Positions 1 through 64,000 of a stretch of 64,000 nucleotides of DNA are shown here, in pieces. The notes beneath the pieces are model-generated. The model worked only from the letters and a program-made list of their open reading frames with translations. It ran no database searches and was not told where the DNA came from. Position numbers and translations under genes: made by a program. Positions within the stretch are counted from its first letter, which is position 1; every line of letters begins with the position of its first letter. Source of the stretch: Limnothrix sp. CACIAM 69d (GTDB lineage: Bacteria > Cyanobacteriota > Cyanobacteriia > CACIAM-69d); assembly GCA_001913845.2 (NCBI GenBank), contig MKGP02000049.1, positions 1 through 64,000 on the forward strand, in the 5' to 3' direction.

Positions 1-199
1 ACGACGAAGCCAATCCGTGGGTGTACCACGAGGTGACGAAGGTGGTGCCGGTCAGCCAGCCTCCGAGGGCGAGGTATGCGCAGGGGAACAGCAGCAGACC
101 CGACCAGCCGACGAAGACGAAGCGATCCCGCTTCAGCCAGTCGTCCACTACGTCGAACCACCCGCGTTCCGTGCCCACGCGTCCAACTGCGATGGTCAT
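1..199 (-). CDS. psbD: Photosystem II D2 protein, N-terminal part (cut by window edge)
   Basis: The reverse strand from 199 encodes [20 protein letters not shown], then a lysine/arginine-containing stretch and [20 protein letters not shown], which is the N-terminus of the D2 reaction-centre subunit of photosystem II. D2 is a thylakoid membrane protein that pairs with D1 to bind the special-pair chlorophylls and the QA quinone. About 66 codons, reaching into the first transmembrane helix, lie inside the window; the rest is beyond the left edge. The ATG is preceded by a GGAG-like ribosome site a few bases upstream. The gene is transcribed toward the left edge, downstream of and in the same direction as the invertase gene. 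Whether psbC follows, as is common in cyanobacteria, cannot be seen. Confidence 0.96.
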
Positions 200-511
200 G
201 GAAGAACTCCGAGTAAGAAGGGAAATAAATGACAAAAATGAGAGGTCAGGGGCGATCGATAGCCGAGGGCGACTAAGCACAAAGCGATCGAATCGCCACA
301 ATCACTCTCAGAAAAGTTTAACTTTCTTTACCTAAATCCGGCTAGGGGATCGCCCCAGGAATTCGGCCGGTGGTTCCCCGGCATTTTGCGGGTCAATGCT
401 CAGGTCGGGGCCCTGGAGCGATCGCCGGGCCCGCAACCGGCAACTCACACGATCGCCCGCTGCGGGTCCTGGTTCGGTCGCCATGGGCGATCACGTTGGC
501 TGCCAGCATCC
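200..511. other. psbD upstream region, no gene
   Basis: This 312-base spacer lies between the invertase stop and the psbD start, both on the minus strand. It must hold the psbD leader and probably its promoter. I see no convincing open frame and no clear intrinsic terminator. An AT-rich patch near 310-340 is the most promoter-like part, but I could not assign -10 or -35 boxes with confidence. Confidence 0.5.
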
Positions 512-2047
512 TCAATCCCATCGCAAATCCTGATATTGCGCCTCGATCGACAGGATTGATCGCAATCCCGGCATATCCAACACCGTGGCATCGGCCGGCT
601 TATTCAAAAAATGGTGAACCAACAGCAGGCCCGTAAAAGTCCAGGTTTGGTAAAGACGCGCCTCTTGCCCCAACCAAACCCCTGTGGGCCCATCAAAATA
701 TTCCGGCCATTTCTGTTCCGGTAACCGCTTCAGCAACACCTGATAGGCATCTTGCAAACAATCCCAGAGCGACTCATGCAAATGCCCAAAGCGATAGTAG
801 GGCGTGGTTGACGTTTGTTGATGTCGCAAAACGGCCACCACAAAATACCAAAGCAGGCAGGGCCAATGACCGCCATTGTGATAGCACCAGGGGCGATTTT
901 TGGAGTCATATCCGGTCTTATTGCGCCAATCACTGGCATCCAAAGGGGGATGGCAAATGCGCAGAGGCATTTCTCCAAACAAATCAGCCTGATTATTCAG
1001 TACCAATTGAAAGAGAGCACGCTGTTGGGAAAAGGTAAGCACATCAAAAATAGCGCCCAAGCAATTTCCCAAGGAGAAAAAGCGAAAATCAGGGCGACCT
1101 GTACGGATATTACCAATCAGATATCCCCCTTGATCACCCAGCCAGGCTTGCAACCAGTGGGGAATCGTTTCGGTGCGAATATTATATTCATTGGAAACTC
1201 GTTCACCGTATTGATCAGTGGGCCGACGGCGGAGAATTTGAATGGTTTTGCCATTAATCCAATAGTGTTGAAGCAGATAGCGACGCAGGCGGCGGGCCAG
1301 GGCAGTGGCGTATCGTAATTGCCAAATTTGCTGCCGAATAAAGGGATCGGTGAGGGCTGCTGATCCGGCAGTGCTGCCAATTACTTTTTCCTTCAGGTCG
1401 CTATGAATTAAAACGACGGAACTGAGCAAGGCTCCATACAACAAGGTTTGAATTTCTAAGGGTGCGCCCCACACATCCAAGGGGCGATCGATCATGAAGG
1501 CTCCATCGGGCACGTAAAGGGTTGGGGCGTGCCGAAACCAAGGATGCAAAATCAGCCGCAGAAACCGCTGAATACCCTCTTGGACTTTGGGTTGTTGGCT
1601 CCAACTCCAATCGCCCGTTCGCTGCACATAAACATGGGCCAAAATCGGCCACCAAAGGCTGGCATCAACGGAGGAAACCCGCCCGATCGCCCGTTGGCCA
1701 TAGTCAGCCACCAGGGTTTGGCTGTTGGGTTCCACATAAAAGCTACTGGGAAAAATACCTTCCGTTTGGGGATCAGTGCTTTGCAAGTCCAGGCAAATAT
1801 CTAGGAAATCGCGCAGTAAATCCGCTCGCCCATCCAACAAAAAATAGATCATCACGGGTACGTTATCCCGGATGAAAACTTCGTTGTAATTCAGGTCAGG
1901 ATCCGGCGGGGCATCGGGTCGATCGCGCCGAGGTTGTGGCAAGGCGGCAAAGGTTCCCACGGGGCGATCGCGACAGTAAACGATTGATTTGTCATAGAGC
2001 AAATGCCGCGCGTGATGAATACTTTGAACGCTGTCAAATCGAGCCAT
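512..2047 (-). CDS. Alkaline/neutral invertase (GH100 family)
   Basis: Predicted to hydrolyse sucrose to glucose and fructose in the cytoplasm. The 511-residue protein carries family signatures: YNEVFIRDNVPV near residue 54, SVDASLWWPILAHVY near 127 (containing the aspartate likely to be the catalytic acid), YHNGGHWP near 395 and GQEARLYQTWTFTG near the C-terminus, whose glutamate is probably the second catalytic residue judging by its distance from the end. Anabaena InvA is about 468 residues; the extra length here is N-terminal. The start chosen begins MARFDSVQ and has a purine-rich site upstream. The gene is divergent from the sucrose-phosphate synthase gene, with about 270 bases between the starts, so synthesis and breakdown of sucrose could share a control region. 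GH100 assignment is firm; in vivo substrate is inferred. Confidence 0.93.
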   Translation of the reverse strand: MARFDSVQSIHHARHLLYDKSIVYCRDRPVGTFAALPQPRRDRPDAPPDPDLNYNEVFIRDNVPVMIYFLLDGRADLLRDFLDICLDLQSTDPQTEGIFPSSFYVEPNSQTLVADYGQRAIGRVSSVDASLWWPILAHVYVQRTGDWSWSQQPKVQEGIQRFLRLILHPWFRHAPTLYVPDGAFMIDRPLDVWGAPLEIQTLLYGALLSSVVLIHSDLKEKVIGSTAGSAALTDPFIRQQIWQLRYATALARRLRRYLLQHYWINGKTIQILRRRPTDQYGERVSNEYNIRTETIPHWLQAWLGDQGGYLIGNIRTGRPDFRFFSLGNCLGAIFDVLTFSQQRALFQLVLNNQADLFGEMPLRICHPPLDASDWRNKTGYDSKNRPWCYHNGGHWPCLLWYFVVAVLRHQQTSTTPYYRFGHLHESLWDCLQDAYQVLLKRLPEQKWPEYFDGPTGVWLGQEARLYQTWTFTGLLLVHHFLNKPADATVLDMPGLRSILSIEAQYQDLRWD

Positions 2048-2315
2048 AAATGCAAATCCTTAGCGGAAATTGATCGCCCTGTGGTCGGTGCTTAACCGAT
2101 CGCAGGGGAATTTGAGGTTCGGGTAACCCCTCCAAGCTACTCAAAATTCGCTGGTTATGCTGGAGAGGCCGAACGGCATGTTTTGGCCGGTCGTTCAACC
2201 AGTCGTTTCACCGTCAGTTGCCGAGTTACTCAAGGCTCGATTCAGCATCCAGAGGGTCATTGGTCATTACCCATTGCTGAAGAACGAGCTGTTCATGGAG
2301 GATTCCAACAGAACC

Positions 2316-4601
2316 ATGACTGACTTGAAAAACCTGTATATCGTCACCATTAGCATTCACGGCCTGCTGCGGGGCAGCAATTTGGAACTGGGCCGCGATG
2401 CTGATACGGGTGGTCAAACCAAGTACGTGGTGGAGCTGGCGCGATCGCTCGCCCAGCGTCCAGAAATCGATCGGGTCGATCTCATCACTCGCCGCATTCA
2501 AGACCCGAAAGTAAGCGCCGACTATGCCCAGCCCATTGAACCCCTCAGCCCCAAATCGCAAATTGTTCGGCTGTCGGCCGGGCCGCGTCGCTATCTGCGC
2601 AAGGAGGTACTTTGGCCCCATCTCGATATCTTTGCCGATGAAGTCTTGCGCTACCTGCGGACGGTGGGCCGCACGCCAGATTTGATTCACAGCCACTACG
2701 CCGATGCGGGCTATGTGGGATCCCGGGTGGCCGGGTGGCTGGGGGTGCCCCTGGTGCATACGGGCCATTCACTGGGGCGGGTGAAGTTGCAGCGGATGTT
2801 GGAGCAGGGCAGCAAACCGGCCGCCCTGGAGGAACAGTTTCACTTCAACACCCGCATTGAAGCGGAGGAAGTCACCCTGGCCAGTGCCAGCTTGATTGTG
2901 GCCAGCACGCAACAGGAAGTACAGGAGCAATATCAGGTTTATGACAATTACCAGCCCGATCGAATGGTGGTGATTCCGCCGGGCACGGAGCTTCAGCAGT
3001 TTTATCCGCCGCCGGCCCAATGGCCCACCCCACCGATCCAAGCCCAGCTCGATCGATTCCTCACCGATCCACAGAAGCCGATCATCTTGGCCCTGTCGCG
3101 GGCGGAACGGCGCAAGAATGTGGCCAGTTTGGTGCGGGCCTATGGGGAGTCGCCGGAATTGCAATCCCTGGCCAACCTGGTGTTGGTGCTGGGCAGCCGC
3201 ACGGACATTGCCGCCATGGAGCCGGGCCCCAGGCAGGTGATGACGGAACTGATGCTGTTGATCGATCGCTACGATCTCTACGGCAAGGTGGCCTATCCCA
3301 AGCACCACCAAAGCACCGATGTGGCGGATTTATATCGCCTGGCCACCCAAACTCGGGGCGTGTTTATTAATCCAGCCCTCACGGAACCCTTCGGCCTAAC
3401 GTTGATTGAGGCGGCGGCCAGCGGTTTGCCGGTGGTGGCCACCAATGACGGCGGCCCGCGCGATATTCTGGCGGCCTGTACCAATGGGCAGTTGGTGGAT
3501 CCGTTGAATCTGGATCAAATTCGATCGGCCCTTTACCAAGCCTTGACCCAGCCCGATCGCTGGCAACAGTGGTCTGAGCAAGGTTTGGCGGGCGTGCGAC
3601 GCACCTTTTCCTGGGAAGCGCATACGGAAAAATATCTGCAACAGATTCGACAACTGTTGCAACCCAAGGCCTTGCATGTGGGCAGCGCCCTCAGCGTCAC
3701 CACCCCGGCCCATCGCCAGCGGCAGGAGGTTTCCACAAACCCGCTGATTCGGGCAGAACATCTGTTCATTTCCGACATTGACAACACCCTGATTGGCGAT
3801 CGCGAAGGGTTGGATCGGCTTTTGGCCCAGTTGCTGGTGCGCGATCGGGCGATCGGGTTTGGTGTGGCCACCGGGCGTACCCTGCCCAGCACCCTCGAAA
3901 CCCTGCAAGATTGGCAAATTCCGCTCCCGGATGTGTTGATCACGGCCGTTGGCAGCGAAATTCACTACGGCCCCGACCTGGTTCCCGACACCCGTTGGCG
4001 ACAATACATCAGCCACAATTGGCAACCGAACGCCATCCGCAACGCCTTGAACGACATAGAAGGTCTGGTGTTGCAGCCCGCTGCCAACCAGCGATCGCAC
4101 AAGATCAGCTATTGGATTGATCCACAGATTGCACCCCAGGTTCGCCAAATTCGCCAATATCTGCGCCGCCAGGGACTAAATGTCCGGCTGATTAGCTCCC
4201 ATGGGCAATATCTCGATATTTTGCCCTGGCGTGCCTCCAAGGGCGATGCCCTTCGCTACTGCGCTCTGAAGTGGGGATTTTTGATCAAAAACCTACTGGT
4301 GGCGGGCGATTCGGGCAATGATGTTTCCATGCTGCGGGGCAACACCCGGGCCGTGGTGGTGGGGAACCACAGCCGCGAACTCGATCGGCTGCGCACTCAT
4401 CCCAACATCTACTTTGCCGAAGGGCACTACGCCTGGGGGATTTTGGAAGGGTTGGCCCATTACCAGATTCCCGGCTTTGCCGATCGGCCCCCATCCCCGT
4501 TGGTATATCCCAGCCCGATCGCCCGCTTTGGTAGCAGCTCGATTGCGGGCGATCGCCCCGGTGGCCCCAAACAGCCAACCTTGCAGCGGGCCCTGTCTTG
4601 A
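2316..4601 (+). CDS. spsA: Sucrose-phosphate synthase with C-terminal HAD phosphatase domain
   Basis: Makes sucrose-6-phosphate from UDP- or ADP-glucose and fructose-6-phosphate; the fused HAD domain may then release sucrose. Residues about 1-460 form a GT4 (GT-B) glycosyltransferase: ISIHGLLRG and DTGGQTKYVVELA near the start, then ALSRAERRKN and EPFGLTLIEAAASGLPVVAT. Residues about 480-740 form an HAD-IIB domain with motif I ISDIDNTLIGDREG and a late GDSGNDVSML motif, so the nucleophile and acid aspartates and the metal-binding GDxxND are kept. I start at ATG 2316 (MTDLKNLYIV); in-frame ATGs at 2295 and 2157 would add a poorly conserved extension. From memory, the Synechocystis enzyme has a degenerate phosphatase domain, whereas the Synechococcus elongatus one is bifunctional. 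The gene is followed by an intrinsic terminator. Confidence 0.95.
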   Translation: MTDLKNLYIVTISIHGLLRGSNLELGRDADTGGQTKYVVELARSLAQRPEIDRVDLITRRIQDPKVSADYAQPIEPLSPKSQIVRLSAGPRRYLRKEVLWPHLDIFADEVLRYLRTVGRTPDLIHSHYADAGYVGSRVAGWLGVPLVHTGHSLGRVKLQRMLEQGSKPAALEEQFHFNTRIEAEEVTLASASLIVASTQQEVQEQYQVYDNYQPDRMVVIPPGTELQQFYPPPAQWPTPPIQAQLDRFLTDPQKPIILALSRAERRKNVASLVRAYGESPELQSLANLVLVLGSRTDIAAMEPGPRQVMTELMLLIDRYDLYGKVAYPKHHQSTDVADLYRLATQTRGVFINPALTEPFGLTLIEAAASGLPVVATNDGGPRDILAACTNGQLVDPLNLDQIRSALYQALTQPDRWQQWSEQGLAGVRRTFSWEAHTEKYLQQIRQLLQPKALHVGSALSVTTPAHRQRQEVSTNPLIRAEHLFISDIDNTLIGDREGLDRLLAQLLVRDRAIGFGVATGRTLPSTLETLQDWQIPLPDVLITAVGSEIHYGPDLVPDTRWRQYISHNWQPNAIRNALNDIEGLVLQPAANQRSHKISYWIDPQIAPQVRQIRQYLRRQGLNVRLISSHGQYLDILPWRASKGDALRYCALKWGFLIKNLLVAGDSGNDVSMLRGNTRAVVVGNHSRELDRLRTHPNIYFAEGHYAWGILEGLAHYQIPGFADRPPSPLVYPSPIARFGSSSIAGDRPGGPKQPTLQRALS

Positions 4602-5317
4602 ACCTAATGGGCGGCCGCCAAATCACATTCTCAAGCCGCTCCTCCCCATAATTCAATGCTCGATCGGCCGCTGGTTGGCCTCCGAAGCGTGATCGTTGCG
4701 ACGGAAGCCAGCAATGTCTCATGCTCAAATCATGGGGGATCGGGCAACTCCAACAACATCCATGCGGGTTCAACAGTCCCATCCTGGCGAGGCTGCTGAA
4801 CCCGCATCTGTTTTCTGTTTTGTTTTCTGTTTTATAGATCGGCTTGTTGATTGACTTGTTGATCAACTTGTTGATCGGTTAGTGGATCGGCTTAGGTGTC
4901 AGTTTGCATCTCTAATTCGGTGGGCTTCAGGGAACGAATCAAAACCTTGAACTTGGGACTTTCTGCGGCAGCGTCCGGGTAATCTCAGTTAGTCTGTGCT
5001 GAGGGAATTGTTGCTCGCCCAAACCAAGCCTCTTGCACCATGGCCGATCGCGTGCTGCCCTGCCCCATTCGCCTGTGCCTCTATGGCCCTGGAGTCATGT
5101 CCGCAAGCCGCTGGCCCCAGTCTCCTCAGCTTCAGCCAAGTCCCCCAACCATTCCCGACAGACTTCCCAAAGTTATTCTTCCCAAAGCAATTCTTCCCAA
5201 AATAATTCAGGCCGTCCTTTCAGACTGTTGTTAACGTATGGGAAGCGTTGATCGCCCCGTGCGATCGCCCCTGGGGATCCGTCATCCTGCCTTCGAGAAG
5301 TCCTGTTGCCTAGCCCC
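4602..5317. other. Long spacer with short tandem repeats, no gene
   Basis: This 716-base spacer contains a terminator for spsA (4764-4833) and two runs of short imperfect tandem repeats: CTTGTTGAT-type units near 4845-4885 and TTCTTCCCAAA-type units near 5165-5205. Open frames here are short, overlapping and low in codon signal, so I call none. The 3' part presumably carries the promoter of the histidine kinase gene. Confidence 0.6.
4764..4833 (+). terminator. Intrinsic terminator after spsA
   Basis: A 13-bp stem with one mismatch (GCGGGTTCAACAG at 4764-4776 and CTGCTGAACCCGC at 4793-4805) is followed by a T-rich tract to about 4833. Its position, 160 bases after the spsA stop, and its orientation fit the end of that transcript. 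Confidence 0.8.
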
Positions 5318-7786
5318 ATGACCGACCCGTTCAGCACCGCCTCATCTCCTGCTGGATCGACCTCACCATCGACCCCACCGTCTCGGTCAGAACCTGACGC
5401 GAGCATTGCTCTGCACCCGGAGGCCGAATCGGCTCCCCCCTACCGGGCCGTTAGCTTTGATGAGCATCAGGTCAATTTTCAATCTCTGATTGAGAAAGCC
5501 ACGGATATTGTAGTGATTTTGGACAGTTGCGGAATTTTCCGCTACGTCAGCCCCTCCACCGAGGGCATTTTGGGCTACACCTCCGCTGAAACCGTGGGGC
5601 AACCGGTCGAGAACTTCGTGCATCCGGCGGATTTGCCCGCCGTCCAAGGCACGATCGCGGCGGCCCTGGCCCAACCCGGCGTGAGTCAACGGCTGTCGGA
5701 TTATCGCGTGCGCCATGGGGACGGCTCTTGGCGTTTCTTTGATGCGGTCACCACTAATCTGCTCGACGATTCGGCCGTGCGCGGCATTGTGGTGAACTGC
5801 CACGACATCACGGAACGGCGCTTGGCCGATCGGGTGTTGATTGAGCGGGCCCGGCTGTCCAAGCTGGAGGCGGAGGTGGGGGCGGCCCTTGCGTCTGGGG
5901 GATCGCTGTCGGAAGTGTTGCAGCGTTGCACCCAAACGATCGCCGGGGCCTTGCAAGTGCCCTTTGTGCGGGTTTGGACCTATAACCGGGAGGCGCGGTT
6001 GCTGGAGTTGCGGGCCTCAGCCGGCCAACATTCCCTAGTGGCGGAATTTCCCACCTATATTCCGATCGGGGCTTCCCTGGTGGGGGCGATCGCCCAGAGT
6101 CGCCAACCCTACCTGACCAACTGCACCGCCACCGACCCCAACTTTGAGGCCCGCGATTGGCTCGATAGTGAGCAGGTTGTGGCCTTTGCGGGCTATCCCC
6201 TGATTGTGGATGACCAACTGGTGGGGGTGATGGCCCTGTTTGGGCGGCGGCCCATGGTGTCGGCGGAACATGGGGCCCTGGGTTGGATTGCCAGCGTCTT
6301 GGCCATGGCCATTGACCGGGCTTGGGCCCGCGAGGCCTTGATGTCGCGGCGGGAGGCGCTGCTGTTTCGGTTGGCGGGGCAAATTCGCCAATCCCTGGAT
6401 GTGGAAGTGGTTTTGCAAGCGGCGGTGCAGGAGATTCGATCGCTGCTGCATGTCGATCGCTGCTTGTTCTTGAACTATTGCCCCCGGCCAGTGAACAAGG
6501 ATGTGACCTTCCTGGAGCAATCCTATTGGGAAGTGGCGGCCGAGTCGGCCCAGGGCAGTCTACCGAGCTTTGTGGGCAAGCAGTTACATGGCTTGGCGGC
6601 GGGAGTCGCGCCGTTGCTGTTGCAGTGGGAAATTGTTTGCACCGATGAGGTGGTGCGGCCGGCGGCAATTACGGTGCAGGAATTTTTGGCGCAACTGTCG
6701 GCGGGGGCCGCGCTGATTTTGCCGGTTCAGGGCAGCCGCACCACCTTTTTGGGGGCGGTGGCCTGTGTGGAGCATCGGGGCGATCGAATTTGGAGCGAAA
6801 GCGAGGTGGGCCTATTGCGGGGGGTGTGCGACCAATTGGCGATCGCCCTGGATCAAGCGGCCCTCTACACCGATGCCCAAGACAAGGCCCACCAAGCCCG
6901 CGACCAGGCCGATCGCCTGGCCCAAGCCCTGGATGAGTTGCAGTCCACCCAAATGCAACTGTTCCAAAGCGAAAAGATGTCCAGCCTGGGGCAAATGGTG
7001 GCCGGCATTGCCCACGAAATCAACAACCCGATCGCCGTTGTCCATGGCAATTTGAAATATGCCCGACAATATTTGGCGGAATTGCTGAGGGTGATTGACA
7101 CCTATCGATCGACCTATCCCGAAGCCCACGAGGCGATCGACCAACTGTTGCGGGACATTGATTTAACCTTTGTTCGCCAAGACTTCACCAAACTCCTGGA
7201 AGCCATGGGGTTAGCAGCGGAGCGCATTCGGCAAATTGTCCTTTCCCTGCGCAACTTTGCTCGGCTCGATCGGGCAGGGATGAAACCCACCAATCTCCAC
7301 GAATGCTTGGACGAAACCCTCACCCTCCTGCGCCACCGGCTGGAACCCAATGGGCGGTTTGGGGGCATTCAATTGGAGATCGATCGGGGAGAATTGCCCC
7401 TGGTGACTTGCCATGGAGGACAGATGGCCCAGGTGTTGATGAACCTGATTGGTAATGCCATCGATGCGATGGAGTCGATCGATCGGCCCGCCATCTTGAA
7501 AATCAGCACTCGCCTGTTGAGCAACGGCCCCCAATCGATCGCGGAAATTGCCATCCGTGATTCGGGCTATGGGATTTCTGACGACATTCGCCCCCATCTG
7601 TTTAATCCCTTCTTCACCACCAAGCCCGTGGGTCGCGGCACGGGCTTGGGCCTGTCCATCACCTATCAAATTGTGGTGGAAAATCACGGCGGTACGATCG
7701 ACTGGACTTCCGACCCGGAATGGGGCACAGAATTCGTGATTCGGCTGCCGGTGTTGCTGCCCCTGCCGCCCAGTTGCCGCACCTGA
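5318..7786 (+). CDS. PAS-GAF-GAF sensor histidine kinase
   Basis: A soluble-looking two-component sensor of about 822 residues. Order of parts: a low-complexity Ser/Pro/Thr start (1-45), a PAS domain about 60-165 (ILDSCGIFRYVSPS, then GDGSWRFFDAV), two GAF domains about 180-330 and 345-515, a short coiled coil, a HisKA dimerisation domain with the phospho-accepting histidine in GIAHEINNP near 570, and a C-terminal ATPase domain (IRDSGYGI, FNPFFTTKPVGRGTGLGLSI). No receiver domain and no transmembrane segment are evident, so input is probably cytoplasmic through a ligand or chromophore in PAS or GAF. I see no adjacent response regulator, so its partner is elsewhere. The start is ATG 5318; an upstream TTG is possible. 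It converges on mntC with only 24 bases between the stops. Confidence 0.9.
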   Translation: MTDPFSTASSPAGSTSPSTPPSRSEPDASIALHPEAESAPPYRAVSFDEHQVNFQSLIEKATDIVVILDSCGIFRYVSPSTEGILGYTSAETVGQPVENFVHPADLPAVQGTIAAALAQPGVSQRLSDYRVRHGDGSWRFFDAVTTNLLDDSAVRGIVVNCHDITERRLADRVLIERARLSKLEAEVGAALASGGSLSEVLQRCTQTIAGALQVPFVRVWTYNREARLLELRASAGQHSLVAEFPTYIPIGASLVGAIAQSRQPYLTNCTATDPNFEARDWLDSEQVVAFAGYPLIVDDQLVGVMALFGRRPMVSAEHGALGWIASVLAMAIDRAWAREALMSRREALLFRLAGQIRQSLDVEVVLQAAVQEIRSLLHVDRCLFLNYCPRPVNKDVTFLEQSYWEVAAESAQGSLPSFVGKQLHGLAAGVAPLLLQWEIVCTDEVVRPAAITVQEFLAQLSAGAALILPVQGSRTTFLGAVACVEHRGDRIWSESEVGLLRGVCDQLAIALDQAALYTDAQDKAHQARDQADRLAQALDELQSTQMQLFQSEKMSSLGQMVAGIAHEINNPIAVVHGNLKYARQYLAELLRVIDTYRSTYPEAHEAIDQLLRDIDLTFVRQDFTKLLEAMGLAAERIRQIVLSLRNFARLDRAGMKPTNLHECLDETLTLLRHRLEPNGRFGGIQLEIDRGELPLVTCHGGQMAQVLMNLIGNAIDAMESIDRPAILKISTRLLSNGPQSIAEIAIRDSGYGISDDIRPHLFNPFFTTKPVGRGTGLGLSITYQIVVENHGGTIDWTSDPEWGTEFVIRLPVLLPLPPSCRT

Positions 7787-7810
7787 GCGGTTGCAGTTTG
7801 GCCAACCAGC

Positions 7811-8938
7811 CTAACGCGGCGTGGCTGGGACGCTTGAGGGAGTGGGTGCGCTGGCGGGCGCAAGGCTCGGCGCAAAGGGTCGATCGTGCCCGCCCAAGGC
7901 CCGCACGATCGATCGCGTATTTTGCGCCAACATCTTCACGTAGCTCTCGGCCGGCCCCCCAGCCACCCCGATCGAATCCGCATAGAGCTTGTCGGGAGAC
8001 AGGGTGACACCACTTTCGGCCGCCACCGTCTCAATCAAAGCCGGGTTAATGGTCGTTTCTGCAAAAATCGCCGGCACTTTGGCTTGGCGAATGGCCGCCG
8101 CCATTCGGGCCATGGTTTGGGCGCTGGGTTGCTCCTCAGTGCTAATGCCAATCAGGGTTCCGAGCACCGGAATTTTGTAGGTCTGGGCATAGTACTGAAA
8201 GGCATCGTGGGTGGTCACCAGTCGTCGCTGGGCGGCGGGAATGGTTTGAATTTGGACACCGATCCATTGATCAAGCTGCTGGAGTTCCCCCAACAACCGA
8301 TCGGCATTGGCCGCAAACGCCGCCCGATCATCCGGGGAAAGCTTGCTTAATTCATCCCGAATCGCCATCACCATCACCATTCCATTGCGGGCGCTGCCCC
8401 ACACATGGGGATCCGGAACCGTTGCCCCCTGTTTGGGTAGGGTGAGGGCCGGCACTCGCTCCCCGATCGCCACAGCCTTGGCCGTCTGCCCCGAAGATTG
8501 AATCAGCTTAATAATTCCCGGCTCCAGGTTATAGCCGTTGTAAAAAATGCGGTCTGCCCGCTCGATCGCCACCGTATCGCGCGGCACGGGTTCGTAGAGG
8601 TGGGGGTCATCACCGGGTCTGAGCAACCCTTTCACGATCACTTCATCACCCGCCACCCGTTGGGTTAAGTCCGTCAAAATCGTGCTGGTAACCACCACCG
8701 TGGGCCGATCGGGCCCGCTGGGTCGTTCTCCTAACCCACAGCTCACCAGCAAGACCCCAATCCCCAAACTGCCCAGCCATCGCCCCCAGGCAAAACCGGG
8801 GCCCCGCTGCCCGATCGAGAGCTGGCCGGTTGTGTGGCGTTTTCGCGATGATGCCAGTTGTGATTTTTGGCGTAATTGCTGGCGTAATTGCTGGCGTAAT
8901 TTCTGCCGTGGTTTTCGGGGTTCTAAGGGTCGAATCAT
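7811..8938 (-). CDS. mntC: Manganese-type ABC transporter substrate-binding lipoprotein
   Basis: Cluster A-I (PsaA/ZnuA/MntC) metal-binding protein that delivers a divalent metal to the permease encoded across the divergent promoter. A lipobox (GVLLVSC) marks a lipoprotein. Four ligand positions can be read: His in DDPHLYEP, His in PDPHVWG, Glu in IFAETTINP and Asp in LYADSIG. His-His-Glu-Asp is the manganese type, and there is no His-rich loop like that of zinc-specific ZnuA. The start is uncertain: ATG 8938 (MIRPLEP) has a GGAGA site upstream, but even this leaves about 60 basic residues before the signal peptide, including a (RQQL) repeat encoded by a 12-bp tandem repeat. Opening further upstream, to about 9085, is possible. 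Split orientation from mntAB differs from the single mntCAB operon known in Synechocystis. Confidence 0.87.
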   Translation of the reverse strand: MIRPLEPRKPRQKLRQQLRQQLRQKSQLASSRKRHTTGQLSIGQRGPGFAWGRWLGSLGIGVLLVSCGLGERPSGPDRPTVVVTSTILTDLTQRVAGDEVIVKGLLRPGDDPHLYEPVPRDTVAIERADRIFYNGYNLEPGIIKLIQSSGQTAKAVAIGERVPALTLPKQGATVPDPHVWGSARNGMVMVMAIRDELSKLSPDDRAAFAANADRLLGELQQLDQWIGVQIQTIPAAQRRLVTTHDAFQYYAQTYKIPVLGTLIGISTEEQPSAQTMARMAAAIRQAKVPAIFAETTINPALIETVAAESGVTLSPDKLYADSIGVAGGPAESYVKMLAQNTRSIVRALGGHDRPFAPSLAPASAPTPSSVPATPR

Positions 8939-9070
8939 CTGCCATTTCTCCATTGCCATCATCAAGCCACCGCCAGCAGTCCAAGACCGGGGCCAACTCC
9001 AGCCCGATCGCGGTATTTTGCCCACTGGCCCGCCGCTGGCCCCAATCAGAGCACTGGGAGGGCTTGACTT

Positions 9071-9115
9071 GACTTTCATTATCATTTCATAATTGCATTC
9101 ATAATCATTTCATGA
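9071..9115. promoter_or_regulatory. Putative metal-responsive operator between mntC and mntA
   Basis: The AT-rich spacer contains two 13-mers, ATTATCATTTCAT (9078-9090) and ATAATCATTTCAT (9101-9113), that differ at one base and are 23 bp apart, about two helical turns. It stands out sharply from the GC-rich surroundings and lies between divergent transporter genes, so a shared regulator site is likely. The regulator (ManR, Fur or Zur family) cannot be named from sequence alone. Confidence 0.55.
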
Positions 9116-9204
9116 TCTTTCTCGGTTTGATATCGTGAGAGGCAGGTAGCTGCTAGATCGGGTTCAGGTCATTTCGCACGATTTGATCTGGACTTTTTTT
9201 GCCC

Positions 9205-9963
9205 ATGGGCCCAACTCCAATGATGATGAGCACTCATGCGATCGAAATTGACCACCTAAATGCTGCCTATCGCGGCGTGCAGGCGCTGCTGGATGTGAGT
9301 TTGCGCATCCAGCCCGGACGGCTGACGGGCGTGGTGGGGCCCAATGGGGCGGGCAAAAGCACCCTGATGAAAGCCATGCTGGGCCTGGTGCCGATCGCAA
9401 CGGGGCGGGTGGTCTATGGCGATCGCCCTTTGCAACAACAGCTCGATCGCGTGGCCTATGTGGCCCAACGATCGCAGGTGGATTTGGATTACCCGGCCAC
9501 GGTTTGGGATGTGGTGTTGATGGGGCGAACGCGCAAAACGGGCTGGCTGCGGCCCTTTTCCAACACCAGCCGCCAAGCGGCCCGGGCGGCCCTGGAGCGG
9601 GTGGGCCTGTGGGAATTGCGCGATCGCCCGATTGCTCAGCTATCGGGAGGGCAACAGCAGCGGGTGTTTTTAGCCCGCTCGATCGCCCAAGAAGCGGATG
9701 TGTTTTGTTTTGATGAACCCTTCGTGGGGGTCGATCGGCGCAATGAGGCCATCTTGTTTGACCTGTTTCGGGAACTGGCCCAAGACGGCAAGGTGGTGAT
9801 GGTGGTGAATCATGACTTGGGCGAGTCGATTACCCATTTCGATGATTTGGTGCTGTTGAATCGCCAATTGGTGGCCGCAGGCGATCGGGCGGCGGTGTTG
9901 AATGACCTGAATTTGCAACGGGCCTATGGCAGCCGGGTGAAATTTTTTCAGGAGGCCGCCTAA
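9205..9963 (+). CDS. mntA: Metal ABC transporter ATP-binding protein
   Basis: The ATPase that powers import of the metal captured by MntC. It has a Walker A motif GPNGAGKST near residue 50, signature QLSGGQQQR near 145, Walker B VFCFDEPFVGVD near 165 and the H-loop histidine in VVNHDLG near 205. Length, about 252 residues, is normal for the family. The start is ambiguous among ATG 9205 and ATG codons to 9226, and a TTG at 9199 is also possible. Its stop codon overlaps the start of the permease gene (TAATGG arrangement), which indicates translational coupling in an mntA-mntB operon. Manganese specificity is inferred from the ligands of the neighbouring binding protein. Confidence 0.92.
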   Translation: MGPTPMMMSTHAIEIDHLNAAYRGVQALLDVSLRIQPGRLTGVVGPNGAGKSTLMKAMLGLVPIATGRVVYGDRPLQQQLDRVAYVAQRSQVDLDYPATVWDVVLMGRTRKTGWLRPFSNTSRQAARAALERVGLWELRDRPIAQLSGGQQQRVFLARSIAQEADVFCFDEPFVGVDRRNEAILFDLFRELAQDGKVVMVVNHDLGESITHFDDLVLLNRQLVAAGDRAAVLNDLNLQRAYGSRVKFFQEAA

Positions 9964-10868
9964 TGGACGGGCTGCTGCAAGCCCTGGCGGAACCGCTGCA
10001 ATACACCTTTTTTCAGCGATCGTTGGTGGCGGCGGTGGTCGTGGGCCTGCTTTGTGCCTGCACGGGCAGCTACCTTTTGGTGCAGCGCATGGCCCTATTG
10101 GGCGATGCCATCAGCCATTCTCTGTTGGTGGGCTTGGCGATCGCCTTTGCCATGGGTGGCAGCTTGTTCTTAGGGGCCCTGGTGGCTGGGTTGGTGAGCG
10201 CGGCAGCCATTGACTTTATTCGCAATCGATCGCCCCTCAAGGAAGATGCGGCCATGGGCATTGTCCTTTCGGCCTTTTTCGCCCTGGGGATTGTGTTGAT
10301 CACCACGATCCAAAAAGACAACAAAATCGATCTCAATCATTTCCTATTCGGCAATCTCTTGGCGGTGACCAGCGGCGACCTGTGGGATACGGGATTGGCG
10401 GCGGTGCTGGTGCTTGGGGCGATCGCCCTTTGCTATAAGGAACTGCACTTTTATACGTTCGATCGCCTCGGGGCCCAAGCGGCGGGCTTGCCCGTCCGTT
10501 GGCTTGATTGGGGGCTGACCACCGCGATCGCCATCACGATCGTGGCCAGCATGAAGGCGGTGGGAGTGGTGTTGGTGTTGGCCCTGTTGATTACGCCACC
10601 GGCCACGGCCTATTTGCTCGTGCCTCGTCTGCACCAAATGATGGGGCTGGGGGCCCTGTTGGGTTGTTGCTCCAGTGTGGCGGGGCTGTATCTCAGTTAT
10701 TTTTTCAATTTGCCTTCGGGGCCGGCGATCGTGCTGGTGGCTTCCGGGTTCTTTGTGTTGTCGCTGTTGTTTAGCCCGCGTCAGGGGGTTTTGTTTCAGG
10801 GCTGGCGGGCCAAGGCCGTGGGCCATAGCCCGATCGACCCGGAATCCATGGACGGAACCGATCCCTAG
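9963..10868 (+). CDS. mntB: Metal ABC transporter permease
   Basis: Integral membrane subunit of the manganese-type importer, 301 residues, ABC-3 family. About eight hydrophobic helices can be read, with the family feature LLVQRMALLGDAISHSLLVG near 38-57 and a DRLGAQAAGLPVRWLD cytoplasmic loop near 168-183. It overlaps the ATPase stop by one base, so the two are cotranscribed. It ends 31 bases before the convergent binding-protein gene. I see no clear terminator between these two convergent genes. Confidence 0.92.
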   Translation: MDGLLQALAEPLQYTFFQRSLVAAVVVGLLCACTGSYLLVQRMALLGDAISHSLLVGLAIAFAMGGSLFLGALVAGLVSAAAIDFIRNRSPLKEDAAMGIVLSAFFALGIVLITTIQKDNKIDLNHFLFGNLLAVTSGDLWDTGLAAVLVLGAIALCYKELHFYTFDRLGAQAAGLPVRWLDWGLTTAIAITIVASMKAVGVVLVLALLITPPATAYLLVPRLHQMMGLGALLGCCSSVAGLYLSYFFNLPSGPAIVLVASGFFVLSLLFSPRQGVLFQGWRAKAVGHSPIDPESMDGTDP

Positions 10869-10899
10869 CAATCAACAGCAATCCGCAGAAATTGGGCGC

Positions 10900-12417
10900 T
10901 TAGGGGCCAGGATTCAACAGCCGGAAATCAAACCCCGTTCCCGATCGATTGCCCTCCCGCACCGTGATCAACACCAAGGGCAACGAGCGATCGCCCGTAT
11001 TGGCAAAGCGCACGGCAGCGGAAGATCCCGCCGCTTGGAAGTCGGCCCGATGCAATGCAGCTTTCACAGCCGATCGTGTGGGGTCTTGGGCTTCGTTCGG
11101 ATGGTTGCCGGGCGCATTTTGTCGATCGGGTTTTTGAGTAATTTCCTGATCAATCGCTTGAATCAAAGCCTGAGCCGCATCGTAGGCCATCGCCGTTCGC
11201 CAATTCACATCCCCACCCCAACGACGACGCATGGCCTGGGCAAAATCCAGCGATTGGGGCAAATCCGGATGCCAGGGAATCGCCAGAATTGTGCCCTGGG
11301 CGCTGGCTCCCAACTTCAACAAATCCAGTGAATAAATCGAATCGCCCCCCAACACCGGCAGCCGTCCTTGATTGGCCTCCACAATGGCCAAAGCTGAGGG
11401 CAGCGTCGAGCGATCGCCCAAGAGCACTAACCCCTCGCTACCCTGGCTTTGGCGTTCCCCAAACAACACCAAGCCCTCCGTGTTGAACGATTGGGCCTGA
11501 CCGATCGCCCGTTGCGCATCGATCGGCTCGGAATCCATTTCCTGCAACTGCACCTGGCCCTGGCCATCGGCCGTGAACTGTTGCACAAATTCCGTTTTCA
11601 GGGATTGGCTATAGGCGCTTTTGGGGTTGTAAAACACCGAGACACGCGCCAGTTTCAACTGCTGGCGGGCCACCATCGCCAGGGCCTGTCCCGCCTGGCG
11701 ATCGCTCGGAACCGTTCGCAACACCGCATCCCCCAACCCACTGAGGGTTACCGCCGTGCTAGAAGGGGAAATCATCGGCAGCCCAGCTCGTTGATAAACC
11801 CCAGCCGCCGCCAGCGAAGTGGTGGAGCTGAAGTGGCCCACCACCCCCAGCACCCGGGGATCTGCCGCTAGGGCTTCGGCCACGGCCTTAGCAGTGGCGG
11901 GATTGTTGCTGTCGTCCGCAATCACCACTCGCAGTTGCCAGGCAGGTTTTGGGCCGGATCGCTCCCGATCGCCCTGATTCCACTGGGCTTGGGCCTGCGC
12001 CACTCCCCGCAGCAACTCCTTGGCCACATCGGGCAAATTAGCCGCCGGTACAGCCACGGCGATCGTCCGTTGCGGAGCCTCCCGCGCCAGCCAATTATTC
12101 AAATAAATCAGGGCTTCTGGATCGTTGGGCCGCTGCTGCAAACTTTTGCGCAACAGGGCGATCGCCTGGGTTGGATCTCCAGCTTGCCCCGCCGCTGCCG
12201 CCGCCAACTTATCGGGCGAATCTGCCAACAAAACCTGCTCGCCACTGCTCAGGGACGGGGCCGGCCCCCCTTGGGGATTATGGGTGGTCGATGGGGTTGG
12301 ACTCTCGCTGCCCAGAAGCCCGTTCGATCGCACCAACCAATAGCCCCCACCCAACAGGGCCAAGGACACCAACAGGGCCGTAATCAGTAATGGGGCATCT
12401 TGGGAGCGACGACTCAT
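10900..12417 (-). CDS. Type I periplasmic-binding protein (branched-chain amino acid receptor-like)
   Basis: A secreted or membrane-anchored ligand-binding protein of about 505 residues. A hydrophobic segment at about 9-27 (LLITALLVSLALLGGGYWLV) acts as a signal anchor; a Ser/Pro-rich linker and a short repeat-like helical stretch (AIALLRKSLQQRPNDPEALIYLNNWL, residues about 75-100, given here only by its TPR-like pattern) precede a Peripla_BP_6 domain from about 110 to 500. The binding domain has the usual LGVVGHFSS and LPMISPSS loops. No permease or ATPase gene adjoins, so it may be an orphan receptor or feed a transporter elsewhere. ATG 12417 is preferred over a TTG two codons earlier. The ligand is unknown. 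Confidence 0.78.
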   Translation of the reverse strand: MSRRSQDAPLLITALLVSLALLGGGYWLVRSNGLLGSESPTPSTTHNPQGGPAPSLSSGEQVLLADSPDKLAAAAAGQAGDPTQAIALLRKSLQQRPNDPEALIYLNNWLAREAPQRTIAVAVPAANLPDVAKELLRGVAQAQAQWNQGDRERSGPKPAWQLRVVIADDSNNPATAKAVAEALAADPRVLGVVGHFSSTTSLAAAGVYQRAGLPMISPSSTAVTLSGLGDAVLRTVPSDRQAGQALAMVARQQLKLARVSVFYNPKSAYSQSLKTEFVQQFTADGQGQVQLQEMDSEPIDAQRAIGQAQSFNTEGLVLFGERQSQGSEGLVLLGDRSTLPSALAIVEANQGRLPVLGGDSIYSLDLLKLGASAQGTILAIPWHPDLPQSLDFAQAMRRRWGGDVNWRTAMAYDAAQALIQAIDQEITQKPDRQNAPGNHPNEAQDPTRSAVKAALHRADFQAAGSSAAVRFANTGDRSLPLVLITVREGNRSGTGFDFRLLNPGP

Positions 12418-12613
12418 GGGCAAAACCGCGATGGCTGGATCAACAGGTCACCCCACAGCCAATCCATCAAAACAATGACCAAACACAGCAGTTCTGACAC
12501 AGCAGTCCTTGGTTTTGGTCACTGCGATCTGTTTTGACCCATTTCAATCAATGGGTTCGCTCAATCGTTCGCTCCAGCCATTGGATCAGAGCGTCTGTGC
12601 GATCAGTGTGTGC

Positions 12614-12656
12614 GATCAAAAACTGGGGCAGAAAGGATGACCCTTTGCCCCAGTTT
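12614..12656 (-). terminator. Intrinsic terminator, probably for pdhA
   Basis: On the minus strand an 11-bp stem (AAACTGGGGCA with TGCCCCAGTTT) is followed by TTTTTGATC. It lies about 235 bases beyond the pdhA stop, with the mobile element 12744-12890 between gene and terminator, which suggests the element was inserted into the pdhA 3' untranslated region. Confidence 0.75.
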
Positions 12657-12743
12657 ATGCGGAGTTTGGCGGTTTCTGGCGGACGATCGCCTTAGCTTTC
12701 GATTAGCTTGACCCTACGGTTTTTTCGGGCGTTGGCTGACCTA

Positions 12744-12890
12744 GGGCTTGTTGTCAAATTGCTTACAACCCTGATTCCACTCACTGTTGGCGGATCGTGG
12801 GGGGTAAGGGGCTTAAGCCCCTTGTCTAGGGTGGTTAGGGTATGACAGATCAACCGTTTTCGCTTGCCCCCAGGAAATGACGACAGGCCC
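12744..12890. mobile_element. MITE family A, intact copy at the pdhA stop codon
   Basis: A 147-bp non-coding element flanked by TA on both sides (12742-12743 and 12891-12892). The ends are inverted repeats: GGGCTTGTTGTCAAATT at the left and, read on the reverse strand, GGGCCTGTCGTCATTTCC at the right. The middle holds the palindromic core AGGGGCTTAAGCCCCT near 12807-12822. The pdhA stop codon TAG is formed by the flanking TA plus the first G of the element. There is no transposase frame. TA duplication suits mobilisation by an IS630/mariner-like transposase or a TA-targeting IS5-family group; which one is not known. Confidence 0.85.
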
Positions 12891-13924
12891 TAATCTTCCG
12901 CAAAAATGTACTTGTACAGATCCTTGGGATCCGGTTCAGGGCTGTCTAGGGCAAATTTCACCGCATCGTTCACATGCTCTTGGATTCGGCGATCGATCTC
13001 CTTCAGTTCTTCCGCCTTCACCAATCCTTCACCCAGCAGGTGATCGGCCAGGCGAGTGATCGGATCGCGCTTACTCCAAACTTCCTTTTCTTCCTTTGCC
13101 CGCAGTTCGTCTGGATCAGCCAAGGAGTGACCCCGGAAACGATAGGTCAAGGCTTCAATGACCGTGGGGCCTTCGCCAGCACGGGCCCGGGCGATCGCCT
13201 CTTGGGCAACACCGCGCACCGCCAACACATCCATCCCGTCTACCTCTACGCCGGGCATCCCGAACGCGGGGCCTTTTTTGTAGATTTCGGGCACAGAGGT
13301 GGCACGTTCGTGGGCCATCCCGATCGCCCACTTATTGTTCTCAATGACATAGATCACTGGCAGCTTCCAAAGGGCCGCCATGTTCAAGCATTCAAAGAAC
13401 TGGCCATTGTTCGCGGCTCCGTCCCCAAAGAAGCAAACAGTCACCCCGTCGGAGCTGGGGTCATTCATGGCTTCGCGTCGATACTTGCTTTGGAAGGCAA
13501 CCCCCGTCGCCACCGGAATTCCTTCCGACACAAAGGCATAGCCCCCCAGCAGTCGATGCGGCTCCGAGAACAAGTGCATGGAACCGCCACGGCCCTTGCT
13601 GCAACCCGTCACCTTACCAAACAGCTCTGACATCACTTCCCGGGCGGGCACACCAGCACTCAGGGCATGGACGTGATCACGATAGGTACTAGCCACATAA
13701 TCATTGGCATCGCGGCGCAAAGCCCGAATCACCCCCGTCGAAACGGCTTCTTGGCCGTTATAGAGGTGAACGAAGCCAAACATTTTGCCGCGATAGTACA
13801 TCTCGGCGCACTTGTCTTCAAAAAGGCGACCCAGCACCATGTCTTCGTAGAGCATAAGCCCTTCTTCGCGGGTGACGGTGGCGCGGGTGGTCGGGGTTGC
13901 GGGAAGTACGCGTTCTTGTACCAT
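12890..13924 (-). CDS. pdhA: Pyruvate dehydrogenase E1 component, alpha subunit
   Basis: Thiamine-diphosphate-dependent subunit that, with PdhB, decarboxylates pyruvate to feed acetyl-CoA synthesis. About 344 residues from ATG 13924 ([11 protein letters not shown]); a TTG at 13960 would add 12 residues. The ThDP motif runs from [12 protein letters not shown] near 170 to the ENNKWAIGM stretch near 200. Also visible are [20 protein letters not shown] and the phosphorylation-loop-like [15 protein letters not shown]. pdhB is not adjacent, which is usual in cyanobacteria. The last codons read GAA GAT TAG, and the TAG overlaps the end of a MITE. A probable terminator lies beyond that element. Confidence 0.96.
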
Positions 13925-14138
13925 TTCGCTGGTGCTGGGGTTGCGGGCTGAGTCGGTCAATTCAGAGGGTTCGGATTACCTGGGCAAGGGTAGCGGCGAT
14001 CGATTGCGCCATCCCACCGGTTGCGCGGCTAATTTTTTGAGAAATCCAGTTCAACATAGTACCGGACTTTGGCAGTCCCCGCGCGGTTGGGCGATCGCGG
14101 CGCTGGTTAGGCGCTGGGGCGGCGGGTCAGGTTTTCGT

Positions 14139-14280
14139 GTCCTAACTGCCCTAGACAAGGGACTTAAGCCCCTTGTCCCCCACGATGTCCTAACTGCTCT
14201 AGCTCAGGGGTTTCGGCCCCTTGCCCCCACGATCTTGTCACGGTGGAGTCAGAGCTTTAGGCGGCTTGACGACTAGCCCT
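14139..14280. repeat. Degenerate MITE family A copy with duplicated core
   Basis: The right edge GACGACTAGCCCT matches the reversed family A end with one change. The body contains two consecutive copies of a 47-48 bp segment, 14139-14186 and 14187-14233. Each begins GTCCTAACTGC, carries a version of the core palindrome and ends CCCCCACGAT. The second core is degraded to AGGGGTTTCGGCCCCT. The outer left end could not be fixed. It lies downstream of nothing on the plus strand, between the pdhA start and the YiaA-like gene. Confidence 0.65.
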
Positions 14281-14346
14281 CAGCCCTCTACCCCAGGGCG
14301 ATTGGTGATTGACGAACGCCTCAAGAGATTGCTCAGTCCCCTTCTG

Positions 14347-14598
14347 TTAGTGATGTTGGGCCAACAGTTTTTCAACCTTGGCTTCTTCGACCTTAGCCAC
14401 CAATTGTTTAACTTCGTATTGGTCGCGGGTGGTTTTGGCCAGCGTCAGGGTTGAGCTGATGGTGAAGCCCAAGCCCATGGACATGGCAAATTTCATCCAA
14501 GTATCGACCGGAAGGTAATAGATACACAGGGCTGTGCCACCGGTTGAGAACAGAAACGATAGCCAAACTTGGACGATCCAGGCGGTGGTGTGGCGCAT
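14347..14598 (-). CDS. YiaA/YiaB two-helix family membrane protein
   Basis: A small inner-membrane protein of 83 residues of unknown function. From ATG 14598 it reads MRHTTAWIVQVWLSFLFSTG, with two hydrophobic helices at about 7-26 and 33-55, the family stretch YYLPVDTWMKFAMSMGL, then TLAKTTRD and a charged C-terminal helix. An upstream in-frame start at 14703 would add 35 non-conserved residues overlapping the neighbouring decarboxylase-like gene, so I reject it. It is divergent from the 14667 gene with 68 bases between starts, so the two may share a promoter region. Confidence 0.85.
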   Translation of the reverse strand: MRHTTAWIVQVWLSFLFSTGGTALCIYYLPVDTWMKFAMSMGLGFTISSTLTLAKTTRDQYEVKQLVAKVEEAKVEKLLAQHH

Positions 14599-14666
14599 GG
14601 TAGAGGGTGTTTGGGGTGGAAGGAATGGCTTGAATGAATTGATTGTGAAATACAGGATGAGGATGA

Positions 14667-16157
14667 ATGGAATTGGGGGGACAGTTTGCGATCTCGAACG
14701 CAATCACGGGTCATCACATTGAGTGTCAGCAAGCCGCGCCTCTGATTGAAGCGCTGGCCGATCGCGCGGGCCGCCGATCGGGGCGGTTTCATGTGCCGGG
14801 TCATAAGGGCCAGGCGATCGACCCGCTGTTGGCGGATGCTTGGGGCGACTGCTGGGCCTGGGATTTGACAGAACTGGAGGGATTGGATAATTGGGCGGCT
14901 CCCCAGGGCGCGATCGCGGCGGCCGAAGCGTTGGCGGCCGATTGCTTTGGGGCGGGCCTCACTCGATTTTTGGTGAATGGGGCCACGAGCGGACTGGTGG
15001 CGGCGATCGGGGCCGTTTGCCAGGATGGCGACTCGCTAATTGTGGCTCGCAATGCCCATCAATCGGTTTTGGCCGGTTTGATTCTTGCGGGGGCACGGCC
15101 CTGCTGGGTTTGGCCAATAGTCGATCGGGAATGGCAGATGCCCACAGTGGTGACTCCCGAGGCGATCGCCCAAGCCCTGGCGACCTATCCCCAAGCGAAG
15201 GCGGTGCTGCTGGTGTCACCGACCTATCACGGTTGGGTTTCGGATTTGCCCGCGATCGCCCAACTAACGCGATCGCACGGTATTCCTTTAATGATCGATG
15301 CGGCCCACGGGGCCCACTTTGGGTTGCATCCGGAACTCCCGATCGCTCCCTTGGCGGCCGGCGCGGATCTGGTGGTGGCTTCGGCCCACAAAACCCTTGG
15401 TTCCTTAACCCAATCGGCGCTGCTTCATCTACACCCTCAGGCTTTGATCGATCGCGATCGGCTGAATCAGGTGCTGCGGTGGGTCACCTCCAGCAGCCCC
15501 AGCTACTTGCTGATGGCCAGCTTGGATGCGGCCCGGCGGCGGGCGGCGCTGCGGGGTCAAATTGATTGGGGCGAAACGCTGGCGCGGGTCGATCGGGTGC
15601 GATCGCAGTTGGCGGGCGATCGAGCGATTCGGGTGCTTTCGGGGCTAAATCTGGATCGATCGCGCTTGACTGTCCACTTGGCTGGCTGGAATGGTTACCA
15701 GGCCGATGAAGCGTTAGACCAAGATTGGGGCATCACCGCCGAACTCAGCAGCCCTCAACATTTAACCTTTGTTTGGACACCGGCCAACACCGACCAAGAA
15801 GCCGATCGCTTGGTGGCGGCTTTGGCGGCCCTGGCGCGATCGCCCCAAATGGCTCCCGATCGGGGGCTGGATGCGGTCGCCGGGTTGCTTGCGCCCCCCA
15901 GTCCGGCCCCGCTGACTCCGCGCCAGGCCAGCCAGCTTCCCACCGAGCCGATCGACCTTAACCGGGCGATCGGGCGCATTGCCGCTGAGTGGATCTGTCC
16001 CTATCCACCGGGAATTCCCACAATCGTGCCTGGGGAAATCATCACTTCCGAGGCGATCGGCCAAATTCAGCAAACCCTGGCCCTCGGCGGCGACTGCACC
16101 GGCTGTGCTGACCCCACCGTTCAACGATGTCTTGTCCTCATCTCAGCCGATCGCTAA
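14667..16157 (+). CDS. Orn/Lys/Arg decarboxylase-family PLP enzyme
   Basis: A fold-type I pyridoxal-phosphate enzyme of 496 residues. The N-terminal part has RSGRFHVPGHKGQ near 37, LTELEGLDN near 69, NGATSGL near 105, and the PLP-lysine motif SAHKTLGSLTQ near 245. These belong to the short (Gram-positive-like) arginine/lysine/ornithine decarboxylase group. A likely role is polyamine synthesis or catabolism of arginine or lysine, but the substrate cannot be read from sequence. The C-terminal part after about 400 is a small domain rich in Pro and Cys (GGDCTGCADPTVQRC). The start ATG 14667 lacks a strong ribosome site. It ends shortly before the convergent pilA terminator. Confidence 0.85.
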   Translation: MELGGQFAISNAITGHHIECQQAAPLIEALADRAGRRSGRFHVPGHKGQAIDPLLADAWGDCWAWDLTELEGLDNWAAPQGAIAAAEALAADCFGAGLTRFLVNGATSGLVAAIGAVCQDGDSLIVARNAHQSVLAGLILAGARPCWVWPIVDREWQMPTVVTPEAIAQALATYPQAKAVLLVSPTYHGWVSDLPAIAQLTRSHGIPLMIDAAHGAHFGLHPELPIAPLAAGADLVVASAHKTLGSLTQSALLHLHPQALIDRDRLNQVLRWVTSSSPSYLLMASLDAARRRAALRGQIDWGETLARVDRVRSQLAGDRAIRVLSGLNLDRSRLTVHLAGWNGYQADEALDQDWGITAELSSPQHLTFVWTPANTDQEADRLVAALAALARSPQMAPDRGLDAVAGLLAPPSPAPLTPRQASQLPTEPIDLNRAIGRIAAEWICPYPPGIPTIVPGEIITSEAIGQIQQTLALGGDCTGCADPTVQRCLVLISADR

Positions 16158-16182
16158 GCGACCAGGTTACGGAAAATTCCCT

Positions 16183-16221
16183 CAAAAACAAGGTGGAGCC
16201 AGCGACAACACTGGCTCCACC
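16183..16221 (-). terminator. Intrinsic terminator of pilA
   Basis: A perfect 11-bp inverted repeat, GGTGGAGCCAG (16192-16202) and CTGGCTCCACC (16211-16221) with an 8-base loop. On the minus strand it is followed by TTGTTTTTG, so it ends the abundant pilin transcript. It lies 40 bases beyond the pilA stop. Confidence 0.85.
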
Positions 16222-16261
16222 CAAGGCTATCCATCTTCGCAATGGACTGCGCTAGCCTTGA

Positions 16262-16750
16262 TTAGTTGCAATCCTTGGTAGAGTCGCTAGCCAACTTGGT
16301 AGCAGAGCTAGCAGCTTCATTTTCCTTAGCCGTGATGCACAAGATCGCCTTGGCTTGTTGGTCTTCCAACTTCACCACGCCCTTGAAGCTCTTCAGAGAA
16401 GCTTGCAGCTTATCAGCGGTGCTGGTTGCTTCCGTGTCAGTACCAACGGTCTTGTACTCGAAGTTATCGGTTTTTTCCTTGATACCAGCGTTCAGGGTCT
16501 TCAGGTCAGCCGCAAACTTACCTTGCTCCACGTAGTAAGCCTGTTGAGCACGGTTGAGCGAACCAACATAGGTGCTACCTTCCGACTGACGAGCCTTAGC
16601 GGCTTGGTTGAGGAAGGAAGGCAGAGCGATTGCTGCCAGAATACCGATGATGATGATTACAACCAGCAGTTCAATCAGGGTGAAGCCTTCTTCGCTGTTG
16701 CGGCGCTGGGCGAGGTGTTGGATCAGCTTGGCTTTGAATTCAGCTTTCAT
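16262..16750 (-). CDS. pilA: Type IV major pilin
   Basis: Prepilin that assembles into the type IV pilus used for twitching motility and DNA uptake. The 162-residue product has a short basic leader ending EEG, then the processing site G|FTLIELLVVIIIIGILAAIA, methylated phenylalanine at +1 and glutamate at +5. The globular part ends with two cysteines (ILCITAKE and KDCN) that should form the C-terminal disulfide loop. A strong GGAGAC ribosome site sits eight bases before ATG 16750. It is followed by a strong terminator, and pilMNOQ lie 23 kb away. Two methyltransferase genes lie just upstream in the same direction. The PilA1-type assignment is firm; motility is inferred. Confidence 0.95.
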   Translation of the reverse strand: MKAEFKAKLIQHLAQRRNSEEGFTLIELLVVIIIIGILAAIALPSFLNQAAKARQSEGSTYVGSLNRAQQAYYVEQGKFAADLKTLNAGIKEKTDNFEYKTVGTDTEATSTADKLQASLKSFKGVVKLEDQQAKAILCITAKENEAASSATKLASDSTKDCN

Positions 16751-17215
16751 CTGGGATAGTCTCCTCGAGAGTCGGGGGAGGAAGGTTGGGAAGGTGGGGA
16801 TTTTGTTCCCCTCATGCTTGCAACTTACCCAGGTTACTGGGGATTCATATCAACCGCAGCAGAATTTTTTTGGGGTCAAGGGAAAAAGCCTGAAAACCCT
16901 TACCAAACAAGCATGTTCGAGAGTTAACCCCAAGCAATTTTTGGGTGGCGATTGCATCAGGATCAGGATTCTTGCGATGTTAGCGGACTGGCGTAGCACC
17001 TGATCAGCACCATTTTTCGGGATGCCCAAGGAATGCCTTTTGGGAGATGCTGAACTCTAGGTCAACTCCAGTACTACGGCAAGCTTAATTTTGATAGGTC
17101 AGCTCAAATGATTGCTACCGTTGCCAAATCGTTCAGTGGCAAGGGGCTTAAGCCCCTTGTCTTCCACGCTCCGTTGACGGTGGGATCAGGGTTTCAGGCG
17201 ATTTGACGACAGGCT
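16751..17215. other. pilA upstream region, no gene
   Basis: This 465-base spacer holds the pilA leader and presumably its promoter, plus a truncated family A element at its distal end (see 17138-17216). No open frame with coding character was found. Confidence 0.5.
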
Positions 17216-17216
17216 C
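17138..17216. mobile_element. MITE family A, diverged copy at a methyltransferase stop codon
   Basis: The right half matches family A in reverse: the core AAGGGGCTTAAGCCCCTT (17140-17157), then GGGTTTCAGGCGATTTGAC and the terminal GACGACAGGCTC next to TA (17217-17218). The TAG stop of the 17216 gene is made from that TA plus the element's first base. The other half, expected to start near 17060, is too diverged to define, so only the supported part is given. Confidence 0.7.
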
Positions 17217-18562
17217 TAGGCCTCAATGGCCTCTAGGAAGATGTAGCCGAAGGTTTCGAGGTCTCGCAAGAAGGTGCAGACCGCTTGGGTGGCGCTGGCA
17301 CGATCGACCGGTGAGCGATCGACTGGGTTCAGGGGCCGCACCCGCATGAACCGATCGATCAGTTGCGTAATCGGTTGGGGCCCCGTCAACAAAGGAACCA
17401 AGACGGGCACTAGGCTGGCACTGGCCGCCGCGATGCCTTCCGGCCGCCGCAGAAATTTCGCGAAGTTCAGGGGCTTGAGGTAGCGACAGGATTCCACGAG
17501 GGCCGCTTCAAAGTCTGGATTGTTCAGCAGGGGGTGCAGCACCGCTTGGGTGCGATCGGGCTGCTGGGCCAACTGTTCAACCGTGGGCGACTTCGGCGGT
17601 TCTGCCATGGGTTTTGGCGTACAGAATATGTCGATCAACCGGTTGCGGCTCACCAACAGATCGTGCCAATACATTTGCTCGCGCCAACTGATTTGCTCAA
17701 ACCGCGATCGCAGTTCCTCAGGAAATTGCTCCAGATCCAGCATGGTTTTCACCGCCCAATCCTGGGGTTCCACGGGGGCAATAAGCTGCAAATTCGCACC
17801 CTCAATCAGGTCAAACACCTCCGGCACTGAAAATCCCCGATCACCATGGAGCATGAAATTAAAGGCCAAGATCCGCTCGCGAATATCGGGATTATCGGTG
17901 TCATTGCGATCCCACATTTTCCGCACATCCACATTGCGCGGATTCAGGGACAACACAATGGATTCCACCAGAGCCATGGTGGTTTTTTCATCCCGATCGG
18001 GGGTAATCGCTCCCACATCGCGCAAAAATTCCTGGGCACAAAGCACGGGGATTCGAGTGTTGAAGCTATGCAGATTCACTCGCAAAATACCCGTTGGTTT
18101 CAGCACACTGGTCATCAACCGCAAGCTGGCGAGGGGATCTTCCAACAGGTACAGCACCTCATCGCAGTTGATGTAGTCAAATTGCTGATTGAGGCTAGGA
18201 AGCTGATCGATATTGAGGGTTAGAAATTTGGCCCGATCGAGCAAATCAAACCGCCGAAACCGCTCGATCGCCACGTCGATCGAAGCTGGAGAAAGATCAA
18301 TACCGGTAATGGTTGTTCCCGGGTTCAGATGAGCCAACATCAAACCCTTAAAGCCGCTGCCGCAACCCACATCCAGAATCTGCATTCCTTCGGAGCTGAC
18401 CGATCGGCGATCGCGGGCATAGAATGCGGTGGCCAATGAGTGGGCATGGAATTCATCGGGCTGACTATCGGGAGCCGTTTCGATCGGTTCGCGAGGGTAG
18501 GGCGTTTGATCGAACTGTCGCTGAATCCAAGCTTCTCGTTCAGCGGAAGATTCAAAATTCAT
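17216..18562 (-). CDS. SAM-dependent methyltransferase with C-terminal accessory domain (paralogue 1)
   Basis: A class I methyltransferase of 448 residues. Motif I is LDVGCGSGFKGL near residue 64, followed by ITGIDLSPASIDVA and YINCDEVLYLLEDP. The N-terminal QFDQTPYPREPIE motif and a C-terminal domain of about 150 residues (HPLLNNPDFEAAL, then VRPLNPVDRSP) are shared with the next gene, so the pair arose by duplication. The substrate is unknown. The genes stand directly upstream of pilA on the same strand; from memory, a methyltransferase-like gene also neighbours pilA1 in Synechocystis, which hints at a link to pilin or surface modification. The stop codon coincides with the end of a MITE. 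Confidence 0.85.
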   Translation of the reverse strand: MNFESSAEREAWIQRQFDQTPYPREPIETAPDSQPDEFHAHSLATAFYARDRRSVSSEGMQILDVGCGSGFKGLMLAHLNPGTTITGIDLSPASIDVAIERFRRFDLLDRAKFLTLNIDQLPSLNQQFDYINCDEVLYLLEDPLASLRLMTSVLKPTGILRVNLHSFNTRIPVLCAQEFLRDVGAITPDRDEKTTMALVESIVLSLNPRNVDVRKMWDRNDTDNPDIRERILAFNFMLHGDRGFSVPEVFDLIEGANLQLIAPVEPQDWAVKTMLDLEQFPEELRSRFEQISWREQMYWHDLLVSRNRLIDIFCTPKPMAEPPKSPTVEQLAQQPDRTQAVLHPLLNNPDFEAALVESCRYLKPLNFAKFLRRPEGIAAASASLVPVLVPLLTGPQPITQLIDRFMRVRPLNPVDRSPVDRASATQAVCTFLRDLETFGYIFLEAIEA

Positions 18563-18687
18563 GGCAAATTAGGACTTCCCATTAGGGCTTCAAAATCAAT
18601 TAAGTCGATTTAATTTAATTCGGCTCAATTCGGCTGCACTCAATTCGAGTTCTGGGGAATTTTCGTTGAATATTCGCCAGGTGGATT

Positions 18688-18739
18688 CAATTCACCAACT
18701 CAATTCACCAACTCAATTCACCAACTCAATTCAGCAATT
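18688..18739. repeat. 13-bp tandem repeat between methyltransferase genes
   Basis: Three perfect units of CAATTCACCAACT (18688-18700, 18701-18713, 18714-18726) are followed by a degenerate fourth. Further AACTCAAGTTG-type echoes continue to about 18800, into the 3' end of the upstream gene. There are no spacers, so this is not a CRISPR array. Confidence 0.9.
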
Positions 18740-18787
18740 CAGGTTGCTAACTCAAGTTGCCAGCTCAAGTTGTTGGCTTAGTTCAAC

Positions 18788-20143
18788 TCAAGTGAGTTCA
18801 ACCAACAGATAACCCGCTTGACCCAATTCTGAAAGCAAATAGCGCAAGGCTGCTTCCACTTCTGAGCGTGCGATCGGCTCCAAGGTCACGGGATCCACAG
18901 GGCGCAATTGTTGCAGCGAATCTGCGAGTTCCGTAAAGGTTTTCATCCCTTCCAACAGGGGCAGCAACCCGAGGGCGATCGCGCTGCTGACCGATTCCCA
19001 ACCCCATTTCAGGGATAGGTGCTGATCCAACTTTAAATCAGTGCCCTTCAAAACCACATTTTTGAGGTCTGCGGCAAATTCTGGCGTATCCAATTGCGGG
19101 TGAAGCGCCGCTCGGGACTGATGCCAATCTTCTGGTTCCCAATCGCTGAGGGCTGTCCAGGGTTGTGCCGCGTCGGGATGACCACACCAGAAATCCAAAA
19201 GTCGATGGTTCGATCGAATCAAATCAAAAAAGTGGAGTTGATCGGAAATCGGCGCTTCCGACAAGCCAAAGGCGATCGAAATGGGCATATTCTCTGGGTC
19301 TTTGAACAGATCCGTCACTTCCCAGGACTGCCAATCGGTCATGCTAATAAATTCCAGACCGGAGCGATCAATATAGTCAAAAAGCTGCGGGATGGTGAAT
19401 CCCCGATCGCGCTGGAACAACAGGTTCATCATCACCCGCTGCTCATTTTGCATTTTTTCAGAATCCCAAATTCGCATTTTCAGGAGTGTTGTATCTTTCA
19501 AAGACTCCATCAACTCGGTCAGGATTCCCATTTCCAGCTCACCCGGATTGTCATCCATTAACCCAATTAAGTGAGCCAAGCTTTGGGCTTTGAAATAATC
19601 AAATCGCTGATAAAGACTATGGAGATTGGAACGAATAATGCCATCGGGTTTCAAGACAGCTTTCATGGCCGCCAACCCATCGGCCGGATCCGGTTGTAGA
19701 TATAGCAATTCATCGCAGTTAATGTAGTCAAATTCCATGCCTAATTGCGACAACTCTTCCATTGCCAGTGCATGAAATTCCACGCGATCGCCCAAGCCAT
19801 GGTGCTCCAGGCGCTTTTGGGCCAAGTCCACGGAAGCGGGCGACAAGTCCACCCCCACAATGCGCGCACCGGGGTTGGCCAAAGCCATGCTCAACACACC
19901 ATATCCACTGCCACAGCCCACATCCAGCATCAACCGCCCTTCGGTGTTGGCAATTTTTTGATTGCGACGATAGTAGGCGGTGCGGAAATCGTGCCAGTAG
20001 GTATGGGTTTCGGCCGGTAAGAGATCGAGCGGAATGCGGGGATAGGGGGCGCGATCGAACTGGGCCCGTACCTTGGCAAGGGGATCCTCAAGCGGATCGT
20101 CAGCGGGGTTGATGGGAGAGGGCAAAAGAGATGGGTCGGTCAT
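18788..20143 (-). CDS. SAM-dependent methyltransferase with C-terminal accessory domain (paralogue 2)
   Basis: Paralogue of the 17216 gene with the same layout and nearly the same length (451 residues from ATG 20143, MTDPSLLP). It has QFDRAPYPRIPLD, the SAM motif LDVGCGSGYGVL near 86, VGVDLSPASVDLA, YINCDELLYLQPDP, and the C-terminal domain with LHPQLDTPEFAADL and LRPVDPVTLEP. An upstream in-frame start at 20344 would add 67 unconserved residues; matching lengths of the paralogues argue against it. It is divergent from era. Substrate unknown. Confidence 0.85.
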   Translation of the reverse strand: MTDPSLLPSPINPADDPLEDPLAKVRAQFDRAPYPRIPLDLLPAETHTYWHDFRTAYYRRNQKIANTEGRLMLDVGCGSGYGVLSMALANPGARIVGVDLSPASVDLAQKRLEHHGLGDRVEFHALAMEELSQLGMEFDYINCDELLYLQPDPADGLAAMKAVLKPDGIIRSNLHSLYQRFDYFKAQSLAHLIGLMDDNPGELEMGILTELMESLKDTTLLKMRIWDSEKMQNEQRVMMNLLFQRDRGFTIPQLFDYIDRSGLEFISMTDWQSWEVTDLFKDPENMPISIAFGLSEAPISDQLHFFDLIRSNHRLLDFWCGHPDAAQPWTALSDWEPEDWHQSRAALHPQLDTPEFAADLKNVVLKGTDLKLDQHLSLKWGWESVSSAIALGLLPLLEGMKTFTELADSLQQLRPVDPVTLEPIARSEVEAALRYLLSELGQAGYLLVELT

Positions 20144-20466
20144 GCGGGGGTTGACGAATAGTTGTCCTAACGCAAGGGCGGGAAGACCCAACGGCAAGGG
20201 CGGGTTAAAATCTTGACGGGGCCATGGATTGGCCATGGTCAAGCGGTTGCCGGGGCTACCTTGGCCATATTGCCCCATTTCGATCCCGAAGCGATCGCCC
20301 CAAATCCGCTCCCGATCGCCCGATCGCCGATCCGTTGTAACCATTGGTTTCGCAATTTGTTTAATGATTGGCGTAACAATCGGCTTAACAGTGGACTGAA
20401 AACTGTTGAACGGCTTGTCCTGCCATCGTCTCTCGCATCATTTCCCACATCGTCAGTCGCAACCCT
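20144..20466. other. Divergent promoter region of methyltransferase and era
   Basis: A 323-base spacer with several GATCG-rich HIP1-like octamers near 20285-20335 and a more AT-rich stretch near 20340-20410. It must contain the starts of two divergent transcripts. No gene, repeat or hairpin stands out. Confidence 0.45.
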
Positions 20467-21462
20467 ATGAGCATTGAACAGCATTCCCAGCCAACGGACG
20501 ATCGCGCCGCTGTGGCCAACTCGTTGGATGAAATGCTAGAGGCGCTGAATTTGGGAATTCCGACGGCTCCCGACGACTTTCGATCGGGCTTTGTGGGAAT
20601 TGTGGGGCGGCCCAATGTGGGCAAGTCCACGCTGATGAATGGTTTGGTGGGGCAAAAGGTGGCCATTGTTTCCCCGATCGCCCAAACCACCCGCAACCGA
20701 CTGCGGGGCATCCTGACCCGGGATGACGCGCAAATTGTGTTTGTAGACACGCCCGGAATTCATAAGCCCCACCACGAATTGGGCAAAGTATTGGTGGCCA
20801 ATGCACGGATGGCCATCCATTCGGCGGATTTGCTGCTGTTTGTGGTGGATGGGTCAGTGGAAGCAGGCGGGGGCGATCGCTTCGTGGCCGAGTGGTTGGC
20901 CCAAGCGCCCGTGCCGGTGGTTCTAGGGCTGAACAAAATTGATCTGCAAACGGATCCGACGGTGGAAGAGTCCTATGCGGCCTTGGCAGCCGATCGGGGT
21001 TGGCCGATCGTGCGGTTTTCGGCACTCCAGGGCGAGGGCACGGAGGAGTTATTGCAGGCGCTGATCGATCGACTGCCGCCGGGCCCGTTTTATTACCCCC
21101 CGGAATTGGTGACCGATCGCCCCGAACGATTCATCATGGGCGAGCTAATCCGCGAGCAAATTTTGCTCCATGCCCGGGATGAAATTCCCCATTCCGTGGC
21201 GGTAGAAATCGATCGGGTGGAGGAAACCCCGAAAATTACCCGCGTCTTGGCCACAATTCACATTGAACGGGCCAGCCAAAAAGCAATTCTCATTGGCAAA
21301 GGCGGTTCCATGCTGAAGGCGATCGGCACAGCAGCCCGCGAACAAATTCAAAAGCTAATTGATGGCAAGGTTTACCTGGAGTTGTACGTGAAACTGCAAC
21401 CCAAGTGGCGGCGATCGCCCGCTCGCCTGGCCGATTTGGGTTACCGCATTGAGGAAGATTAG
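20467..21462 (+). CDS. era: GTPase Era
   Basis: Essential GTPase that binds the 3' end of 16S rRNA during assembly of the small ribosomal subunit. The 331-residue protein has G1 GRPNVGKST near 54, an effector region ending TTRNR, G3 DTPG near 98, G4 NKID near 157, and a C-terminal KH RNA-binding domain with IGKGGSMLKAIG near 278. The N-terminus is about 35 residues longer than in Escherichia coli, as in other cyanobacteria. The stop TAG is formed with the TA target and first G of a MITE that begins at 21462. Confidence 0.97.
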   Translation: MSIEQHSQPTDDRAAVANSLDEMLEALNLGIPTAPDDFRSGFVGIVGRPNVGKSTLMNGLVGQKVAIVSPIAQTTRNRLRGILTRDDAQIVFVDTPGIHKPHHELGKVLVANARMAIHSADLLLFVVDGSVEAGGGDRFVAEWLAQAPVPVVLGLNKIDLQTDPTVEESYAALAADRGWPIVRFSALQGEGTEELLQALIDRLPPGPFYYPPELVTDRPERFIMGELIREQILLHARDEIPHSVAVEIDRVEETPKITRVLATIHIERASQKAILIGKGGSMLKAIGTAAREQIQKLIDGKVYLELYVKLQPKWRRSPARLADLGYRIEED

Positions 21463-21748
21463 GGAGCGCCATCATTTCCTGGGATCCAGCCGAGCCGATT
21501 GCTTTCCCCGGCTCCCGTCGTCGTAACAAGGGGCTTAGGTCGTGTCGTCAAATCGCCTGAAACCCTGATTCCACCGTTGGCAGATCGTGAGGGACAAGGG
21601 GCTTGAGCATCTTGTTACAACAACTGGGACATGGAAAATCAATCGTTTTCATCTGATCCTAGGAAATGACGACACGCCCTAAGACCCTCGCTGCCTAGCG
21701 ATTCGGTAACGGTAGCATCAGGTTCTCCGAGGATTTGGCGATGGCCCC
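21462..21748. mobile_element. MITE family A, outer copy interrupted by a second copy
   Basis: The outer element lies between the TA of the era stop (21460-21461) and TA at 21749-21750. Its ends are GGGAGCGCCATCATTTCC and, reversed, GGGGCCATCGCCAAATCC. Its core AAGGGGCT|TA is split by another complete element (21538-21679). Removing that element and one TA leaves 143 bp, the family length, and restores a CTTAAG centre. Confidence 0.8.
21538..21679. mobile_element. MITE family A, inner copy nested in the core of another
   Basis: A 142-bp element bounded by TA at 21536-21537 and 21680-21681. Inverted ends are GGTCGTGTCGTCAAATCG and, reversed, GGGCGTGTCGTCATTTCC. Its own core is the variant CAAGGGGCTTGAGCATCTTG. 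The target TA is the centre of the outer element's CTTAAG palindrome. It has no coding capacity. Confidence 0.85.
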
Positions 21749-21770
21749 TAAGCCCCAAGCCCGCCCGCAG

Positions 21771-22382
21771 TTAGTTATTAATAAACTTCTCGAAAATTGC
21801 TCCAAAATCCTTGCGCACATAGGACTCGTGGGCCAGCTTTAACCAATTGAATGCATATTGGTTAATGGCCTTGAATTGCTCTTCGGCCGTTGAAGTGCTG
21901 GTCGATCGGCTGATGGTGGTGGCCGCCGTATTCAAACTGGTTTGTGCATAGCCATAAAAGGCCGCATCTTCTTGCTGCATCAAGGCAATCTTCAGCAGGG
22001 TCTTATACAAGTCCTTGAGTTCGTGGATATGGACTTTAGCCACATCGATCGAGTAATGCTGGCTGCCCATGGAAAACTTAATTTCCACATCCCGATCGAG
22101 CGTTCCCGCCGTTTCTAAGGTCACATTGGAAATGGCATGTTGAACATAATTAAAGCGCCGCAAGGTACGCTTTTTGCTGACCGCCGACGTGCCATCTACA
22201 TGGATCAGCGCCAAGTTGGTGAAGCAATATTCATCCATCTTGGACTTAATCAAAAAATAGATCTTTTCGCCCTCTTCATTGATGATGTAGTCGTCCGCAT
22301 CAACCTTGCCGTAATCCTGGGGACGAATCACCACTCCAATATCACTGAGGCCCAAGGCATCCGAAGCCAAACTCTTAAACAT
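21771..22382 (-). CDS. PH-domain protein of YvbH-like family
   Basis: A 203-residue soluble protein from ATG 22382 (MFKSLASDALGLSD). The first 125 residues have the pattern of the bacterial pleckstrin-homology fold: DIGVVIRPQDYGKVDADDYI, then KRTLRRFNYVQHAISNV and a predicted strand-rich region. The last part is helical (YKTLLKIALMQQEDAAF). A Ser/Thr-rich linker at about 155-168 precedes a final helix. Function is unknown; related proteins in other bacteria are annotated only by the PH fold. The family A element pair ends 22 bases after its stop. A second in-frame ATG at 22394 would add four residues. Confidence 0.75.
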   Translation of the reverse strand: MFKSLASDALGLSDIGVVIRPQDYGKVDADDYIINEEGEKIYFLIKSKMDEYCFTNLALIHVDGTSAVSKKRTLRRFNYVQHAISNVTLETAGTLDRDVEIKFSMGSQHYSIDVAKVHIHELKDLYKTLLKIALMQQEDAAFYGYAQTSLNTAATTISRSTSTSTAEEQFKAINQYAFNWLKLAHESYVRKDFGAIFEKFINN

Positions 22383-22873
22383 GGGAATCACCAATTGTTG
22401 ATTAGCCCTAGCCCAGCATTGCCCAGCCCAATGTTGCTTAGCCCAACACCGCCAAGCTCGGTTGAAAACTGAAACTGCTCAACCGTCATAGACACCGCAC
22501 CACGCAGGAGAGGCTAGCCCAGCCAGCCAGTATAACAACCGAGTTTTGTCGGTTGCCAGGGGCGATCAACTCTCAGAGGATGTCTGAAAAGTGTCTTTTG
22601 GCACGGGCAATGCACCAATAGTCGTGGGGGCAAGGGGCTTGAGCATCTTGTCTTCGTCGATCGATGAGGCGTGCAGAGTATCGATTTTGGCTTTTCAGAC
22701 ATCCTCTCAGGCTAGTAGCGTGGCTGCCTTAATTCGTTGGATTAAATGATATGGCTGTTACCGTCACCTGATCGTTAAGCAGCAAGATGCTCAAGCCCGC
22801 TGTTACCACGACTGGCTCCGCAACTTTGACCCAATGTATTCAGCCTGTCGCGCTACTAGGCTTTGGGCTGCCC
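22383..22873. other. Spacer holding MITE family B and a core fragment, no gene
   Basis: Besides the element at 22576-22706, the spacer has a short repeat-rich stretch of GCCCAGC and TTGCCCA motifs near 22405-22450. At 22782-22798 it has an isolated reverse copy of the variant core (GCAAGATGCTCAAGCCC). No coding frame is supported. Confidence 0.55.
22576..22706. mobile_element. MITE family B, intact copy
   Basis: A 131-bp element with 16-bp perfect inverted ends GAGGATGTCTGAAAAG (22576-22591, and reversed at 22691-22706) and a TCA duplication on each side (22573-22575 and 22707-22709). The middle carries the variant core CAAGGGGCTTGAGCATCTTG, the same variant found in the nested family A copy. 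A TNA target and such ends recall the IS5-family IS1031 group; no transposase is present. Confidence 0.85.
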
Positions 22874-24082
22874 CTAGGCTACTAATCGCACAAATTTCTT
22901 TTTTCCCACTTGCAGCACTTTGCCCAACAAATCCGCCGCCGATTCAAACTTTTGGTTCACGTCCGCTAGCTTTTCGCCATCCAGTTTCACACCGCCCCCT
23001 TGAATTTGGCGACGGGCTTCGCTACTGGTGGTGCATAACTTTGTGGCACTCAAAAGATAGAAAATTGGAGCCGGAAATTCCACCTGAGCCAAGGAAAATT
23101 CCGGTACATTTTCCGCACCGCCACCGCCCGACACCAAGTTCATGGCATCCTTTTGGGCTTGCAGGGCGATCGCCTCGCCATGGATTTGTTGGGTAATTTC
23201 CAGGGCCAACAATTTCTGGCGATCGCGGGGATTTTCGGGTAACTGATCCAACGGTAAATCCGTCATCAGTTCAAAGTAGGTTTCCAGTTGCGCATCGGCC
23301 ACCTTTTCCAGCTTGGAATACATGGTGAGCGGGTCTTCTCGCAGGGCCACATAATTCCCCAGGGATTTGGACATTTTTTGCACCCCATCTGTCCCGATCA
23401 AGATGGGTGTGAGCAATCCAAATTGCGGTTTTTGACCAAAGTGGCGCTGCAAATCTCGCCCTACGGCTAGGTTAAATTTTTGGTCTGTGCCACCCAGTTC
23501 CACATCCGCCCGCACGGCCACGGAGTCATAGCCCTGCATCAACGGATAGAGAAATTCATGCAGAAAGATGGGACTTTCCTGTTGATAGCGCTCTGCAAAT
23601 CCTTCCTTGGCCAACATTTGGCCAACGGTCATGGTGCTGAGGAGTTCCAGGATTTTGCCCAAGTCCAGCTTGGCTAACCACTCGGAGTTGTAGCGCACCT
23701 CCAGGCGGCCAGGCGTTTCAAAATCCAGGATCGATCGCACCTGTTCCAAATAGGTTTCCGCGTTGGCTTGCACTTGCGCTTCGGTCAGTTGCTTGCGCAC
23801 TTCTGATTTACCGGTGGGGTCGCCAATGCGGGCGGTGAAATCGCCAATAATCAGGACGGCGGTGTGACCGGCATCCTGGAAGGCGCGCAATTTGCGAACG
23901 GGAATGCTGTGGCCCAGGTGAATATCGCTGCCGGTGGGGTCAATGCCAAGCTTGACGCGCAAGGGGCGATCGGTCGTGGCCAACAACCGCTCTAGGTTCT
24001 GGGCCGGATCCGTTGAGTCGGGTTGGTTGGGAAAAATATCGGCGGTTCCGCGATGGAGCCAATCGAAGTTAGACGCTGCCAT
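22874..24082 (-). CDS. tyrS: Tyrosyl-tRNA synthetase
   Basis: Charges tRNA-Tyr. The 402-residue protein ([15 protein letters not shown] 24082) is a class I synthetase with the HIGH-type motif HLGHS near 51, [10 protein letters not shown] near 235 and a C-terminal S4 RNA-binding domain ([16 protein letters not shown]). It is the long-helix TyrRS type (TyrZ-like) found in cyanobacteria. Opening upstream to 24205 would run into the tRNA-Thr gene, so the ATG at 24082 is preferred. Its cognate tRNA-Tyr lies 160 bases upstream on the same strand. No T-box leader is seen, as expected in this phylum. Confidence 0.96.
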
Positions 24083-24163
24083 AACTGGTGCGCTCAATTC
24101 ACTATAGAGATTGAATAGGGGTTGGCAATAGAGGCTCAAAGATTGCAATGAGCTTGTCAAAAG

Positions 24164-24235
24164 AGCCTCTGACGAGGATTGAACTCGTGACCTCACCCTT
24201 ACCAAGGGTGCGCTCTACCACTGAGCTACAGAGGC
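24164..24235 (-). tRNA. tRNA-Thr (GGT anticodon)
   Basis: The reverse strand folds as a 72-base tRNA. Acceptor GCCTCTG pairs with CAGAGGC, the D-arm has AGCTCAGTGGTAGAGC, the anticodon stem CACCC/GGGTG encloses loop TTGGTAA (anticodon GGT), and the T-loop is GTTCAATCC. CCA is not encoded. It lies seven bases downstream of tRNA-Tyr. Confidence 0.96.
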
Positions 24236-24242
24236 GGGGTGG

Positions 24243-24324
24243 TGGGCCGAGCTGGATTTGAACCAGCGTAGGCATAGCCAACGGATTTACAGTCCGTCCC
24301 CATTAACCACTCGGGCATCGACCC
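24243..24324 (-). tRNA. tRNA-Tyr (GTA anticodon)
   Basis: An 82-base class II tRNA with a long variable arm. The anticodon stem ACGGA/TCCGT encloses CTGTAAA (anticodon GTA), and the T-loop is GTTCAAATC. The 3' CCA appears to be encoded (24240-24242). It is the first gene of a tRNA-Tyr, tRNA-Thr, tyrS run on the minus strand. Confidence 0.96.
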
Positions 24325-24583
24325 GCTTCCACCACGGGAGATAACAATAGCACAAGGATCGAAAATTCCCAATAGGCGGCCCAAAATTTTTTTGAATTTT
24401 TTTGAGGAAGCGTTTGGCCCGGTTAGGGCGGGATCTTGGGCAACGCGGGGGTCAAAAACTGGGGACGATCGGGAGACCGCTGGGGCGATCGCCGGGTGTG
24501 GAGATTTCGCCGAGCAGCGGCTCCCGCAGTTAGTCAAATCCCTTTCATAATGGATATAGTTAGCGCGTTCTGAGTAGCAACCT

Positions 24584-26095
24584 GTGCAACTTGAGTCTCA
24601 GCCTGATACCCAGCGATCGAATGCGGGTCGATCGGGCACGGCCCAGCGATCTCCATCAAGTGCCCCGGCTGCTGATTCGGACTCTGGATCTGCCCCCCCA
24701 GCCTCAACCTCGGCACTCCAGGAGCTGAACCAATGGGAGCAGCGATCGCGCCGTTTGTTTTGGCCCTTGTTGGGGGTGGCGGCCACGGCCATCTTGGGGG
24801 CCGCCGGTTGGAGTCTGTGGCAATTGCGCAAGCCAGCGGATCCGGCGGTTGATCCCTTGGCCAAGCTGACCGTTCCGGTCACCTCCGCTGATTTGACGGT
24901 CAAGATTGATGCGAGCGGCACTATCCGCCCGATCCAAACCGTGAACCTGAGTCCCAAAACCTCCGGGCGACTGCTGGAGTTGTATGTGGAGCAGGGAGAT
25001 ACGGTGCAAAAGGGCCAAGTGATTGCTCGGATGGATGATGCGGAACTGCGGGCGCAACTGGCACGGGCCCAGGCCGGCTTGGCGCGGGCCCAGGCAAGGT
25101 TGGCGGAGGCCCAAACCGGCAATCGACCGGAAGAAATTGCAGAGGCGGAAGCTCGCGTTAATCGATCGCGCGCGGATGTGGTGAGTGCCCAGGCGCGGCT
25201 TGATTTGGCCCGGGAACGGCTGGAGCGCAACCGATCGCTGGCGGAAGCAGGAGTGATTGAGCGCGATCGCCTGGATGGGTTTGAGCAAGAGGCCCGCAGC
25301 GCCAAGGCGGATGTCGATCGAGCCAAGGCGGCGTTGCTGGAATCTCAAAAGGGGCGCGATCGAATTCGGAACGGTTCCCGGGTTGAAGATATTGCCGCCG
25401 CCCGGGCCGATGTGGCCGAAGCCCGCGCCCAAATGGCCCTGATCCAAACGCAATTGAATGACACCGTGGTGCGTGCGCCCTTTGCCGGATTCATTTCCCA
25501 AAAGTATGCGGAACCCGGTTCCTTCGTGACTCCCACCACGTCCGCTTCCTCCGGCAGTGGGGCAACTTCCACCTCGATCGCGGCTCTGGCCAGCGGGTTG
25601 GAGGTGTTGGCGCGGGTTCCGGAAGTGGACATTGGGCAAATCAAGTTGGGACAAACGGTGGAAATTACGGCCGATGCCTATCCCGATCGGGTCTTTCGGG
25701 GACGGGTGAAGCTGGTGGCTCCGGAAGCGATTCGGGAGCGCGATGTCACCTCCTTTGAAGTGCGCGTGGCGATTCTGTCGGGACAGGAGGTGTTGCGATC
25801 GGGCATGAATGTGGATTTGGTCTTTGTGGGCGATCGCCTGCCCCAAGCCGTGGTGGTGCCGACGGTGGCCGTGGTCACCAATCGTGGTCGCACGGGTGTT
25901 TTAGTCCCCAATGCCACCCAAAAACCCGAGTTTCGCGCGGTGGTTTTGGGCCCCACCTTGGGCAATCAGGTGCAGGTGCTTCAAGGCATTAAGCCGGGCG
26001 ATCGGGTCTTCACGGATTTGCCCCCGGGGCAGACCCTCGACAGCATCTTGAACAACAAGGCGAAACCCGGCAATGGGCGATCGGCCAATCCCTAG
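24584..26095 (+). CDS. HlyD/RND-type periplasmic adaptor (membrane fusion protein)
   Basis: Links an inner-membrane pump to an outer-membrane channel. About 503 residues from a GTG start. A transmembrane anchor lies near 57-78 (LFWPLLGVAATAILGAAGWSL), then a lipoyl/barrel-sandwich half (VKIDASGTIRPIQTVNLSPK), a long alanine- and arginine-rich coiled-coil hairpin at about 155-285 (repeated LARAQA- and RAKAALLESQ-like patterns), and a beta-barrel with VRAPFAGFISQKYAEPGSF. No pump gene is adjacent. The RND permease at the right end of the window is 35 kb away and need not be its partner. It is followed after 32 bases by the KdpD-like gene on the same strand. The ribosome site before the GTG is weak. 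Confidence 0.88.
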   Translation: MQLESQPDTQRSNAGRSGTAQRSPSSAPAADSDSGSAPPASTSALQELNQWEQRSRRLFWPLLGVAATAILGAAGWSLWQLRKPADPAVDPLAKLTVPVTSADLTVKIDASGTIRPIQTVNLSPKTSGRLLELYVEQGDTVQKGQVIARMDDAELRAQLARAQAGLARAQARLAEAQTGNRPEEIAEAEARVNRSRADVVSAQARLDLARERLERNRSLAEAGVIERDRLDGFEQEARSAKADVDRAKAALLESQKGRDRIRNGSRVEDIAAARADVAEARAQMALIQTQLNDTVVRAPFAGFISQKYAEPGSFVTPTTSASSGSGATSTSIAALASGLEVLARVPEVDIGQIKLGQTVEITADAYPDRVFRGRVKLVAPEAIRERDVTSFEVRVAILSGQEVLRSGMNVDLVFVGDRLPQAVVVPTVAVVTNRGRTGVLVPNATQKPEFRAVVLGPTLGNQVQVLQGIKPGDRVFTDLPPGQTLDSILNNKAKPGNGRSANP

Positions 26096-26127
26096 GGGCA
26101 CAGTCAGTTTGAAAGGGCGATCGGCTC

Positions 26128-27243
26128 ATGCATATTCCCAAACGCGGTAAACATAAAGTCTTCATCGGCATGGCTCCCGGTGTTGGCAAAACTTACCGCA
26201 TGTTGGAAGAAGGCCAACAATTAAAAGCAGAGGGCATGGATGTGGTGATTGGGTTATTGGAAACCCACGGCCGCAAGGAAACCGCCGACAAAGCGATCGG
26301 CTTGGAGGTGGTTCCCCCTGCCCAAATTGCTTACCAAAATCGATTGCTACCGGAAATGGATGTGGCGGCCATTTGCGATCGCCAGCCCCAGTTGGTGTTA
26401 ATTGATGAGCTGGCCCATACCAATGTGCCCACGAGCGATCGCCCCAAACGCTATCAAGATGTGGAGCTAATTTTGGCAGCGGGAATTGATGTGTTTTCCA
26501 CGCTGAATATTCAGCATTTAGAAAGCCTCAATGATCTCGTGACTCAAATTACCGGTGTCGTGATTCGGGAGCGCGTGCCCGATCGAATTCTTGAGGAAGC
26601 GAATGAGGTGGTGGTGATTGATGTCACCCCTGAAACCTTAGAAGAGCGCCTACAGGATGGGAAGGTTTATGCCCTGGATAAAATTCCCCAAGCGTTGACC
26701 AATTTCTTTCAGCGTCGCCACCTAATCGCTCTGCGAGAATTGGCATTGCGGGAAGTGGCCGACAACGTTGAAGAACAGGCGATCGACCAGGATTCCAGCA
26801 CCCCGTTTTGTAACATTCATGAGCGCGTGTTGGTCTGTGTTTCGACCTACGAGGGATCGATGCGCCTATTACGACGGGCAGCGCGGCTAGCGAATTACAT
26901 GAATGCACCCTTATATAGCTTATTTGTTTGTCCACCTGATCGGTTTTTAAGCAAAAGCGAAGCTCTCCAAATTGAGGGCTGTCAGCGACTTTGTGAGGAG
27001 TTTGGGGGAGAGTTTTTGCAAGTTCAAGCGTCCAACATTCCCCAGGCGATCGCCAACGTGGCCAAAGATTATCGAATTACACAAATTGTGCTGGGCGAAA
27101 CTCGTCGATCACGATGGCAATTATTGCTGCGGGGTTCTTTAACCTACCGATTGATGAATCTCCTAACGGAGCAGTCAGTGGATTTGCACATCATGAGTCA
27201 TGACGGCCGCGCTCAACGCTCTCAGAATTCTGCTGAGTCTTGA
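26128..27243 (+). CDS. Short KdpD-like sensor (KdpD N-terminal and Usp domains only)
   Basis: A 371-residue protein equal to the cytoplasmic input part of the potassium sensor KdpD. Residues 8-215 are the KdpD domain with Walker A GMAPGVGKTYRML and Walker B-like LVLIDELAHTNVP; residues about 235-360 form a universal-stress-protein fold. The transmembrane, HisKA and ATPase parts of full KdpD are absent, and the frame ends cleanly, so it is not a broken gene. Such short forms are known in cyanobacteria, in Anabaena next to kdpABC. No kdpABC or kdpE gene is present here. Its role in potassium or osmotic signalling is inferred. Confidence 0.9.
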   Translation: MHIPKRGKHKVFIGMAPGVGKTYRMLEEGQQLKAEGMDVVIGLLETHGRKETADKAIGLEVVPPAQIAYQNRLLPEMDVAAICDRQPQLVLIDELAHTNVPTSDRPKRYQDVELILAAGIDVFSTLNIQHLESLNDLVTQITGVVIRERVPDRILEEANEVVVIDVTPETLEERLQDGKVYALDKIPQALTNFFQRRHLIALRELALREVADNVEEQAIDQDSSTPFCNIHERVLVCVSTYEGSMRLLRRAARLANYMNAPLYSLFVCPPDRFLSKSEALQIEGCQRLCEEFGGEFLQVQASNIPQAIANVAKDYRITQIVLGETRRSRWQLLLRGSLTYRLMNLLTEQSVDLHIMSHDGRAQRSQNSAES

Positions 27244-27451
27244 TCAATACAGCCTTTACCTCAAACGATTGGTACGTCAGAGCGCAAATGATACGAAGCT
27301 GTTAGTCGGTGAGCAATGCCCACCCTACAGTCCGCTGTACTTATTAAGCGAGGTAAGGGCTGTATTTTCCACGGGGTTTCCGGTTTTCAGCGTGGGAATT
27401 TTTGGGCAATTTTCCCGGTCACGCATTTCCCACAGGGCCGCTAGGTTGGGA

Positions 27452-28060
27452 CTAATTTTTGGGGAAACTACGACTCGTTTCCTCAGAAATATCTTCGGTA
27501 ATCAGAATTTCTTGATCAATGACGCGAAACACCAACCGCTGGTTAGCCACACTGTTCAGGGGCTGATCGCGAGCCATCGCGGACTGGAACAGGGTGCAGG
27601 TCACCACCGCTTGGGAGCGATCGGGCGCAATCTCAATCACCAAATCTTCATAGCGAACGGCGGTTATGCGCATTTGGGGATAGGCTAGCTCCAGCAAATC
27701 TCGAATTTGTTGGCGACCGTCCAGCCGAATCATCTGAGATCCTCCGGCGAGGTTCACCGTTGCCCGAATTGCCGCATTGGGTGCATAGAAGCTGACGATC
27801 GCCTCAATATCTTGGTTTTTGATGGCGGCCAGCAGCCCTTCCAGGCGCGATCGAACCTGATTTTCGGTCAACTCCACGGGTGAACGCATCCGGGGTGGCG
27901 TTCGGGGTGGCATTTGGGGGCGCTCCGGTTGTGTCTCGGCCCGGTGGGGCTGAGTGAGGGTGGCGGCCACGGACTGCGGGCAAGCTATTGCTCCGCTTCC
28001 GATCGCGCCCATTACCGCGCCAAGGATCGCCACTCGCAACCGCTGCCATACCTGTGCCAT
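27452..28060 (-). CDS. Exported NTF2-like (SnoaL-fold) protein
   Basis: About 202 residues from ATG 28060 (MAQVWQRLRVA). A signal peptide at about 1-33 ends near a cysteine (GSGAIACPQSVAATL), then comes a Pro/Arg-rich linker (PQMPPRTPPRMRSP) and an NTF2-like domain from about 65 to 195. The domain has LEGLLAAIKNQDIEAIVSFY, followed by RLDGRQQIRDLLELAYPQM and alternating strands. This fold is used both by enzymes and by small-molecule binding domains, and no catalytic residues can be assigned. It is oriented away from its divergent neighbour at 28234, with a repeat-rich 173-base spacer between. Function unknown. Confidence 0.7.
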   Translation of the reverse strand: MAQVWQRLRVAILGAVMGAIGSGAIACPQSVAATLTQPHRAETQPERPQMPPRTPPRMRSPVELTENQVRSRLEGLLAAIKNQDIEAIVSFYAPNAAIRATVNLAGGSQMIRLDGRQQIRDLLELAYPQMRITAVRYEDLVIEIAPDRSQAVVTCTLFQSAMARDQPLNSVANQRLVFRVIDQEILITEDISEETSRSFPKN

Positions 28061-28112
28061 GCTTGGATCCATAATCAAAATTCCTTCCCCTTGAATCGTT
28101 GTTAGCGTCTAG

Positions 28113-28185
28113 TTTGGGATCGAGTGTTTTGGGATCTAATTGTTTGGGATCTAGATTTTTGGGTTTGGTTGAATTGAGTTGAGTT
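28113..28185. repeat. Short imperfect tandem repeats in a divergent promoter
   Basis: Units resembling TTTGGGATCT occur at 28113, 28129 and 28143, followed by GAATTGAGTTGAGTT. They fill the spacer between the NTF2-like gene and the TPR gene and would place regularly spaced repeats in the promoter area. Confidence 0.7.
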
Positions 28186-28233
28186 TAGTTCCCCCATCCC
28201 TTGCTGCAACGGCCATCGTAGGTTCGATCGCCC

Positions 28234-29421
28234 ATGAGTCGTCCTCCCGAAATCGATCGCGTGATCGAAGCCTTTAAAAACAAGGACTATCGCACCGCCG
28301 CCCGGTTGCTGAATCCACTGCTCACCAGCCACCCGCGCGATCCTTGGGTGCAACTCTACGCGGCGCGGCTCCATGAGCTGGCGGGGCGACCGACGGTGGC
28401 GGAACCCATTTATCGAGAACTGCTGAGAAACACCACCAACCCCAATCCCAAGATTTTGGCCCAAGCTCGCCAGGGGTTGCAGCGCTTGGAAACGGCCGAT
28501 CGCACCCAGCGCCAAGCCGCCATTACCCAAGCCCGAGCCGCCGCCAGCCAAGCTGTCCGTCAAGGCACGCACCCGGGCGATCGCCCCCAAAAACCCGCCC
28601 ACGGCATTTTAATTTTGGAGCCGATCGCCCCGGACGATCGCCCGGAAGCGGCGAAACAATTTGCCCGCATTTTTGACTTAGATCCCTACACCGCCCGAAT
28701 GCAGTTGCCCAGCCGCGATTGGCGGCTCTATCGCACCGGCCTCTTGGGAGAGCTGCAAGTCTATGCGGAAGCCCTCCAATCACACCAAATTCCCTGCTTT
28801 TGTGTGGATGAAAAAGCGGTACAAGCCGTCAAAACTTTCACCATCAAGCATTTCCAATCCGTTGATCCAGACCCGATCGTGATTTGCGAAAACGATCGAC
28901 ACCAGTTGGGAACCTTGGCTTTTCGGTGGGCAGAGGTGAGCCAGCGCGTGTTAGGAGCCGTGCCCGTGGTGGAATCGGTGATTGATTTGAATGCACGCGG
29001 TCAAATTGTGCGCCGAGATCAAACCCAAGATTGGGTTCCTCTTGTGGATTTGCACTTGCCCGATCGGGGCTGCATTTTGCGCCTTTGCGAAAGTGCCTAT
29101 CAGTTCGATCGGGGCGTGGCCTTTGCACCCATGGGATTTTCGCCCAACTCCTTTGTGCAGGAATTGGATGACGGTCGCCCCACCCGGCGCACCCAATGGA
29201 ACGCCCTCGTGACCTTTGTGGCTCAACAAACCCCGATCGCCCGGGTGTTTGATCGGTTCACCGGCTTTGCGGAAACAGCCTTGGATTACCGAGAATTACT
29301 CGATCGGCTCAATCCCCAAGTCCCTGTTCCTCGCCGCAACGCCCAGCCCATGCGCGAAGATGCCGCCTTCGCCCTTTACAGCCGCGTCAGCTTCTGCCGT
29401 CTTAACTCTCCGATTCGCTAG
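28234..29421 (+). CDS. TPR-containing cyanobacterial protein of unknown function
   Basis: A 395-residue cytoplasmic protein. Residues 8-95 form TPR-like helical repeats (FKNKDYRTAARLLNPLLTSHP, then HELAGRPTVAEPIYRELLR). An Ala/Gln-rich helix follows, and from about 125 there is a larger domain with ILEPIAPDDRPEAAKQFARI, YTARMQLPSRDWRLYRTG and an IVRRDQTQDWVPLVDL stretch. I do not recognise this domain as an enzyme; similar proteins are annotated as hypothetical or TPR proteins in cyanobacteria. Its stop overlaps the convergent DUF151 gene by 20 bases, which is unusual and leaves no room for a terminator. Confidence 0.75.
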   Translation: MSRPPEIDRVIEAFKNKDYRTAARLLNPLLTSHPRDPWVQLYAARLHELAGRPTVAEPIYRELLRNTTNPNPKILAQARQGLQRLETADRTQRQAAITQARAAASQAVRQGTHPGDRPQKPAHGILILEPIAPDDRPEAAKQFARIFDLDPYTARMQLPSRDWRLYRTGLLGELQVYAEALQSHQIPCFCVDEKAVQAVKTFTIKHFQSVDPDPIVICENDRHQLGTLAFRWAEVSQRVLGAVPVVESVIDLNARGQIVRRDQTQDWVPLVDLHLPDRGCILRLCESAYQFDRGVAFAPMGFSPNSFVQELDDGRPTRRTQWNALVTFVAQQTPIARVFDRFTGFAETALDYRELLDRLNPQVPVPRRNAQPMREDAAFALYSRVSFCRLNSPIR

Positions 29422-29923
29422 TCGGTTCACCTTGGAAACGATTGCCCCGCTCTGAGAAATCCTCCGGGCGTAAATTAGCGAGAAAGTCCCGAAAAGCGGC
29501 TTGCTCGGCCTCGTCCGCGTCCCGATCGACCGGCACCGAAGCATCGGCAATCACCTCCTCCATCACCCAAATGGGGCTATCGGTGCGCAGGGCCAGGGCG
29601 ATCGCGTCGCTTGGGCGCGCATCAATATCCTTTTGCACATCCCCTTGCCGCACACAGAGCACCGCATAGAACGTGCCATCTTGCAGCGAATGGACAATCA
29701 CCTTCTCCAGGGTCATTTCCCAAGCCTGGAGCAGATTCGCCATCAAATCGTGGGTGAGCGGGCGCGGCGGTGGCCGATCCTCCATGGCACTGATGATCGC
29801 CTTGGCTTGATCCGGCCCAATGTAGATCGGAAGGGCACGCCGATCGGCCGTATCTCGAAGCAACACGATCGGCGTGCGGCTCGCCGCATCCAATGCAATT
29901 CCCGCAACCTTCATTTCCACCAT
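29402..29923 (-). CDS. Bifunctional nuclease family protein (DUF151)
   Basis: About 173 residues from ATG 29923 (MVEMKVAGIALDAASRTPIV). It has the DUF151 pattern LPIYIGPDQAKAII, then DGTFYAVLCV and IDARPSDAIALALRTDSPI, followed by an acidic C-terminal tail (ADEAEQAAFRDFLANLRPEDF). Members were first described in plants as wound- and stress-linked nucleases with RNase and DNase activity, but most bacterial members are uncharacterised. A TTG at 29974 is an alternative start. The last 20 bases overlap the convergent TPR gene. It lies downstream of rbcS but beyond a strong terminator, so it is not part of the Rubisco operon. Confidence 0.88.
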   Translation of the reverse strand: MVEMKVAGIALDAASRTPIVLLRDTADRRALPIYIGPDQAKAIISAMEDRPPPRPLTHDLMANLLQAWEMTLEKVIVHSLQDGTFYAVLCVRQGDVQKDIDARPSDAIALALRTDSPIWVMEEVIADASVPVDRDADEAEQAAFRDFLANLRPEDFSERGNRFQGEPTSESES

Positions 29924-30013
29924 AGACCCAGCATCCGTAGCATCCGTGAGCGATTGACCGGTATTCGCCTTCAAGCCTGTTCTCAGTATGCCCTGCCAAT
30001 CGGCGGGATTACG

Positions 30014-30061
30014 GAAAAAACCCGCAGAAAAACAAACAGGGGCGAGTCAACCTCACCCCTG
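30014..30061 (-). terminator. Intrinsic terminator of the Rubisco operon
   Basis: On the minus strand, stem CAGGGGTGAG / CTCGCCCCTG (10 bp with one wobble, at 30061-30037) is followed by TTTGTTTTT. It lies about 70 bases after the rbcS stop. Confidence 0.88.
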
Positions 30062-30129
30062 CTGCTCATTCAGAATGACCACTTTAGCCGCTAACGATCT
30101 CGATCGCGCTAGCTAGCTCCCACCGCGAC

Positions 30130-30465
30130 TTAGTAGCGGCTCAGGTTAGGACGGTGCACAATGAAGCCCACCGATTGGCACTGCTTGATGTTGTCGAAGC
30201 CCACAACGCGGATGTAGCAGTTGCCATATTCCGAGCGGCAAGCTTGCACTTCGGTCAACACTTCTTGCACCGAACGCGCGTTGAACAGGGGCAACTTCCA
30301 CATCGTCCAGTAGTACACCTCGGGATCCGAGTTCTCGTTGAACTCAACACCGGGGATGTAGCCCTGGTCGATCATGTACTGGATTTGCTTGGCGATCTGT
30401 TGGTCGCTGAGGGGAGGCAGATACGAGAAGGTCTCAAAACGACGCTCTTTGGGCAGAGTCTTCAT
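30130..30465 (-). CDS. rbcS: Rubisco small subunit
   Basis: Small subunit of form IB ribulose-1,5-bisphosphate carboxylase/oxygenase, needed for the L8S8 holoenzyme in carboxysomes. The 111-residue protein ([23 protein letters not shown] 30465) has [11 protein letters not shown] near 53, the [20 protein letters not shown] segment and [11 protein letters not shown] at the end. An upstream in-frame ATG at 30480 (METTG) would add five residues. It is last in the rbcL-rbcX-rbcS operon, 94 bases after rbcX. Confidence 0.98.
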
Positions 30466-30559
30466 GCCAGTTGTCTCCAAACGGGGCGAAGAGAAAAAAC
30501 TTCAACGAATGCAATTCGAATGCGATTCACTCATCCCGTGGCTAATTCCAGGAGTGGAA

Positions 30560-30967
30560 TTAATCATCGATCGAGTGGTCACCCGATCGCCGCTCCGATT
30601 CCAGGAGCCGATCGGGTTCCTCAGCCAAAACCAGTTGTGTTAGCCGTTCGAGGTGCTGGCGGCGGAGATGGCCATTGGACTTTTGAACCCCTTCACGCAC
30701 CATCTCCGGCAAATAGTCAGTCACATCACTGACCAACTCATCGCGCACCGTCATCAGACGAAAGGCCAAATCCGGATCAACGGTCAGCAGTGATTGCAAA
30801 TAGGCTTCCCCATCCTGCAAATTGCTCTCCGCCGAAAACCGATGCAGCCAAACCGCCTTGGGGGGATTAGTTTCATGTAGTTGCGCGAGGACAGTCCGCA
30901 TTGCCTGGTAGGTCAAATAGCTTTGCAGCGTTTTGGCCGTATCCTTGGCAATTTGCTTGAGATCCAT
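30560..30967 (-). CDS. rbcX: Rubisco assembly chaperone RbcX
   Basis: Homodimeric helical chaperone that clamps the C-terminal tail of RbcL during L8 core assembly. The 135-residue protein has the conserved N-terminal helix DTAKTLQSYLTYQAMRTVL with YLTYQA lining the peptide groove, then ETNPPKAVWLHRFSA and LMTVREEL-like LMTVRDELV. It lies between rbcL and rbcS in the operon, the usual order in form IB cyanobacteria, 134 bases after rbcL. The C-terminal 20 residues are charged and probably disordered. Confidence 0.97.
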   Translation of the reverse strand: MDLKQIAKDTAKTLQSYLTYQAMRTVLAQLHETNPPKAVWLHRFSAESNLQDGEAYLQSLLTVDPDLAFRLMTVRDELVSDVTDYLPEMVREGVQKSNGHLRRQHLERLTQLVLAEEPDRLLESERRSGDHSIDD

Positions 30968-31101
30968 ACGCAGCCTCCGCGATCGCCCAACGTTCTCACG
31001 ATGCTAGACGATCGCAGCTTCAGAAACCGCTACCGGCTTACCGATTTCCATCGGTGCGCGGCTTCTCCCTCGATCGGCCAATCAACCGGCTCGCCGCATC
31101 A

Positions 31102-32526
31102 TCAGACGGTATCAACCGCCTCGAACTCGAACTTGATTTCCTTCCACAGTTCCAGGGCCACAGCCAGGTCAGGAGACCAGCGAGCAGCCTCACGCAGGAT
31201 GTCGCCACCTTCACGCAACAGGTTGCGGCCTTCGTTACGGGCTTGGACGCAAGCTTCCAAAGCCACGCGGTTCGCCGTTGCACCCGGAGCGTTACCCCAG
31301 GGGTGACCCAGCGTACCACCGCCGAATTGCAGCACCGCGTCATCGCCGAAGATGTCAACCAGTGCGGGCATGTGCCACACGTGGATCCCACCCGAAGCCA
31401 CGGCCATCACGCCCGGCATCGAAGCCCAGTCTTGGGTGAAGTAGATCCCACGGCTGCGGTCTTGCTCGATGTAGTTTTCGCGCAGCAAGTCCACAAAGCC
31501 CAGGGTTACGGCTTGGTCGCCTTCCAACTTACCGACCACCGTACCGGTGTGGATGTGGTCACCACCGGACATCCGCAAGCACTTCGACAGCACGCGGAAG
31601 TGGATCCCGTGGTTCTTTTGACGGTCGATTACCGCGTGCATGGCGCGGTGGATGTGCAGCAGCACGCCGTTGTTGCGGCACCAGTGCGACAGGGTGGTGT
31701 TGGCGGTGAAGCCAGCCGTCAAGAAGTCATGCATGATAATGGGCATTTCGAGTTCTTTAGCGTACTCGGCCCGCTTCAGCATTTCTTCGCAGGTGGCAGC
31801 GGTCACGTTCAGGTAGTGACCCTTGATTTCGCCGGTTTCCGCTTGGGCCTTGTGAATGGCATCAGCCACAAACAAGAAGCGATCGCGCCAGCGTTGGAAG
31901 GGCTGCGAGTTGATGTTTTCGTCGTCCTTGGTGAAGTCCAAGCCGCCGCGCAGACATTCGTAAACGGCACGACCGTAGTTCTTCGCCGACAGACCCAGTT
32001 TGGGTTTGATGGTGCAACCCAGCAGGGGACGACCGTACTTGTTGATCCGATCGCGTTCTACCTGGATCCCGTGCGGGGGGCCTTGGAAGGTCTTCAGGTA
32101 AGCGACAGGAATCCGCAGGTCTTCCAGACGCAGCGCTTTCAGGGCCTTAAAGCCAAAAACGTTACCCACCAGCGAGGTCAGCAGGTTGGTAACGGAGCCT
32201 TCTTCAAACAGATCCAGCGGATAAGCGATGTAGGCAATGTATTGGTTGTCTTCACCGGGAACCGGCTCTAGATCGTAGCAACGACCCTTGTAGCGATCGA
32301 GGTCGGTCAGCAGGTCAGTCCACACAGTGGTCCAAGTCCCGGTCGAGGACTCAGCGGCCACGGCTGCCCCAGCTTCTTCCGGGGGAACGCCCGGTTGCGG
32401 GGTCATGCGGAACGCAGCCAAAATATCAGTATCTTTCGGCGTGTAGTCCGGCGTGTAATAGGTCAGCTTGTAGTCTTTTACGCCAGCGTCGTAGCCAGCT
32501 TTTGATTGCGTCTGTGCGTAAGCCAT
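31102..32526 (-). CDS. rbcL: Rubisco large subunit
   Basis: Catalytic subunit that fixes CO2 onto ribulose bisphosphate. The 474-residue product ([23 protein letters not shown] 32526) has the active-site lysine loop [20 protein letters not shown], the carbamylated lysine in [17 protein letters not shown], loop 6 region [11 protein letters not shown] and the C-terminal FEFEAVDTV. An AGGAAGGG ribosome site precedes the ATG by five bases. An in-frame upstream start at 32607 lacks these features. It is first gene of rbcL-rbcX-rbcS, expressed from a long leader with a hairpin at 32617-32649. No carboxysome ccm genes are in the window. Confidence 0.99.
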
Positions 32527-33052
32527 AACGTCCCTTCCTAAGAACTGCTTCGTCGATCGAGGGTCGGCGAAAGTGGTGGGCGATTGAGAGATCAGCAGCG
32601 TCTTCACAGCAGAATCTTGCGAAGCCCCTTAGATCTTGGAGCTTCGCAAACCGAGGAATGCGAACCGCATTATGCAAATTGCATTATTTTCGATGAATCG
32701 GCGCTTAGACGAGCGATCAAGCAGCTAGAAATCCGAGAGAAGCAGTTTCTTCAAAGGTGACGGTCGAGACGATACCGCCAACGGGCTGCACTCTCGCGAA
32801 GTTGTAGCCGAATTGCCCAAAAAAAATATATCAGGAAAGGTATAGCTAGAACTTTGCAAATACTTTGGGATCTTATGAATTTTCGTAATTAACGTTACGG
32901 TTCGTAGCAAAGGCGATCGAACATTGGGAGCGAGAAAACGGGGCAAAGGGGCACAGCGCAAGCCAGCGGAGCCAAACTCTGGCCAACAAAGGGGGGATCT
33001 TGCCCCGGTCTTGGGGGCGATCGATTGGGGCAAATGGCAAGATGTCAAAAGA
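32527..33052. promoter_or_regulatory. rbcL promoter and leader region
   Basis: A 526-base non-coding stretch upstream of rbcL. A marked AT-rich segment at about 32818-32905 is the likely promoter (candidate -10 sequences TATACC or TATATT on the minus strand), which would give a leader of 250-300 bases. Within it a 9-bp perfect stem TTGCGAAGC / GCTTCGCAA (32617-32625, 32641-32649) could form in the RNA about 90-120 bases before the start. LysR-type CbbR/RbcR control is usual for this operon, but I could not define its site. Confidence 0.6.
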
Positions 33053-35386
33053 TTACGATCGGCTGAGTAGTTGCTGCCATTGACTGAGGGCCAACTCTGT
33101 CCAGAGCCAATTCTGCGCCAAAACGGGGGGCTGAAACTGGCTGCCAGCGTTGGCTTGCACCTGATCGCGGTAGCGAATGGCCTGTTGCAGGGCTGCGGAG
33201 TCGTTGTTTTGTTGGGCCCGGGCCTGGGCCACCAGCGCCAGGCCCGCTTGGGCGGTGAGGGCCAAGTTATCGCTGAGGATGGCTCCGTCAGCAGTTTGGG
33301 TGAGGTTCAGGGATTCGGCAAAGGCTTGCTCAGCCCGATCGAGGGTTTGGGTCTGAAAATGCGCAAACCCTAAGGCCAGGTGATAGCGCGGATCATTGGG
33401 GTTCTGTTGAATGGCCAGCTCCCAAAACCGTTGGGCATCGTTGAAGCTATAGTCCGGTTGCTGCTGGCGTGCCAGTTGCCAGGTCACCCGCCCGCGCAAA
33501 AAGAGGGTTTCGGCGGTGTCTTGGCTGTTGGGGAGGGTTTGCAGCACGTCCCGGGCAATGGCGGCAGCGTTGCGGTTGGGGGCCAGCAGGGCTTCGATCG
33601 CCTGCACAGCGGTGGGGAGTTGCTGTTGGCGCAAGGCTTGCAGGGCGATCGCCTGCACCGTTTCCGTATCGGTGCTGTTCCAATCGTTTGGCGGATTCAG
33701 GGATTGGGCGATCGGGGCGGTGGGTTGGGGCGTTGGCTGCGATCGGGTTCCTGACCGGGCCCCCGTCCACCATAGGCCACCAGCTCCCAACAGCACGGCC
33801 AAGGCTCCGGCCACTAACCAAGATTGGGGCACGGTGACGGCCTTGGCAGCCCCCGATCGGGCAGCGTTGTCCGCGTCGGCGGATCCCAGGTCAAACCGAG
33901 GGTGCGATCGATCTGCCCACGCAGTGGCTGCGGCCGCCGGTAAGTTGCCCTGCTCGTTCTGGCTACTTTGGCCATTGGAGCCATGCTGGCTGCGGCTTGT
34001 GTCCGGGCGATCGCCCCCTACGGCATTCGAGGGTGATCGCGCCACCAGTTCCTCCAAATTCACCGCCATGGTTTGGTCAGCCCACTGATCATCCGCTAGC
34101 TGCTCATCGGCCAGACCCTTGAGGGGCATTGGGGGCCGCAACCCCGATTCATCGGGCGATCGCGGAGTGGTGGGCAGTGGCTCGCCGTTGGGAATTAAGG
34201 GCGATCGCCCCGGCAGCGAGATGGGTACACCCGCCGCAAATAGCAGCCCGTCAAAATCGGGATGCAAATACAAAATGGGCAAGGCCCAATAGAACTGTGC
34301 TGAACCATAGGTGGAAACCAACCCCTGACGCATTCGGCTGGTGGCTAAATCGAGGGAATAGTCCGAACGCAGGTTGCGATAAAACAACTGCATCAGAGTA
34401 ATCGCCACATCGTCGGGAATTTGCTCCGACATGGCCAGCACCCCCGGCACACCGCGCCGCATCAGGGCCGCCGCCAACGTGTCCGCATCGGTTTCCGGCG
34501 CATCTGATCGATAAACCGGCGAGTCGCTGCCCCGACAAGAATTCAAAAAAGCCAGCCACACGCCGTTATTCACCAACAGCCCCGCCAAGTCGTTGCCCGC
34601 CAAGGGTTCCGCCAGGCCCGTGCGCCGATTCACCAAGTGCAAACTGCCCCCATCGGGGCCCGGGTCGCTGTGGCCGGCGTAGTGAAACACATGGTATTGC
34701 CCCTGTTCGAGGGCATGGGTGAGCTGTTCTCGATCGGGCTGATCCAGCACATCGATTTCCATGTGGGCGGTGGTTTGTTGCAGCTCTTGGCGCAACCGCC
34801 CCACTTCTTGCTCCACGGCTAAGGCCGCTTGGTCGTCGGGAGCCGCCAGGGCCACCAAAATTCGCAATGAGTCTGAACGGCGCAGGGTCAGCCGCCGCGC
34901 ATCAAAGCTACCGGAGCGGCCAAACTGCGATCGATAGCGAGAAAAGGTGATGTCCGTGCCCGTGGTCAACAGTCGCCCATCGCCATAGAGCGCTTCCCAG
35001 GGTAATTGCAGCAATCGATCGCCCCGCAGTCCCAACCGCAAATGCAGTGCCGCATCTTGGCTATCGGCCACGCTTTGGGCAGAAATCCATCGATCGCGAA
35101 TGGAGCCTTGAAATAAAGCGCTGTATAGCTGTTCTCCCAAGGCCACCAGGCTGGCCAGGCGCTCATCGGTTGCTGGCTCCGTGCGAAACAGATCCCACAA
35201 CGGATCCGCCATCAACCGTTCCGCCTGCACCAACCATTCCCCGATCGGCCAAATGGCTTGCTCTTCCGCCAACATCACTCCCTTAGGCGCTCGTTCCGTG
35301 CGAATCAACACCCGATCGTCCCCACCCAACGGCGTAATCGACAGGTGAAATTCCAAGACGGCTTTGGCGATCACGGAAGTCGGCAT
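33053..35386 (-). CDS. Membrane-anchored CHAT-domain (caspase-fold) protein with TPR tail
   Basis: A 777-residue protein. An N-terminal region of about 120 residues (similar to ones often seen before CHAT domains in cyanobacteria) leads into a CHAT peptidase-like domain at about 120-400. The presumed catalytic histidine is in YHVFHYAGHSD near 240 and the cysteine in LAFLNSCRGSD near 285. A Ser/Gln/Asn-rich linker (400-520) is followed by one transmembrane helix (SWLVAGALAVLLGAGGLWW, about 525-545) and a C-terminal region with TPR-like repeats (DPRYHLALGFAHFQTQTLDRAEQAFAES pattern, about 640-700). The enzyme half is expected to be cytoplasmic. No gasdermin-like, Cas or STAND gene adjoins, so no defence role can be claimed. 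It is upstream of rbcL but separated by 526 bases. Confidence 0.85.
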   Translation of the reverse strand: MPTSVIAKAVLEFHLSITPLGGDDRVLIRTERAPKGVMLAEEQAIWPIGEWLVQAERLMADPLWDLFRTEPATDERLASLVALGEQLYSALFQGSIRDRWISAQSVADSQDAALHLRLGLRGDRLLQLPWEALYGDGRLLTTGTDITFSRYRSQFGRSGSFDARRLTLRRSDSLRILVALAAPDDQAALAVEQEVGRLRQELQQTTAHMEIDVLDQPDREQLTHALEQGQYHVFHYAGHSDPGPDGGSLHLVNRRTGLAEPLAGNDLAGLLVNNGVWLAFLNSCRGSDSPVYRSDAPETDADTLAAALMRRGVPGVLAMSEQIPDDVAITLMQLFYRNLRSDYSLDLATSRMRQGLVSTYGSAQFYWALPILYLHPDFDGLLFAAGVPISLPGRSPLIPNGEPLPTTPRSPDESGLRPPMPLKGLADEQLADDQWADQTMAVNLEELVARSPSNAVGGDRPDTSRSQHGSNGQSSQNEQGNLPAAAATAWADRSHPRFDLGSADADNAARSGAAKAVTVPQSWLVAGALAVLLGAGGLWWTGARSGTRSQPTPQPTAPIAQSLNPPNDWNSTDTETVQAIALQALRQQQLPTAVQAIEALLAPNRNAAAIARDVLQTLPNSQDTAETLFLRGRVTWQLARQQQPDYSFNDAQRFWELAIQQNPNDPRYHLALGFAHFQTQTLDRAEQAFAESLNLTQTADGAILSDNLALTAQAGLALVAQARAQQNNDSAALQQAIRYRDQVQANAGSQFQPPVLAQNWLWTELALSQWQQLLSRS

Positions 35387-35607
35387 AGGACAAGGGCGCT
35401 ACAGCGGGCGAACAATCAGACAGCCAAACATCAGACAGCCATAGGGTGGCAATGGAAAACAGCGAACAAAAGGAAAACGAACAAGCGAAAAGTGAATAAG
35501 AACAACCAAAAACCAAACTAGCTAAAACTTTTTTCGTCAGCTTCTCCGGATCAACCGTATGGTTCTGCGAAGGGAAAAGACAGGTAGATGCACCCTGACG
35601 ATATCTC

Positions 35608-35640
35608 AGCTCTCCGCCTTCGGGTGGGGAGCTTTTTTTT
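35608..35640 (+). terminator. Orphan intrinsic terminator (end of a candidate small RNA)
   Basis: An 11-bp stem AGCTCTCCGCC / GGTGGGGAGCT with two wobble pairs encloses the exceptionally stable UUCG tetraloop and is followed by eight T. It faces the plus strand, yet both flanking genes are on the minus strand. The nearest plus-strand gene upstream ends 6 kb away at 29421. A short transcript starting between about 35390 and 35570 is therefore likely. Confidence 0.75.
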
Positions 35641-35940
35641 GCGATCACGCCCCATCGGACGATCAATTCAGATGATTGGTGGGTGATCAGTAGGTAATCA
35701 CTGGGCAATCGGTGGCGATCACTGGGCGATCAACCTGGGTCGTTATTACCTTGGATCGCAACTTTCTGAATTGCAATTTCCCGAATAGCAATCCTTCAAG
35801 ATCAGCCGCTTAAAAATCACCAGCCTTAAAATCATCAGCTTTTGATGGTCTGGGCATCGATGGGTAATCCATCCCGATCGGGCCCGATCGGGCAATTCCG
35901 ACGACTTCAACTCCAGATTGTCCGCCCGCCGACCCGACAG

Positions 35941-35961
35941 ACAAGGGGTTTAAACCCCTTG
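35941..35961. repeat. Core palindrome with compensated centre, next to thiS stop
   Basis: ACAAGGGGTTTAAACCCCTTG is the family core with CTTAAG changed symmetrically to TTTAAA. It lies nine bases beyond the thiS stop and may be the remnant of a shortened family A element, because the TA of the stop is followed by AGGGTGGGG. No clear outer end is visible. Confidence 0.6.
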
Positions 35962-35969
35962 CCCCACCC

Positions 35970-36194
35970 TTAGCCACCACCCACGATCGTGACAATCTCC
36001 AGCCGATCGCCCTTCTGTAACGTGGTGCGCTCCCAGAACTGCCGATGCAAGATTTCACCGTTATATTCCACGGCCACCAAACGCGGATTTAGTCCCAATT
36101 GTGTCAAAAAATCCGGGAGCTGCGTGCCAGGAGCACAGTGGCGGGCTTCGCCATTCACCTGCAAGGCAATGGTTGAACTGGATAGCTCACTCAT
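35970..36194 (-). CDS. thiS: Sulfur-carrier protein ThiS
   Basis: Ubiquitin-fold carrier that delivers sulfur for the thiazole ring of thiamine as a C-terminal thiocarboxylate. The 74-residue protein (MSELSSSTIALQVNGEARHC, ATG 36194) ends in the required Gly-Gly (IVTIVGGG) and has the VAVEYNGEILHR and GDRLEIVT signatures. A GGAGGATCC ribosome site precedes the start. It is downstream of thiE on the same strand, 153 bases away, consistent with a thiES transcription unit. Confidence 0.95.
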   Translation of the reverse strand: MSELSSSTIALQVNGEARHCAPGTQLPDFLTQLGLNPRLVAVEYNGEILHRQFWERTTLQKGDRLEIVTIVGGG

Positions 36195-36347
36195 GAAGGA
36201 TCCTCCAAAACGGCTCAAAGGGTCTGGATGTGTGGAAAGTTTGCGGCAATTGGGGCAACAGTCCCGGCGATCGGGTTGTGCCCCCCGTCCTGCCCAAGGG
36301 ACTCAAGGGCTTGGAGTTAAAAGGCGCGAAGTTAGAAGGGCGCGAAG

Positions 36348-37409
36348 TTACAGGACGTGAAGTTGGGACAGTAAATATTGGGTGACTTGTTTGGGTTGCT
36401 CTGCGGCCATCAGGGCCCGCACCACGGCCACCCGTTGCGCACCGGCTTCCAAAACGGCCGGCAAGTTTTGGGCATCAATGCCCCCGATCGCAAACCAGGG
36501 AACCGGCGACTTTTCCGCCGCAAAGGCCACATACTCCAACCCAGCGGCCGCCTTGCCCGCTTTGGTAGGGGTTTCATAGACGGGGCCCACGCCGATGTAA
36601 TCAGCACCGCCCCGCAGGGCCCGCTCCATTTCAGCCGGGTTGGTGGTGGAGCAGCCAATGAGATATTCGGGCCCCAAAATCTGCCGGGCCGCTTCCAAGG
36701 GAAAATCCTGCTGACCCAAGTGAACTCCATCGGCCCCGACGGCGATCGCCACATCAACCCGATCGTTCACCAAAAACAGCGCCCCATAGTGATGGCACAA
36801 GTCGCAAAGTCGTTGGGCATTGGCCAAGCGCCGCCCATCGTCCTCGTTTTTGTCGCGATATTGCACGAGGGATAGCCCCCCCTTGAGGGCCTCTTCCACC
36901 ACTTCAAACAGATATTCATGGGGTGAAGTGACCAAATAAAGCCGGGCGGCCGCCAATTGTTGGTGGCGGTTTCGTCCCTGCAAACGGCTCTCTAGGCTAT
37001 AGGTTTGGTAGCGCAGTTGCTTGCAAGCTTGGGATAGTTCGGGGGACAGCAACTTGCCATATTCCTCGATCGAGCGGAGGGCTTCCTGCACGCGGCACAG
37101 GTTGGCCTGCAAAACGGCTTGAATGCTCGATCGGGTCTCTTCGTTGCTGTGGGTCAGGGTTGTGCCGGGATCGGCGGGGGTGTTGCGGGCCGATCGCATT
37201 TCATCGCTGTGCCATTGGGCCAGTTCGTGGCGCATGGCTTTGCACTGTTCGGTGAGTTCGGCACTTTCTAGGCCAAACCGACACCATTCCTCCACAATCC
37301 GCAGCCCCTCCCGGGCCCGATCGAGGTTGGCATCCAAAATTCGCAAAACGGCCGATCGGGTCGATCGGGATTGAGAAGCCAGTCCCCGTTGTTCCATTGG
37401 TTCACTCAT
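36348..37409 (-). CDS. thiE: Thiamine-phosphate synthase with N-terminal cyanobacterial domain
   Basis: Joins the thiazole and pyrimidine halves of thiamine. Of 353 residues, about 150-345 form the ThiE barrel with LVQYRDKNEDDGRRL, LFLVNDRVDVAIAVGADGVH, LGQQDFPLEAAR and YIGVGPVYETPTKAGK. The first 140 residues are a helical domain (RILDANLDRAREGLRIVEEW, LCRVQEALRSIEEYGKLL) found fused to ThiE in cyanobacteria; its role is not known to me. The stop lies within a 12-bp repeat (GGCGCGAAGTTA) that extends downstream. No TPP riboswitch was found upstream. Confidence 0.93.
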   Translation of the reverse strand: MSEPMEQRGLASQSRSTRSAVLRILDANLDRAREGLRIVEEWCRFGLESAELTEQCKAMRHELAQWHSDEMRSARNTPADPGTTLTHSNEETRSSIQAVLQANLCRVQEALRSIEEYGKLLSPELSQACKQLRYQTYSLESRLQGRNRHQQLAAARLYLVTSPHEYLFEVVEEALKGGLSLVQYRDKNEDDGRRLANAQRLCDLCHHYGALFLVNDRVDVAIAVGADGVHLGQQDFPLEAARQILGPEYLIGCSTTNPAEMERALRGGADYIGVGPVYETPTKAGKAAAGLEYVAFAAEKSPVPWFAIGGIDAQNLPAVLEAGAQRVAVVRALMAAEQPKQVTQYLLSQLHVL

Positions 37410-37728
37410 GGTTTCGCCCTGCTCAACAAAACTTCCATCTACCGATATTCATCGGCCGTGCTAGCTTGGTTAGACTTTCGGCAGGCCCCTTGCCGGGCGA
37501 TCGTCCCAGGATTGCAGTTCTGAAGAGTCTAGGGTATTTTCCTAGCTAAACCACGATCGCTCGATCGGGAATGCCCCTCGCTCCAGCCCAACCCACCACA
37601 CACCGGACTGACTGCATAAACCGTGAGCTGTCCTCCCAAAACAACGGTTCCCATCGGATGTTTTGATCGGACAGTCCCCCTTTGCGGCAGCAGTCTACTA
37701 TCGAAACGCTGTATATCGGTCGTGAACA
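37410..37728. other. Divergent spacer between thiE and the CURT1 gene
   Basis: A 319-base region with the promoters of two divergent genes. It has a small inverted pair GGCAGGCCCCTTGCCGGGC near 37481-37499. I checked for TPP riboswitch signatures (CTGAGA, GAACCTGA) on the thiE side and saw none. Confidence 0.45.
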
Positions 37729-38148
37729 ATGGAACCCGAACTGCAAAAATCTGACTATGCCGACGCTGGCTCCGTAAGTGCCGAAAAAGGCGGTTCGCTA
37801 GCCCCGGCCAGTAGCGAAGAAGCAAGCAACGCTGAGTTTCAGCAAATCCTTGACCAAGTTTCTGACTTTTTGGCCAAACTGCCGGAATATATCGGCAAGT
37901 TCTATGGCGAATACCGTCAGCCCGTAGTCACCGTCGCTCTGATTGTTTTCGCGCTGATTTCAGTGAAGATCCTGTTGGCCCTGTTGGGTGCAATCAACGA
38001 GATCCCGCTGCTGTCGCCCACGTTCGAGCTGATTGGGGCCACCTACACCGGTTGGTTCATTTATCGCTACCTGCTGCGAGCCGAAAACCGTCAGGAACTC
38101 TCCAGCAAGATTGCAACCCTGAAGGGTCAGGTGTTGGGTCAAAAGTAG
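37729..38148 (+). CDS. CAAD-domain thylakoid curvature protein (CURT1-like)
   Basis: A 139-residue thylakoid membrane protein of the CURT1 family, which bends membranes at thylakoid margins in plants and shapes thylakoids in Synechocystis. Acidic N-terminal 40 residues lead to an amphipathic helix (FQQILDQVSDFLAKLPEYI, 42-60), then two transmembrane helices (VVTVALIVFALISVKILLALL and a second near 95-115, ending GWFIYRYLL) and a C-terminal amphipathic helix. This four-helix CAAD pattern matches the family. A bidirectional terminator follows at 38290. Confidence 0.92.
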   Translation: MEPELQKSDYADAGSVSAEKGGSLAPASSEEASNAEFQQILDQVSDFLAKLPEYIGKFYGEYRQPVVTVALIVFALISVKILLALLGAINEIPLLSPTFELIGATYTGWFIYRYLLRAENRQELSSKIATLKGQVLGQK

Positions 38149-38289
38149 TTTCCTGGTTGGCCATGGAGATTGGGCAATCTCAGGCCGCGCCAGTTCCTAT
38201 CGCTCGATCGCCCCTTGCCACGGGTGAGGTGTTTGATCGCAAACCGGTGCGGTATCGATCGCAACCCCAATTTTCGACCAAGACCGATG

Positions 38290-38321
38290 AAAGGGACAGC
38301 CCTGTGTGGTGCTGTCCCTTT
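38290..38321. terminator. Bidirectional hairpin terminator
   Basis: Perfect 11-bp inverted repeat AAAGGGACAGC / GCTGTCCCTTT around a 10-base loop, followed by TTTTGATT on the plus strand. It lies between the convergent CURT1 gene and the sugar-binding protein gene and can serve both. Confidence 0.85.
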
Positions 38322-38340
38322 TGATTGTTGAAACCCCTAC

Positions 38341-39654
38341 CTAACTGGGCGCTAGGTGATTCCACTCGATCGCCGCATCCCGCAGGGCTTGATCAACGGT
38401 TTTTTCCTCTAGCAATGCCCCTTGGATGTTTTCATACAAAATTTGCTGAAGATCCTTCAGGTTTTTAATTGGGGGCAGCAACACGCGGGCGCTGGCGAGT
38501 TGGTCAGCGGCAATTTTGCGGGCTTGGTCGATCGCGCTGGCGTTGCCTTGGCGCGTTGCCTGGGCCAGGCTAGCCCGCAAGCTGGCCAGAGCACCTTGGG
38601 TGGAGGGCAACACGTTGGCAGCCTGGGCAAAGCTGAGCTGATGGCGATCGTCCGTTAAAAACAGGGCAAAATCGACGGCCGCTTCGGCCCGGGGCGATTT
38701 TTTGGGAATGGTGAGGTTCATCACGGCCACGCTGCGCACCCCAGAGGAACCAACCACTTGGGGAGCCGCCGCCGACAGGGCCGCGATCGAGGGGGCATTA
38801 GTCGCGATCGCATTCAAAAATTCAGGACTGGAACCCACCAGGGCCGATTCTCCCGCCTGATATAGCTCAATGCCGCGACGGTGGCCTTGGGTGAGGGCTT
38901 CTTGGGGTAACCAGCCCCGCCGAAACAGGTTCACCCAGTAGTTCACGGCGGCTCGCCCGGCGGCCGACTCAAAGGCGGCCCGCCCCCGATCGTCCACCAA
39001 GGTCACCCCCATTTGCACCAAAGCTTCCAGCACCTCGGCGGAATCATTGGGGGCAAAGGTGATGAAAAAGCCGTATTTACCAGTTTTTTCGCGCACCCGC
39101 TGGGCCAGCTCCGCCAAGTCTTCGTAGGTGGCGGGTGGCCGATCGATCCCGGCCTGTTCCAGGAGCGATCGGTTATAAATCGTCACCTTGGTGGTCAAGT
39201 ACCAAGGCACGCCGAAGGGTTCGCCCCCGATCGCATTCGCTTGCCAAATGTTGGGCAAATAGCGCCTTTGAACGGCAGCAGGAACCCGATCGCCCAAGGT
39301 CAGCCAAGCCCCGCGTGCCGCCAGCCGGGAGGCGAAACTGGGGTTTAAATTCACCACATCCGGAGCCTGGCGGGCCGCCACCGCCGTCAGAATTTTGCTT
39401 TCCATGGCGGCCCAGGGCACATCGAGCCAATTCACCCGCAGGCCCGATCGGGCCGATTCAAACTCCCCGATCGCCTGTTGGAAATAGTCCGTGAATTTGG
39501 GCTGGAGTTGCATCGTCCAAAATTGCAGCGCCGATGACGAACTCGATCGGCCACAGGCCGCCAGCCCGATCGCCGTGCCGCCAGCCAACTGCAAAAACGA
39601 TCGACGGCTCCACCCTCCGTGCGGCCCTCGCCGCTGCATCTTGGCCATCCCCAT
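38341..39654 (-). CDS. ABC-type sugar-binding lipoprotein (Tat-type signal)
   Basis: Extracytoplasmic solute-binding protein family 1, related to UgpB/GgtB-type sugar binders. Of 437 residues, the first 35 form a signal with twin arginine (SRRSFLQLAGG) and lipobox LAAC, so the protein probably crosses folded and is lipid-anchored. The binding domain has SSSSALQFWTMQLQPKF, APDVVNLNPSFASRLAARGAW and PFGVPWYLTTKVTIYNRSLL. No permease or ATPase is adjacent, so the transporter is incomplete here; a shared MsmK-type ATPase is common in cyanobacteria. Osmoprotectant or sugar uptake is likely, but the ligand is unknown. Confidence 0.88.
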   Translation of the reverse strand: MGMAKMQRRGPHGGWSRRSFLQLAGGTAIGLAACGRSSSSSALQFWTMQLQPKFTDYFQQAIGEFESARSGLRVNWLDVPWAAMESKILTAVAARQAPDVVNLNPSFASRLAARGAWLTLGDRVPAAVQRRYLPNIWQANAIGGEPFGVPWYLTTKVTIYNRSLLEQAGIDRPPATYEDLAELAQRVREKTGKYGFFITFAPNDSAEVLEALVQMGVTLVDDRGRAAFESAAGRAAVNYWVNLFRRGWLPQEALTQGHRRGIELYQAGESALVGSSPEFLNAIATNAPSIAALSAAAPQVVGSSGVRSVAVMNLTIPKKSPRAEAAVDFALFLTDDRHQLSFAQAANVLPSTQGALASLRASLAQATRQGNASAIDQARKIAADQLASARVLLPPIKNLKDLQQILYENIQGALLEEKTVDQALRDAAIEWNHLAPS

Positions 39655-39953
39655 GGTGCTCTCTCCGAGTTTACACGGAATTTTGAAGCGATTTCCCGAT
39701 CGCCGTCAATCGTGAAAACCTACGGCCAGCAAGATTTCTTTACCCTCGGGTATGGCGATCTTAAACGAAATTGGATACCATGCGTCGTAGTCCATGGTAG
39801 TGCTGAAACCATCGGCGTTTTCGGCTTTTTGAGCCATCCATTCCCTGCCTGCCAACCCATTTGGGGCCAAACAATTTCCCTGTTTGTGGATCCCTGATGG
39901 TTGCCCATCGCCCCCTTGACTGCCATTTTCGGGTCTCCTAACTGTCCCCAACT

Positions 39954-41105
39954 ATGAACGCTGCTGGAAACTTGTTTGCCCCCTTAACCAACGCGATCGG
40001 CAGTCTCTTAGGAGGCGGTAAAAAAGGCATCGGCATCGAAATTTCACCCGAACGAATTAACCTGGTTCAACTTCAAAAAAAGGGCCAGAAATTTAAGCTC
40101 AATATTCTCTCTTCCGTGGAAGTTCCTGAAGGCGTGATTGAAGAGGGAGCGATTGTGGATCCCCCCGCCGCTGCCGAACTCATTCAGGCGGTGATTCAAG
40201 ATAGCCGCGTCAAGGTGAAGGAAGTGGCCACGGCGATTCCGGGGCGCGAAACCGTGATTCGTTTGATTCCTGTGCCAGCGGAACTCAATGATGATGAATT
40301 GCGGCAATACATGAACCAGGAAGCGGGTCTTTATCTCCCTTTTCCTCGGGAAGAAGCGGATGTTGACTATCAAAAGCTCGGCTACTTCACCGATGAAGAT
40401 GGCATCGAAAAGGTGCAAGTGTTGCTGGTGGCCACACGTCGGGAGGTCACTGATGCTTATCTGGACACCTTTGAGCAGGCGGGGCTACGAATCAAGACCT
40501 TAGAAATCAGCAGCTTTGCCCTCATTCGCACCATCCGCGAACAGCTCCGGGGCTACGCTTCTAATCAGGCCGTGGTGCTGGTGGATATTCAGTTTGATAG
40601 CAGTGAAATTGCGATTGTGGTGGATGGCGTGCCGCAGTTTTCGCGAACAGTCCCGATCGGGACTTTGCAAATGCAAGAGGCCTTGAATCGGGCGATGAAC
40701 ACGCCCCCCAGCCGCAGCACGGACATGCTGATGGAGATGACCATTCCCATTTCGCAAATCGAGGCCGTGGGAGCGGCTTCGGGCACAACGGGTATGAGTC
40801 CCGGTTCGGTGGCGATCGTGAAGATGATGGGCGAGTTGGCCGATGAGTTGCGCCGATCGGTCGATTTCTACCTCAACCAAAGCGAGAATTTGGAAATTGC
40901 CCAGTTGATGTTGGCGGGGCCCGGCGCGGCGATCGGGGAAATTGATGAGTTTTTTACCCAACGGTTAAACGTGCCCGTGATGCGGGTTGACCCGATCGAA
41001 TCCTTGGGTTTGGAGGCTGACAGCGACATCACCGAAGCCCAACGCGCCAGCTTGGGAGTCGTGTTAGGGTTGGGGCTGCGGAATGCACTCGATGACCGGG
41101 AATAG
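39954..41105 (+). CDS. pilM: Type IV pilus assembly ATPase-like protein PilM
   Basis: Cytoplasmic actin-fold protein that recruits PilN and connects the pilus motor to the alignment complex. The 383-residue product has IGIEISPERINLVQL near 24, AIPGRETVIRLIPVPAEL near 88, EISSFALIRTI, VLVDIQFDSSEIAIV near 200 and LMLAGPGAAIGEIDEFF near 323, which are nucleotide-site segments of the PilM/FtsA fold. It is the first gene of pilM-pilN-pilO-pilQ. The 299-base region upstream contains its promoter and no other gene that I can support. Confidence 0.96.
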   Translation: MNAAGNLFAPLTNAIGSLLGGGKKGIGIEISPERINLVQLQKKGQKFKLNILSSVEVPEGVIEEGAIVDPPAAAELIQAVIQDSRVKVKEVATAIPGRETVIRLIPVPAELNDDELRQYMNQEAGLYLPFPREEADVDYQKLGYFTDEDGIEKVQVLLVATRREVTDAYLDTFEQAGLRIKTLEISSFALIRTIREQLRGYASNQAVVLVDIQFDSSEIAIVVDGVPQFSRTVPIGTLQMQEALNRAMNTPPSRSTDMLMEMTIPISQIEAVGAASGTTGMSPGSVAIVKMMGELADELRRSVDFYLNQSENLEIAQLMLAGPGAAIGEIDEFFTQRLNVPVMRVDPIESLGLEADSDITEAQRASLGVVLGLGLRNALDDRE

Positions 41106-41326
41106 GGGGCCCTCGCACAGAACCACTGACATGCAGCCATTGACTCGCAAGGGTTGTTGCTGTTACCCCTGTTGGTTAATGTCGGTTCAACCGCTCAACC
41201 TCTGAATTGACCCATCGACTCCCTGCCCGATCGCCCCTTGTCGATCGTCCGCCCTTCTGCCCCGGGTGATGACCGAGCTGAATCCCGAGACTGCAAACCC
41301 CGAGCCACCCGACTGTTGCCCTCGCT

Positions 41327-42283
41327 ATGTATAGTCTCAACATCAACTTCCTGAAGGATCGCCCCGAGTACCAAACCGCCGGGGCCGGTAAAACAGCGGG
41401 TGCGGCTGTCGCCCAGGCGAGTAAGTTGCCGCTGATTTTGGGTGTGATGGTGGGTTTGGCGGTTCCGGCGGCCATCGGCGGATTCTGGGGCTATCTCCAA
41501 CTCCAAAAAGCCGCCTTGGAACAGAGCCAAGCTGAGCTCAATAAAGACTTACAGGATCTGGAAGCGGAGCTGGCCAAAGCGGCCCAAGCCGAAGCGGAGA
41601 TGAAGGCGATCGACCAGCTCACCCAAGGTTTGGTGGGGGTGTTCAGTCGCGTCAAGTCTTGGTCTGCCCTGCTGGGTGATTTGCGCGATCGACTGCCGGT
41701 GGGCGTGCAGATGACGGCCATCCGCGAGGTCGAAGACAAGAACGCTGCCACCGCCGCCGCCGCCAGCACCCCCAAGCCCAGCCCCGGTGCGGCCGCCGCC
41801 AGCACGAGCAAATCCATTCGCCCCCCGAAAACCCTGACCATCGAGGGTTATGCCAACTCCCTGGAAGGGGTGGGCGAGTTTTTGCTGCTGCTGCAAAAGT
41901 CGCCCTTTTTGGATGCGGCCAAAACCCAGTTAGTGGGCAGCCAGGCGATCGATAACCCCGCCCAGATCGTCCAGGCGAACCAAGAGGTGCAAGATGGGAT
42001 TGCCTATGTGCTAGCCGCGCCCCCGCCCACTGCGGCGGCCGCCGGTGGCCAAGTTAGAATCGTTGCGCCGAAAGTCATTAAGTACACGATTCAGTCGGCT
42101 TACACGACCAAGCCCGCCGAAGAGTTGCTGCCGGTGCTCGATCGCAACGGAGCCTCCGGCCTTGTGGTGCGCATCGAAACCATTCGCCGCATTTTGGCTG
42201 AACAAGGCAAAACCCCCAACACCGGCCTCACCCCACCGGCCGGCGACAGCGAGCCTAAGGAGAATACCAACAATGGCGTTTAG
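41327..42283 (+). CDS. pilN: Type IV pilus assembly protein PilN
   Basis: Bitopic inner-membrane protein of the alignment complex. The N-terminal cytoplasmic MYSLNINFLKDRPEYQ motif binds PilM. One transmembrane helix lies near 36-55 (LPLILGVMVGLAVPAAIGGFW), then a coiled coil (QSQAELNKDLQDLEAELAKA) and a periplasmic ferredoxin-like domain (LRDRLPVGVQMTAIREVE). An Ala/Pro/Ser-rich insert at 140-165 and a long C-terminal tail make it 318 residues, larger than the Pseudomonas protein at about 200. It overlaps pilO by 11 bases, which indicates translational coupling. The gap to pilM is 221 bases. Confidence 0.94.
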   Translation: MYSLNINFLKDRPEYQTAGAGKTAGAAVAQASKLPLILGVMVGLAVPAAIGGFWGYLQLQKAALEQSQAELNKDLQDLEAELAKAAQAEAEMKAIDQLTQGLVGVFSRVKSWSALLGDLRDRLPVGVQMTAIREVEDKNAATAAAASTPKPSPGAAAASTSKSIRPPKTLTIEGYANSLEGVGEFLLLLQKSPFLDAAKTQLVGSQAIDNPAQIVQANQEVQDGIAYVLAAPPPTAAAAGGQVRIVAPKVIKYTIQSAYTTKPAEELLPVLDRNGASGLVVRIETIRRILAEQGKTPNTGLTPPAGDSEPKENTNNGV

Positions 42284-43049
42284 CGCACAGCAAGCGGTCA
42301 CGGAACCCAGCGATCCCGTTGTTTTTGGGATTACCTTCACACCCACCATCCTCGGCGGTGTTGTGGCCGCCGTCGGGGTCATTGGCGGCGTGGCGCTCCT
42401 GATTCAGGTGGTGATGCCCCAATACGAGGAATACAAAAAACTTGAAGAGGATGTGGCCACCAAACGAGAACGCCTGGAACAGGTGGCCGAAGAAAAACGC
42501 AAGGTGCAGCAAACCCTCGACAACTTACAGCGGGCCCGCGCCACCCAAGAGCAAGTGCTGGCCTTGTTTCCCGCCCCCACCACGGTTTCGGTGCTGCCGT
42601 TGGATCTCAACCGGATTGTTTCCGAACAGTTTGGCCAAATCACCAAGCTGGAACCTGTCCCGGTCAAAAGTCCATCGGAAGAGATGGTCACCGATGGTTC
42701 TTGGGGCGATGCGGTCAACAGCAAAATTCGGCAACTGGTGCTGAAGGTGGGATTCGAGGCGGACTACGATCGCACCGGCAACATCCTACGCAACCTTGAG
42801 CGCTATCAGTCGATGCTGGCGATCGATGATTTGACCTCCGAGCTAAAACTCTCCAAGCAGGCGGTGCGGTTTGATGACAAAACTGGGCAGTTTGTCGCCC
42901 AAGGCGCGCCCCAGGTTCGGATTCAAACCAATTTTTCGTTAAAGGTGCTCCTACCACTCTCGGCTCGGGAGTTGGCCCAACAGGCCGCCGCCGAAGCCAA
43001 CAAAGCAGGCGAAAACGCAGATAAACCGGAGGGCGAAGCACCCAAGTAA
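42273..43049 (+). CDS. pilO: Type IV pilus assembly protein PilO
   Basis: Partner of PilN in the inner-membrane alignment complex. The 258-residue protein (MAFSAQQAVTEPSDPVVFGI) starts at ATG 42273 after an AAGGAGA site inside the end of pilN. The transmembrane helix lies near 27-49 (ILGGVVAAVGVIGGVALLIQV), followed by a coiled coil (YKKLEEDVATKRERLEQVAEE) and a periplasmic domain with LNRIVSEQFGQITKLEPVPV and LRNLERYQSMLAIDDLTSEL. The reading frame is open upstream to 42045, but that stretch overlaps pilN in another frame and is not translated. A charged C-terminal tail ends the protein. Confidence 0.95.
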   Translation: MAFSAQQAVTEPSDPVVFGITFTPTILGGVVAAVGVIGGVALLIQVVMPQYEEYKKLEEDVATKRERLEQVAEEKRKVQQTLDNLQRARATQEQVLALFPAPTTVSVLPLDLNRIVSEQFGQITKLEPVPVKSPSEEMVTDGSWGDAVNSKIRQLVLKVGFEADYDRTGNILRNLERYQSMLAIDDLTSELKLSKQAVRFDDKTGQFVAQGAPQVRIQTNFSLKVLLPLSARELAQQAAAEANKAGENADKPEGEAPK

Positions 43050-43177
43050 TCGCCAGATTGGGGGCCGAGGGATCCGCAACATCATGATGTTCTGACTCGA
43101 TCGCCCTGGCGAACACCCATTTTCCTTTCCCTAACCCCAACAACCACGATCGACAAAACAGCAGTGAGGAGCGAACG

Positions 43178-45382
43178 GTGAACTACGAGCGGATTTTGGG
43201 CAATGCAGCGCTGATGGGTGGGTTGGCAACGGTGGCGATCGTGCAGCCCGCCTTGGCCGAAACCAACGTGCTGGATGTGCGGATCAGCGGCAGCGGCAGC
43301 GGTGTGGATGTGGAATTGGTGACCGATTCGGTCGATCGACCACAGGTTTTCCTGTTGCCTCCCCAAGGAACCAGCCTGATTGCCCATGTGGCCGGCGCGC
43401 GGTTGGTGGTTCCCGGCGGCAATGTAACCCGAGCCAACCCCGCCCCCGGGATTGCGGCCGTGGAAGTGACCCAACTGGATGGCAGCACCGTCCAGGTGAC
43501 GGTACGCGGCACCACGGCTCGCCCCACCGGTCGCATTCGCCCCAGCAACAACAATGCCGTTCTGCTGAGCTATGCCGGCACGGCCACCCCCAGCACCCCC
43601 AGCAATACCGGTAGCCCCGTAGCCCAAACACCGGCCAACACCGGCTCGCCGGTTGGCAACGGCGCACCCAACGTCCTGGTTCCCAACCCCACCATCACCA
43701 TCGATGGTCAACCGGCCGTGCTCAGTCCGGCGGTGGCTCCTCCCACCATGCCCCGGGCGATCGCCCCACCCGTTGGCGACATTGCCATTTCCGATCTACC
43801 AATCCAGCCCTACACCATTAACCTGGGCAGCAGCCAAATCATTCCCCGTTTGGTGTTACGAGAAGCCCCCGTGCGTGAAGTGTTGTCGCTGCTAGCCCGA
43901 GCCAGCGGCGTGAACATTGCCTTTGCGGACAACGCGGCTGGCCCCACCCCCGGCAGCCCCACCGCTCCCGGCACGCCTCCCACCACCGGAGCCGATGCTC
44001 GCATTAGCCTCGACATTGAAAACGAATCGGCCCAGGACGTTTTCAACTACGTCTTGCGGATTAGTGGTCTTCAGGCCAGCCGCAATGGTCGCACCATTTT
44101 TGTGGGCCGGAGTTTGCCCAACGCGGCCCGGGATGTGGCCATGCGTTCCGTGCGCCTCAACCAAGTGCGGGCCAACGAAGCGGCCGGTTATTTGGTGATT
44201 TTGGGGGCCGAAAGTGCCACGGCGGCCACGGAGCGAACCACGGAGGTTGTGCGGATCGGGGCAGAGCAACAGCAGCAGGGCGGTGGTGATGCGCAGGTTC
44301 AAGCGGCTCCCTTGACCCAAACCCGCACCAGTGAGCGCACGGTCATTAACCCGCTTCGCTATGACCCGAAAGATTCGGTGCCGATTCTTCGCGGCCTGCA
44401 AATTGCGGTAGATCAGCGCACCAACACCATCACCTTGGTGGGGCAGCGGGATTTGGTCGCCCTGGCTTCCGAGCAGTTGTCGCGGATTGATAGCCGCCTG
44501 CGTCAGGTGGTGGTGAATGTGCGGGTGATTGACATCAACCTGCTGCAAAACGATCGCCTGGGTACGAGTTTCTCCTTTGGGGTGGGTGGCACTCGCATCG
44601 TCAACACGGGCGGCATTGGGGTGATTAACTGGAGCGATCGGGGCGCGCCCTACTCCACCAGCCTGGCTCCCGAGTCTGTTGGGTTTGGGCCCGTTTCGGT
44701 TCCTCTGTCAATTTCAGGCGATGTGAATGGCCAAAATCCCAATGGCTTTAACATCGCCAACGATTTCCTCGCTCAGCTCCAAGCGTCTGTGGTTAACGGA
44801 AATGCCAAAATTCTGACCGATCCAACCTTGGTGGTGCAGGAAGGGCAAGTGGCCAACGTGGAACTCACTGAAGAAGTGGTGGGAACCGTGGAGGCGGAAA
44901 CGGAAGTTTCCAATGGTGTGAGCAACACGACTTTCACCATTGAAAAGGAAAAAGCTGGTCTCGTTTTGGGGATTCAAGTCGATCGAATCGATGACAATGG
45001 TTTTGTTACCCTGTCGGTTTCGCCCTCGCTGAAAGTCCCGGTTGATCGGTTTGGGGCCCTTGAAGATAATGCCTTTGCCACTTTGCTGTCTGAGCGGAAG
45101 CTATCATCCGGCACGATTCGGATTCGGGATGGCCAAACCCTAGTCCTGGCGGGCATTATTCAAGACACGGATCGCAGCGAAGTGCGCAAGATTCCGATTT
45201 TGGGCGACCTGCCGCTGTTGGGTTCTCTGTTCCGCCGCACCGATCGCCGCAATGAGCGCAAGGAGTTGGTGGTGTTGCTCACGCCGCAACTGCTGGATGA
45301 CTCGAACGCTTCAACCGCTGGCTACAGCTATACGCCCAGCCGGGAAGCCCAAGAGTTAATTCAACGCACCAACATGCGATAG
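43178..45382 (+). CDS. pilQ: Type IV pilus secretin PilQ
   Basis: Outer-membrane secretin through which the pilus passes. The 734-residue protein begins at GTG 43178 with a GAGGAG site. It has a signal peptide ending QPALAET, an AMIN domain at about 28-125 (a peptidoglycan-binding fold common in cyanobacterial secretins), a Pro/Thr/Asn-rich linker, then N0/N1-type domains (LREAPVREVLSLLARASGVN near 228; VRLNQVRANEAAGYLVILGA near 320) and the secretin channel near 460-715 with VEEVVGTVEAE-like strand pairs and ILGDLPLLGSLFR. The last gene of pilMNOQ; a strong terminator follows. pilP is absent, as usual in cyanobacteria. Confidence 0.96.
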   Translation: MNYERILGNAALMGGLATVAIVQPALAETNVLDVRISGSGSGVDVELVTDSVDRPQVFLLPPQGTSLIAHVAGARLVVPGGNVTRANPAPGIAAVEVTQLDGSTVQVTVRGTTARPTGRIRPSNNNAVLLSYAGTATPSTPSNTGSPVAQTPANTGSPVGNGAPNVLVPNPTITIDGQPAVLSPAVAPPTMPRAIAPPVGDIAISDLPIQPYTINLGSSQIIPRLVLREAPVREVLSLLARASGVNIAFADNAAGPTPGSPTAPGTPPTTGADARISLDIENESAQDVFNYVLRISGLQASRNGRTIFVGRSLPNAARDVAMRSVRLNQVRANEAAGYLVILGAESATAATERTTEVVRIGAEQQQQGGGDAQVQAAPLTQTRTSERTVINPLRYDPKDSVPILRGLQIAVDQRTNTITLVGQRDLVALASEQLSRIDSRLRQVVVNVRVIDINLLQNDRLGTSFSFGVGGTRIVNTGGIGVINWSDRGAPYSTSLAPESVGFGPVSVPLSISGDVNGQNPNGFNIANDFLAQLQASVVNGNAKILTDPTLVVQEGQVANVELTEEVVGTVEAETEVSNGVSNTTFTIEKEKAGLVLGIQVDRIDDNGFVTLSVSPSLKVPVDRFGALEDNAFATLLSERKLSSGTIRIRDGQTLVLAGIIQDTDRSEVRKIPILGDLPLLGSLFRRTDRRNERKELVVLLTPQLLDDSNASTAGYSYTPSREAQELIQRTNMR

Positions 45383-45438
45383 AAAAACACTGGCGGTTGC
45401 TGTTTTCAAGGGTTTACAGCATCCATCGAGCAAATTGG

Positions 45439-45477
45439 GGGGCGATCGAGCGGGTTCGATCGCCCCTTTGAATTTTT
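45439..45477 (+). terminator. Intrinsic terminator after pilQ
   Basis: An 11-bp perfect stem GGGGCGATCGA / TCGATCGCCCC (45439-45449, 45456-45466) with a six-base loop, followed by TTTGAATTTTT. It lies 57 bases after the pilQ stop. Confidence 0.9.
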
Positions 45478-45701
45478 GAGCCGATTATTTTTGATCAATC
45501 TCATCGCTCAATTTTTCCCAACCGATCGTCCCTGAGCGCATCATTCTTGGGCCCATCATCTTTGAGCACACCATCGTTGAGCACAATCCAAGATGGCTCC
45601 GATTTATGGGGATTTGGCAACCGATGGCAAGAATAAAGGTTCAGGCCTATGCTGAAATGGCAATGGATCGGCTGAACTGAATTGCAAAGGATCGATCGGC
45701 T

Positions 45702-46634
45702 ATGAGTCGTGGATTTTATATCATCGCCAATGACAAAGTAACGGAACATGCGATCGCGCTGCTCGAAAGTATTCGGGCAACTGATTCCGAAACGCCCGTT
45801 ATGCTCATTCCCTATGATGATCACTACCAAAAGGTTGCCAAAATTCTAAGCGATCGCTTCGGTGTTTTATTATTTGAAGATTTAGAGTTTATTCAACGCC
45901 TTTCCGTTCAACTTCAGAGCATCTTTGGTCAAGAATTTTTCGCTCGCCCAAATCAGTTTCGTAAACAAGCTTGCTGGTTTGGCCCCTTTGATGAATTTCT
46001 CTACATTGACACAGACCTGATTGTTTTTGAGCCGATTATTCAATGCCTTGATGCTCTCTCTGAAGCAGAATTTGTTTGCTATGACTATCAACATGCTGGC
46101 GGCATGAAGGACGTTTTCACATCAACCATCCTAGACCAGGGTGTTTTTACAGAAGAAGATTTGCGGGGAACTTTTAACGGTGGTTTGTGGGGATCTCGCA
46201 AAGGATTAATCACCGAACAAGATTTGTACGACACCTTCGCTGAATGTGCCGCTCACCCCGAATATTTTGATTTTTCTAAGAAAACGTCCGACCAACCCAT
46301 CATTAACTACATGGTTTTGCGGCGATTTCCTAAGCGTTGGAATTGGACACAGCGGCCCGCCAAGGGGCCCGGAAGCTGGGCCGGTAGCAAACATTTTGTT
46401 TGGCAGGGCGATCGCTTGATCGATCCGAAAGTCAACAAGCCCGTTCCCTATTTGCATTGGGCTGGCATTCGACTTCAGCCCGGTTGCCCCTACTGGGAAC
46501 TGTGGGAGAAATATCGGTATTTACACGAACCGAAGCCGACCGTTTCTCCTTTGGCTCCGCCGCCCCCGCGATCGATCTGGCAACGGGCCCTGACCAAGGC
46601 CAAACGCATCCTGAAGCCCCGTCCCAAACGCTAG
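45702..46634 (+). CDS. Glycosyltransferase-like protein (Npun_R2821/R2823-type)
   Basis: A 310-residue protein starting GFYIIANDKVTEHAIALLES after the initial MSR. It has a nucleotide-sugar-transferase-like pattern with the metal-binding DxD in FLYIDTDLIVF near 105, then GTFNGGLWGSRKGL near 160 and DQPIINYMVLRRFP near 195, and a Pro/Arg-rich basic C-terminus (PPPPRSIWQRALTKAKRILK). This is a GT-A fold of the kind found in cyanobacterial exopolysaccharide loci; I recall a family name from Nostoc but cannot check it. The codon use and base composition are more AT-rich than the neighbours up to about residue 200, a possible sign of transfer. Its stop TAG coincides with the left end of a MITE. 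Confidence 0.72.
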   Translation: MSRGFYIIANDKVTEHAIALLESIRATDSETPVMLIPYDDHYQKVAKILSDRFGVLLFEDLEFIQRLSVQLQSIFGQEFFARPNQFRKQACWFGPFDEFLYIDTDLIVFEPIIQCLDALSEAEFVCYDYQHAGGMKDVFTSTILDQGVFTEEDLRGTFNGGLWGSRKGLITEQDLYDTFAECAAHPEYFDFSKKTSDQPIINYMVLRRFPKRWNWTQRPAKGPGSWAGSKHFVWQGDRLIDPKVNKPVPYLHWAGIRLQPGCPYWELWEKYRYLHEPKPTVSPLAPPPPRSIWQRALTKAKRILKPRPKR

Positions 46635-46806
46635 GGCCGATCGCCCGGATTCGCAAACCCTCGGTTCTTACGTCGCAGGATCCGGGGGGGCAAGGCGCTT
46701 AAGCGCCTTGTCTGGAGTGGGTGTTGGTTTAAGGTCGTGATTGATCTGGGATGATCACCCGTTGGCGATCATCACCCGATCGACCCCCTGGAAACCCAGT
46801 CAGCCT
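46634..46806. mobile_element. MITE family A, copy exactly between two convergent stop codons
   Basis: A 173-bp element from the TAG of the glycosyltransferase-like gene (TA at 46632-46633) to the TAA of the polyprenyl synthase gene (TA at 46807-46808). Left end GGGCCGATCGCCCGG and AAACCCT match the family; the right end reads CCCCCTGGAAACCCAG then GCCT. The core GGCGCTTAAGCGCC has two complementary substitutions. A local duplication of GATCATCACCCG-like sequence explains the extra length. Confidence 0.72.
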
Positions 46807-47777
46807 TAGTAAATCCGTTCGATCGCGTAATGTGCCAGCCCCACCAAGGCCTCCCGCGCCGCCGACGGAGCCAACACCATCACATCCTCGATCGCCTGCT
46901 CCACATGATGTTTCGCTAAAGCACGAGACCGCTCAATGCCCTGGCTCGATCGCACCAACTCCAGGGCCGTTTCAATATCGCCCTCCTCTGAAAACTCCCG
47001 CTCGATCGGCCCCTCCAGTTGGGGGAACTCCTCCAGCGCATACAAAACCGGAGCCGTCAGATTGCCGCTGCGCAAATCCGACCCCGCCGGCTTCCCGAGC
47101 ACTTCATCGGAACTGGTGAAATCGAGAATGTCATCCACCACCTGGAACGCCAAACCCACATGGCGACCGTAGCTATAGAGCCGCTCGGCCACCGATCGCT
47201 CCACATCGCTCAAAATCGCCGCCGCCTTGGAACTGTTGGCCACCAGCGATGCGGTTTTGTAGTAGCTCTTTTGCAGATAGGCTTCCAGGGTCAGGCTGGT
47301 GTCAAAGCGATTGAGACCCTGGTCAATTTCGCCCTCCGCCAAATTCATAATCACTTCCGAAAGCAGCTTCACCACTTCCAGATTGTCCAAATTTGCCAAA
47401 TACCAAGAGGACTGGGCAAAGAGAAAATCGCCCGCCAGCACCGCCACCCGGTTATTGAAACGACTGTGTACCGTGGGCACACCCCGTCGCGTTCCGGCTT
47501 CATCCACCACATCATCGTGAACCAAGCTGGCCGTGTGGATCATTTCCGTAATTTCTGCCAACCGTCGATGTCGGGCCGTAATTTCCGCTGACCCCATCGT
47601 GGCCCGGGCCACCAACAACACAATCGCCGGTCGCAAACGCTTGCCGCCTGCACTAAACAAGTGCTCTGCCGCTGCATAGAGGATCGGATGCTTTGCGCCA
47701 ACCAGCTTGCGCAGGTTCATCGTCATGGCATCAAGATCGGCTTCAACCGGAGAAAGCAGGGAAATCGTCGAGGTCAT
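46806..47777 (-). CDS. sds: Long-chain polyprenyl (solanesyl) diphosphate synthase
   Basis: Chain-elongating prenyltransferase that probably makes the C45 side chain of plastoquinone. The 323-residue product has the first aspartate-rich motif LVHDDVVDEAGTRRG near 91, FNNRVAVLAGDFLF, the second DDILDFTSS near 217 and GKRLRPAIVLL near 46. Two small residues before the first motif (MIHTAS) are typical of long-chain enzymes. Length is normal. Its stop codon TAA overlaps the end of the MITE that separates it from the convergent glycosyltransferase-like gene. Confidence 0.93.
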   Translation of the reverse strand: MTSTISLLSPVEADLDAMTMNLRKLVGAKHPILYAAAEHLFSAGGKRLRPAIVLLVARATMGSAEITARHRRLAEITEMIHTASLVHDDVVDEAGTRRGVPTVHSRFNNRVAVLAGDFLFAQSSWYLANLDNLEVVKLLSEVIMNLAEGEIDQGLNRFDTSLTLEAYLQKSYYKTASLVANSSKAAAILSDVERSVAERLYSYGRHVGLAFQVVDDILDFTSSDEVLGKPAGSDLRSGNLTAPVLYALEEFPQLEGPIEREFSEEGDIETALELVRSSQGIERSRALAKHHVEQAIEDVMVLAPSAAREALVGLAHYAIERIY

Positions 47778-48456
47778 GGATTGGCCCGGTGCAGCATCAG
47801 GTTACGAAATTTTACGCATTCTGTGATTATTTTAAGCTAACCCCAGACCAATCCGCGTAGATGAGTGGGATCGGGATTTGTCAAGATTACGGTGATTGAT
47901 CGGGGATCGCTGTTGCACGAATGCCCATCAATACGGGCTTTTGGGGATTTCTAAAGATTTGTAAAAACCACCAAAAATTCACTGTCAACCCTGAGAAATC
48001 AGGTGTTATTCTATAGGTCAGGGGTTTCTAAAAACTTCATGGGAAAGCTGCCCGCTGCAAGCTTTGCCGAATTGAATAGGACTGGACTCCGAAATGTGAA
48101 TTGCACGAGCATTCTCACACAAAGACGACCAGATCCAAGCCGCTATCAGGTCTGCTGACCCGAACCAATCCGGTAGCGATCGCGAATCCGCATCCTTAAG
48201 GGTGTTCCGGTTCCCGATGGGATGGTTCTATTCAGTGAGGCCCAGACCCAGATAGGGGTTAAGCACTAGGTTGGACTCCGATTCTCAATTGCCTTGAGTC
48301 AGGGTTCGGCCTTGGTGTGCGCCATGGTGAGTGCTGTCATTGTTTTGGAACGGCGACCGGGGGATGTCGATCGCGTTCTGAACCATATTTCAGTGCTGGC
48401 TTCAGCGCGACCATATTTTCAGCTCACAAAAACTATATTCATGTACAGTTACTGCT
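47778..48456. other. Long non-coding spacer with a spaced direct repeat
   Basis: A 679-base spacer with no supported protein gene. Two similar stretches containing TGGACTCCGA, at 48079-48104 and 48268-48292, are about 190 bases apart (AGGACTGGACTCCGAAATGT and AGGTTGGACTCCGATTCTCA). Between them is GC-rich sequence with hairpin potential. An RNA gene or a long leader of the 48457 gene is possible; it does not match any RNA family I can recognise (6S, RNase P, SRP and tmRNA were considered). Confidence 0.5.
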
Positions 48457-48756
48457 ATGAACGCGCTGGGACTGTTGGTGGGATTGGCCCTCTACCAAGG
48501 ATTGGTGATTGCAAATCGGTATTCATTACCGATTCATAACGTGGCGCATTTGGTGTTTCCGCAGCAAACATCTTGGACCATTTTGGGGGCATCGGTGGTC
48601 TATTTGGCGGTGGTTTATTTGCTGCTGTCGATCGCACAGCAACGCTATAAAAACCGCTACCAAGAAGTAGCTGAACGAGTTACGGAATCCAGAGGCGATC
48701 GGGTGGAATCGTTGGGGTTATCGGATGGTCGCGATCTGGCCACCAGACGCTTTTAG
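48457..48756 (+). CDS. Small membrane protein of unknown function
   Basis: A 99-residue protein with two hydrophobic helices (LGLLVGLALYQGLVIANRY, about 4-22; ILGASVVYLAVVYLLLSIA, about 42-60) and a polar, charged C-terminal tail with QQRYKNRYQEVAERV. The gene has normal codon use and an ATG, but no family that I recognise. It stands alone between a 679-base spacer and a convergent ispH gene, followed by a hairpin at 48933. It could be a regulator of a membrane complex, but this is not supported by sequence. Confidence 0.6.
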   Translation: MNALGLLVGLALYQGLVIANRYSLPIHNVAHLVFPQQTSWTILGASVVYLAVVYLLLSIAQQRYKNRYQEVAERVTESRGDRVESLGLSDGRDLATRRF

Positions 48757-49074
48757 CTCCACGAGCAAAGGTTCAATAAAGGTCAAACAAAGAAGGCAAA
48801 GGACGCAATATCCAACAGGTTCTCTCTAGCAGCACCTCTTTGGCGAAATTATTGGGTTCAAAAAAATTGGGTTCAAAAAAGGAATTTCAATTCCCTAGAC
48901 TACCCAAGCTACTGTAAGCCTTTGCGACATAACAGAAACGGGGTATTGGTGAAGAGCCAGTACCCCGTTCTGATGGTGTTTTAGATGGTGCTTTTGTGAG
49001 CTGGCAAAGTTGTCTGTCACGATCGCCCATCAACCGTTAACGTTCTAGACAGCCTCTCAGGATAAAGACTCTGG
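48757..49074. other. Spacer with hairpin and 15-bp tandem repeat
   Basis: A 318-base spacer between convergent genes. It has a tandem pair of ATTGGGTTCAAAAA units (period 15, from 48851), a hairpin at 48933-48970 and, at 49045-49060, a half-end CTGAGAGGCTGTCT resembling the family B inverted repeat with no matching partner. Confidence 0.5.
48933..48970. terminator. Hairpin terminator between convergent genes
   Basis: A stem of CAGAAACGGGGTATTGG with CCAGTACCCCGTTCTG (one bulge, one mismatch). Either transcript could use it; T-tracts on both sides are weak (TGTTATG toward ispH, GTGTTTTAG on the plus strand). Confidence 0.6.
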
Positions 49075-50352
49075 CTAACCTAATTGAGCGAGGCGCTCTT
49101 TGCAGGCGAAAATTCGCTCGATCGTTTCCTCAACGGCCTTATCCGGCGTGGACGCACCGGAAGTGATGCCCACAGTGATCGGCCCGGCGGGTAACCAGTT
49201 TTCGGCACGTTCGATGTCGCCGTGGAGGGGTTTGTGCTCGATCGCCCGTTCATCCAAAATTCGATCGGCGCTGTCAATGTGATAGGAAGGGATGTTCCGT
49301 TCGATGGCAATTTCCTGCAAGTGGGTGGTGTTAGAAGAGTTAAACCCACCAATCACAATCATCAAATCCATCGGCGCATCCACCAACTCAAACATGGCAT
49401 CTTGCCGTTCTTGGGTGGCATCACAAATGGTGTTGAAACTCATGAAGTGATCATTCAGTTTGTCGGGGCCAAACCGCTGCATCATGGTGCGCTCAAATAG
49501 TTTCCCGATCTCTTCGGTTTCGCTCTTGAGCATGGTGGTTTGGTTCGCCACACCCACCCGATCGAGATCCCGATCGGGATCGAACCCCTGCGAACAGGCG
49601 TTGGCAAATTTGGCGAGGAATTCTGTCTTATCTCCGCCATGCAGAATATAGTTGCTGACGTATTCCGCTTGCTCCATATTCAGCACAACCAAATATTTAT
49701 TGGCAAAGGAGCTAGTAGCGATCGTTTCCTCATGGTTGTATTTCCCATGAACGATCGAGGTGTAATCACTTTTTTTGTGTTTTTCAACGCTGTTCCACAC
49801 CTTCGCCACCCAAGGACAGGTGGTGTCTACGATGATGCAACCGCGATCGTTCAGCAATTGCATTTCCTGCACACTGGCCCCAAAGGCCGGCAGAATCACC
49901 ACGTCTCCTCGTTCCACCACCGAGAAGTCTTTTTGGCCATGGTTCACTTCAATGAACAACACGCCCATCTGTCGCAAATGGTCATTCACCGATGGGTTGT
50001 GGATGATTTCATTGGTGATCCAAATCCGCTCCGTGGGAAACTGTTTGCGGGCCTCATAGGCCATGGCCACCGCCCGTTCCACCCCCCAACAAAACCCGAA
50101 TGCTTGGGCTAAGCGAATGGTCACATCGCCCCGGGTCAACACATTGCCATTAGCTCGCAATTCTTGAATTAAACCGCTTTGGTAAGAGGTGGCCATGGTT
50201 TCAGCCACCGCTGCTCCGTGACCAAACCCGCGCCGAAAATAATTATCGGAATGGTTCAGCGATCGCCGAAATGCTTTGGTATCCAGAGGGGCGGTGGTTT
50301 GGGCAGCGCTGTCTTGGGTCTCGGGGGCCAGGTCGGTGACGGGCGTTTCCAT
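49075..50352 (-). CDS. ispH: 4-hydroxy-3-methylbut-2-enyl diphosphate reductase
   Basis: Last enzyme of the MEP pathway, an iron-sulfur protein giving IPP and DMAPP for carotenoids, phytol and quinones. The 425-residue protein has three conserved cysteines ([12 protein letters not shown] near 90, [13 protein letters not shown] near 180, [12 protein letters not shown] near 310) that ligate the 4Fe-4S cluster, and [12 protein letters not shown]. It is of the long cyanobacterial/plant type; [19 protein letters not shown] shows the usual N-terminus, and the first 23 residues here are an extra low-complexity extension. The Ser-Asn triad of the substrate site is intact. Confidence 0.97.
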
Positions 50353-50470
50353 AGCGATCGCTCTCGGGATTTAAATCAAGTTTTGTTTAAGCGGCTCGGC
50401 CCCATTGTATCAGGGGCGATCGGGCAGTGATGGGCCGGATCCGGCAGCGTTGATGGGCCCCCTGCGCAAC

Positions 50471-51613
50471 CTATTCCCCGTCCTTTTCCCACTCCAAATC
50501 CGTCGGCGGTTCGATCGCCCTCACATCTTCTCGATAGAAGTGCCGGATGCCTTGGCCCTGTTCCACTCGCACCGTCACCGCCCGATCGCCCACCTGTTCC
50601 ACCTGGCCACGCAAGCCGTTCCAAATTGGGTCTCCATCGGGCCGCACCACTGCAATTTCCACCCAATCCCCGATCGACAAGGGCGAATGCTGCTGCTTGG
50701 CCGCCGCTTTCCAAAGAATCCAATCCCGCAGCAAATAGTTCACCTGCTTGGGAGCCTCGTCTTGGGGGCAGTGGCCGACCCCTTCCAAATTCACAAACCG
50801 CTCAACGGCTGGGTATTGCTCGAAGGCCAACCCGCGCTCGATCGGCTCCCAAGGATCCGCCGCGCCCCACAGAATCATGGCCGGACAAGGCAGCTTCGGG
50901 AACAAGTCCTCCGGCAATGGCCCTTGGGAATAGCGCGTGAAAGCCAAAAACACATCGGCCGCCCCCGGATCGCGTGCTGGTTCCATCAGGATCTCCACCA
51001 GCTCATCCGTCACCGCGCTGGTGTCTCGGTAGGCTTGGCAAAGAATTTTGCGCACGGTGGCCGGCTGGGCAATTTGTTGGAAAAAAGTCCGGCCTAACCA
51101 AGGCCAACCCAAGATTTTTTGCAAATAGCCGGAGCCAACCCGCTTAAACCAGGGCAGCTCGGCCCGGCGGCGATCGTGCAACAGGCGCAAGGAGCAGTTC
51201 AACAACACCACTGCCCGCGCCAGCTCAGGATGGTCCACGGCCGCCTGCATGGCCACCACGCAGCCGATCGAGTTGCCCACCAAAAACGCCGCTTCCCCAA
51301 CCACCTCGCGGCAAAAGTCCCCCACCAACTGCCCCCAAGTCTCGAAGGTGTAGCAAATTTCCCGATCGGGCGTGGGCTTGGCTGACCCCCCAAAACCAAT
51401 TAGATCAAGGGCAAACACTCGGCAATGTTGCGCCAAAAAGGGAATATTTTTACGCCAATGCCGCCAGGAAGCCCCGAACCCATGGATTAAAACCACAGCG
51501 GGGCCAGCATCGCCCGAATGCTGATAGCAAATGCGATGGCCTTGCCAAGTCCAAACATAAGGACAAGCATTGGTGGCGGAAAATTGGGCGAGTTCAGGGG
51601 CGATCGCAGTCAC
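50471..51613 (-). CDS. Alpha/beta hydrolase with C-terminal SH3-like domain
   Basis: A 380-residue enzyme. Residues about 30-300 form an alpha/beta hydrolase: oxyanion HGFGASWRHW near 45, the nucleophile elbow VGNSIGCV near 112, a probable acid in WGAADPWEP near 258 and His in GVGHCPQDE near 287. Similar cyanobacterial and plant proteins include pheophytinase-like enzymes, but substrate is unknown. The last 70 residues (GDWVEIAVVRPDGDPIWNGL, then VRVEQGQGIRHFYREDVRAI) look like a small beta-barrel with KOW-like spacing, fused in frame. The start is GTG (the M of MTAIAPEL). It is divergent from the site-2 protease gene. Confidence 0.82.
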   Translation of the reverse strand: MTAIAPELAQFSATNACPYVWTWQGHRICYQHSGDAGPAVVLIHGFGASWRHWRKNIPFLAQHCRVFALDLIGFGGSAKPTPDREICYTFETWGQLVGDFCREVVGEAAFLVGNSIGCVVAMQAAVDHPELARAVVLLNCSLRLLHDRRRAELPWFKRVGSGYLQKILGWPWLGRTFFQQIAQPATVRKILCQAYRDTSAVTDELVEILMEPARDPGAADVFLAFTRYSQGPLPEDLFPKLPCPAMILWGAADPWEPIERGLAFEQYPAVERFVNLEGVGHCPQDEAPKQVNYLLRDWILWKAAAKQQHSPLSIGDWVEIAVVRPDGDPIWNGLRGQVEQVGDRAVTVRVEQGQGIRHFYREDVRAIEPPTDLEWEKDGE

Positions 51614-51749
51614 GGTAGGGGGAAAGGGGTTGGAAAAGGAAGCCTAACGAGATTGTAAAGCTGATAATTATCAATTTCCGCGCGTCGATTCAGTCGATCC
51701 AATGAAGCGCGTTACCCTGGAAGAAAGAGTTCGATCGATTGAGGCGGTT

Positions 51750-52964
51750 ACCATGCAAAGCGGTTGGCGCGTGGGGTCGATCTTTAACATTCCGCTACTA
51801 GTCGATCCATCGTGGTTTTTAATTTTGGTTTGGTTCTCGGCCGCCAACAGTGTTGAGTGGGCGAACCGCTATCCCGATTGGGGCGCGGGGCTAACTTGGC
51901 TGTTGGGTTTGCTAACCGCTTTGTTGCTCTTTGGCTCCGTGCTGGTGCATGAGTTGGGCCACAGCTTGGCGGCCCGATCGCAAGGCATCGCCGTGAATTC
52001 GATCACCCTGTTCATGTTTGGCGGCGTGGCCGCGATCGACCGGGAATCCAAAACCCCCGGCGGCGCGATGCAAGTGGCGATCGCGGGGCCCCTCGTCAGC
52101 TTGAGCCTGTTTATTTTGCTGTCCGCGATCGGGCGGTTGGCTCCCACCAGCCCGCTCACCATCCTTTGCTTGAATTTGGCGCGGATTAATTTAGTGCTGG
52201 CGGTGTTTAACCTAATTCCCGGTTTGCCCCTCGATGGCGGCCAGGTGCTGAAGGCACTGGTTTGGAAAGCCACCGGCAGCCGGTTTACGGGCGTGCGTTG
52301 GGCCGCCAAAGCCGGCCAGGCGATCGGCTGGTTGGGCATCAGCTTGGCTGCCCTGTTGATCCTGTTTGTGCCCGGTGGTCTCCAGGGTTGGTGGATTGGG
52401 TTAATTGGCTGGTTCTGTTTGCGCAATGCCGCCAGTTACGAACGCCTGACCACCGTGCAAGAAGCCCTGGTGAATGAACGGGTGGCCAATGCCCAATCCC
52501 GGGAATTCCGGATCGTGGACGGTCACCTGAGCCTGCGGGATTTTGTGGATAACTACCTACTGACAGCCGATCGCCCGGAATACTTTGTGGCCATGGATGG
52601 GCGCGATCGGGGCCGGATTGATCCCGAAAGCCTCAAAGCCATTGACCATGAGCGCTGGCCCTGGATTCGGGTGGTGGATGCCATTGAACCCATTGACCGC
52701 CTCGCCTCGATCGCGGACAGCGCCACCCTGGCCGAAGCGGCCCTGCTGATGGAAGAACGGCAGGTGAAGCGGTTGGTGGTTTTGAGTCCGATCGGCTCCG
52801 TGGTGGGCACGCTCGATCGCGCCGACCTCACCCGCCAAATCATGCAGCGGCTCAAAATCGTGATTAATGAAACGGAACTGAAGCGGTGCAAAGCCGAACA
52901 TTGCTACCCATCGGGCTTTAACCTCGGGGCGATCGCCCGCACCTTGGCTGAAGAGATGGCCTAG
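51750..52964 (+). CDS. Site-2 protease family zinc metalloprotease with CBS domains
   Basis: An integral membrane protease of the S2P/SpoIVFB class, about 404 residues from ATG 51750, which has a GAGGCGG ribosome site (an ATG at 51702 would add 16 residues). The catalytic HELGHS is in helix 2 near 72, and the third metal ligand is in NLIPGLPLDGGQVL near 160. Six hydrophobic helices, then two C-terminal CBS-like repeats (about 245-290 and 315-375) that probably sense adenylates. It would cleave anti-sigma or other membrane proteins within the bilayer, but the substrate is not known. No sigma/anti-sigma pair adjoins. Confidence 0.88.
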   Translation, partial: TMQSGWRVGSIFNIPLLVDPSWFLILVWFSAANSVEWANRYPDWGAGLTWLLGLLTALLLFGSVLVHELGHSLAARSQGIAVNSITLFMFGGVAAIDRESKTPGGAMQVAIAGPLVSLSLFILLSAIGRLAPTSPLTILCLNLARINLVLAVFNLIPGLPLDGGQVLKALVWKATGSRFTGVRWAAKAGQAIGWLGISLAALLILFVPGGLQGWWIGLIGWFCLRNAASYERLTTVQEALVNERVANAQSREFRIVDGHLSLRDFVDNYLLTADRPEYFVAMDGRDRGRIDPESLKAIDHERWPWIRVVDAIEPIDRLASIADSATLAEAALLMEERQVKRLVVLSPIGSVVGTLDRADLTRQIMQRLKIVINETELKRCKAEHCYPSGFNLGAIARTLAEEMA

Positions 52965-53103
52965 GAGCCGACTGACCCGGTTGCCACCGCTCTCAGTTGT
53001 CGCTGTTCTGGGTGGCGATCGCTGAACCGGCTGTGAATCCCCTTGCCCTCAAGGTAATCTCGTTCATCTGCTCGTCTTGATTTGCTTACTGATTTGCTTA
53101 GTT

Positions 53104-53259
53104 ATGAACTGGACTCCCGAAGCCGAAGCCAAGCTCAAAGAAATTCCGTTTTTTGTCCGGCCCGCCGCCCGCAAAAAGATCGAGAAATTTGCCCAAGAAG
53201 CCGGTGAAACCACCATCACCGTTGAAGTTTACGAAGCCGCCAAGAAAAAATTCGGCTAG
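53104..53259 (+). CDS. PCP_red-domain small protein (protochlorophyllide reductase-like)
   Basis: A 51-residue protein (MNWTPEAEAKLKEIPFFVRP) equal to the short C-terminal domain of the light-independent protochlorophyllide reductase subunit B. PAARKKIEKFAQEAGETTIT and VYEAAKKKFG match the family. Here it stands alone rather than fused to BchB/ChlB. It starts at ATG 53104; an upstream in-frame ATG at 53077 (MICLLICLV) is less like the family. Such free-standing copies occur in cyanobacteria; function is unknown. It lies between the protease gene and the convergent cysW gene. Confidence 0.88.
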   Translation: MNWTPEAEAKLKEIPFFVRPAARKKIEKFAQEAGETTITVEVYEAAKKKFG

Positions 53260-53312
53260 AGGTTGCTCAAGGCTGTTCTCCTATGGCGGCTCGGGGCGAT
53301 CGACTCGATCGG

Positions 53313-54179
53313 CTACTCATCCCCCGTTTGCGTTTGCTGCTCCAGCACCGTTTTCAGCACCAACGTCACCAACGCCAAGCAAGCCAACAGCAACGCCGCC
53401 GTATAGGACGCTTGGGTTTGATATTGCTTATAGGCTTCCTCCACATACAGCGGCAAGGTCTGCGTTTTGCCCGCAATGCTGCCGGAAACCACCGCCACCG
53501 CCCCAAACTCGCCCATGGTGCGAGCGTTGGTCAAAATCACCCCATACATCACGCTCCAGCGAATGGATGGCAGCGTCACTCGCCAAAAGATTTGCCACTC
53601 ATTCGCGCCCAAGGTGCGGGCGGCTTCCTCTTGGTCTTTGCCCAAATCCTCCAGCACCGGCAACACTTCGCGCACCACAAAGGGCATCGTTACAAAGGCC
53701 GAAGCCAGCACCATGCCCGGAACCGCAAAGATGATTTTTACATCCCACCCTTCGAGCAGGGAACCAAACCAACCTTCACGTCCATAGAGCAGCACCAACA
53801 TCAACCCCGCCACCACTGACGGCACGGAAAAGGGCAGGTCAATCACGCTTAATAAAAAAGCGCGGCCGGGAAAGTTACGCCGCGTCAAGGCCCAAGCTGC
53901 GCAAAGCCCAAAAACCGTGTTCAAAGGAACCACAATCACCGCAATCAACAACGTCAGCAGAACGGCTTTTTGAAAGTCGCTCTCTTGCAGGGCAGCCCAA
54001 AACCCCGGGAAACCGCCCGCAAGCGCTTGGTAAATCACATTCAGCAGGGGAATCACCAGCACCAACAGCAAATAAGCGGTAACCCCCAAGATGAGGGTTA
54101 GTTTCACCCAATCAACTTTGAGGTTTTTTTGGGGCAAGGACTGGGGAGCGTTGGGGGGATTCAGAGGGGTCGAAGCCAT
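53313..54179 (-). CDS. cysW: Sulfate ABC transporter permease CysW
   Basis: Inner-membrane subunit of sulfate import. About 288 residues from ATG 54179 (MASTPLNPPN), with an MetI-like fold and the EAA loop EEAARTLGANEWQIFWRVTLPS near 200-220, plus DLPFSVPSVVAGLMLVLLYG. A start 24 codons upstream (54251) is possible but lies in sequence unlike the family. It is downstream of cysT on the same strand with a 147-base gap. The binding protein and ATPase are not adjacent. Confidence 0.93.
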   Translation of the reverse strand: MASTPLNPPNAPQSLPQKNLKVDWVKLTLILGVTAYLLLVLVIPLLNVIYQALAGGFPGFWAALQESDFQKAVLLTLLIAVIVVPLNTVFGLCAAWALTRRNFPGRAFLLSVIDLPFSVPSVVAGLMLVLLYGREGWFGSLLEGWDVKIIFAVPGMVLASAFVTMPFVVREVLPVLEDLGKDQEEAARTLGANEWQIFWRVTLPSIRWSVMYGVILTNARTMGEFGAVAVVSGSIAGKTQTLPLYVEEAYKQYQTQASYTAALLLACLALVTLVLKTVLEQQTQTGDE

Positions 54180-54326
54180 GGTGACCGACGGGGAAAAGTT
54201 CGCAAAGGTGGATTGACGAAGGAATGGCGTGCGGCTGGTGGCGACAGGCACGACGCACTTTATAACGATTAGTCGTGAAAGGACTGCAAACAGTGGTTGC
54301 GGTGGTCGTTTCCAATGGGGAAAAAA

Positions 54327-55172
54327 TTAGTCGTAGCGGCGACCCCAGGCTTGCAGCAAGTTAATGATCAACAGCATGACCAGGGAAATGAGCAGCATGG
54401 TGGTGCCAATGACGGTGGCTCCTTTGATGTCGTACTGTTCCAGCTTTTGGAAAATCAAGACGGAAGCGACCATATCTTGGAAAGGCACGTTGCTGGCAAT
54501 CAGCACCACTGAGCCGAATTCCCCCACCGATCGGGCAAATCCCAGGGCCACCCCCGTGATGGTGGCAGGCAACAGGGGCGGCAACAGCACTCGGGTGAAG
54601 GTTTGCCAAGGGGAAGCCCCCAAACTCCAGGCCGCTTCTTCCAATTCCGATTCAATTTCCCGAATCACGGGCTGCAAAGTGCGCACCACAAAGGGCAGGG
54701 AAATGAAGAGCATGGCTATCCAAACCCCAGTGATGGTAAAGGAAACGCGGACTTTCAAGGGAGCCAGCAGGGAGCCAATCCAGCCCGTTTCGCTGTAAAC
54801 CGTGGCCAGGGTCAGGCCAGCGACGGCGGTGGGCAGGGCGAAGGGCAGGTCGATCGCCGCATCCAGCAGCCGCTTACCGGGAAATTGATAGCGCTCCAGC
54901 ACCCAAGCAATGATGAACCCCGCCAGACCATTGACCGCAGCGGCCAAAAAAGCCGTAAAAAAAGTGGCTTGATAGGTAGCCAGGGCGATCGGGGCAGTGG
55001 CCGTTTCCCAGAAGCTCTCGATCGGGAGGGTGCTGGCTTTGCTGAACATGGCCGCAAAGGGCAACAGCAACAGCAGCAACATGTAGCCGATCGTGACCTG
55101 CCAGGGAATGGAGAGGTTCTGGGGCCAGGCCCAGCGGCGATGCGGACGGCGGGAAGTTGCGTTGGCGGTCAT
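54327..55172 (-). CDS. cysT: Sulfate ABC transporter permease CysT
   Basis: Partner of CysW. The 281-residue protein has six hydrophobic helices and the EAA loop EEAAWSLGASPWQTFTRVLLPP near 200-220, DLPFALPTAVAGLTL and FARSVGEFGSVVLIASN. The gene begins at ATG 55172 after a basic N-terminus (RRPHRRWAW). In many cyanobacteria sbpA-cysT-cysW-cysA form one operon; here neither the sulfate-binding protein nor cysA is visible, so the transporter is split. A MITE family B copy lies in the upstream spacer. Confidence 0.93.
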   Translation of the reverse strand: MTANATSRRPHRRWAWPQNLSIPWQVTIGYMLLLLLLPFAAMFSKASTLPIESFWETATAPIALATYQATFFTAFLAAAVNGLAGFIIAWVLERYQFPGKRLLDAAIDLPFALPTAVAGLTLATVYSETGWIGSLLAPLKVRVSFTITGVWIAMLFISLPFVVRTLQPVIREIESELEEAAWSLGASPWQTFTRVLLPPLLPATITGVALGFARSVGEFGSVVLIASNVPFQDMVASVLIFQKLEQYDIKGATVIGTTMLLISLVMLLIINLLQAWGRRYD

Positions 55173-55352
55173 AGGGATTTTGCAACGAAGTCGTTTTCAG
55201 GATAAGCCAAAGGGTTCCCGAAAGTACACATTCCCAATCGATTTAGGGGAGATTCTTGAAAAACTCGAGATCTCTCGTCCTGTATGCGTATATTGGCGAT
55301 TCGCCAGGGGATGCGTTAGGCGATCGCCTCCTGAGCTGGAGGATGGCCGCTA
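55173..55352. other. cysT upstream spacer, no gene
   Basis: Sequence between the cysT start and the family B element. It presumably contains the cysT promoter; I saw no operator for a sulfur regulator and no coding frame. Confidence 0.4.
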
Positions 55353-55484
55353 GAGGATATCTGAAAAGCTAAAATTGTCGCCCTGTGAGTTGGATTGATC
55401 AACGCAGACCAGGGGCTTAAGCCCCTTGTTCCTAAGGCTACTAGCACCTTTGCAAGCTCCCCCAGTCACTTCTCAGACCTCCTC
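55353..55484. mobile_element. MITE family B, diverged copy at the fraE-like stop codon
   Basis: A 132-bp element with inverted ends GAGGATATCTGAAAAG and, reversed, GAGGAGGTCTGAGAAG. Flanks are CTA (55350-55352) and TTA (55485-55487). The latter is the TAA stop of the fraE-like gene on the minus strand. The middle carries the perfect core AGGGGCTTAAGCCCCT. Length matches the intact copy at 22576 (131 bp). Confidence 0.78.
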
Positions 55485-56303
55485 TTAAAACTCCCGGCGC
55501 GAAAAGGCAAAAATTGCCCCACACAACAGCAGCACAGCGTATAAAACCCCATACACCGCATCACCGATCAACAGATGCCCCTCGGGAATCAGGCCATACA
55601 CGGCGAGGTTTTTAAGGTTGAACCGCTCTAAATCCGGCAGGATCAGATAGAGAATTTCTGTCAGCCGCTGCATGAAGGGATCTTGAAGCTGAATCCCGAT
55701 CGTCAGCAGGTTCCGGCTGATGTGGCCCATTAGGTAAATCGCCAGGGTCAGCACAACCGCCAGCAGGGGGCTGGTGAAGGATCCCAGCAACAGGGTCACC
55801 GCCGCAATCAACACCAGTTCCAACCAAGCAAACAGGGCCGTCAACACCATGGCACTGAGTTCAAAGCTGGCCCGTCCCCACAACCACAGGCCCACCGTTT
55901 GCACCAGCGTGGCCCCCGTGACCCAAGCCGCCAACAACATCGACAGACCCAAGTGCTTGCCCAGCATGAATTCTGTGCGGCTGAGGGGTTTGGCGATCGC
56001 GAGCAGAATGGTGCGGCGTTCAATTTCGCGATCGATCAGCCTTGTGCCCACCAAGATCGTCACCAACAGCCCCAGCAGGCTGGTGGCGGCCAAACAGCCA
56101 TCGAGCACGATTTTGCCAGCGGAGTCACCAGCGGAAATTAAGGGCACTAGGGCGATCGCCAGCACCAGGGCTACGGCATAGACCAAAAGTAAATAGCCGA
56201 TTTTGGCGCGCCAAGCCTCCAAAAAAGCATTGTGGGCGATCGCCCAAATTCGCTGGCCACTGAACCCAGCCAAGAATGCTCGCCAACCTGTTAATTGACC
56301 CAT
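55485..56303 (-). CDS. fraE: ABC-2 type permease, FraE-like
   Basis: About 272 residues from ATG 56303 (MGQLTGWRAFLAGF) with six hydrophobic helices: near 32-50, 60-95, 110-135, 150-180, 185-205 and 240-262. LVGTRLIDREIERRTILLAI and LSRTEFMLGKHLGL are ABC-2 permease patterns. In Nostoc, FraE is a permease encoded after fraC and fraD and needed for heterocyst maturation and diazotrophic growth. Here the order fraC-fraD-fraE is kept, though with a 239-base repeat-containing gap before this gene. An ATPase partner is not adjacent. FraE function in a non-heterocystous filament is unknown. Its stop codon coincides with the target duplication of a MITE. Confidence 0.75.
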   Translation of the reverse strand: MGQLTGWRAFLAGFSGQRIWAIAHNAFLEAWRAKIGYLLLVYAVALVLAIALVPLISAGDSAGKIVLDGCLAATSLLGLLVTILVGTRLIDREIERRTILLAIAKPLSRTEFMLGKHLGLSMLLAAWVTGATLVQTVGLWLWGRASFELSAMVLTALFAWLELVLIAAVTLLLGSFTSPLLAVVLTLAIYLMGHISRNLLTIGIQLQDPFMQRLTEILYLILPDLERFNLKNLAVYGLIPEGHLLIGDAVYGVLYAVLLLCGAIFAFSRREF

Positions 56304-56401
56304 GTTCCTGACGAATTCTGAACGCAACGTGAATACAAGATAGAAAGGGCAAAGCCGATTAATCCAACATCAACTAATCCAGCGCCAATTAATTCAAGAC
56401 G

Positions 56402-56427
56402 AAGATTCAAGGCTAAGATTCAAGGCT
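56402..56427. repeat. 13-bp perfect tandem duplication in fraD-fraE spacer
   Basis: AAGATTCAAGGCT occurs twice in tandem (56402-56414, 56415-56427). Surrounding bases from 56360 to 56480 show more AATCCAA/TTAATTC echoes. The spacer has no gene. Confidence 0.85.
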
Positions 56428-56542
56428 AACAAACTTGATCTTGATCAATCCAATGCTGATTAATTCCAAACCACTTGACCCTTGATTCTGTTAATGATCA
56501 TTAGTAATGCTCATTAGCCCCATCAACACTATTGGAGCAGAG

Positions 56543-57139
56543 CTATTGGAACAGATCGACTGGCCAAACAAACATACTCGCCGCATAGGCTCGGACATCA
56601 TTGTTATTCAAGGCCGGATGCTGATCAATCCAAGATTGGATCATGAAAGCAAACCGAATCCAAAAGGCTAGCAAAAAGTGTCCCAGCAACCACATGGCCA
56701 AAGGAATGCGCTCTTTGATCGGCACTTTGTAGCGAGAGTCCGTGGGCTTGCTGAGAAAGTCTTGGACAATTTTGATGGTAATTGAACTGAGCGGAAAGGT
56801 TAAGCAAGCTAGGTACAGGGCATCGGTGCGATCGCTGGCGGGATCCGCCAAGAACCGATAGAGCAATAGGGAGCACAGAGCACCGGCCATCCAAGGGCCA
56901 AGGGAAACGCCCCGAATCTGAATTGGCTTTTGTTCGATCGACCAAACCACCCCAGACAGGGCCAACATCAGGGCACTAAACCCCGAAAAGGTACGCTGCA
57001 ACTCCAGGTTATTCGCTCCCAAGCGGGCCATCACAGACAAGATTAAAAAGCCAATGCTAACCCAGAGCAAGGTTTGCCAGGAAAAGGCTTTTCTGGGTTG
57101 GACGATTTTCCAAAAATCACTGCTGATTTCTTTGAGCAT
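56543..57139 (-). CDS. fraD: FraD-like (DUF5357) septal junction protein, short form
   Basis: A 198-residue membrane protein with five hydrophobic segments: about 18-41 (FSWQTLLWVSIGFLILSVMA), 49-68, 78-97, 106-130 and 143-170. FraD of Nostoc is the central part of septal junctions and has a long periplasmic C-terminal region (about 343 residues in total, from memory). This protein stops after the membrane part (SMFVWPVDLFQ) and lacks that extension. No frameshift is evident, so this seems a native short form. Assignment rests mainly on DUF5357-like topology and gene order with fraC and the permease. Confidence 0.7.
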   Translation of the reverse strand: MLKEISSDFWKIVQPRKAFSWQTLLWVSIGFLILSVMARLGANNLELQRTFSGFSALMLALSGVVWSIEQKPIQIRGVSLGPWMAGALCSLLLYRFLADPASDRTDALYLACLTFPLSSITIKIVQDFLSKPTDSRYKVPIKERIPLAMWLLGHFLLAFWIRFAFMIQSWIDQHPALNNNDVRAYAASMFVWPVDLFQ

Positions 57140-57202
57140 TGTCTGTCAATTTCCTATAAATTACGGTGGACTTACGGTTGTCTTTGAACTCGATGAATTA
57201 CT

Positions 57203-57784
57203 CTAAGCCTGACGAAGGGCGAAGAGAATACTTTGAATGGCAATCACCAAAGCGCCAATGCCAGTGCTGGCAATATGTCCCCAAAAAATTGTTTTCTTGG
57301 CCAATTCACTTTGAATGGATTGGTAGCGCTGAAAAAAGCTCTGAAGCTGCTTGCGCATGGTGATGGTGAGGGTGGGAGTTGCTTCGGTTTCCGGCTCTTC
57401 CGGAATGCCTAAATCAGCGCCGGGGGCAGGATATTTCAAGATTAAGTCTAGGAATTGAACGGCGATCGACTTCAGTTCAAAGATCAGGAAAAAGACGATC
57501 GGGACAACAATTAATAACCAATTATTTAGCTCACTCGACCAAACGCCTTGCAGGATCAGCGCTTGTAAATCGTTTTGAATCGTAGGCGGAAACAATTCAT
57601 AGGCCGTGAAGAAACAAGCCCAGCCCATGCACAGCACCAGCAGTTCCATGGCGGCGGCATATTCCACGCTGCGGCGCTGGTTCATGCCCGCCAGTCGGTT
57701 GAAGATCACCGCTTCACTGGCGATCGCGATGAACAGAAACAAAATCTGAAAAATAACGGTGGGCAAAGGCAAGATCAGAGGCAT
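57203..57784 (-). CDS. fraC: FraC-like filament integrity protein
   Basis: A 193-residue membrane protein beginning MPLILPLPTVIFQILFLFIA. It has three or four hydrophobic segments: about 7-33, 45-70, 89-110 and 163-190. FraC of Nostoc is about 179 residues, sits at cell-cell septa and is needed for long filaments. The first helix pattern, size and position before a FraD-like gene and a FraE-like permease support the call. It is first of a minus-strand cluster with 63 bases to fraD. The call implies that the organism is filamentous. Confidence 0.72.
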   Translation of the reverse strand: MPLILPLPTVIFQILFLFIAIASEAVIFNRLAGMNQRRSVEYAAAMELLVLCMGWACFFTAYELFPPTIQNDLQALILQGVWSSELNNWLLIVVPIVFFLIFELKSIAVQFLDLILKYPAPGADLGIPEEPETEATPTLTITMRKQLQSFFQRYQSIQSELAKKTIFWGHIASTGIGALVIAIQSILFALRQA

Positions 57785-58127
57785 AGGGGCGATCGGGGGG
57801 TGTCAGGGTTTGCAGGCTGGGAGTTGGGGCCGGTTAATGCTGATTTTACCGGGCTGGCTTCGCAGCGATCGGGGGGTTCGGTCGCGATCGAACTGATCGG
57901 GGCGATCGGGTCTGGGCGCTTCGGTCTAAGATCCTGAGGGCGCGGCATTAAGATTATGACCTGGCATTTTGCATCGCTGGCGCTGCGGGAAAAGCGGCGG
58001 TCGGAGCCTGGGGCGATGCCTGGTTCCCTGTCCCGTTGACGACCCGAGCGGCACCAGACACAGGCCCCTGAGCCATGGCTCAGATTCCGGTTTTTCAGTA
58101 ACCTTCAGCAACGTTTGTAGCATCGGC
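57785..58127. other. Divergent promoter region of fraC and the CobA-like gene
   Basis: A 343-base spacer with several GATCG-rich octamers near 57785-57910. The plus-strand frame continues upstream from 58128 to 57969, but its composition and lack of family similarity argue against translation there. No other gene is supported. Confidence 0.45.
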
Positions 58128-59273
58128 ATGAGAACCGCACCACGAAACGGCATTGGTATTCGCACAGCCCAGGCCCGCGACGATCGGGAATTAGGGCAAA
58201 TCCACGTCTACGATGGCGCGGGTAAGGGCAAATCGCAAGCGGCCTTGGGCGTTGTGTTGCGATCGATTGGCTTGGGTATCCACAGCGACTGGCAAACCCG
58301 AGTTTTACTGTTGCGTTTTTTGAAGGGACCCGATCGCCCCTACGACGAAGACGCGGCGATCGCGGCTTTGCAACGCGGCTTTCCTCACCTGATTGACCAG
58401 GTGCGCACAGGACGATCGGAATATTTCGGGCCCGAAGGCGTGACTAAGTTCGATCGCCTGGAAGCCCAGCGGGGTTGGGATGTGGCCAAAGGGGCGATCG
58501 CCTCGGGGCTATATTCCGTCGTTGTGTTGGATGAAATTAACCCCGTTTTGGACTTGGGGTTACTGGATCTCGATGAGGTGATCAGCACCCTGAAAAACAA
58601 GCCCTCGGAGTTGGAAATTATTGCCACGGGCCGCAGTGCCCCCACAGCCCTGCTAGACATTGCCGATTTGCACTCGGAAATGCGCCCTCGGGAATTGGAT
58701 CCCAACCTGAACTTGGAAGGCATTGAAGGCATTGAAATTTACACGGGCGCGGGCAAGGGCAAATCCACCAGCGCCCTCGGCAAAGCGCTCCAGGCGATCG
58801 GACGGGGCATTGGCCGGGACAGCTCTCACCGGGTGCTGATTGCCCAATGGCTGAAAGGGGGCAGCGGCTACACCGAAGATGCCGCGATCGCCGCCCTGCA
58901 ACAGAGCTATCCCAGCCTGGTGGATCATCTGCGGTTTGGGCGCGATGCGATCGTCTGGCGCGGTCAACAACAGGAACTGGACTACATCGAAGCGGAGCGC
59001 GGCTGGGAACTGGCCCGCGCAGCGATCGCCTCGGGGTTATATAAAACGATCGTTCTGGATGAACTCAACCCCACCGTTGATTTGGAATTGCTCGATGGGG
59101 AGGCGATCGCCCGCGACCTATTACGCAAACCCAAAGACACTGAAATTATCATCACAGGGCGTTGTTTGAATCCACCGGCTTACTTCAACCTAGCCAGCGT
59201 TTATTCTGAGATGATTTGCCACAAGCACTATGCAGAAAAGGGCATGGATCTGAAGCGCGGTGTAGATTTTTAG
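58128..59273 (+). CDS. Twin-domain CobA/BtuR-like P-loop protein
   Basis: A 381-residue protein made of two tandem copies of the corrinoid adenosyltransferase fold (CobA/CobO/BtuR). Copy 1 (about 22-180) has Walker A VYDGAGKGKSQAALG near 30 and VVLDEINPVLDLGLL near 132; copy 2 (about 200-370) has IYTGAGKGKSTSALG near 205 and IVLDELNPTVDLELL near 307. Both P-loops keep the GKGK(S) pattern. Single-domain CobA works as a dimer, so this may be a covalent dimer adding adenosyl to cobalamin, or a specialised cyanobacterial NTPase. ATG 58128 is chosen as the first start with family-like sequence. Confidence 0.85.
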   Translation: MRTAPRNGIGIRTAQARDDRELGQIHVYDGAGKGKSQAALGVVLRSIGLGIHSDWQTRVLLLRFLKGPDRPYDEDAAIAALQRGFPHLIDQVRTGRSEYFGPEGVTKFDRLEAQRGWDVAKGAIASGLYSVVVLDEINPVLDLGLLDLDEVISTLKNKPSELEIIATGRSAPTALLDIADLHSEMRPRELDPNLNLEGIEGIEIYTGAGKGKSTSALGKALQAIGRGIGRDSSHRVLIAQWLKGGSGYTEDAAIAALQQSYPSLVDHLRFGRDAIVWRGQQQELDYIEAERGWELARAAIASGLYKTIVLDELNPTVDLELLDGEAIARDLLRKPKDTEIIITGRCLNPPAYFNLASVYSEMICHKHYAEKGMDLKRGVDF

Positions 59274-59308
59274 GACTGAATTTTGGGTTTGGATTATTAA
59301 CAGAAATT

Positions 59309-61069
59309 CTAGCGTTGTTTCAGCACCAACAGGGTCATATCATCCTCAGGCTGCTGTTGATTGAGATGGCTTCGTAAATCAGCAACAATCGCTGCCACAA
59401 TTTCGGACGCTGGGCGATCGCGCTGCTGACAAGTCACCCAGCAGAGCCGCTCCACCCCATAGGCCATTTGCCGATCGCCCTGGGCCTCCGTGATGCCATC
59501 CGTGTAAAGCACCACCACATCACCCGTTTTCAGTTCCAGGGTGGCTTTCTGCACCCAATGGGCAATATCTGGCTCAATTCCGATCGGGAAACCCAAATCC
59601 ATCGTGTCAAATCGTTCGATCGTGCCACTCGATCGGACCACAATCACCTCCTCATGTTGCCCCGTTAAACACAGCCGCCCCCCTTGATAATCCAACAGCG
59701 CCAGGGTGGCATGTTTGTGCAAATTCATGCGCTGCAAGTTTTCATAAATTGCACGATTAATTGTGTTTAAAAAGCGGGCTGAGTTATGCTCGCAGGCCGC
59801 CAGCAGGGTGCGAGCCGCCATCTGAATCATCAGCATTAAGAGGCCGCTTTCTAGGCCATGGCCCGCCACATCACCGATGCCAATTTTGATGTGATCGCCC
59901 TGACAAATCACATCGTAATAATCACCGCTCACTTCCGCCGCCGCCGCCGTAAAGCTGGCAATTTCTAACGGTTCGATCGCCGCCAATTCGCTCTTGGGCG
60001 GCAGCAGCATTTTGTGTAAGCGATGGGCAATTTCTAACTCCGCTTGGGTTTTGGTTAAGGCTAATTGGCTGTTGCTCAAGGCCGCTTCCACCTGCTGGCG
60101 GTTGTCCATTTCCTGGCGCAAATCCTGCAAGGCCGTTTGCAGTTCCACCGTCGCTTGGTCAACGGCCCGTTGCAGGCGGGTCGGCTCGCCCATCAGCTTC
60201 CAAACCACCGCCCCCACCCCGATCGACAGCGCACCGCCCAGCAGCCAAATCACCCCCGCGATCGGGGAGCGATCGCGCCAACCCGATCGGGGAGTTGCCG
60301 CCAACTGCCAAGTGCCATTGGGGATCGCCACCTCCACCAACACCGGATCCTGCTGAAAAACCTGAGCCTGGCCCCAAAACACATCGCCCCGCTCTCCCAG
60401 GCCGTCCTTGCCCCGAATGGTAAGCGCCAATTGCTGACTCACTTTTGGCAAATCCGCCGCTTCATAGATCGCCATTTCATCCACCACCACACTGGCCAGG
60501 CCCCAGTAGGTCGGTGACGAGTTCAAACCCGGTTGATCCACCACAAAAGCCGGGGTGCGATTAATGAAAGCAACTCCCCCTTGCACCAACTTCACGGGGC
60601 CGGCAATGGTGGAGCGCTTTTGTTGAATGGCGCGTTCCACGGCGGCCCGTTGCTCTGGTTTGGCCACCAAGTTCAATCCCAAGGCCAACTCATTCCCCCG
60701 TAAGGGGTAGATATGACTAATGACAGAGTTTTTAGCCAAGTTGACGCTGCGGATGCCGCTGTTTTTTTCCAGCAGCACCGTACCCATGCGGGCAAATTCC
60801 GCCTGGGTCACTTGGGGGTTGGCGGCCACATAGGCCGCCAGAGACTCGGCCAGCAGCAGTTGAGAGTTGATATAGCCTTCGAGCTTGGCACGAACCGTGC
60901 TGAGTTTGCTGAGTACCGTGGCCCGTTCCTGGCTGCGAAATTGGCGGTTTTCGGAACCGACCAGCACGCTGGTTGCCACAAGCACAATCAGGGCCGCCGT
61001 GGCAGCGGCCCCGATCGACTGGGCCTGGCCAAATCGCAGTGGAGGCGATCGGCGCAGGGAAGTGGGCAT
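59309..61069 (-). CDS. Membrane SpoIIE-type serine phosphatase with CHASE sensor
   Basis: A 586-residue PP2C-like phosphatase. From ATG 61069 (MPTSLRRSPPLRFGQAQS, TGGAGA site upstream) there is a transmembrane helix near 22-42 and an extracytoplasmic CHASE domain about 60-245 (PQVTQAEFARMGTVLLEK; GIRSVNLAKN). A second helix follows near 270-290 and a coiled coil about 300-355 (QTALQDLRQEMDNRQQVEAA). The SpoIIE/RsbU domain spans about 370-580, with SGDYYDVI, GIGDVAGHGLESGLLM and LYTDGITEAQGD binding two metals. It likely controls an anti-sigma-antagonist in response to an external signal, as IcfG does in Synechocystis. No adjacent antagonist gene was found. Confidence 0.9.
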   Translation of the reverse strand: MPTSLRRSPPLRFGQAQSIGAAATAALIVLVATSVLVGSENRQFRSQERATVLSKLSTVRAKLEGYINSQLLLAESLAAYVAANPQVTQAEFARMGTVLLEKNSGIRSVNLAKNSVISHIYPLRGNELALGLNLVAKPEQRAAVERAIQQKRSTIAGPVKLVQGGVAFINRTPAFVVDQPGLNSSPTYWGLASVVVDEMAIYEAADLPKVSQQLALTIRGKDGLGERGDVFWGQAQVFQQDPVLVEVAIPNGTWQLAATPRSGWRDRSPIAGVIWLLGGALSIGVGAVVWKLMGEPTRLQRAVDQATVELQTALQDLRQEMDNRQQVEAALSNSQLALTKTQAELEIAHRLHKMLLPPKSELAAIEPLEIASFTAAAAEVSGDYYDVICQGDHIKIGIGDVAGHGLESGLLMLMIQMAARTLLAACEHNSARFLNTINRAIYENLQRMNLHKHATLALLDYQGGRLCLTGQHEEVIVVRSSGTIERFDTMDLGFPIGIEPDIAHWVQKATLELKTGDVVVLYTDGITEAQGDRQMAYGVERLCWVTCQQRDRPASEIVAAIVADLRSHLNQQQPEDDMTLLVLKQR

Positions 61070-61118
61070 AGACGAGATCTCCAGAGAATGCTGTTGCAAT
61101 CGCCGTTGGTCTCTGAGT

Positions 61119-64000
61119 TTAACGGGTATAGTCCGGCGGCCGGTCTCCGGCTGTGGCGGCTTCGGACGGTTCGATCGGAACCGTCACCGGATCCAATTCT
61201 GGCTCGCCATCAAGGGGCCCTTCCAGCACCGGGGCGATCGCCCGGGGTCTGCGGCCCAGCCAGGCCGCTGGCCAAGTGGCCCACTCATGCATCAACACAT
61301 AAAGGCAGGGAATCAAGAACAGGGTCAGCAGCGTGGCCAGAGACAACCCCGAAAACACCACAATCCCCAAGGGTTGCAGAAATTCTCCCCCGGCTCCCAT
61401 GCCGAGGGCCATGGGCAACATCCCCAAAACCGTGGTGATCGTGGTCATCAGGATTGGGCGAAGTCGCTGGGGGGCGGCCTGGATGATCGCGGCTTTGCGG
61501 GGGAGTTGGTATTGTTCGCGCAGTTGGTTCGCCAGCTCCACCATGATGATGGCGTTGTTCACCACGATCCCCACCAACAGCACCGCGCCCACCACCACCG
61601 TGGCCCCGATCGCCGTTTGGGTCCAATAGAGACCCAAAATTCCACCGGCCACCGCCAGGGGAATCGCAAACATGATCACCAGCGGATCAATCAAGGAGTT
61701 GTATTGCACCGCCATCACCACAAACACCAGGAAGGAAGCTAAACCACCCAACAGGGGCAAGGCTTCTTGGATTTGGCGGTTGCTTTCAGCGGCGGGACTG
61801 GGCAGCCGGGTCACCCCCGCAGGCAACTCCAGCTTGCTGAGGATTTGATCCACTTCCGCAAGGGCATCACTGAGGCTGGCTCCGGGGTTCAGGTTCCCGG
61901 CCACCAAAAACACCGATCGCTGGTTAATTCGCTGAATTTCGCTGGGGGCTTGGGCACTGTCGAGGCTGGCCACTTCGCCCAAGCGAACGAGGCGATCGGC
62001 TCCAGCAAACAGGGGCAGGTCTAGCAGTTGGGAGGGGTTGCTGATGGCAGCGCGATCGAGCCGCACGCGCACGTCAACCAACCGGTTTCCCCGCTGCAAT
62101 TGGGTGGGCACGGAACCTTGGATCGCCGTTTCGATCGCCTGGCCAATGTCCGTGATGTCCAGATCCAGATCGGCCAAGCGGGTGGGATCCGGGCGAATTT
62201 GCACCTCCGGCTGCGGGCGATCGCCATCGGGCCGAAAGGCCGCCAGCGTGGCCTGTTCATCGAGGGCCGTCAGCACCTGCCGCCCGGCCCGCGCCAAGGC
62301 CGCCGGATCATTGCCCTGCAAAATCACGTCTAACTCTGCCCCCCGCACGGGCGAGTTATTCAAGATCAAGCCCCGTACCTCGCCGGGTCGCAACCGCAGG
62401 CGAATATCCACCAAATTCAGCTTCCGGAGTTGCCCATTCACCCGCTCCACATAGGCTTCCACATCGGCTCCCGGTTTCAGGGTGATGGTGCTGGTGCTGC
62501 GCAGGGGGTTTTCGTTGGTGTTGCTGCCAAAGAGGGAGCCCCCGATCGTGGTAAAGGCGTATTCTGTTTCCGGCTGTTGGCGCAGGATTTGATCAACCCG
62601 TTCCATCACCTGGCGATTGGTTTCCAGGGTGGTGCTGGGTGGAAAGATGGCCACCAATTGCGCCTGGCCCGTGGCAATGCGCGGCAGGATTTCTTGGGGA
62701 ATGTAACCAACCACTGCCAGGCTGCTGACTGTGAGGGCCGTGGCAATGACCAACACCACCAACAGCCGCACCCGCATTAGCCCGCCCAGCAGCCGGCCAT
62801 AGTTGACCATCACCCCATCCATCCAGCGATCGAACGCTCGCAGGGGCCACCAACGGCTCACCCCACTCGACCAACGCACCGCCAGCAACCGCGCCGCCAT
62901 GGCTGGCACCACCGTGGCCGCCACCAAAATCGAGGCCGCCACCGCAAAGCTGATGGTCAAAATCAGTTCATTAAACAGCAGGGCAATGAACCCGCCAATG
63001 AACAAAAAGGGCAATACGGCCACCAGGTTGGTGCTTGTGGAAGCCAACAGGGCCGACTCCACCGCTTGGCTGCTGACGATCGCCCGATCGACCACTTCCG
63101 CTGGCTCCACCTCTCGGCCATTGGCGCGGGTTCCTTCCACGATCGCTTCCATCATCACGATCGAGTTATCCACCACAATTCCCACACCAAGGGCCAAGCC
63201 GCCCAAGCTGAAAACGTTGATCGTCAGGCCCCAAAACCGCATCAAAATCACCGCCGCCAAGGTGGCCAGCGGAATCGAAATCGACACAATCAGGGTTTGG
63301 CGCAGAGATCCCAAAAAGATAAAGACCGCAAAGGCCGCCAACCCTGTCCCCATCAAGCCCGAGGAAATCACGTTGGAGACGGCATTTTGAATAAACACCG
63401 ACTCGTCTAGGGTAGGCAACAGGGTCACATCCGCCGGAATCGTGCCATTGGCCGCCAGTTCCTGAAGCCGCTGTTTGACGGCGGCCACCACGGCGATCGA
63501 GTTGGCATCGGGCTGCTTTTGCACACTCAGCTTCACTGACGGCTGACCATTCAGGCGCACTTCCACCCGCTGCTCCGCCGTACCGTCCACCACTGTGGCA
63601 AAGTCGCTGAGGGTCACCGTTTGGGTGGGGGCGCTGCCGTTGCCATTCCGCACCACAAAGGGCAATTGGGCTAACTCAGCCGCGCTGCGAAACCGGCCCG
63701 CGGCCCGAGTCAAGGGTTCCCCATCGGGAGCATAGATTCGGCCACCGGAAATATCTTGGTTGCGATCGCTCAAGCCATCCAACACCGTTTGCAGATCCAG
63801 CCCGATCGCCTGGAGCCGTTGTAGATCCAGCGTGACCCGCACCTCTTCTTCCACCCCGCCGGACACATCCACCGAGGCCACCCCATCCACCACATTCAAC
63901 TCACGCGAGAGTTCCTCATCGGCAAACACCCGCAACTGAGCAGGGGATTGGGTGGGCGAGGTCACCGCCAACTCATAAACCGGTAACTGGGAGGGGTCAA
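61119..64000 (-). CDS. RND efflux permease (AcrB-type), N-terminal end beyond window
   Basis: Proton-driven inner-membrane pump; 960 or so codons are inside the window and the start lies past the right edge (the frame is open to 64000, reading LPVYELAVTSP). Porter-domain patterns include VDGVASVDVSGG. TM4 is LALGVGIVVDNSIVMMEAI near the middle, and the C-terminal half repeats the fold with LVGIVVNNAIIMVEL. At TM4 there is one acidic residue (VDN) where AcrB has two (VDD). It has an acidic and proline-rich C-terminal tail (LEGPLDGEPELDPVTVP). The adaptor and outer-membrane protein are not adjacent inside the window. Confidence 0.93.
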   Translation of the reverse strand, partial: DPSQLPVYELAVTSPTQSPAQLRVFADEELSRELNVVDGVASVDVSGGVEEEVRVTLDLQRLQAIGLDLQTVLDGLSDRNQDISGGRIYAPDGEPLTRAAGRFRSAAELAQLPFVVRNGNGSAPTQTVTLSDFATVVDGTAEQRVEVRLNGQPSVKLSVQKQPDANSIAVVAAVKQRLQELAANGTIPADVTLLPTLDESVFIQNAVSNVISSGLMGTGLAAFAVFIFLGSLRQTLIVSISIPLATLAAVILMRFWGLTINVFSLGGLALGVGIVVDNSIVMMEAIVEGTRANGREVEPAEVVDRAIVSSQAVESALLASTSTNLVAVLPFLFIGGFIALLFNELILTISFAVAASILVAATVVPAMAARLLAVRWSSGVSRWWPLRAFDRWMDGVMVNYGRLLGGLMRVRLLVVLVIATALTVSSLAVVGYIPQEILPRIATGQAQLVAIFPPSTTLETNRQVMERVDQILRQQPETEYAFTTIGGSLFGSNTNENPLRSTSTITLKPGADVEAYVERVNGQLRKLNLVDIRLRLRPGEVRGLILNNSPVRGAELDVILQGNDPAALARAGRQVLTALDEQATLAAFRPDGDRPQPEVQIRPDPTRLADLDLDITDIGQAIETAIQGSVPTQLQRGNRLVDVRVRLDRAAISNPSQLLDLPLFAGADRLVRLGEVASLDSAQAPSEIQRINQRSVFLVAGNLNPGASLSDALAEVDQILSKLELPAGVTRLPSPAAESNRQIQEALPLLGGLASFLVFVVMAVQYNSLIDPLVIMFAIPLAVAGGILGLYWTQTAIGATVVVGAVLLVGIVVNNAIIMVELANQLREQYQLPRKAAIIQAAPQRLRPILMTTITTVLGMLPMALGMGAGGEFLQPLGIVVFSGLSLATLLTLFLIPCLYVLMHEWATWPAAWLGRRPRAIAPVLEGPLDGEPELDPVTVPIEPSEAATAGDRPPDYTR

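Follow-up and report, generated by a model that had tools for sequence, protein, structure and literature searches.

How could a single repeat come to lie between two convergent genes in such a way that its ends complete the stop codons of both? The question is raised by one junction in the window, by which we mean the whole stretch of 64,000 nucleotides analysed here (contig C30 of G000, a draft cyanobacterial genome of 4.57 Mb in 100 contigs). A preliminary description had proposed that an element runs exactly from the stop of a glycosyltransferase-like gene (GT) to that of a solanesyl diphosphate synthase gene (sds) and supplies both stops, that its removal together with one TA leaves a CTAG in which the two genes had overlapped, and that its insertion separated them without harming either. 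The features concerned are as follows, with gene models that are simple longest-ORF calls:

45702..46634, + strand: GT gene, an ORF call of the NCBIfam Npun_R2821/R2822 family with a weak Mannosyl_trans3 match.
46632..46634, + strand: TAG stop codon of GT, read from the sequence; TA is the left target copy and G the element's first base.
46632..46808, no strand assigned: copy of the MITE, 177 bp with both target TAs counted (175 bp plus one TA), found with an nhmmer family profile and present as an orthologous copy in the sister species G002.
46691..46710, no strand assigned: perfect palindromic core CAAGGCGCTTAAGCGCCTTG, read from the sequence; the family and the sister have CAAGGGGCTTAAGCCCCTTG.
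46806..46808, - strand: TAA stop codon of sds, read from TTA in the sequence; TA is the right target copy and the third base comes from the element.
46806..47777, - strand: sds gene, an ORF call matching TIGR02749.

GT and sds are thus convergent, with the MITE tract in between. The interval originally given for the element, 46634-46806, marks only the innermost bases of the two stop codons, the full element with its duplicated TA being 46632-46808; strictly speaking, it supplies the third base of each stop, and TA is the duplicated target. The tract is a diverged copy of a MITE of about 146 bp, and its length can be accounted for by a single element that has gained small insertions internally. 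A family profile built from 23 full-length copies matches 46633-46715 (nhmmer, E 2.3e-7 over 1.24 Mb), position 1 of the profile being the T of the GT stop, and the left end of the copy is firmly placed at that TAG. The right arm is more diverged than the left, and the profile match ends at 46715. When the last 25, 40 and 62 bases of the family were freely aligned to 46716-46900, all three finished in the TA of the sds stop, at 46808 (p with the end anchored 0.04, 0.02 and 0.0015, respectively). That stop falls where the protein has its conserved end in relatives. In the sister copy the 62-base tail alone reaches the sds-stop end, with p 0.07 (range over tails 0.07 to 0.38). To judge from these alignments, the right end probably lies at the sds TAA. 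The extent claimed for the element, from one stop to the other, was therefore borne out by the profile on the left and, with less weight, by the tail alignments on the right.

Both arms of the core at 46691-46710 have changed since the split from the sister, reading GGCGC/GCGCC here as against GGGGC/GCCCC in the sister and the family, and the palindrome is still perfect despite these changes. A paired change of this kind suggests that the template was switched inside the hairpin, or that selection acts on the folded form.

The family has inverted ends TAGGGCCTGTCGTCA and a palindromic core CAAGGGGCTTAAGCCCCTTG and is present in many copies in the window and the rest of the genome. The profile gave 134 merged hits in 1.24 Mb of G000, taken as stretches partly picked for holding copies, from which the statistics below also come, and 36 copies have paired TAGGGCCTGTCGTCA-like ends, the left end being clear and the right one diverged in the window copy; plasmids gave no match to the element. 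As expected of a MITE, the family is short, multi-copy and non-coding, is bounded by terminal inverted repeats, and has duplicated TA alone at about a dozen sites that are filled in G000 and empty in G002 (for example, GGGCT-TA-AGCCCC becomes GGGCT[TAGGG...CCCTA]AGCCCC, and GTGT-TA-AGCC becomes GTGT[TAGGG...CCCTA]AGCC). Most targets are YTAR, often CTTAAG, with CCTAGG and CTTAGG also among the empty sites, and a few depart from this pattern (e.g., CTTAT); nine of the 36 paired copies were placed within a palindrome like their own core. We read the tract between GT and sds as a MITE of the IS5 family, non-autonomous, old and diverged; its membership of the repeat family is established. There is also a 193-bp subfamily (e.g., L030 1501-1693) with the same ends and an unrelated interior, and this copy splits a CAAGGGGCTTAAGCCCCTTG palindrome at its middle, where the sister has the palindrome uninterrupted.

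Where the mobilising enzyme might come from is indicated by the outgroup genome G004, in which an 866-bp IS (L350 1471-2336) has ends matching those of the family (TAGGGGGTGTCGTCA...GACGACAGCCCCTA) at a CTTAAG target and carries orfA (DUF4096) and orfB (DDE_Tnp_1) in overlapping frames, both above the NF033580 cut-off. This combination of a DDE transposase between matching ends with a YTAR-type target is that of an IS5-family source, and the enzyme is most likely an IS5-type transposase, of a group that we take to be IS427-like; the G004 element also suggests that the family may be mobilised in trans by a related transposase. The G000 transposase loci found (PF13586, PF01609, PF13358) include none with the family's ends. 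In G004, L350 1424-2472 is a stack of insertions at CTTAAG, in which the IS5-family IS lies inside a MITE palindrome and has two more inverted ends after it. IS630, considered as a source for its TA duplication, was rejected: the IS630-type copy at L287 differs in its ends, which match instead those of a second MITE of the window (27250-27363, TACAGCCTTTACCT...AGGTAAGGGCTGTA), one whose TA site is cleanly empty in the sister.

Family copies continue the flanking TA with G (or A), so that a TAA or TAG hit by the element is rebuilt as a stop codon. For single genes, the claim that insertion at stops is harmless is well founded, with TA-only duplication and a surviving stop at five independent sites that are filled in G000 and empty in G002, one of them in the window:

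12742..12892, no strand assigned: family copy in C30 on the stop codon that ends the right-hand gene (- strand), empty in the sister; TAA becomes TAG.

TAG stays TAG at C10:95928, C53:142981 and C72:45489, and TAA stays TAA at C80:114281, where the element end reads TAAGGC, as it does next to sds in the window copy. Overall, 10 of the 36 two-ended copies lie on a stop codon (28%, some right-hand ORFs at element ends being possibly spurious, e.g., C24:221875, 310 aa), as compared with 9% of all non-coding TA sites (p 0.001) and 15% of YTAR sites (p 0.06). A strong preference for stop codons was set aside on the latter comparison; target choice and tolerance are enough to explain the excess, and the YTAR target accounts for most of it. 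By comparison with the sister, the element at C53:124653-124765 (L197, G000) seems to have taken the place of the right-hand gene's last few codons and to give that gene a new TAG stop, which is remodelling and not preservation.

With one TA between them, the flanks of the window copy read CCCAAACGC-TA-GTAAATCCG (CGC-TA-GTA), which is indeed the predicted CTAG with a TAG stop for both genes. Such overlaps do occur: of 195 convergent pairs in G000, 8 have stops with a common TA, which in five of them forms CTAG. Six of the eight still overlap in G002, and no filled counterpart of the eight was found in G001 or G002. No second exact double-stop copy was found, near cases only, and one double hit among the G000 copies would be unsurprising. 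The near case at L211 16759-16897 (G001) is a family copy between convergent genes with its right end exactly on a TAG stop and its left end 4 bases past the TAA of the other gene.

The history of the junction was read in three genomes of the genus (G000, G001 and the sister G002) and, at both loci, in six outgroups (G003, G004, G005, G023, G028 and G029). G002 has the GT-sds pair with the element in place, in a locus that is 95% identical and an element that is 16-17 bases longer, which places the insertion before the split from G000. Among all nine genomes the adjacency was seen only in these two: in G001 GT keeps the upstream neighbours that it has in the window, a different gene follows and sds is located elsewhere, and the genes are apart in 6/6 outgroups. 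The adjacency in G000 and G002 is therefore probably derived, the pair having probably been brought together by rearrangement. G001 has no family copy at the GT stop nor at the sds stop, and its sds stop is TAA, not TAG; its GT is followed, about 0.85 kb downstream, by a group of family copies nested in one another. An empty GT-sds junction was found in none of the three genus genomes and six outgroups. The preliminary description had looked to relatives for an element-free junction and had taken a different gene order everywhere as grounds for giving up its reading; the only other genome with the pair is already filled, and gene order does differ in G001 and the six outgroups, though not in G002. 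Its overlapping ancestor gains from the shared-TA pairs of G000 and loses from the lack of an empty GT-sds CTAG among the relatives compared, so that its interpretation as a whole is partly supported.

Taken together, the most likely reading, at a probability of roughly 0.5, is that the element entered a CTAG at which GT and sds overlapped at their stops, before G000 and G002 split. An element that inserts at the TA of a YTAR-like target and duplicates TA alone would, on a TA common to two convergent stops, rebuild both; as a general capacity of TA-specific elements with G after TA, such entry into the shared CTAG of convergent genes seems to us about an even bet. The reading is favoured by a left end exactly at the GT stop and a right end at the sds stop, by joined flanks in which both frames stop, by TA duplications between filled and empty sites (five at stop codons), by shared-TA pairs largely kept in the sister, and by the G004 IS with its matching ends, target and transposase. 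It is weakened by the lack of an empty junction, the pair being adjacent only in G000 and the filled G002, by the TAA of sds in G001 and by the weakly conserved right arm. The exact CTAG ancestor and the single insertion event at this junction are what we infer.

Since a rearrangement probably made the neighbourhood, the CTAG state may never have existed. Had the GT stop and the sds stop each already carried a family copy, recombination between the two would equally leave a hybrid between the genes. The separation of GT and sds in G001 and the outgroups would fit this, as would the frequency of copies on single stops (10/36), the nested cluster downstream of GT in G001 and the unequal divergence of the two arms; however, it requires two insertions and a crossover, and G001 has no copy at the stop of either gene. 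We hold it to be a live rival, though a rather unlikely one. A different route, and one that we doubt, starts from the poor right arm: the element may have entered at the stop of GT alone, next to a spacer that was already there, with a right end that has since decayed and an accidental coincidence with the sds stop. While the end of the profile match at 46715, the non-significant right-end match in the sister and the TAA of sds in G001 are all consistent with this, the best right-end placement in the window is the sds stop for three tail lengths, and the total length fits one element with small internal insertions. It is highly improbable that the tract has been retained because it works for the convergent pair as a bidirectional transcription terminator or an RNA hairpin; its RNA folds better than shuffles (z -3.3) and its palindrome stayed perfect through a paired change, but inverted-repeat elements usually fold strongly, and the search of the tract returned no terminator-like site and no Rfam family match.

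At the level of the family, preserved stops at insertions that are empty in the sister are directly supported, and they provide a checkable account of how repeats colonise compact genomes at no cost, the ends of the element restoring the stops that it interrupts. The window case is neat but mostly ordinary, as the family often lands on stop codons unharmed. If insertion into a shared CTAG did take place, it would also show how overlapping convergent genes can become spaced in a single step, and shared convergent stops would be lossless landing sites.

Several known systems are close to the family. MITEs that move by means of IS5-family transposases (NCBIfam NF033580) have in common with it short, non-coding sequences in many copies, inverted ends and direct TA duplication, and an IS in the same family of organisms carries a transposase between matching ends; the difference is that the matching IS lies in G004, whereas no transposase locus found in G000 has these ends. 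Nezha, a MITE of cyanobacteria (cited in PMC10969869), is likened to the window family by class and host, not by sequence. The pneumococcal repeats BOX, RUP and SPRITE are enriched between convergent genes, and BOX encodes the stop codon of 36 pneumococcal genes with no clear truncation (PMC3049150); their sequences differ from the window family, and the parts of that paper drawn on here describe no single element that completes the stops of both genes in a convergent pair. GTAG-REPs, palindromic repeats found in cyanobacteria as well, have termini that often provide TAG stops to flanking genes (PMC3733652), but they are RAYT-linked palindromes of 20-40 bp with terminal GTAG, tied to IS200/IS605-type transposases and without TA-flanked inverted ends of the window family's kind; an assignment of the window element to this class was rejected on its 177 bp and its TA-flanked inverted ends. 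Repeats that supply stop codons are thus already known in BOX and the GTAG-REPs, and what may be new here is only the inferred step by which one element completes both stops of a convergent pair.

Follow-up and report, generated by a model that had tools for sequence, protein, structure and literature searches.

How do mini-elements with unrelated ends come to carry the same centre? The question is raised by two copies of a MITE family, here called B, at 22576-22706 and 55353-55484 of the window (the whole 64-kb stretch of DNA analysed here), whose core recurs in a second family, A, with different ends. A first-pass annotation had described the B copies as 131-132 bp long with TNA-type targets, and had suggested that cores are exchanged between elements or are themselves functional. 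We compared the window with 400 kb of sequence of G002, a syntenic sister species (92-96% identical) that served as the source of orthologous empty sites, and followed the core through the 4.57-Mb genome to which the window belongs (G000) and beyond. Exact 20-mers were counted genome-wide, and family and nest counts cover 2.15 Mb of G000, or 47% of it, base by base.

MITEs of the window

The description of the two B copies is borne out by G002, which has a single TCA at the site of copy 22576 and a single TTA at that of copy 55353. A single TA likewise stands at the site of A copy 12744, and G002 also lacks the A copy at 21538 and both degenerate copies (near 14156 and near 17140). The MITEs of the window are mobile. 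Copy 22576 has the ends GAGGATGTCTGAAAAG...CTTTTCAGACATCCTC flanked by TCA on either side, and family B combines terminal inverted repeats at both ends with a target duplication confirmed by empty sites. In 2.15 Mb it comprises 47 paired copies, mostly of 130-132 bp with 16-bp terminal inverted repeats; family A has 43 full-length copies, mostly of 142 bp, with TA targets and the ends GGGCCTGTCGTCA. The core lies centrally in A (TA-type), in B (TNA-type) and in a third family, C (family ends CTAGTAGCGCGGC). The GCTTGAGCATC variant of the core had been assigned to one A copy, one B copy and a solitary fragment at 22782-22798. It does occur in A at 21538-21679 and in B at 22576-22706, but the supposed fragment is the core of an intact 148-bp C element with the ends CTAGTAGCG...CGCTACTAG. 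That A and B share one core despite their different ends also holds, except that this core measures 20 bp rather than the 18 bp first given. The features are collected in Table 1.

Table 1. Core-bearing features of the window and their counterparts in the sister species G002
Feature	Position	Strand	Remark
MITE A, 147 bp, V0 core, TA target	12744..12890	+	not in G002
Core in degenerate A copy (A-type right end 14267-14279)	14156..14175		orthologous G002 site coreless
Core in degenerate A copy (right end near 17216)	17140..17159		orthologous G002 site coreless
MITE A, 142 bp, V1 core	21538..21679	+	at central TA of half core (AAGGGGCTTA / A / TAAG)
Intact copy of MITE B (131 bp) with duplicated TCA target	22576..22706	+	empty site in G002
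Core of B copy 22576, V1 (CAAGGGGCTTGAGCATCTTG)	22631..22650	+
Third MITE C, 148 bp, ends CTAGTAGCGTGGC / GTCGCGCTACTAG	22712..22859	+	orthologous copy in G002
Core of C copy, V1-like CAAGATGCTCAAGCCCGCTG	22783..22802	+	G002 ortholog carries CAAGGGGCTTAAGCCCCTTG
Solitary core V3 CAAGGGGTTTAAACCCCTTG	35942..35961		G002 ortholog is CAAGGGGGCTAAACCCCTAG
Solitary core CAAGGCGCTTAAGCGCCTTG	46691..46710		G002 ortholog is CAAGGGGCTTAAGCCCCTTG; paired change, palindrome kept
Degenerate copy of MITE B (132 bp)	55353..55484		empty TTA site in G002
Core of B copy 55353, CCAGGGGCTTAAGCCCCTTG (V0 with one change)	55409..55428

The TTA target of B copy 55353, at 55485-55487, is at the same time the stop codon (TAA, minus strand) of an ABC-2-like permease gene, 55485-56327 (-). 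At 35582-35640, about 300 bp from the solitary V3 core, there is an Rfam match to NsiR1, the nitrogen stress-induced RNA. As for an autonomous parent of A or B, no pair of their ends flanks a transposase in 2.15 Mb, and searches for DDE_3 and DDE_Tnp_1 returned no parent transposase, only fragmentary DDE transposases that lack B-type ends of their own. Fragments of DDE_Tnp_1 lie at contig ends of G000 (L253, L254, L255), one of them directly beside a B copy; the end of that element (GCTTTATAAATCAGCTCT) is unlike the ends of A and B.

Copy number and variants of the core

The core CAAGGGGCTTAAGCCCCTTG is a 20-bp palindrome with 238 exact copies in G000, and two congeners have 272 (G001) and 109 copies. 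The reversed core, taken as a control, has no copy in any genome counted. Within the window, eight near-matches to the 18-mer core were found where 0.04 are expected. Among 386 sampled cyanobacterial genomes, 17 contain the core, and these are scattered across several families. The 220 exact or near copies in 2.15 Mb of G000 could be sorted by the similarity of their flanks into families A, B and C, small groups, and about 50 unclustered copies; the latter, which have no recognisable A, B or C ends, have in common a defined stretch of about 28 bp, GGGGG-core-TCT. No Rfam family matches the core, and no paper containing its sequence was found in the open literature.

Two variants proved informative. 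V1 (CAAGATGCTCAAGCCCCTTG) differs from the V0 core by three substitutions, and single-step intermediates between the two are essentially lacking among the core copies in 2.15 Mb. It has 53 exact copies genome-wide in G000 and 9 and 5 in two congeners; 14 other genomes with the core have no copy of V1, which is limited to the genus. All three families, A, B and C, include copies with V1, which stands in either orientation relative to the element ends and weakens the core hairpin on one strand. V3 (GGGGTTTAAACCCC), a version that keeps the palindrome, occurs in several families and is dominant in one genome, G087.

Few exact cores lie outside the phylum among the loci returned, and these may be chance palindromes. 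Three exact cores occur within 2 kb of spirochaete DNA, in Brachyspira pilosicoli (L184:1996, 3570, 3811), and probably represent a local, unrelated hairpin repeat. The core is nearly absent from viral contigs (5 stretches only), so that spread by phages is not indicated.

The same core between other ends

Outside the genus, at least seven further types of terminal repeat enclose the same 20-mer at their centre, so that in cyanobacteria the core is common to at least ten kinds of non-coding mini-elements with unrelated ends. The additional ends are TATAGCGGTTC in Leptolyngbya PCC 6406 and Phormidium FACHB-1136, GGCAGCTTGTA in Pseudanabaena CAN_BIN31, TAAGCTGT in Snowella, TATAGCA in Symploca, AACTTACGCA and ATACCAATT in Leptolyngbyaceae SM1_4_3, GTCAGAACT in RM1_406_9 and CTAGTACTCGA in Leptolyngbya RL_3_1. 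With a threshold of at least 12 of 14 matching positions, terminal repeats flank 15 of 81 cores outside the genus, compared with 6 of 226 places taken at random (p = 1e-5). MITE D of Leptolyngbya PCC 6406 has 31 perfect-ended copies of 106 bp, every one of which contains either the core or a variant that is one base away from it.

The core is better conserved than its surroundings. Pairwise identity of core and flank is 0.99 versus 0.86 in MITE D (29 copies, first 80 bases), 0.91 versus 0.71 in A and 0.90 versus 0.66 in B. Since in A and B the 10 bp adjoining the core are hardly better conserved than the remaining flanks, the edge of conservation is that of the 20-mer. In the cross-family comparison A somewhat resembles B and C just outside the core, so the ancestral unit may have been larger. 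A-type ends also enclose a different palindromic centre (GTAGGGG...CCCCTAC) in elements of about 188 bp (L069:4834-5022, L096:12040-12228, L101:3866-4053, L101:16023-16288), so that here, too, one type of end goes with more than one centre.

Core variants on the trees of ends

The trees of ends were built from a full-length comparison in which the core was masked, because a profile that included it matched every family through the core. On these trees the core changes between V0 and V1 at least eight times for B ends and at least six times for A ends, counts that are rough minima since many branches are weakly supported. Clustering of all cores by end type, which according to the first-pass annotation would have refuted exchange, is thus not what the trees show. 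V1 is nevertheless non-random on them, indicating that most cores are inherited together with their ends. Individual pairs provide the firm cases. The ends of the B copies L096:12968 (V0) and L125:4686 (V1) agree in all of 111 compared columns, and those of L050:11903 (V0) and L070:16580 (V1) differ at one column. Between G000 and G002, the orthologous C elements are mismatched at 5 of the 20 positions of the core, with about 46 identical bases on either side of it (Fisher p = 0.008). As V0 is palindromic, the presence of V1 in both orientations fits donors aligned on the core alone. Taken together, these comparisons of sequences support the earlier suggestion of exchange between elements. In G000 one core haplotype has repeatedly taken the place of another, in both orientations, within elements that are otherwise unaltered. 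The elements would thus evolve as combinations of exchangeable ends with a common centre.

Nesting at the central TA

Interrupted half cores show where elements land. In 17 of 23 cases A sits exactly at the central TA, and in 1 of 23 the inserted element is a B. Half cores flank 10 of the 43 full-length A copies, and cores supply about 0.4% of TA dinucleotides; A elements strongly target the central TA of the core. Intact nests of A in B are present at L034, L052 and L118, and at L049 A lies in a B-like host. In the L118 nest the guest A carries V1 and the host has a B core.

Other nests have collapsed, with the guest core joined directly to the right arm of the host. The order is B-left, half core, A-left, core and B-right in L030; A-left, half core, B-left, core and A-right in L084; and two A-left units, core and B-right in L061. 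The half cores and the guest core form direct repeats of 10-11 bp, so a further such deletion would yield a clean host that carries the core of its guest.

Position of the core relative to genes

Copies outside full-length A and B elements lie between convergent genes in 37 cases, between co-directional genes in 46 and between divergent genes in 10, numbers that are approximate because gene calls are simple ORFs of at least 120 aa. The bias is significant against both spacer length (p = 2.6e-8) and spacer number (2e-5); A and B copies alone have no significant orientation bias. At the solitary core 46691 the changes relative to G002 fall on both arms. The core resembles an intrinsic terminator in its location at gene 3' ends (enriched between convergent genes, depleted between divergent ones), but it is followed by TCT, TTA or CCCC instead of a T-run. 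Judging from sequence, it is possibly a hairpin at 3' ends acting as a weak bidirectional terminator. A functional core, the other suggestion made at the outset, is plausible, given that it is more conserved than its flanks in three families, that the hairpin is kept and that it is enriched between convergent genes.

Origin of the shared centre

We consider it probable, though well short of certain, that MITEs with unrelated ends have come to share a 20-bp hairpin cassette, the core, both by descent and by exchange, each MITE consisting of ends and an interchangeable centre. The first step of a swap would be the insertion of one core-bearing MITE into another, at the central TA(A) of the host core. 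The half cores of 10-11 bp and the guest core could then act as direct repeats, and deletion on one side, and subsequently on the other, would leave the host holding the core of the guest. The cassette might persist because a hairpin at 3' ends, where it would be bidirectional and terminator-like, is of some use or at least tolerated, and because it offers a harmless landing pad. No single element in 2.15 Mb was caught at every step of one swap. It is tempting to extend this reading to many cyanobacterial MITE families, although here the odds are somewhat less than even: such families might be modular, with unrelated ends acquiring and trading one hairpin centre that is their preferred landing site, and self-targeted nesting with short-repeat deletion might be the means by which elements as small as about 100 bp recombine.

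The main rival is ordinary gene conversion over about 20 bp, which would yield the same end product as the collapse of nests. Cores might replace one another without nesting, through conversion or through an oligonucleotide-like templated replacement in which, for example, hairpin fragments cut by SbcCD anneal at replication forks. That the three clustered substitutions move together with nothing else changed in the 111 compared columns is what conversion would produce, as are the two orientations of V1 and the C core altered in place. However, homology between families hardly exceeds the 20-bp palindrome, which is short for RecA-dependent recombination, and conversion predicts neither the observed nests nor the core-to-core deletion products; we regard it as possible but distinctly less likely than exchange through nesting. 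Less likely still is a core that moves by itself as a small dispersed repeat and entered each MITE family and the intergenic sites independently. The defined unit of the copies lacking A, B or C ends, the patchy spread over many cyanobacterial families and the presence in many MITE types would suit such a repeat. Yet a precise empty site was found for no solitary core (the few mapped in G002 are already present there or complex), some unclustered copies look like decayed B, and the position of the core within a MITE does not vary freely but is close to the centre in each of them.

Convergence, with selection for a bidirectional terminator-like or 3'-end hairpin creating the same palindrome repeatedly, is unlikely, a little more so than independent insertion. 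It would account for the bias toward convergent and away from divergent genes, for the paired change at 46691 and for V3 in other genomes, commonest in G087; but an exact 20-mer is far more specific than hairpin function requires, the T-run of a standard intrinsic terminator is lacking, and V1 spreads in spite of its weakened one-strand hairpin. We also looked at an origin in which a RAYT (TnpA-REP) transposase mobilises the core as a REP sequence, with which its palindromic, dispersed and mostly intergenic character would agree. There is no core in the 20-kb stretches that hold three RAYT-like genes, and Y1_Tnp counts do not track cores (28 cores and no Y1_Tnp in G004, 272 cores and one weak match in G001). 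With neither flanking cores at these RAYT-like genes nor a copy number following the transposase, this origin is rejected as very improbable. Finally, it is scarcely credible that A and B are one element family, differing as they do in ends, target types and lengths, or that their cores are alike by chance, which is excluded by the counts (eight against 0.04 in the window, 238 against none for the reversed pattern). The reading that we prefer remains exchange of a hairpin cassette.

Relation to known repeats

MITEs are usually seen as deletion derivatives of single transposons and are classed by their ends. A centre that recurs in at least ten end types, is conserved more strongly than its flanks and passes from family to family implies that the histories of centre and ends are separate. 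The elements described here can be seen as MITEs built around a very small repeat that they share and exchange. With bacterial MITEs of the TA/TNA kind (IS630/Tc1-mariner and IS5 derivatives) A and B have in common inverted repeats, small duplications, noncoding sequence and empty sites; they differ in that a single interchangeable palindromic centre is common to families whose ends are unrelated, and no parent transposase was found in 2.15 Mb. REP/RAYT systems and REPINs are likewise short, dispersed intergenic palindromes, whereas the core sits inside MITEs without RAYT association. HIP1 (GCGATCGC) is also an over-represented palindrome of cyanobacterial genomes, but the core exceeds it in length, is present in far fewer copies, and is found in mobile elements and at gene 3' sides instead of being spread throughout.

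Cyanobacteria also harbour small dispersed repeats (SDRs), repeats of about 21-27 nt that are dispersed on their own as well as within other repeats. Why such very small repeats spread has been a question since SDRs were described, and a safe landing pad and a 3'-end hairpin offer a candidate reason for it, besides a testable route for the reshuffling of tiny elements. SDRs are the closest known kind in their general features: the core is also very short and dispersed singly and in other repeats (238 exact 20-mers; A, B, C and elsewhere). In contrast to them, it is a perfect palindrome central to many MITE families, the favoured target of one of these and swapped between them. SDRs were reportedly described from Nostoc and other cyanobacteria by Elhai et al. 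in 2008.

Short tandem duplications of about 15-40 bp adjoin the core at L087:14108, L061:2660, L064:15632, L040:2886 and L038:10039, and one of the same size lies beside it in PCC 6406 (L203:1014-1071); they look as if the hairpin provokes slippage.
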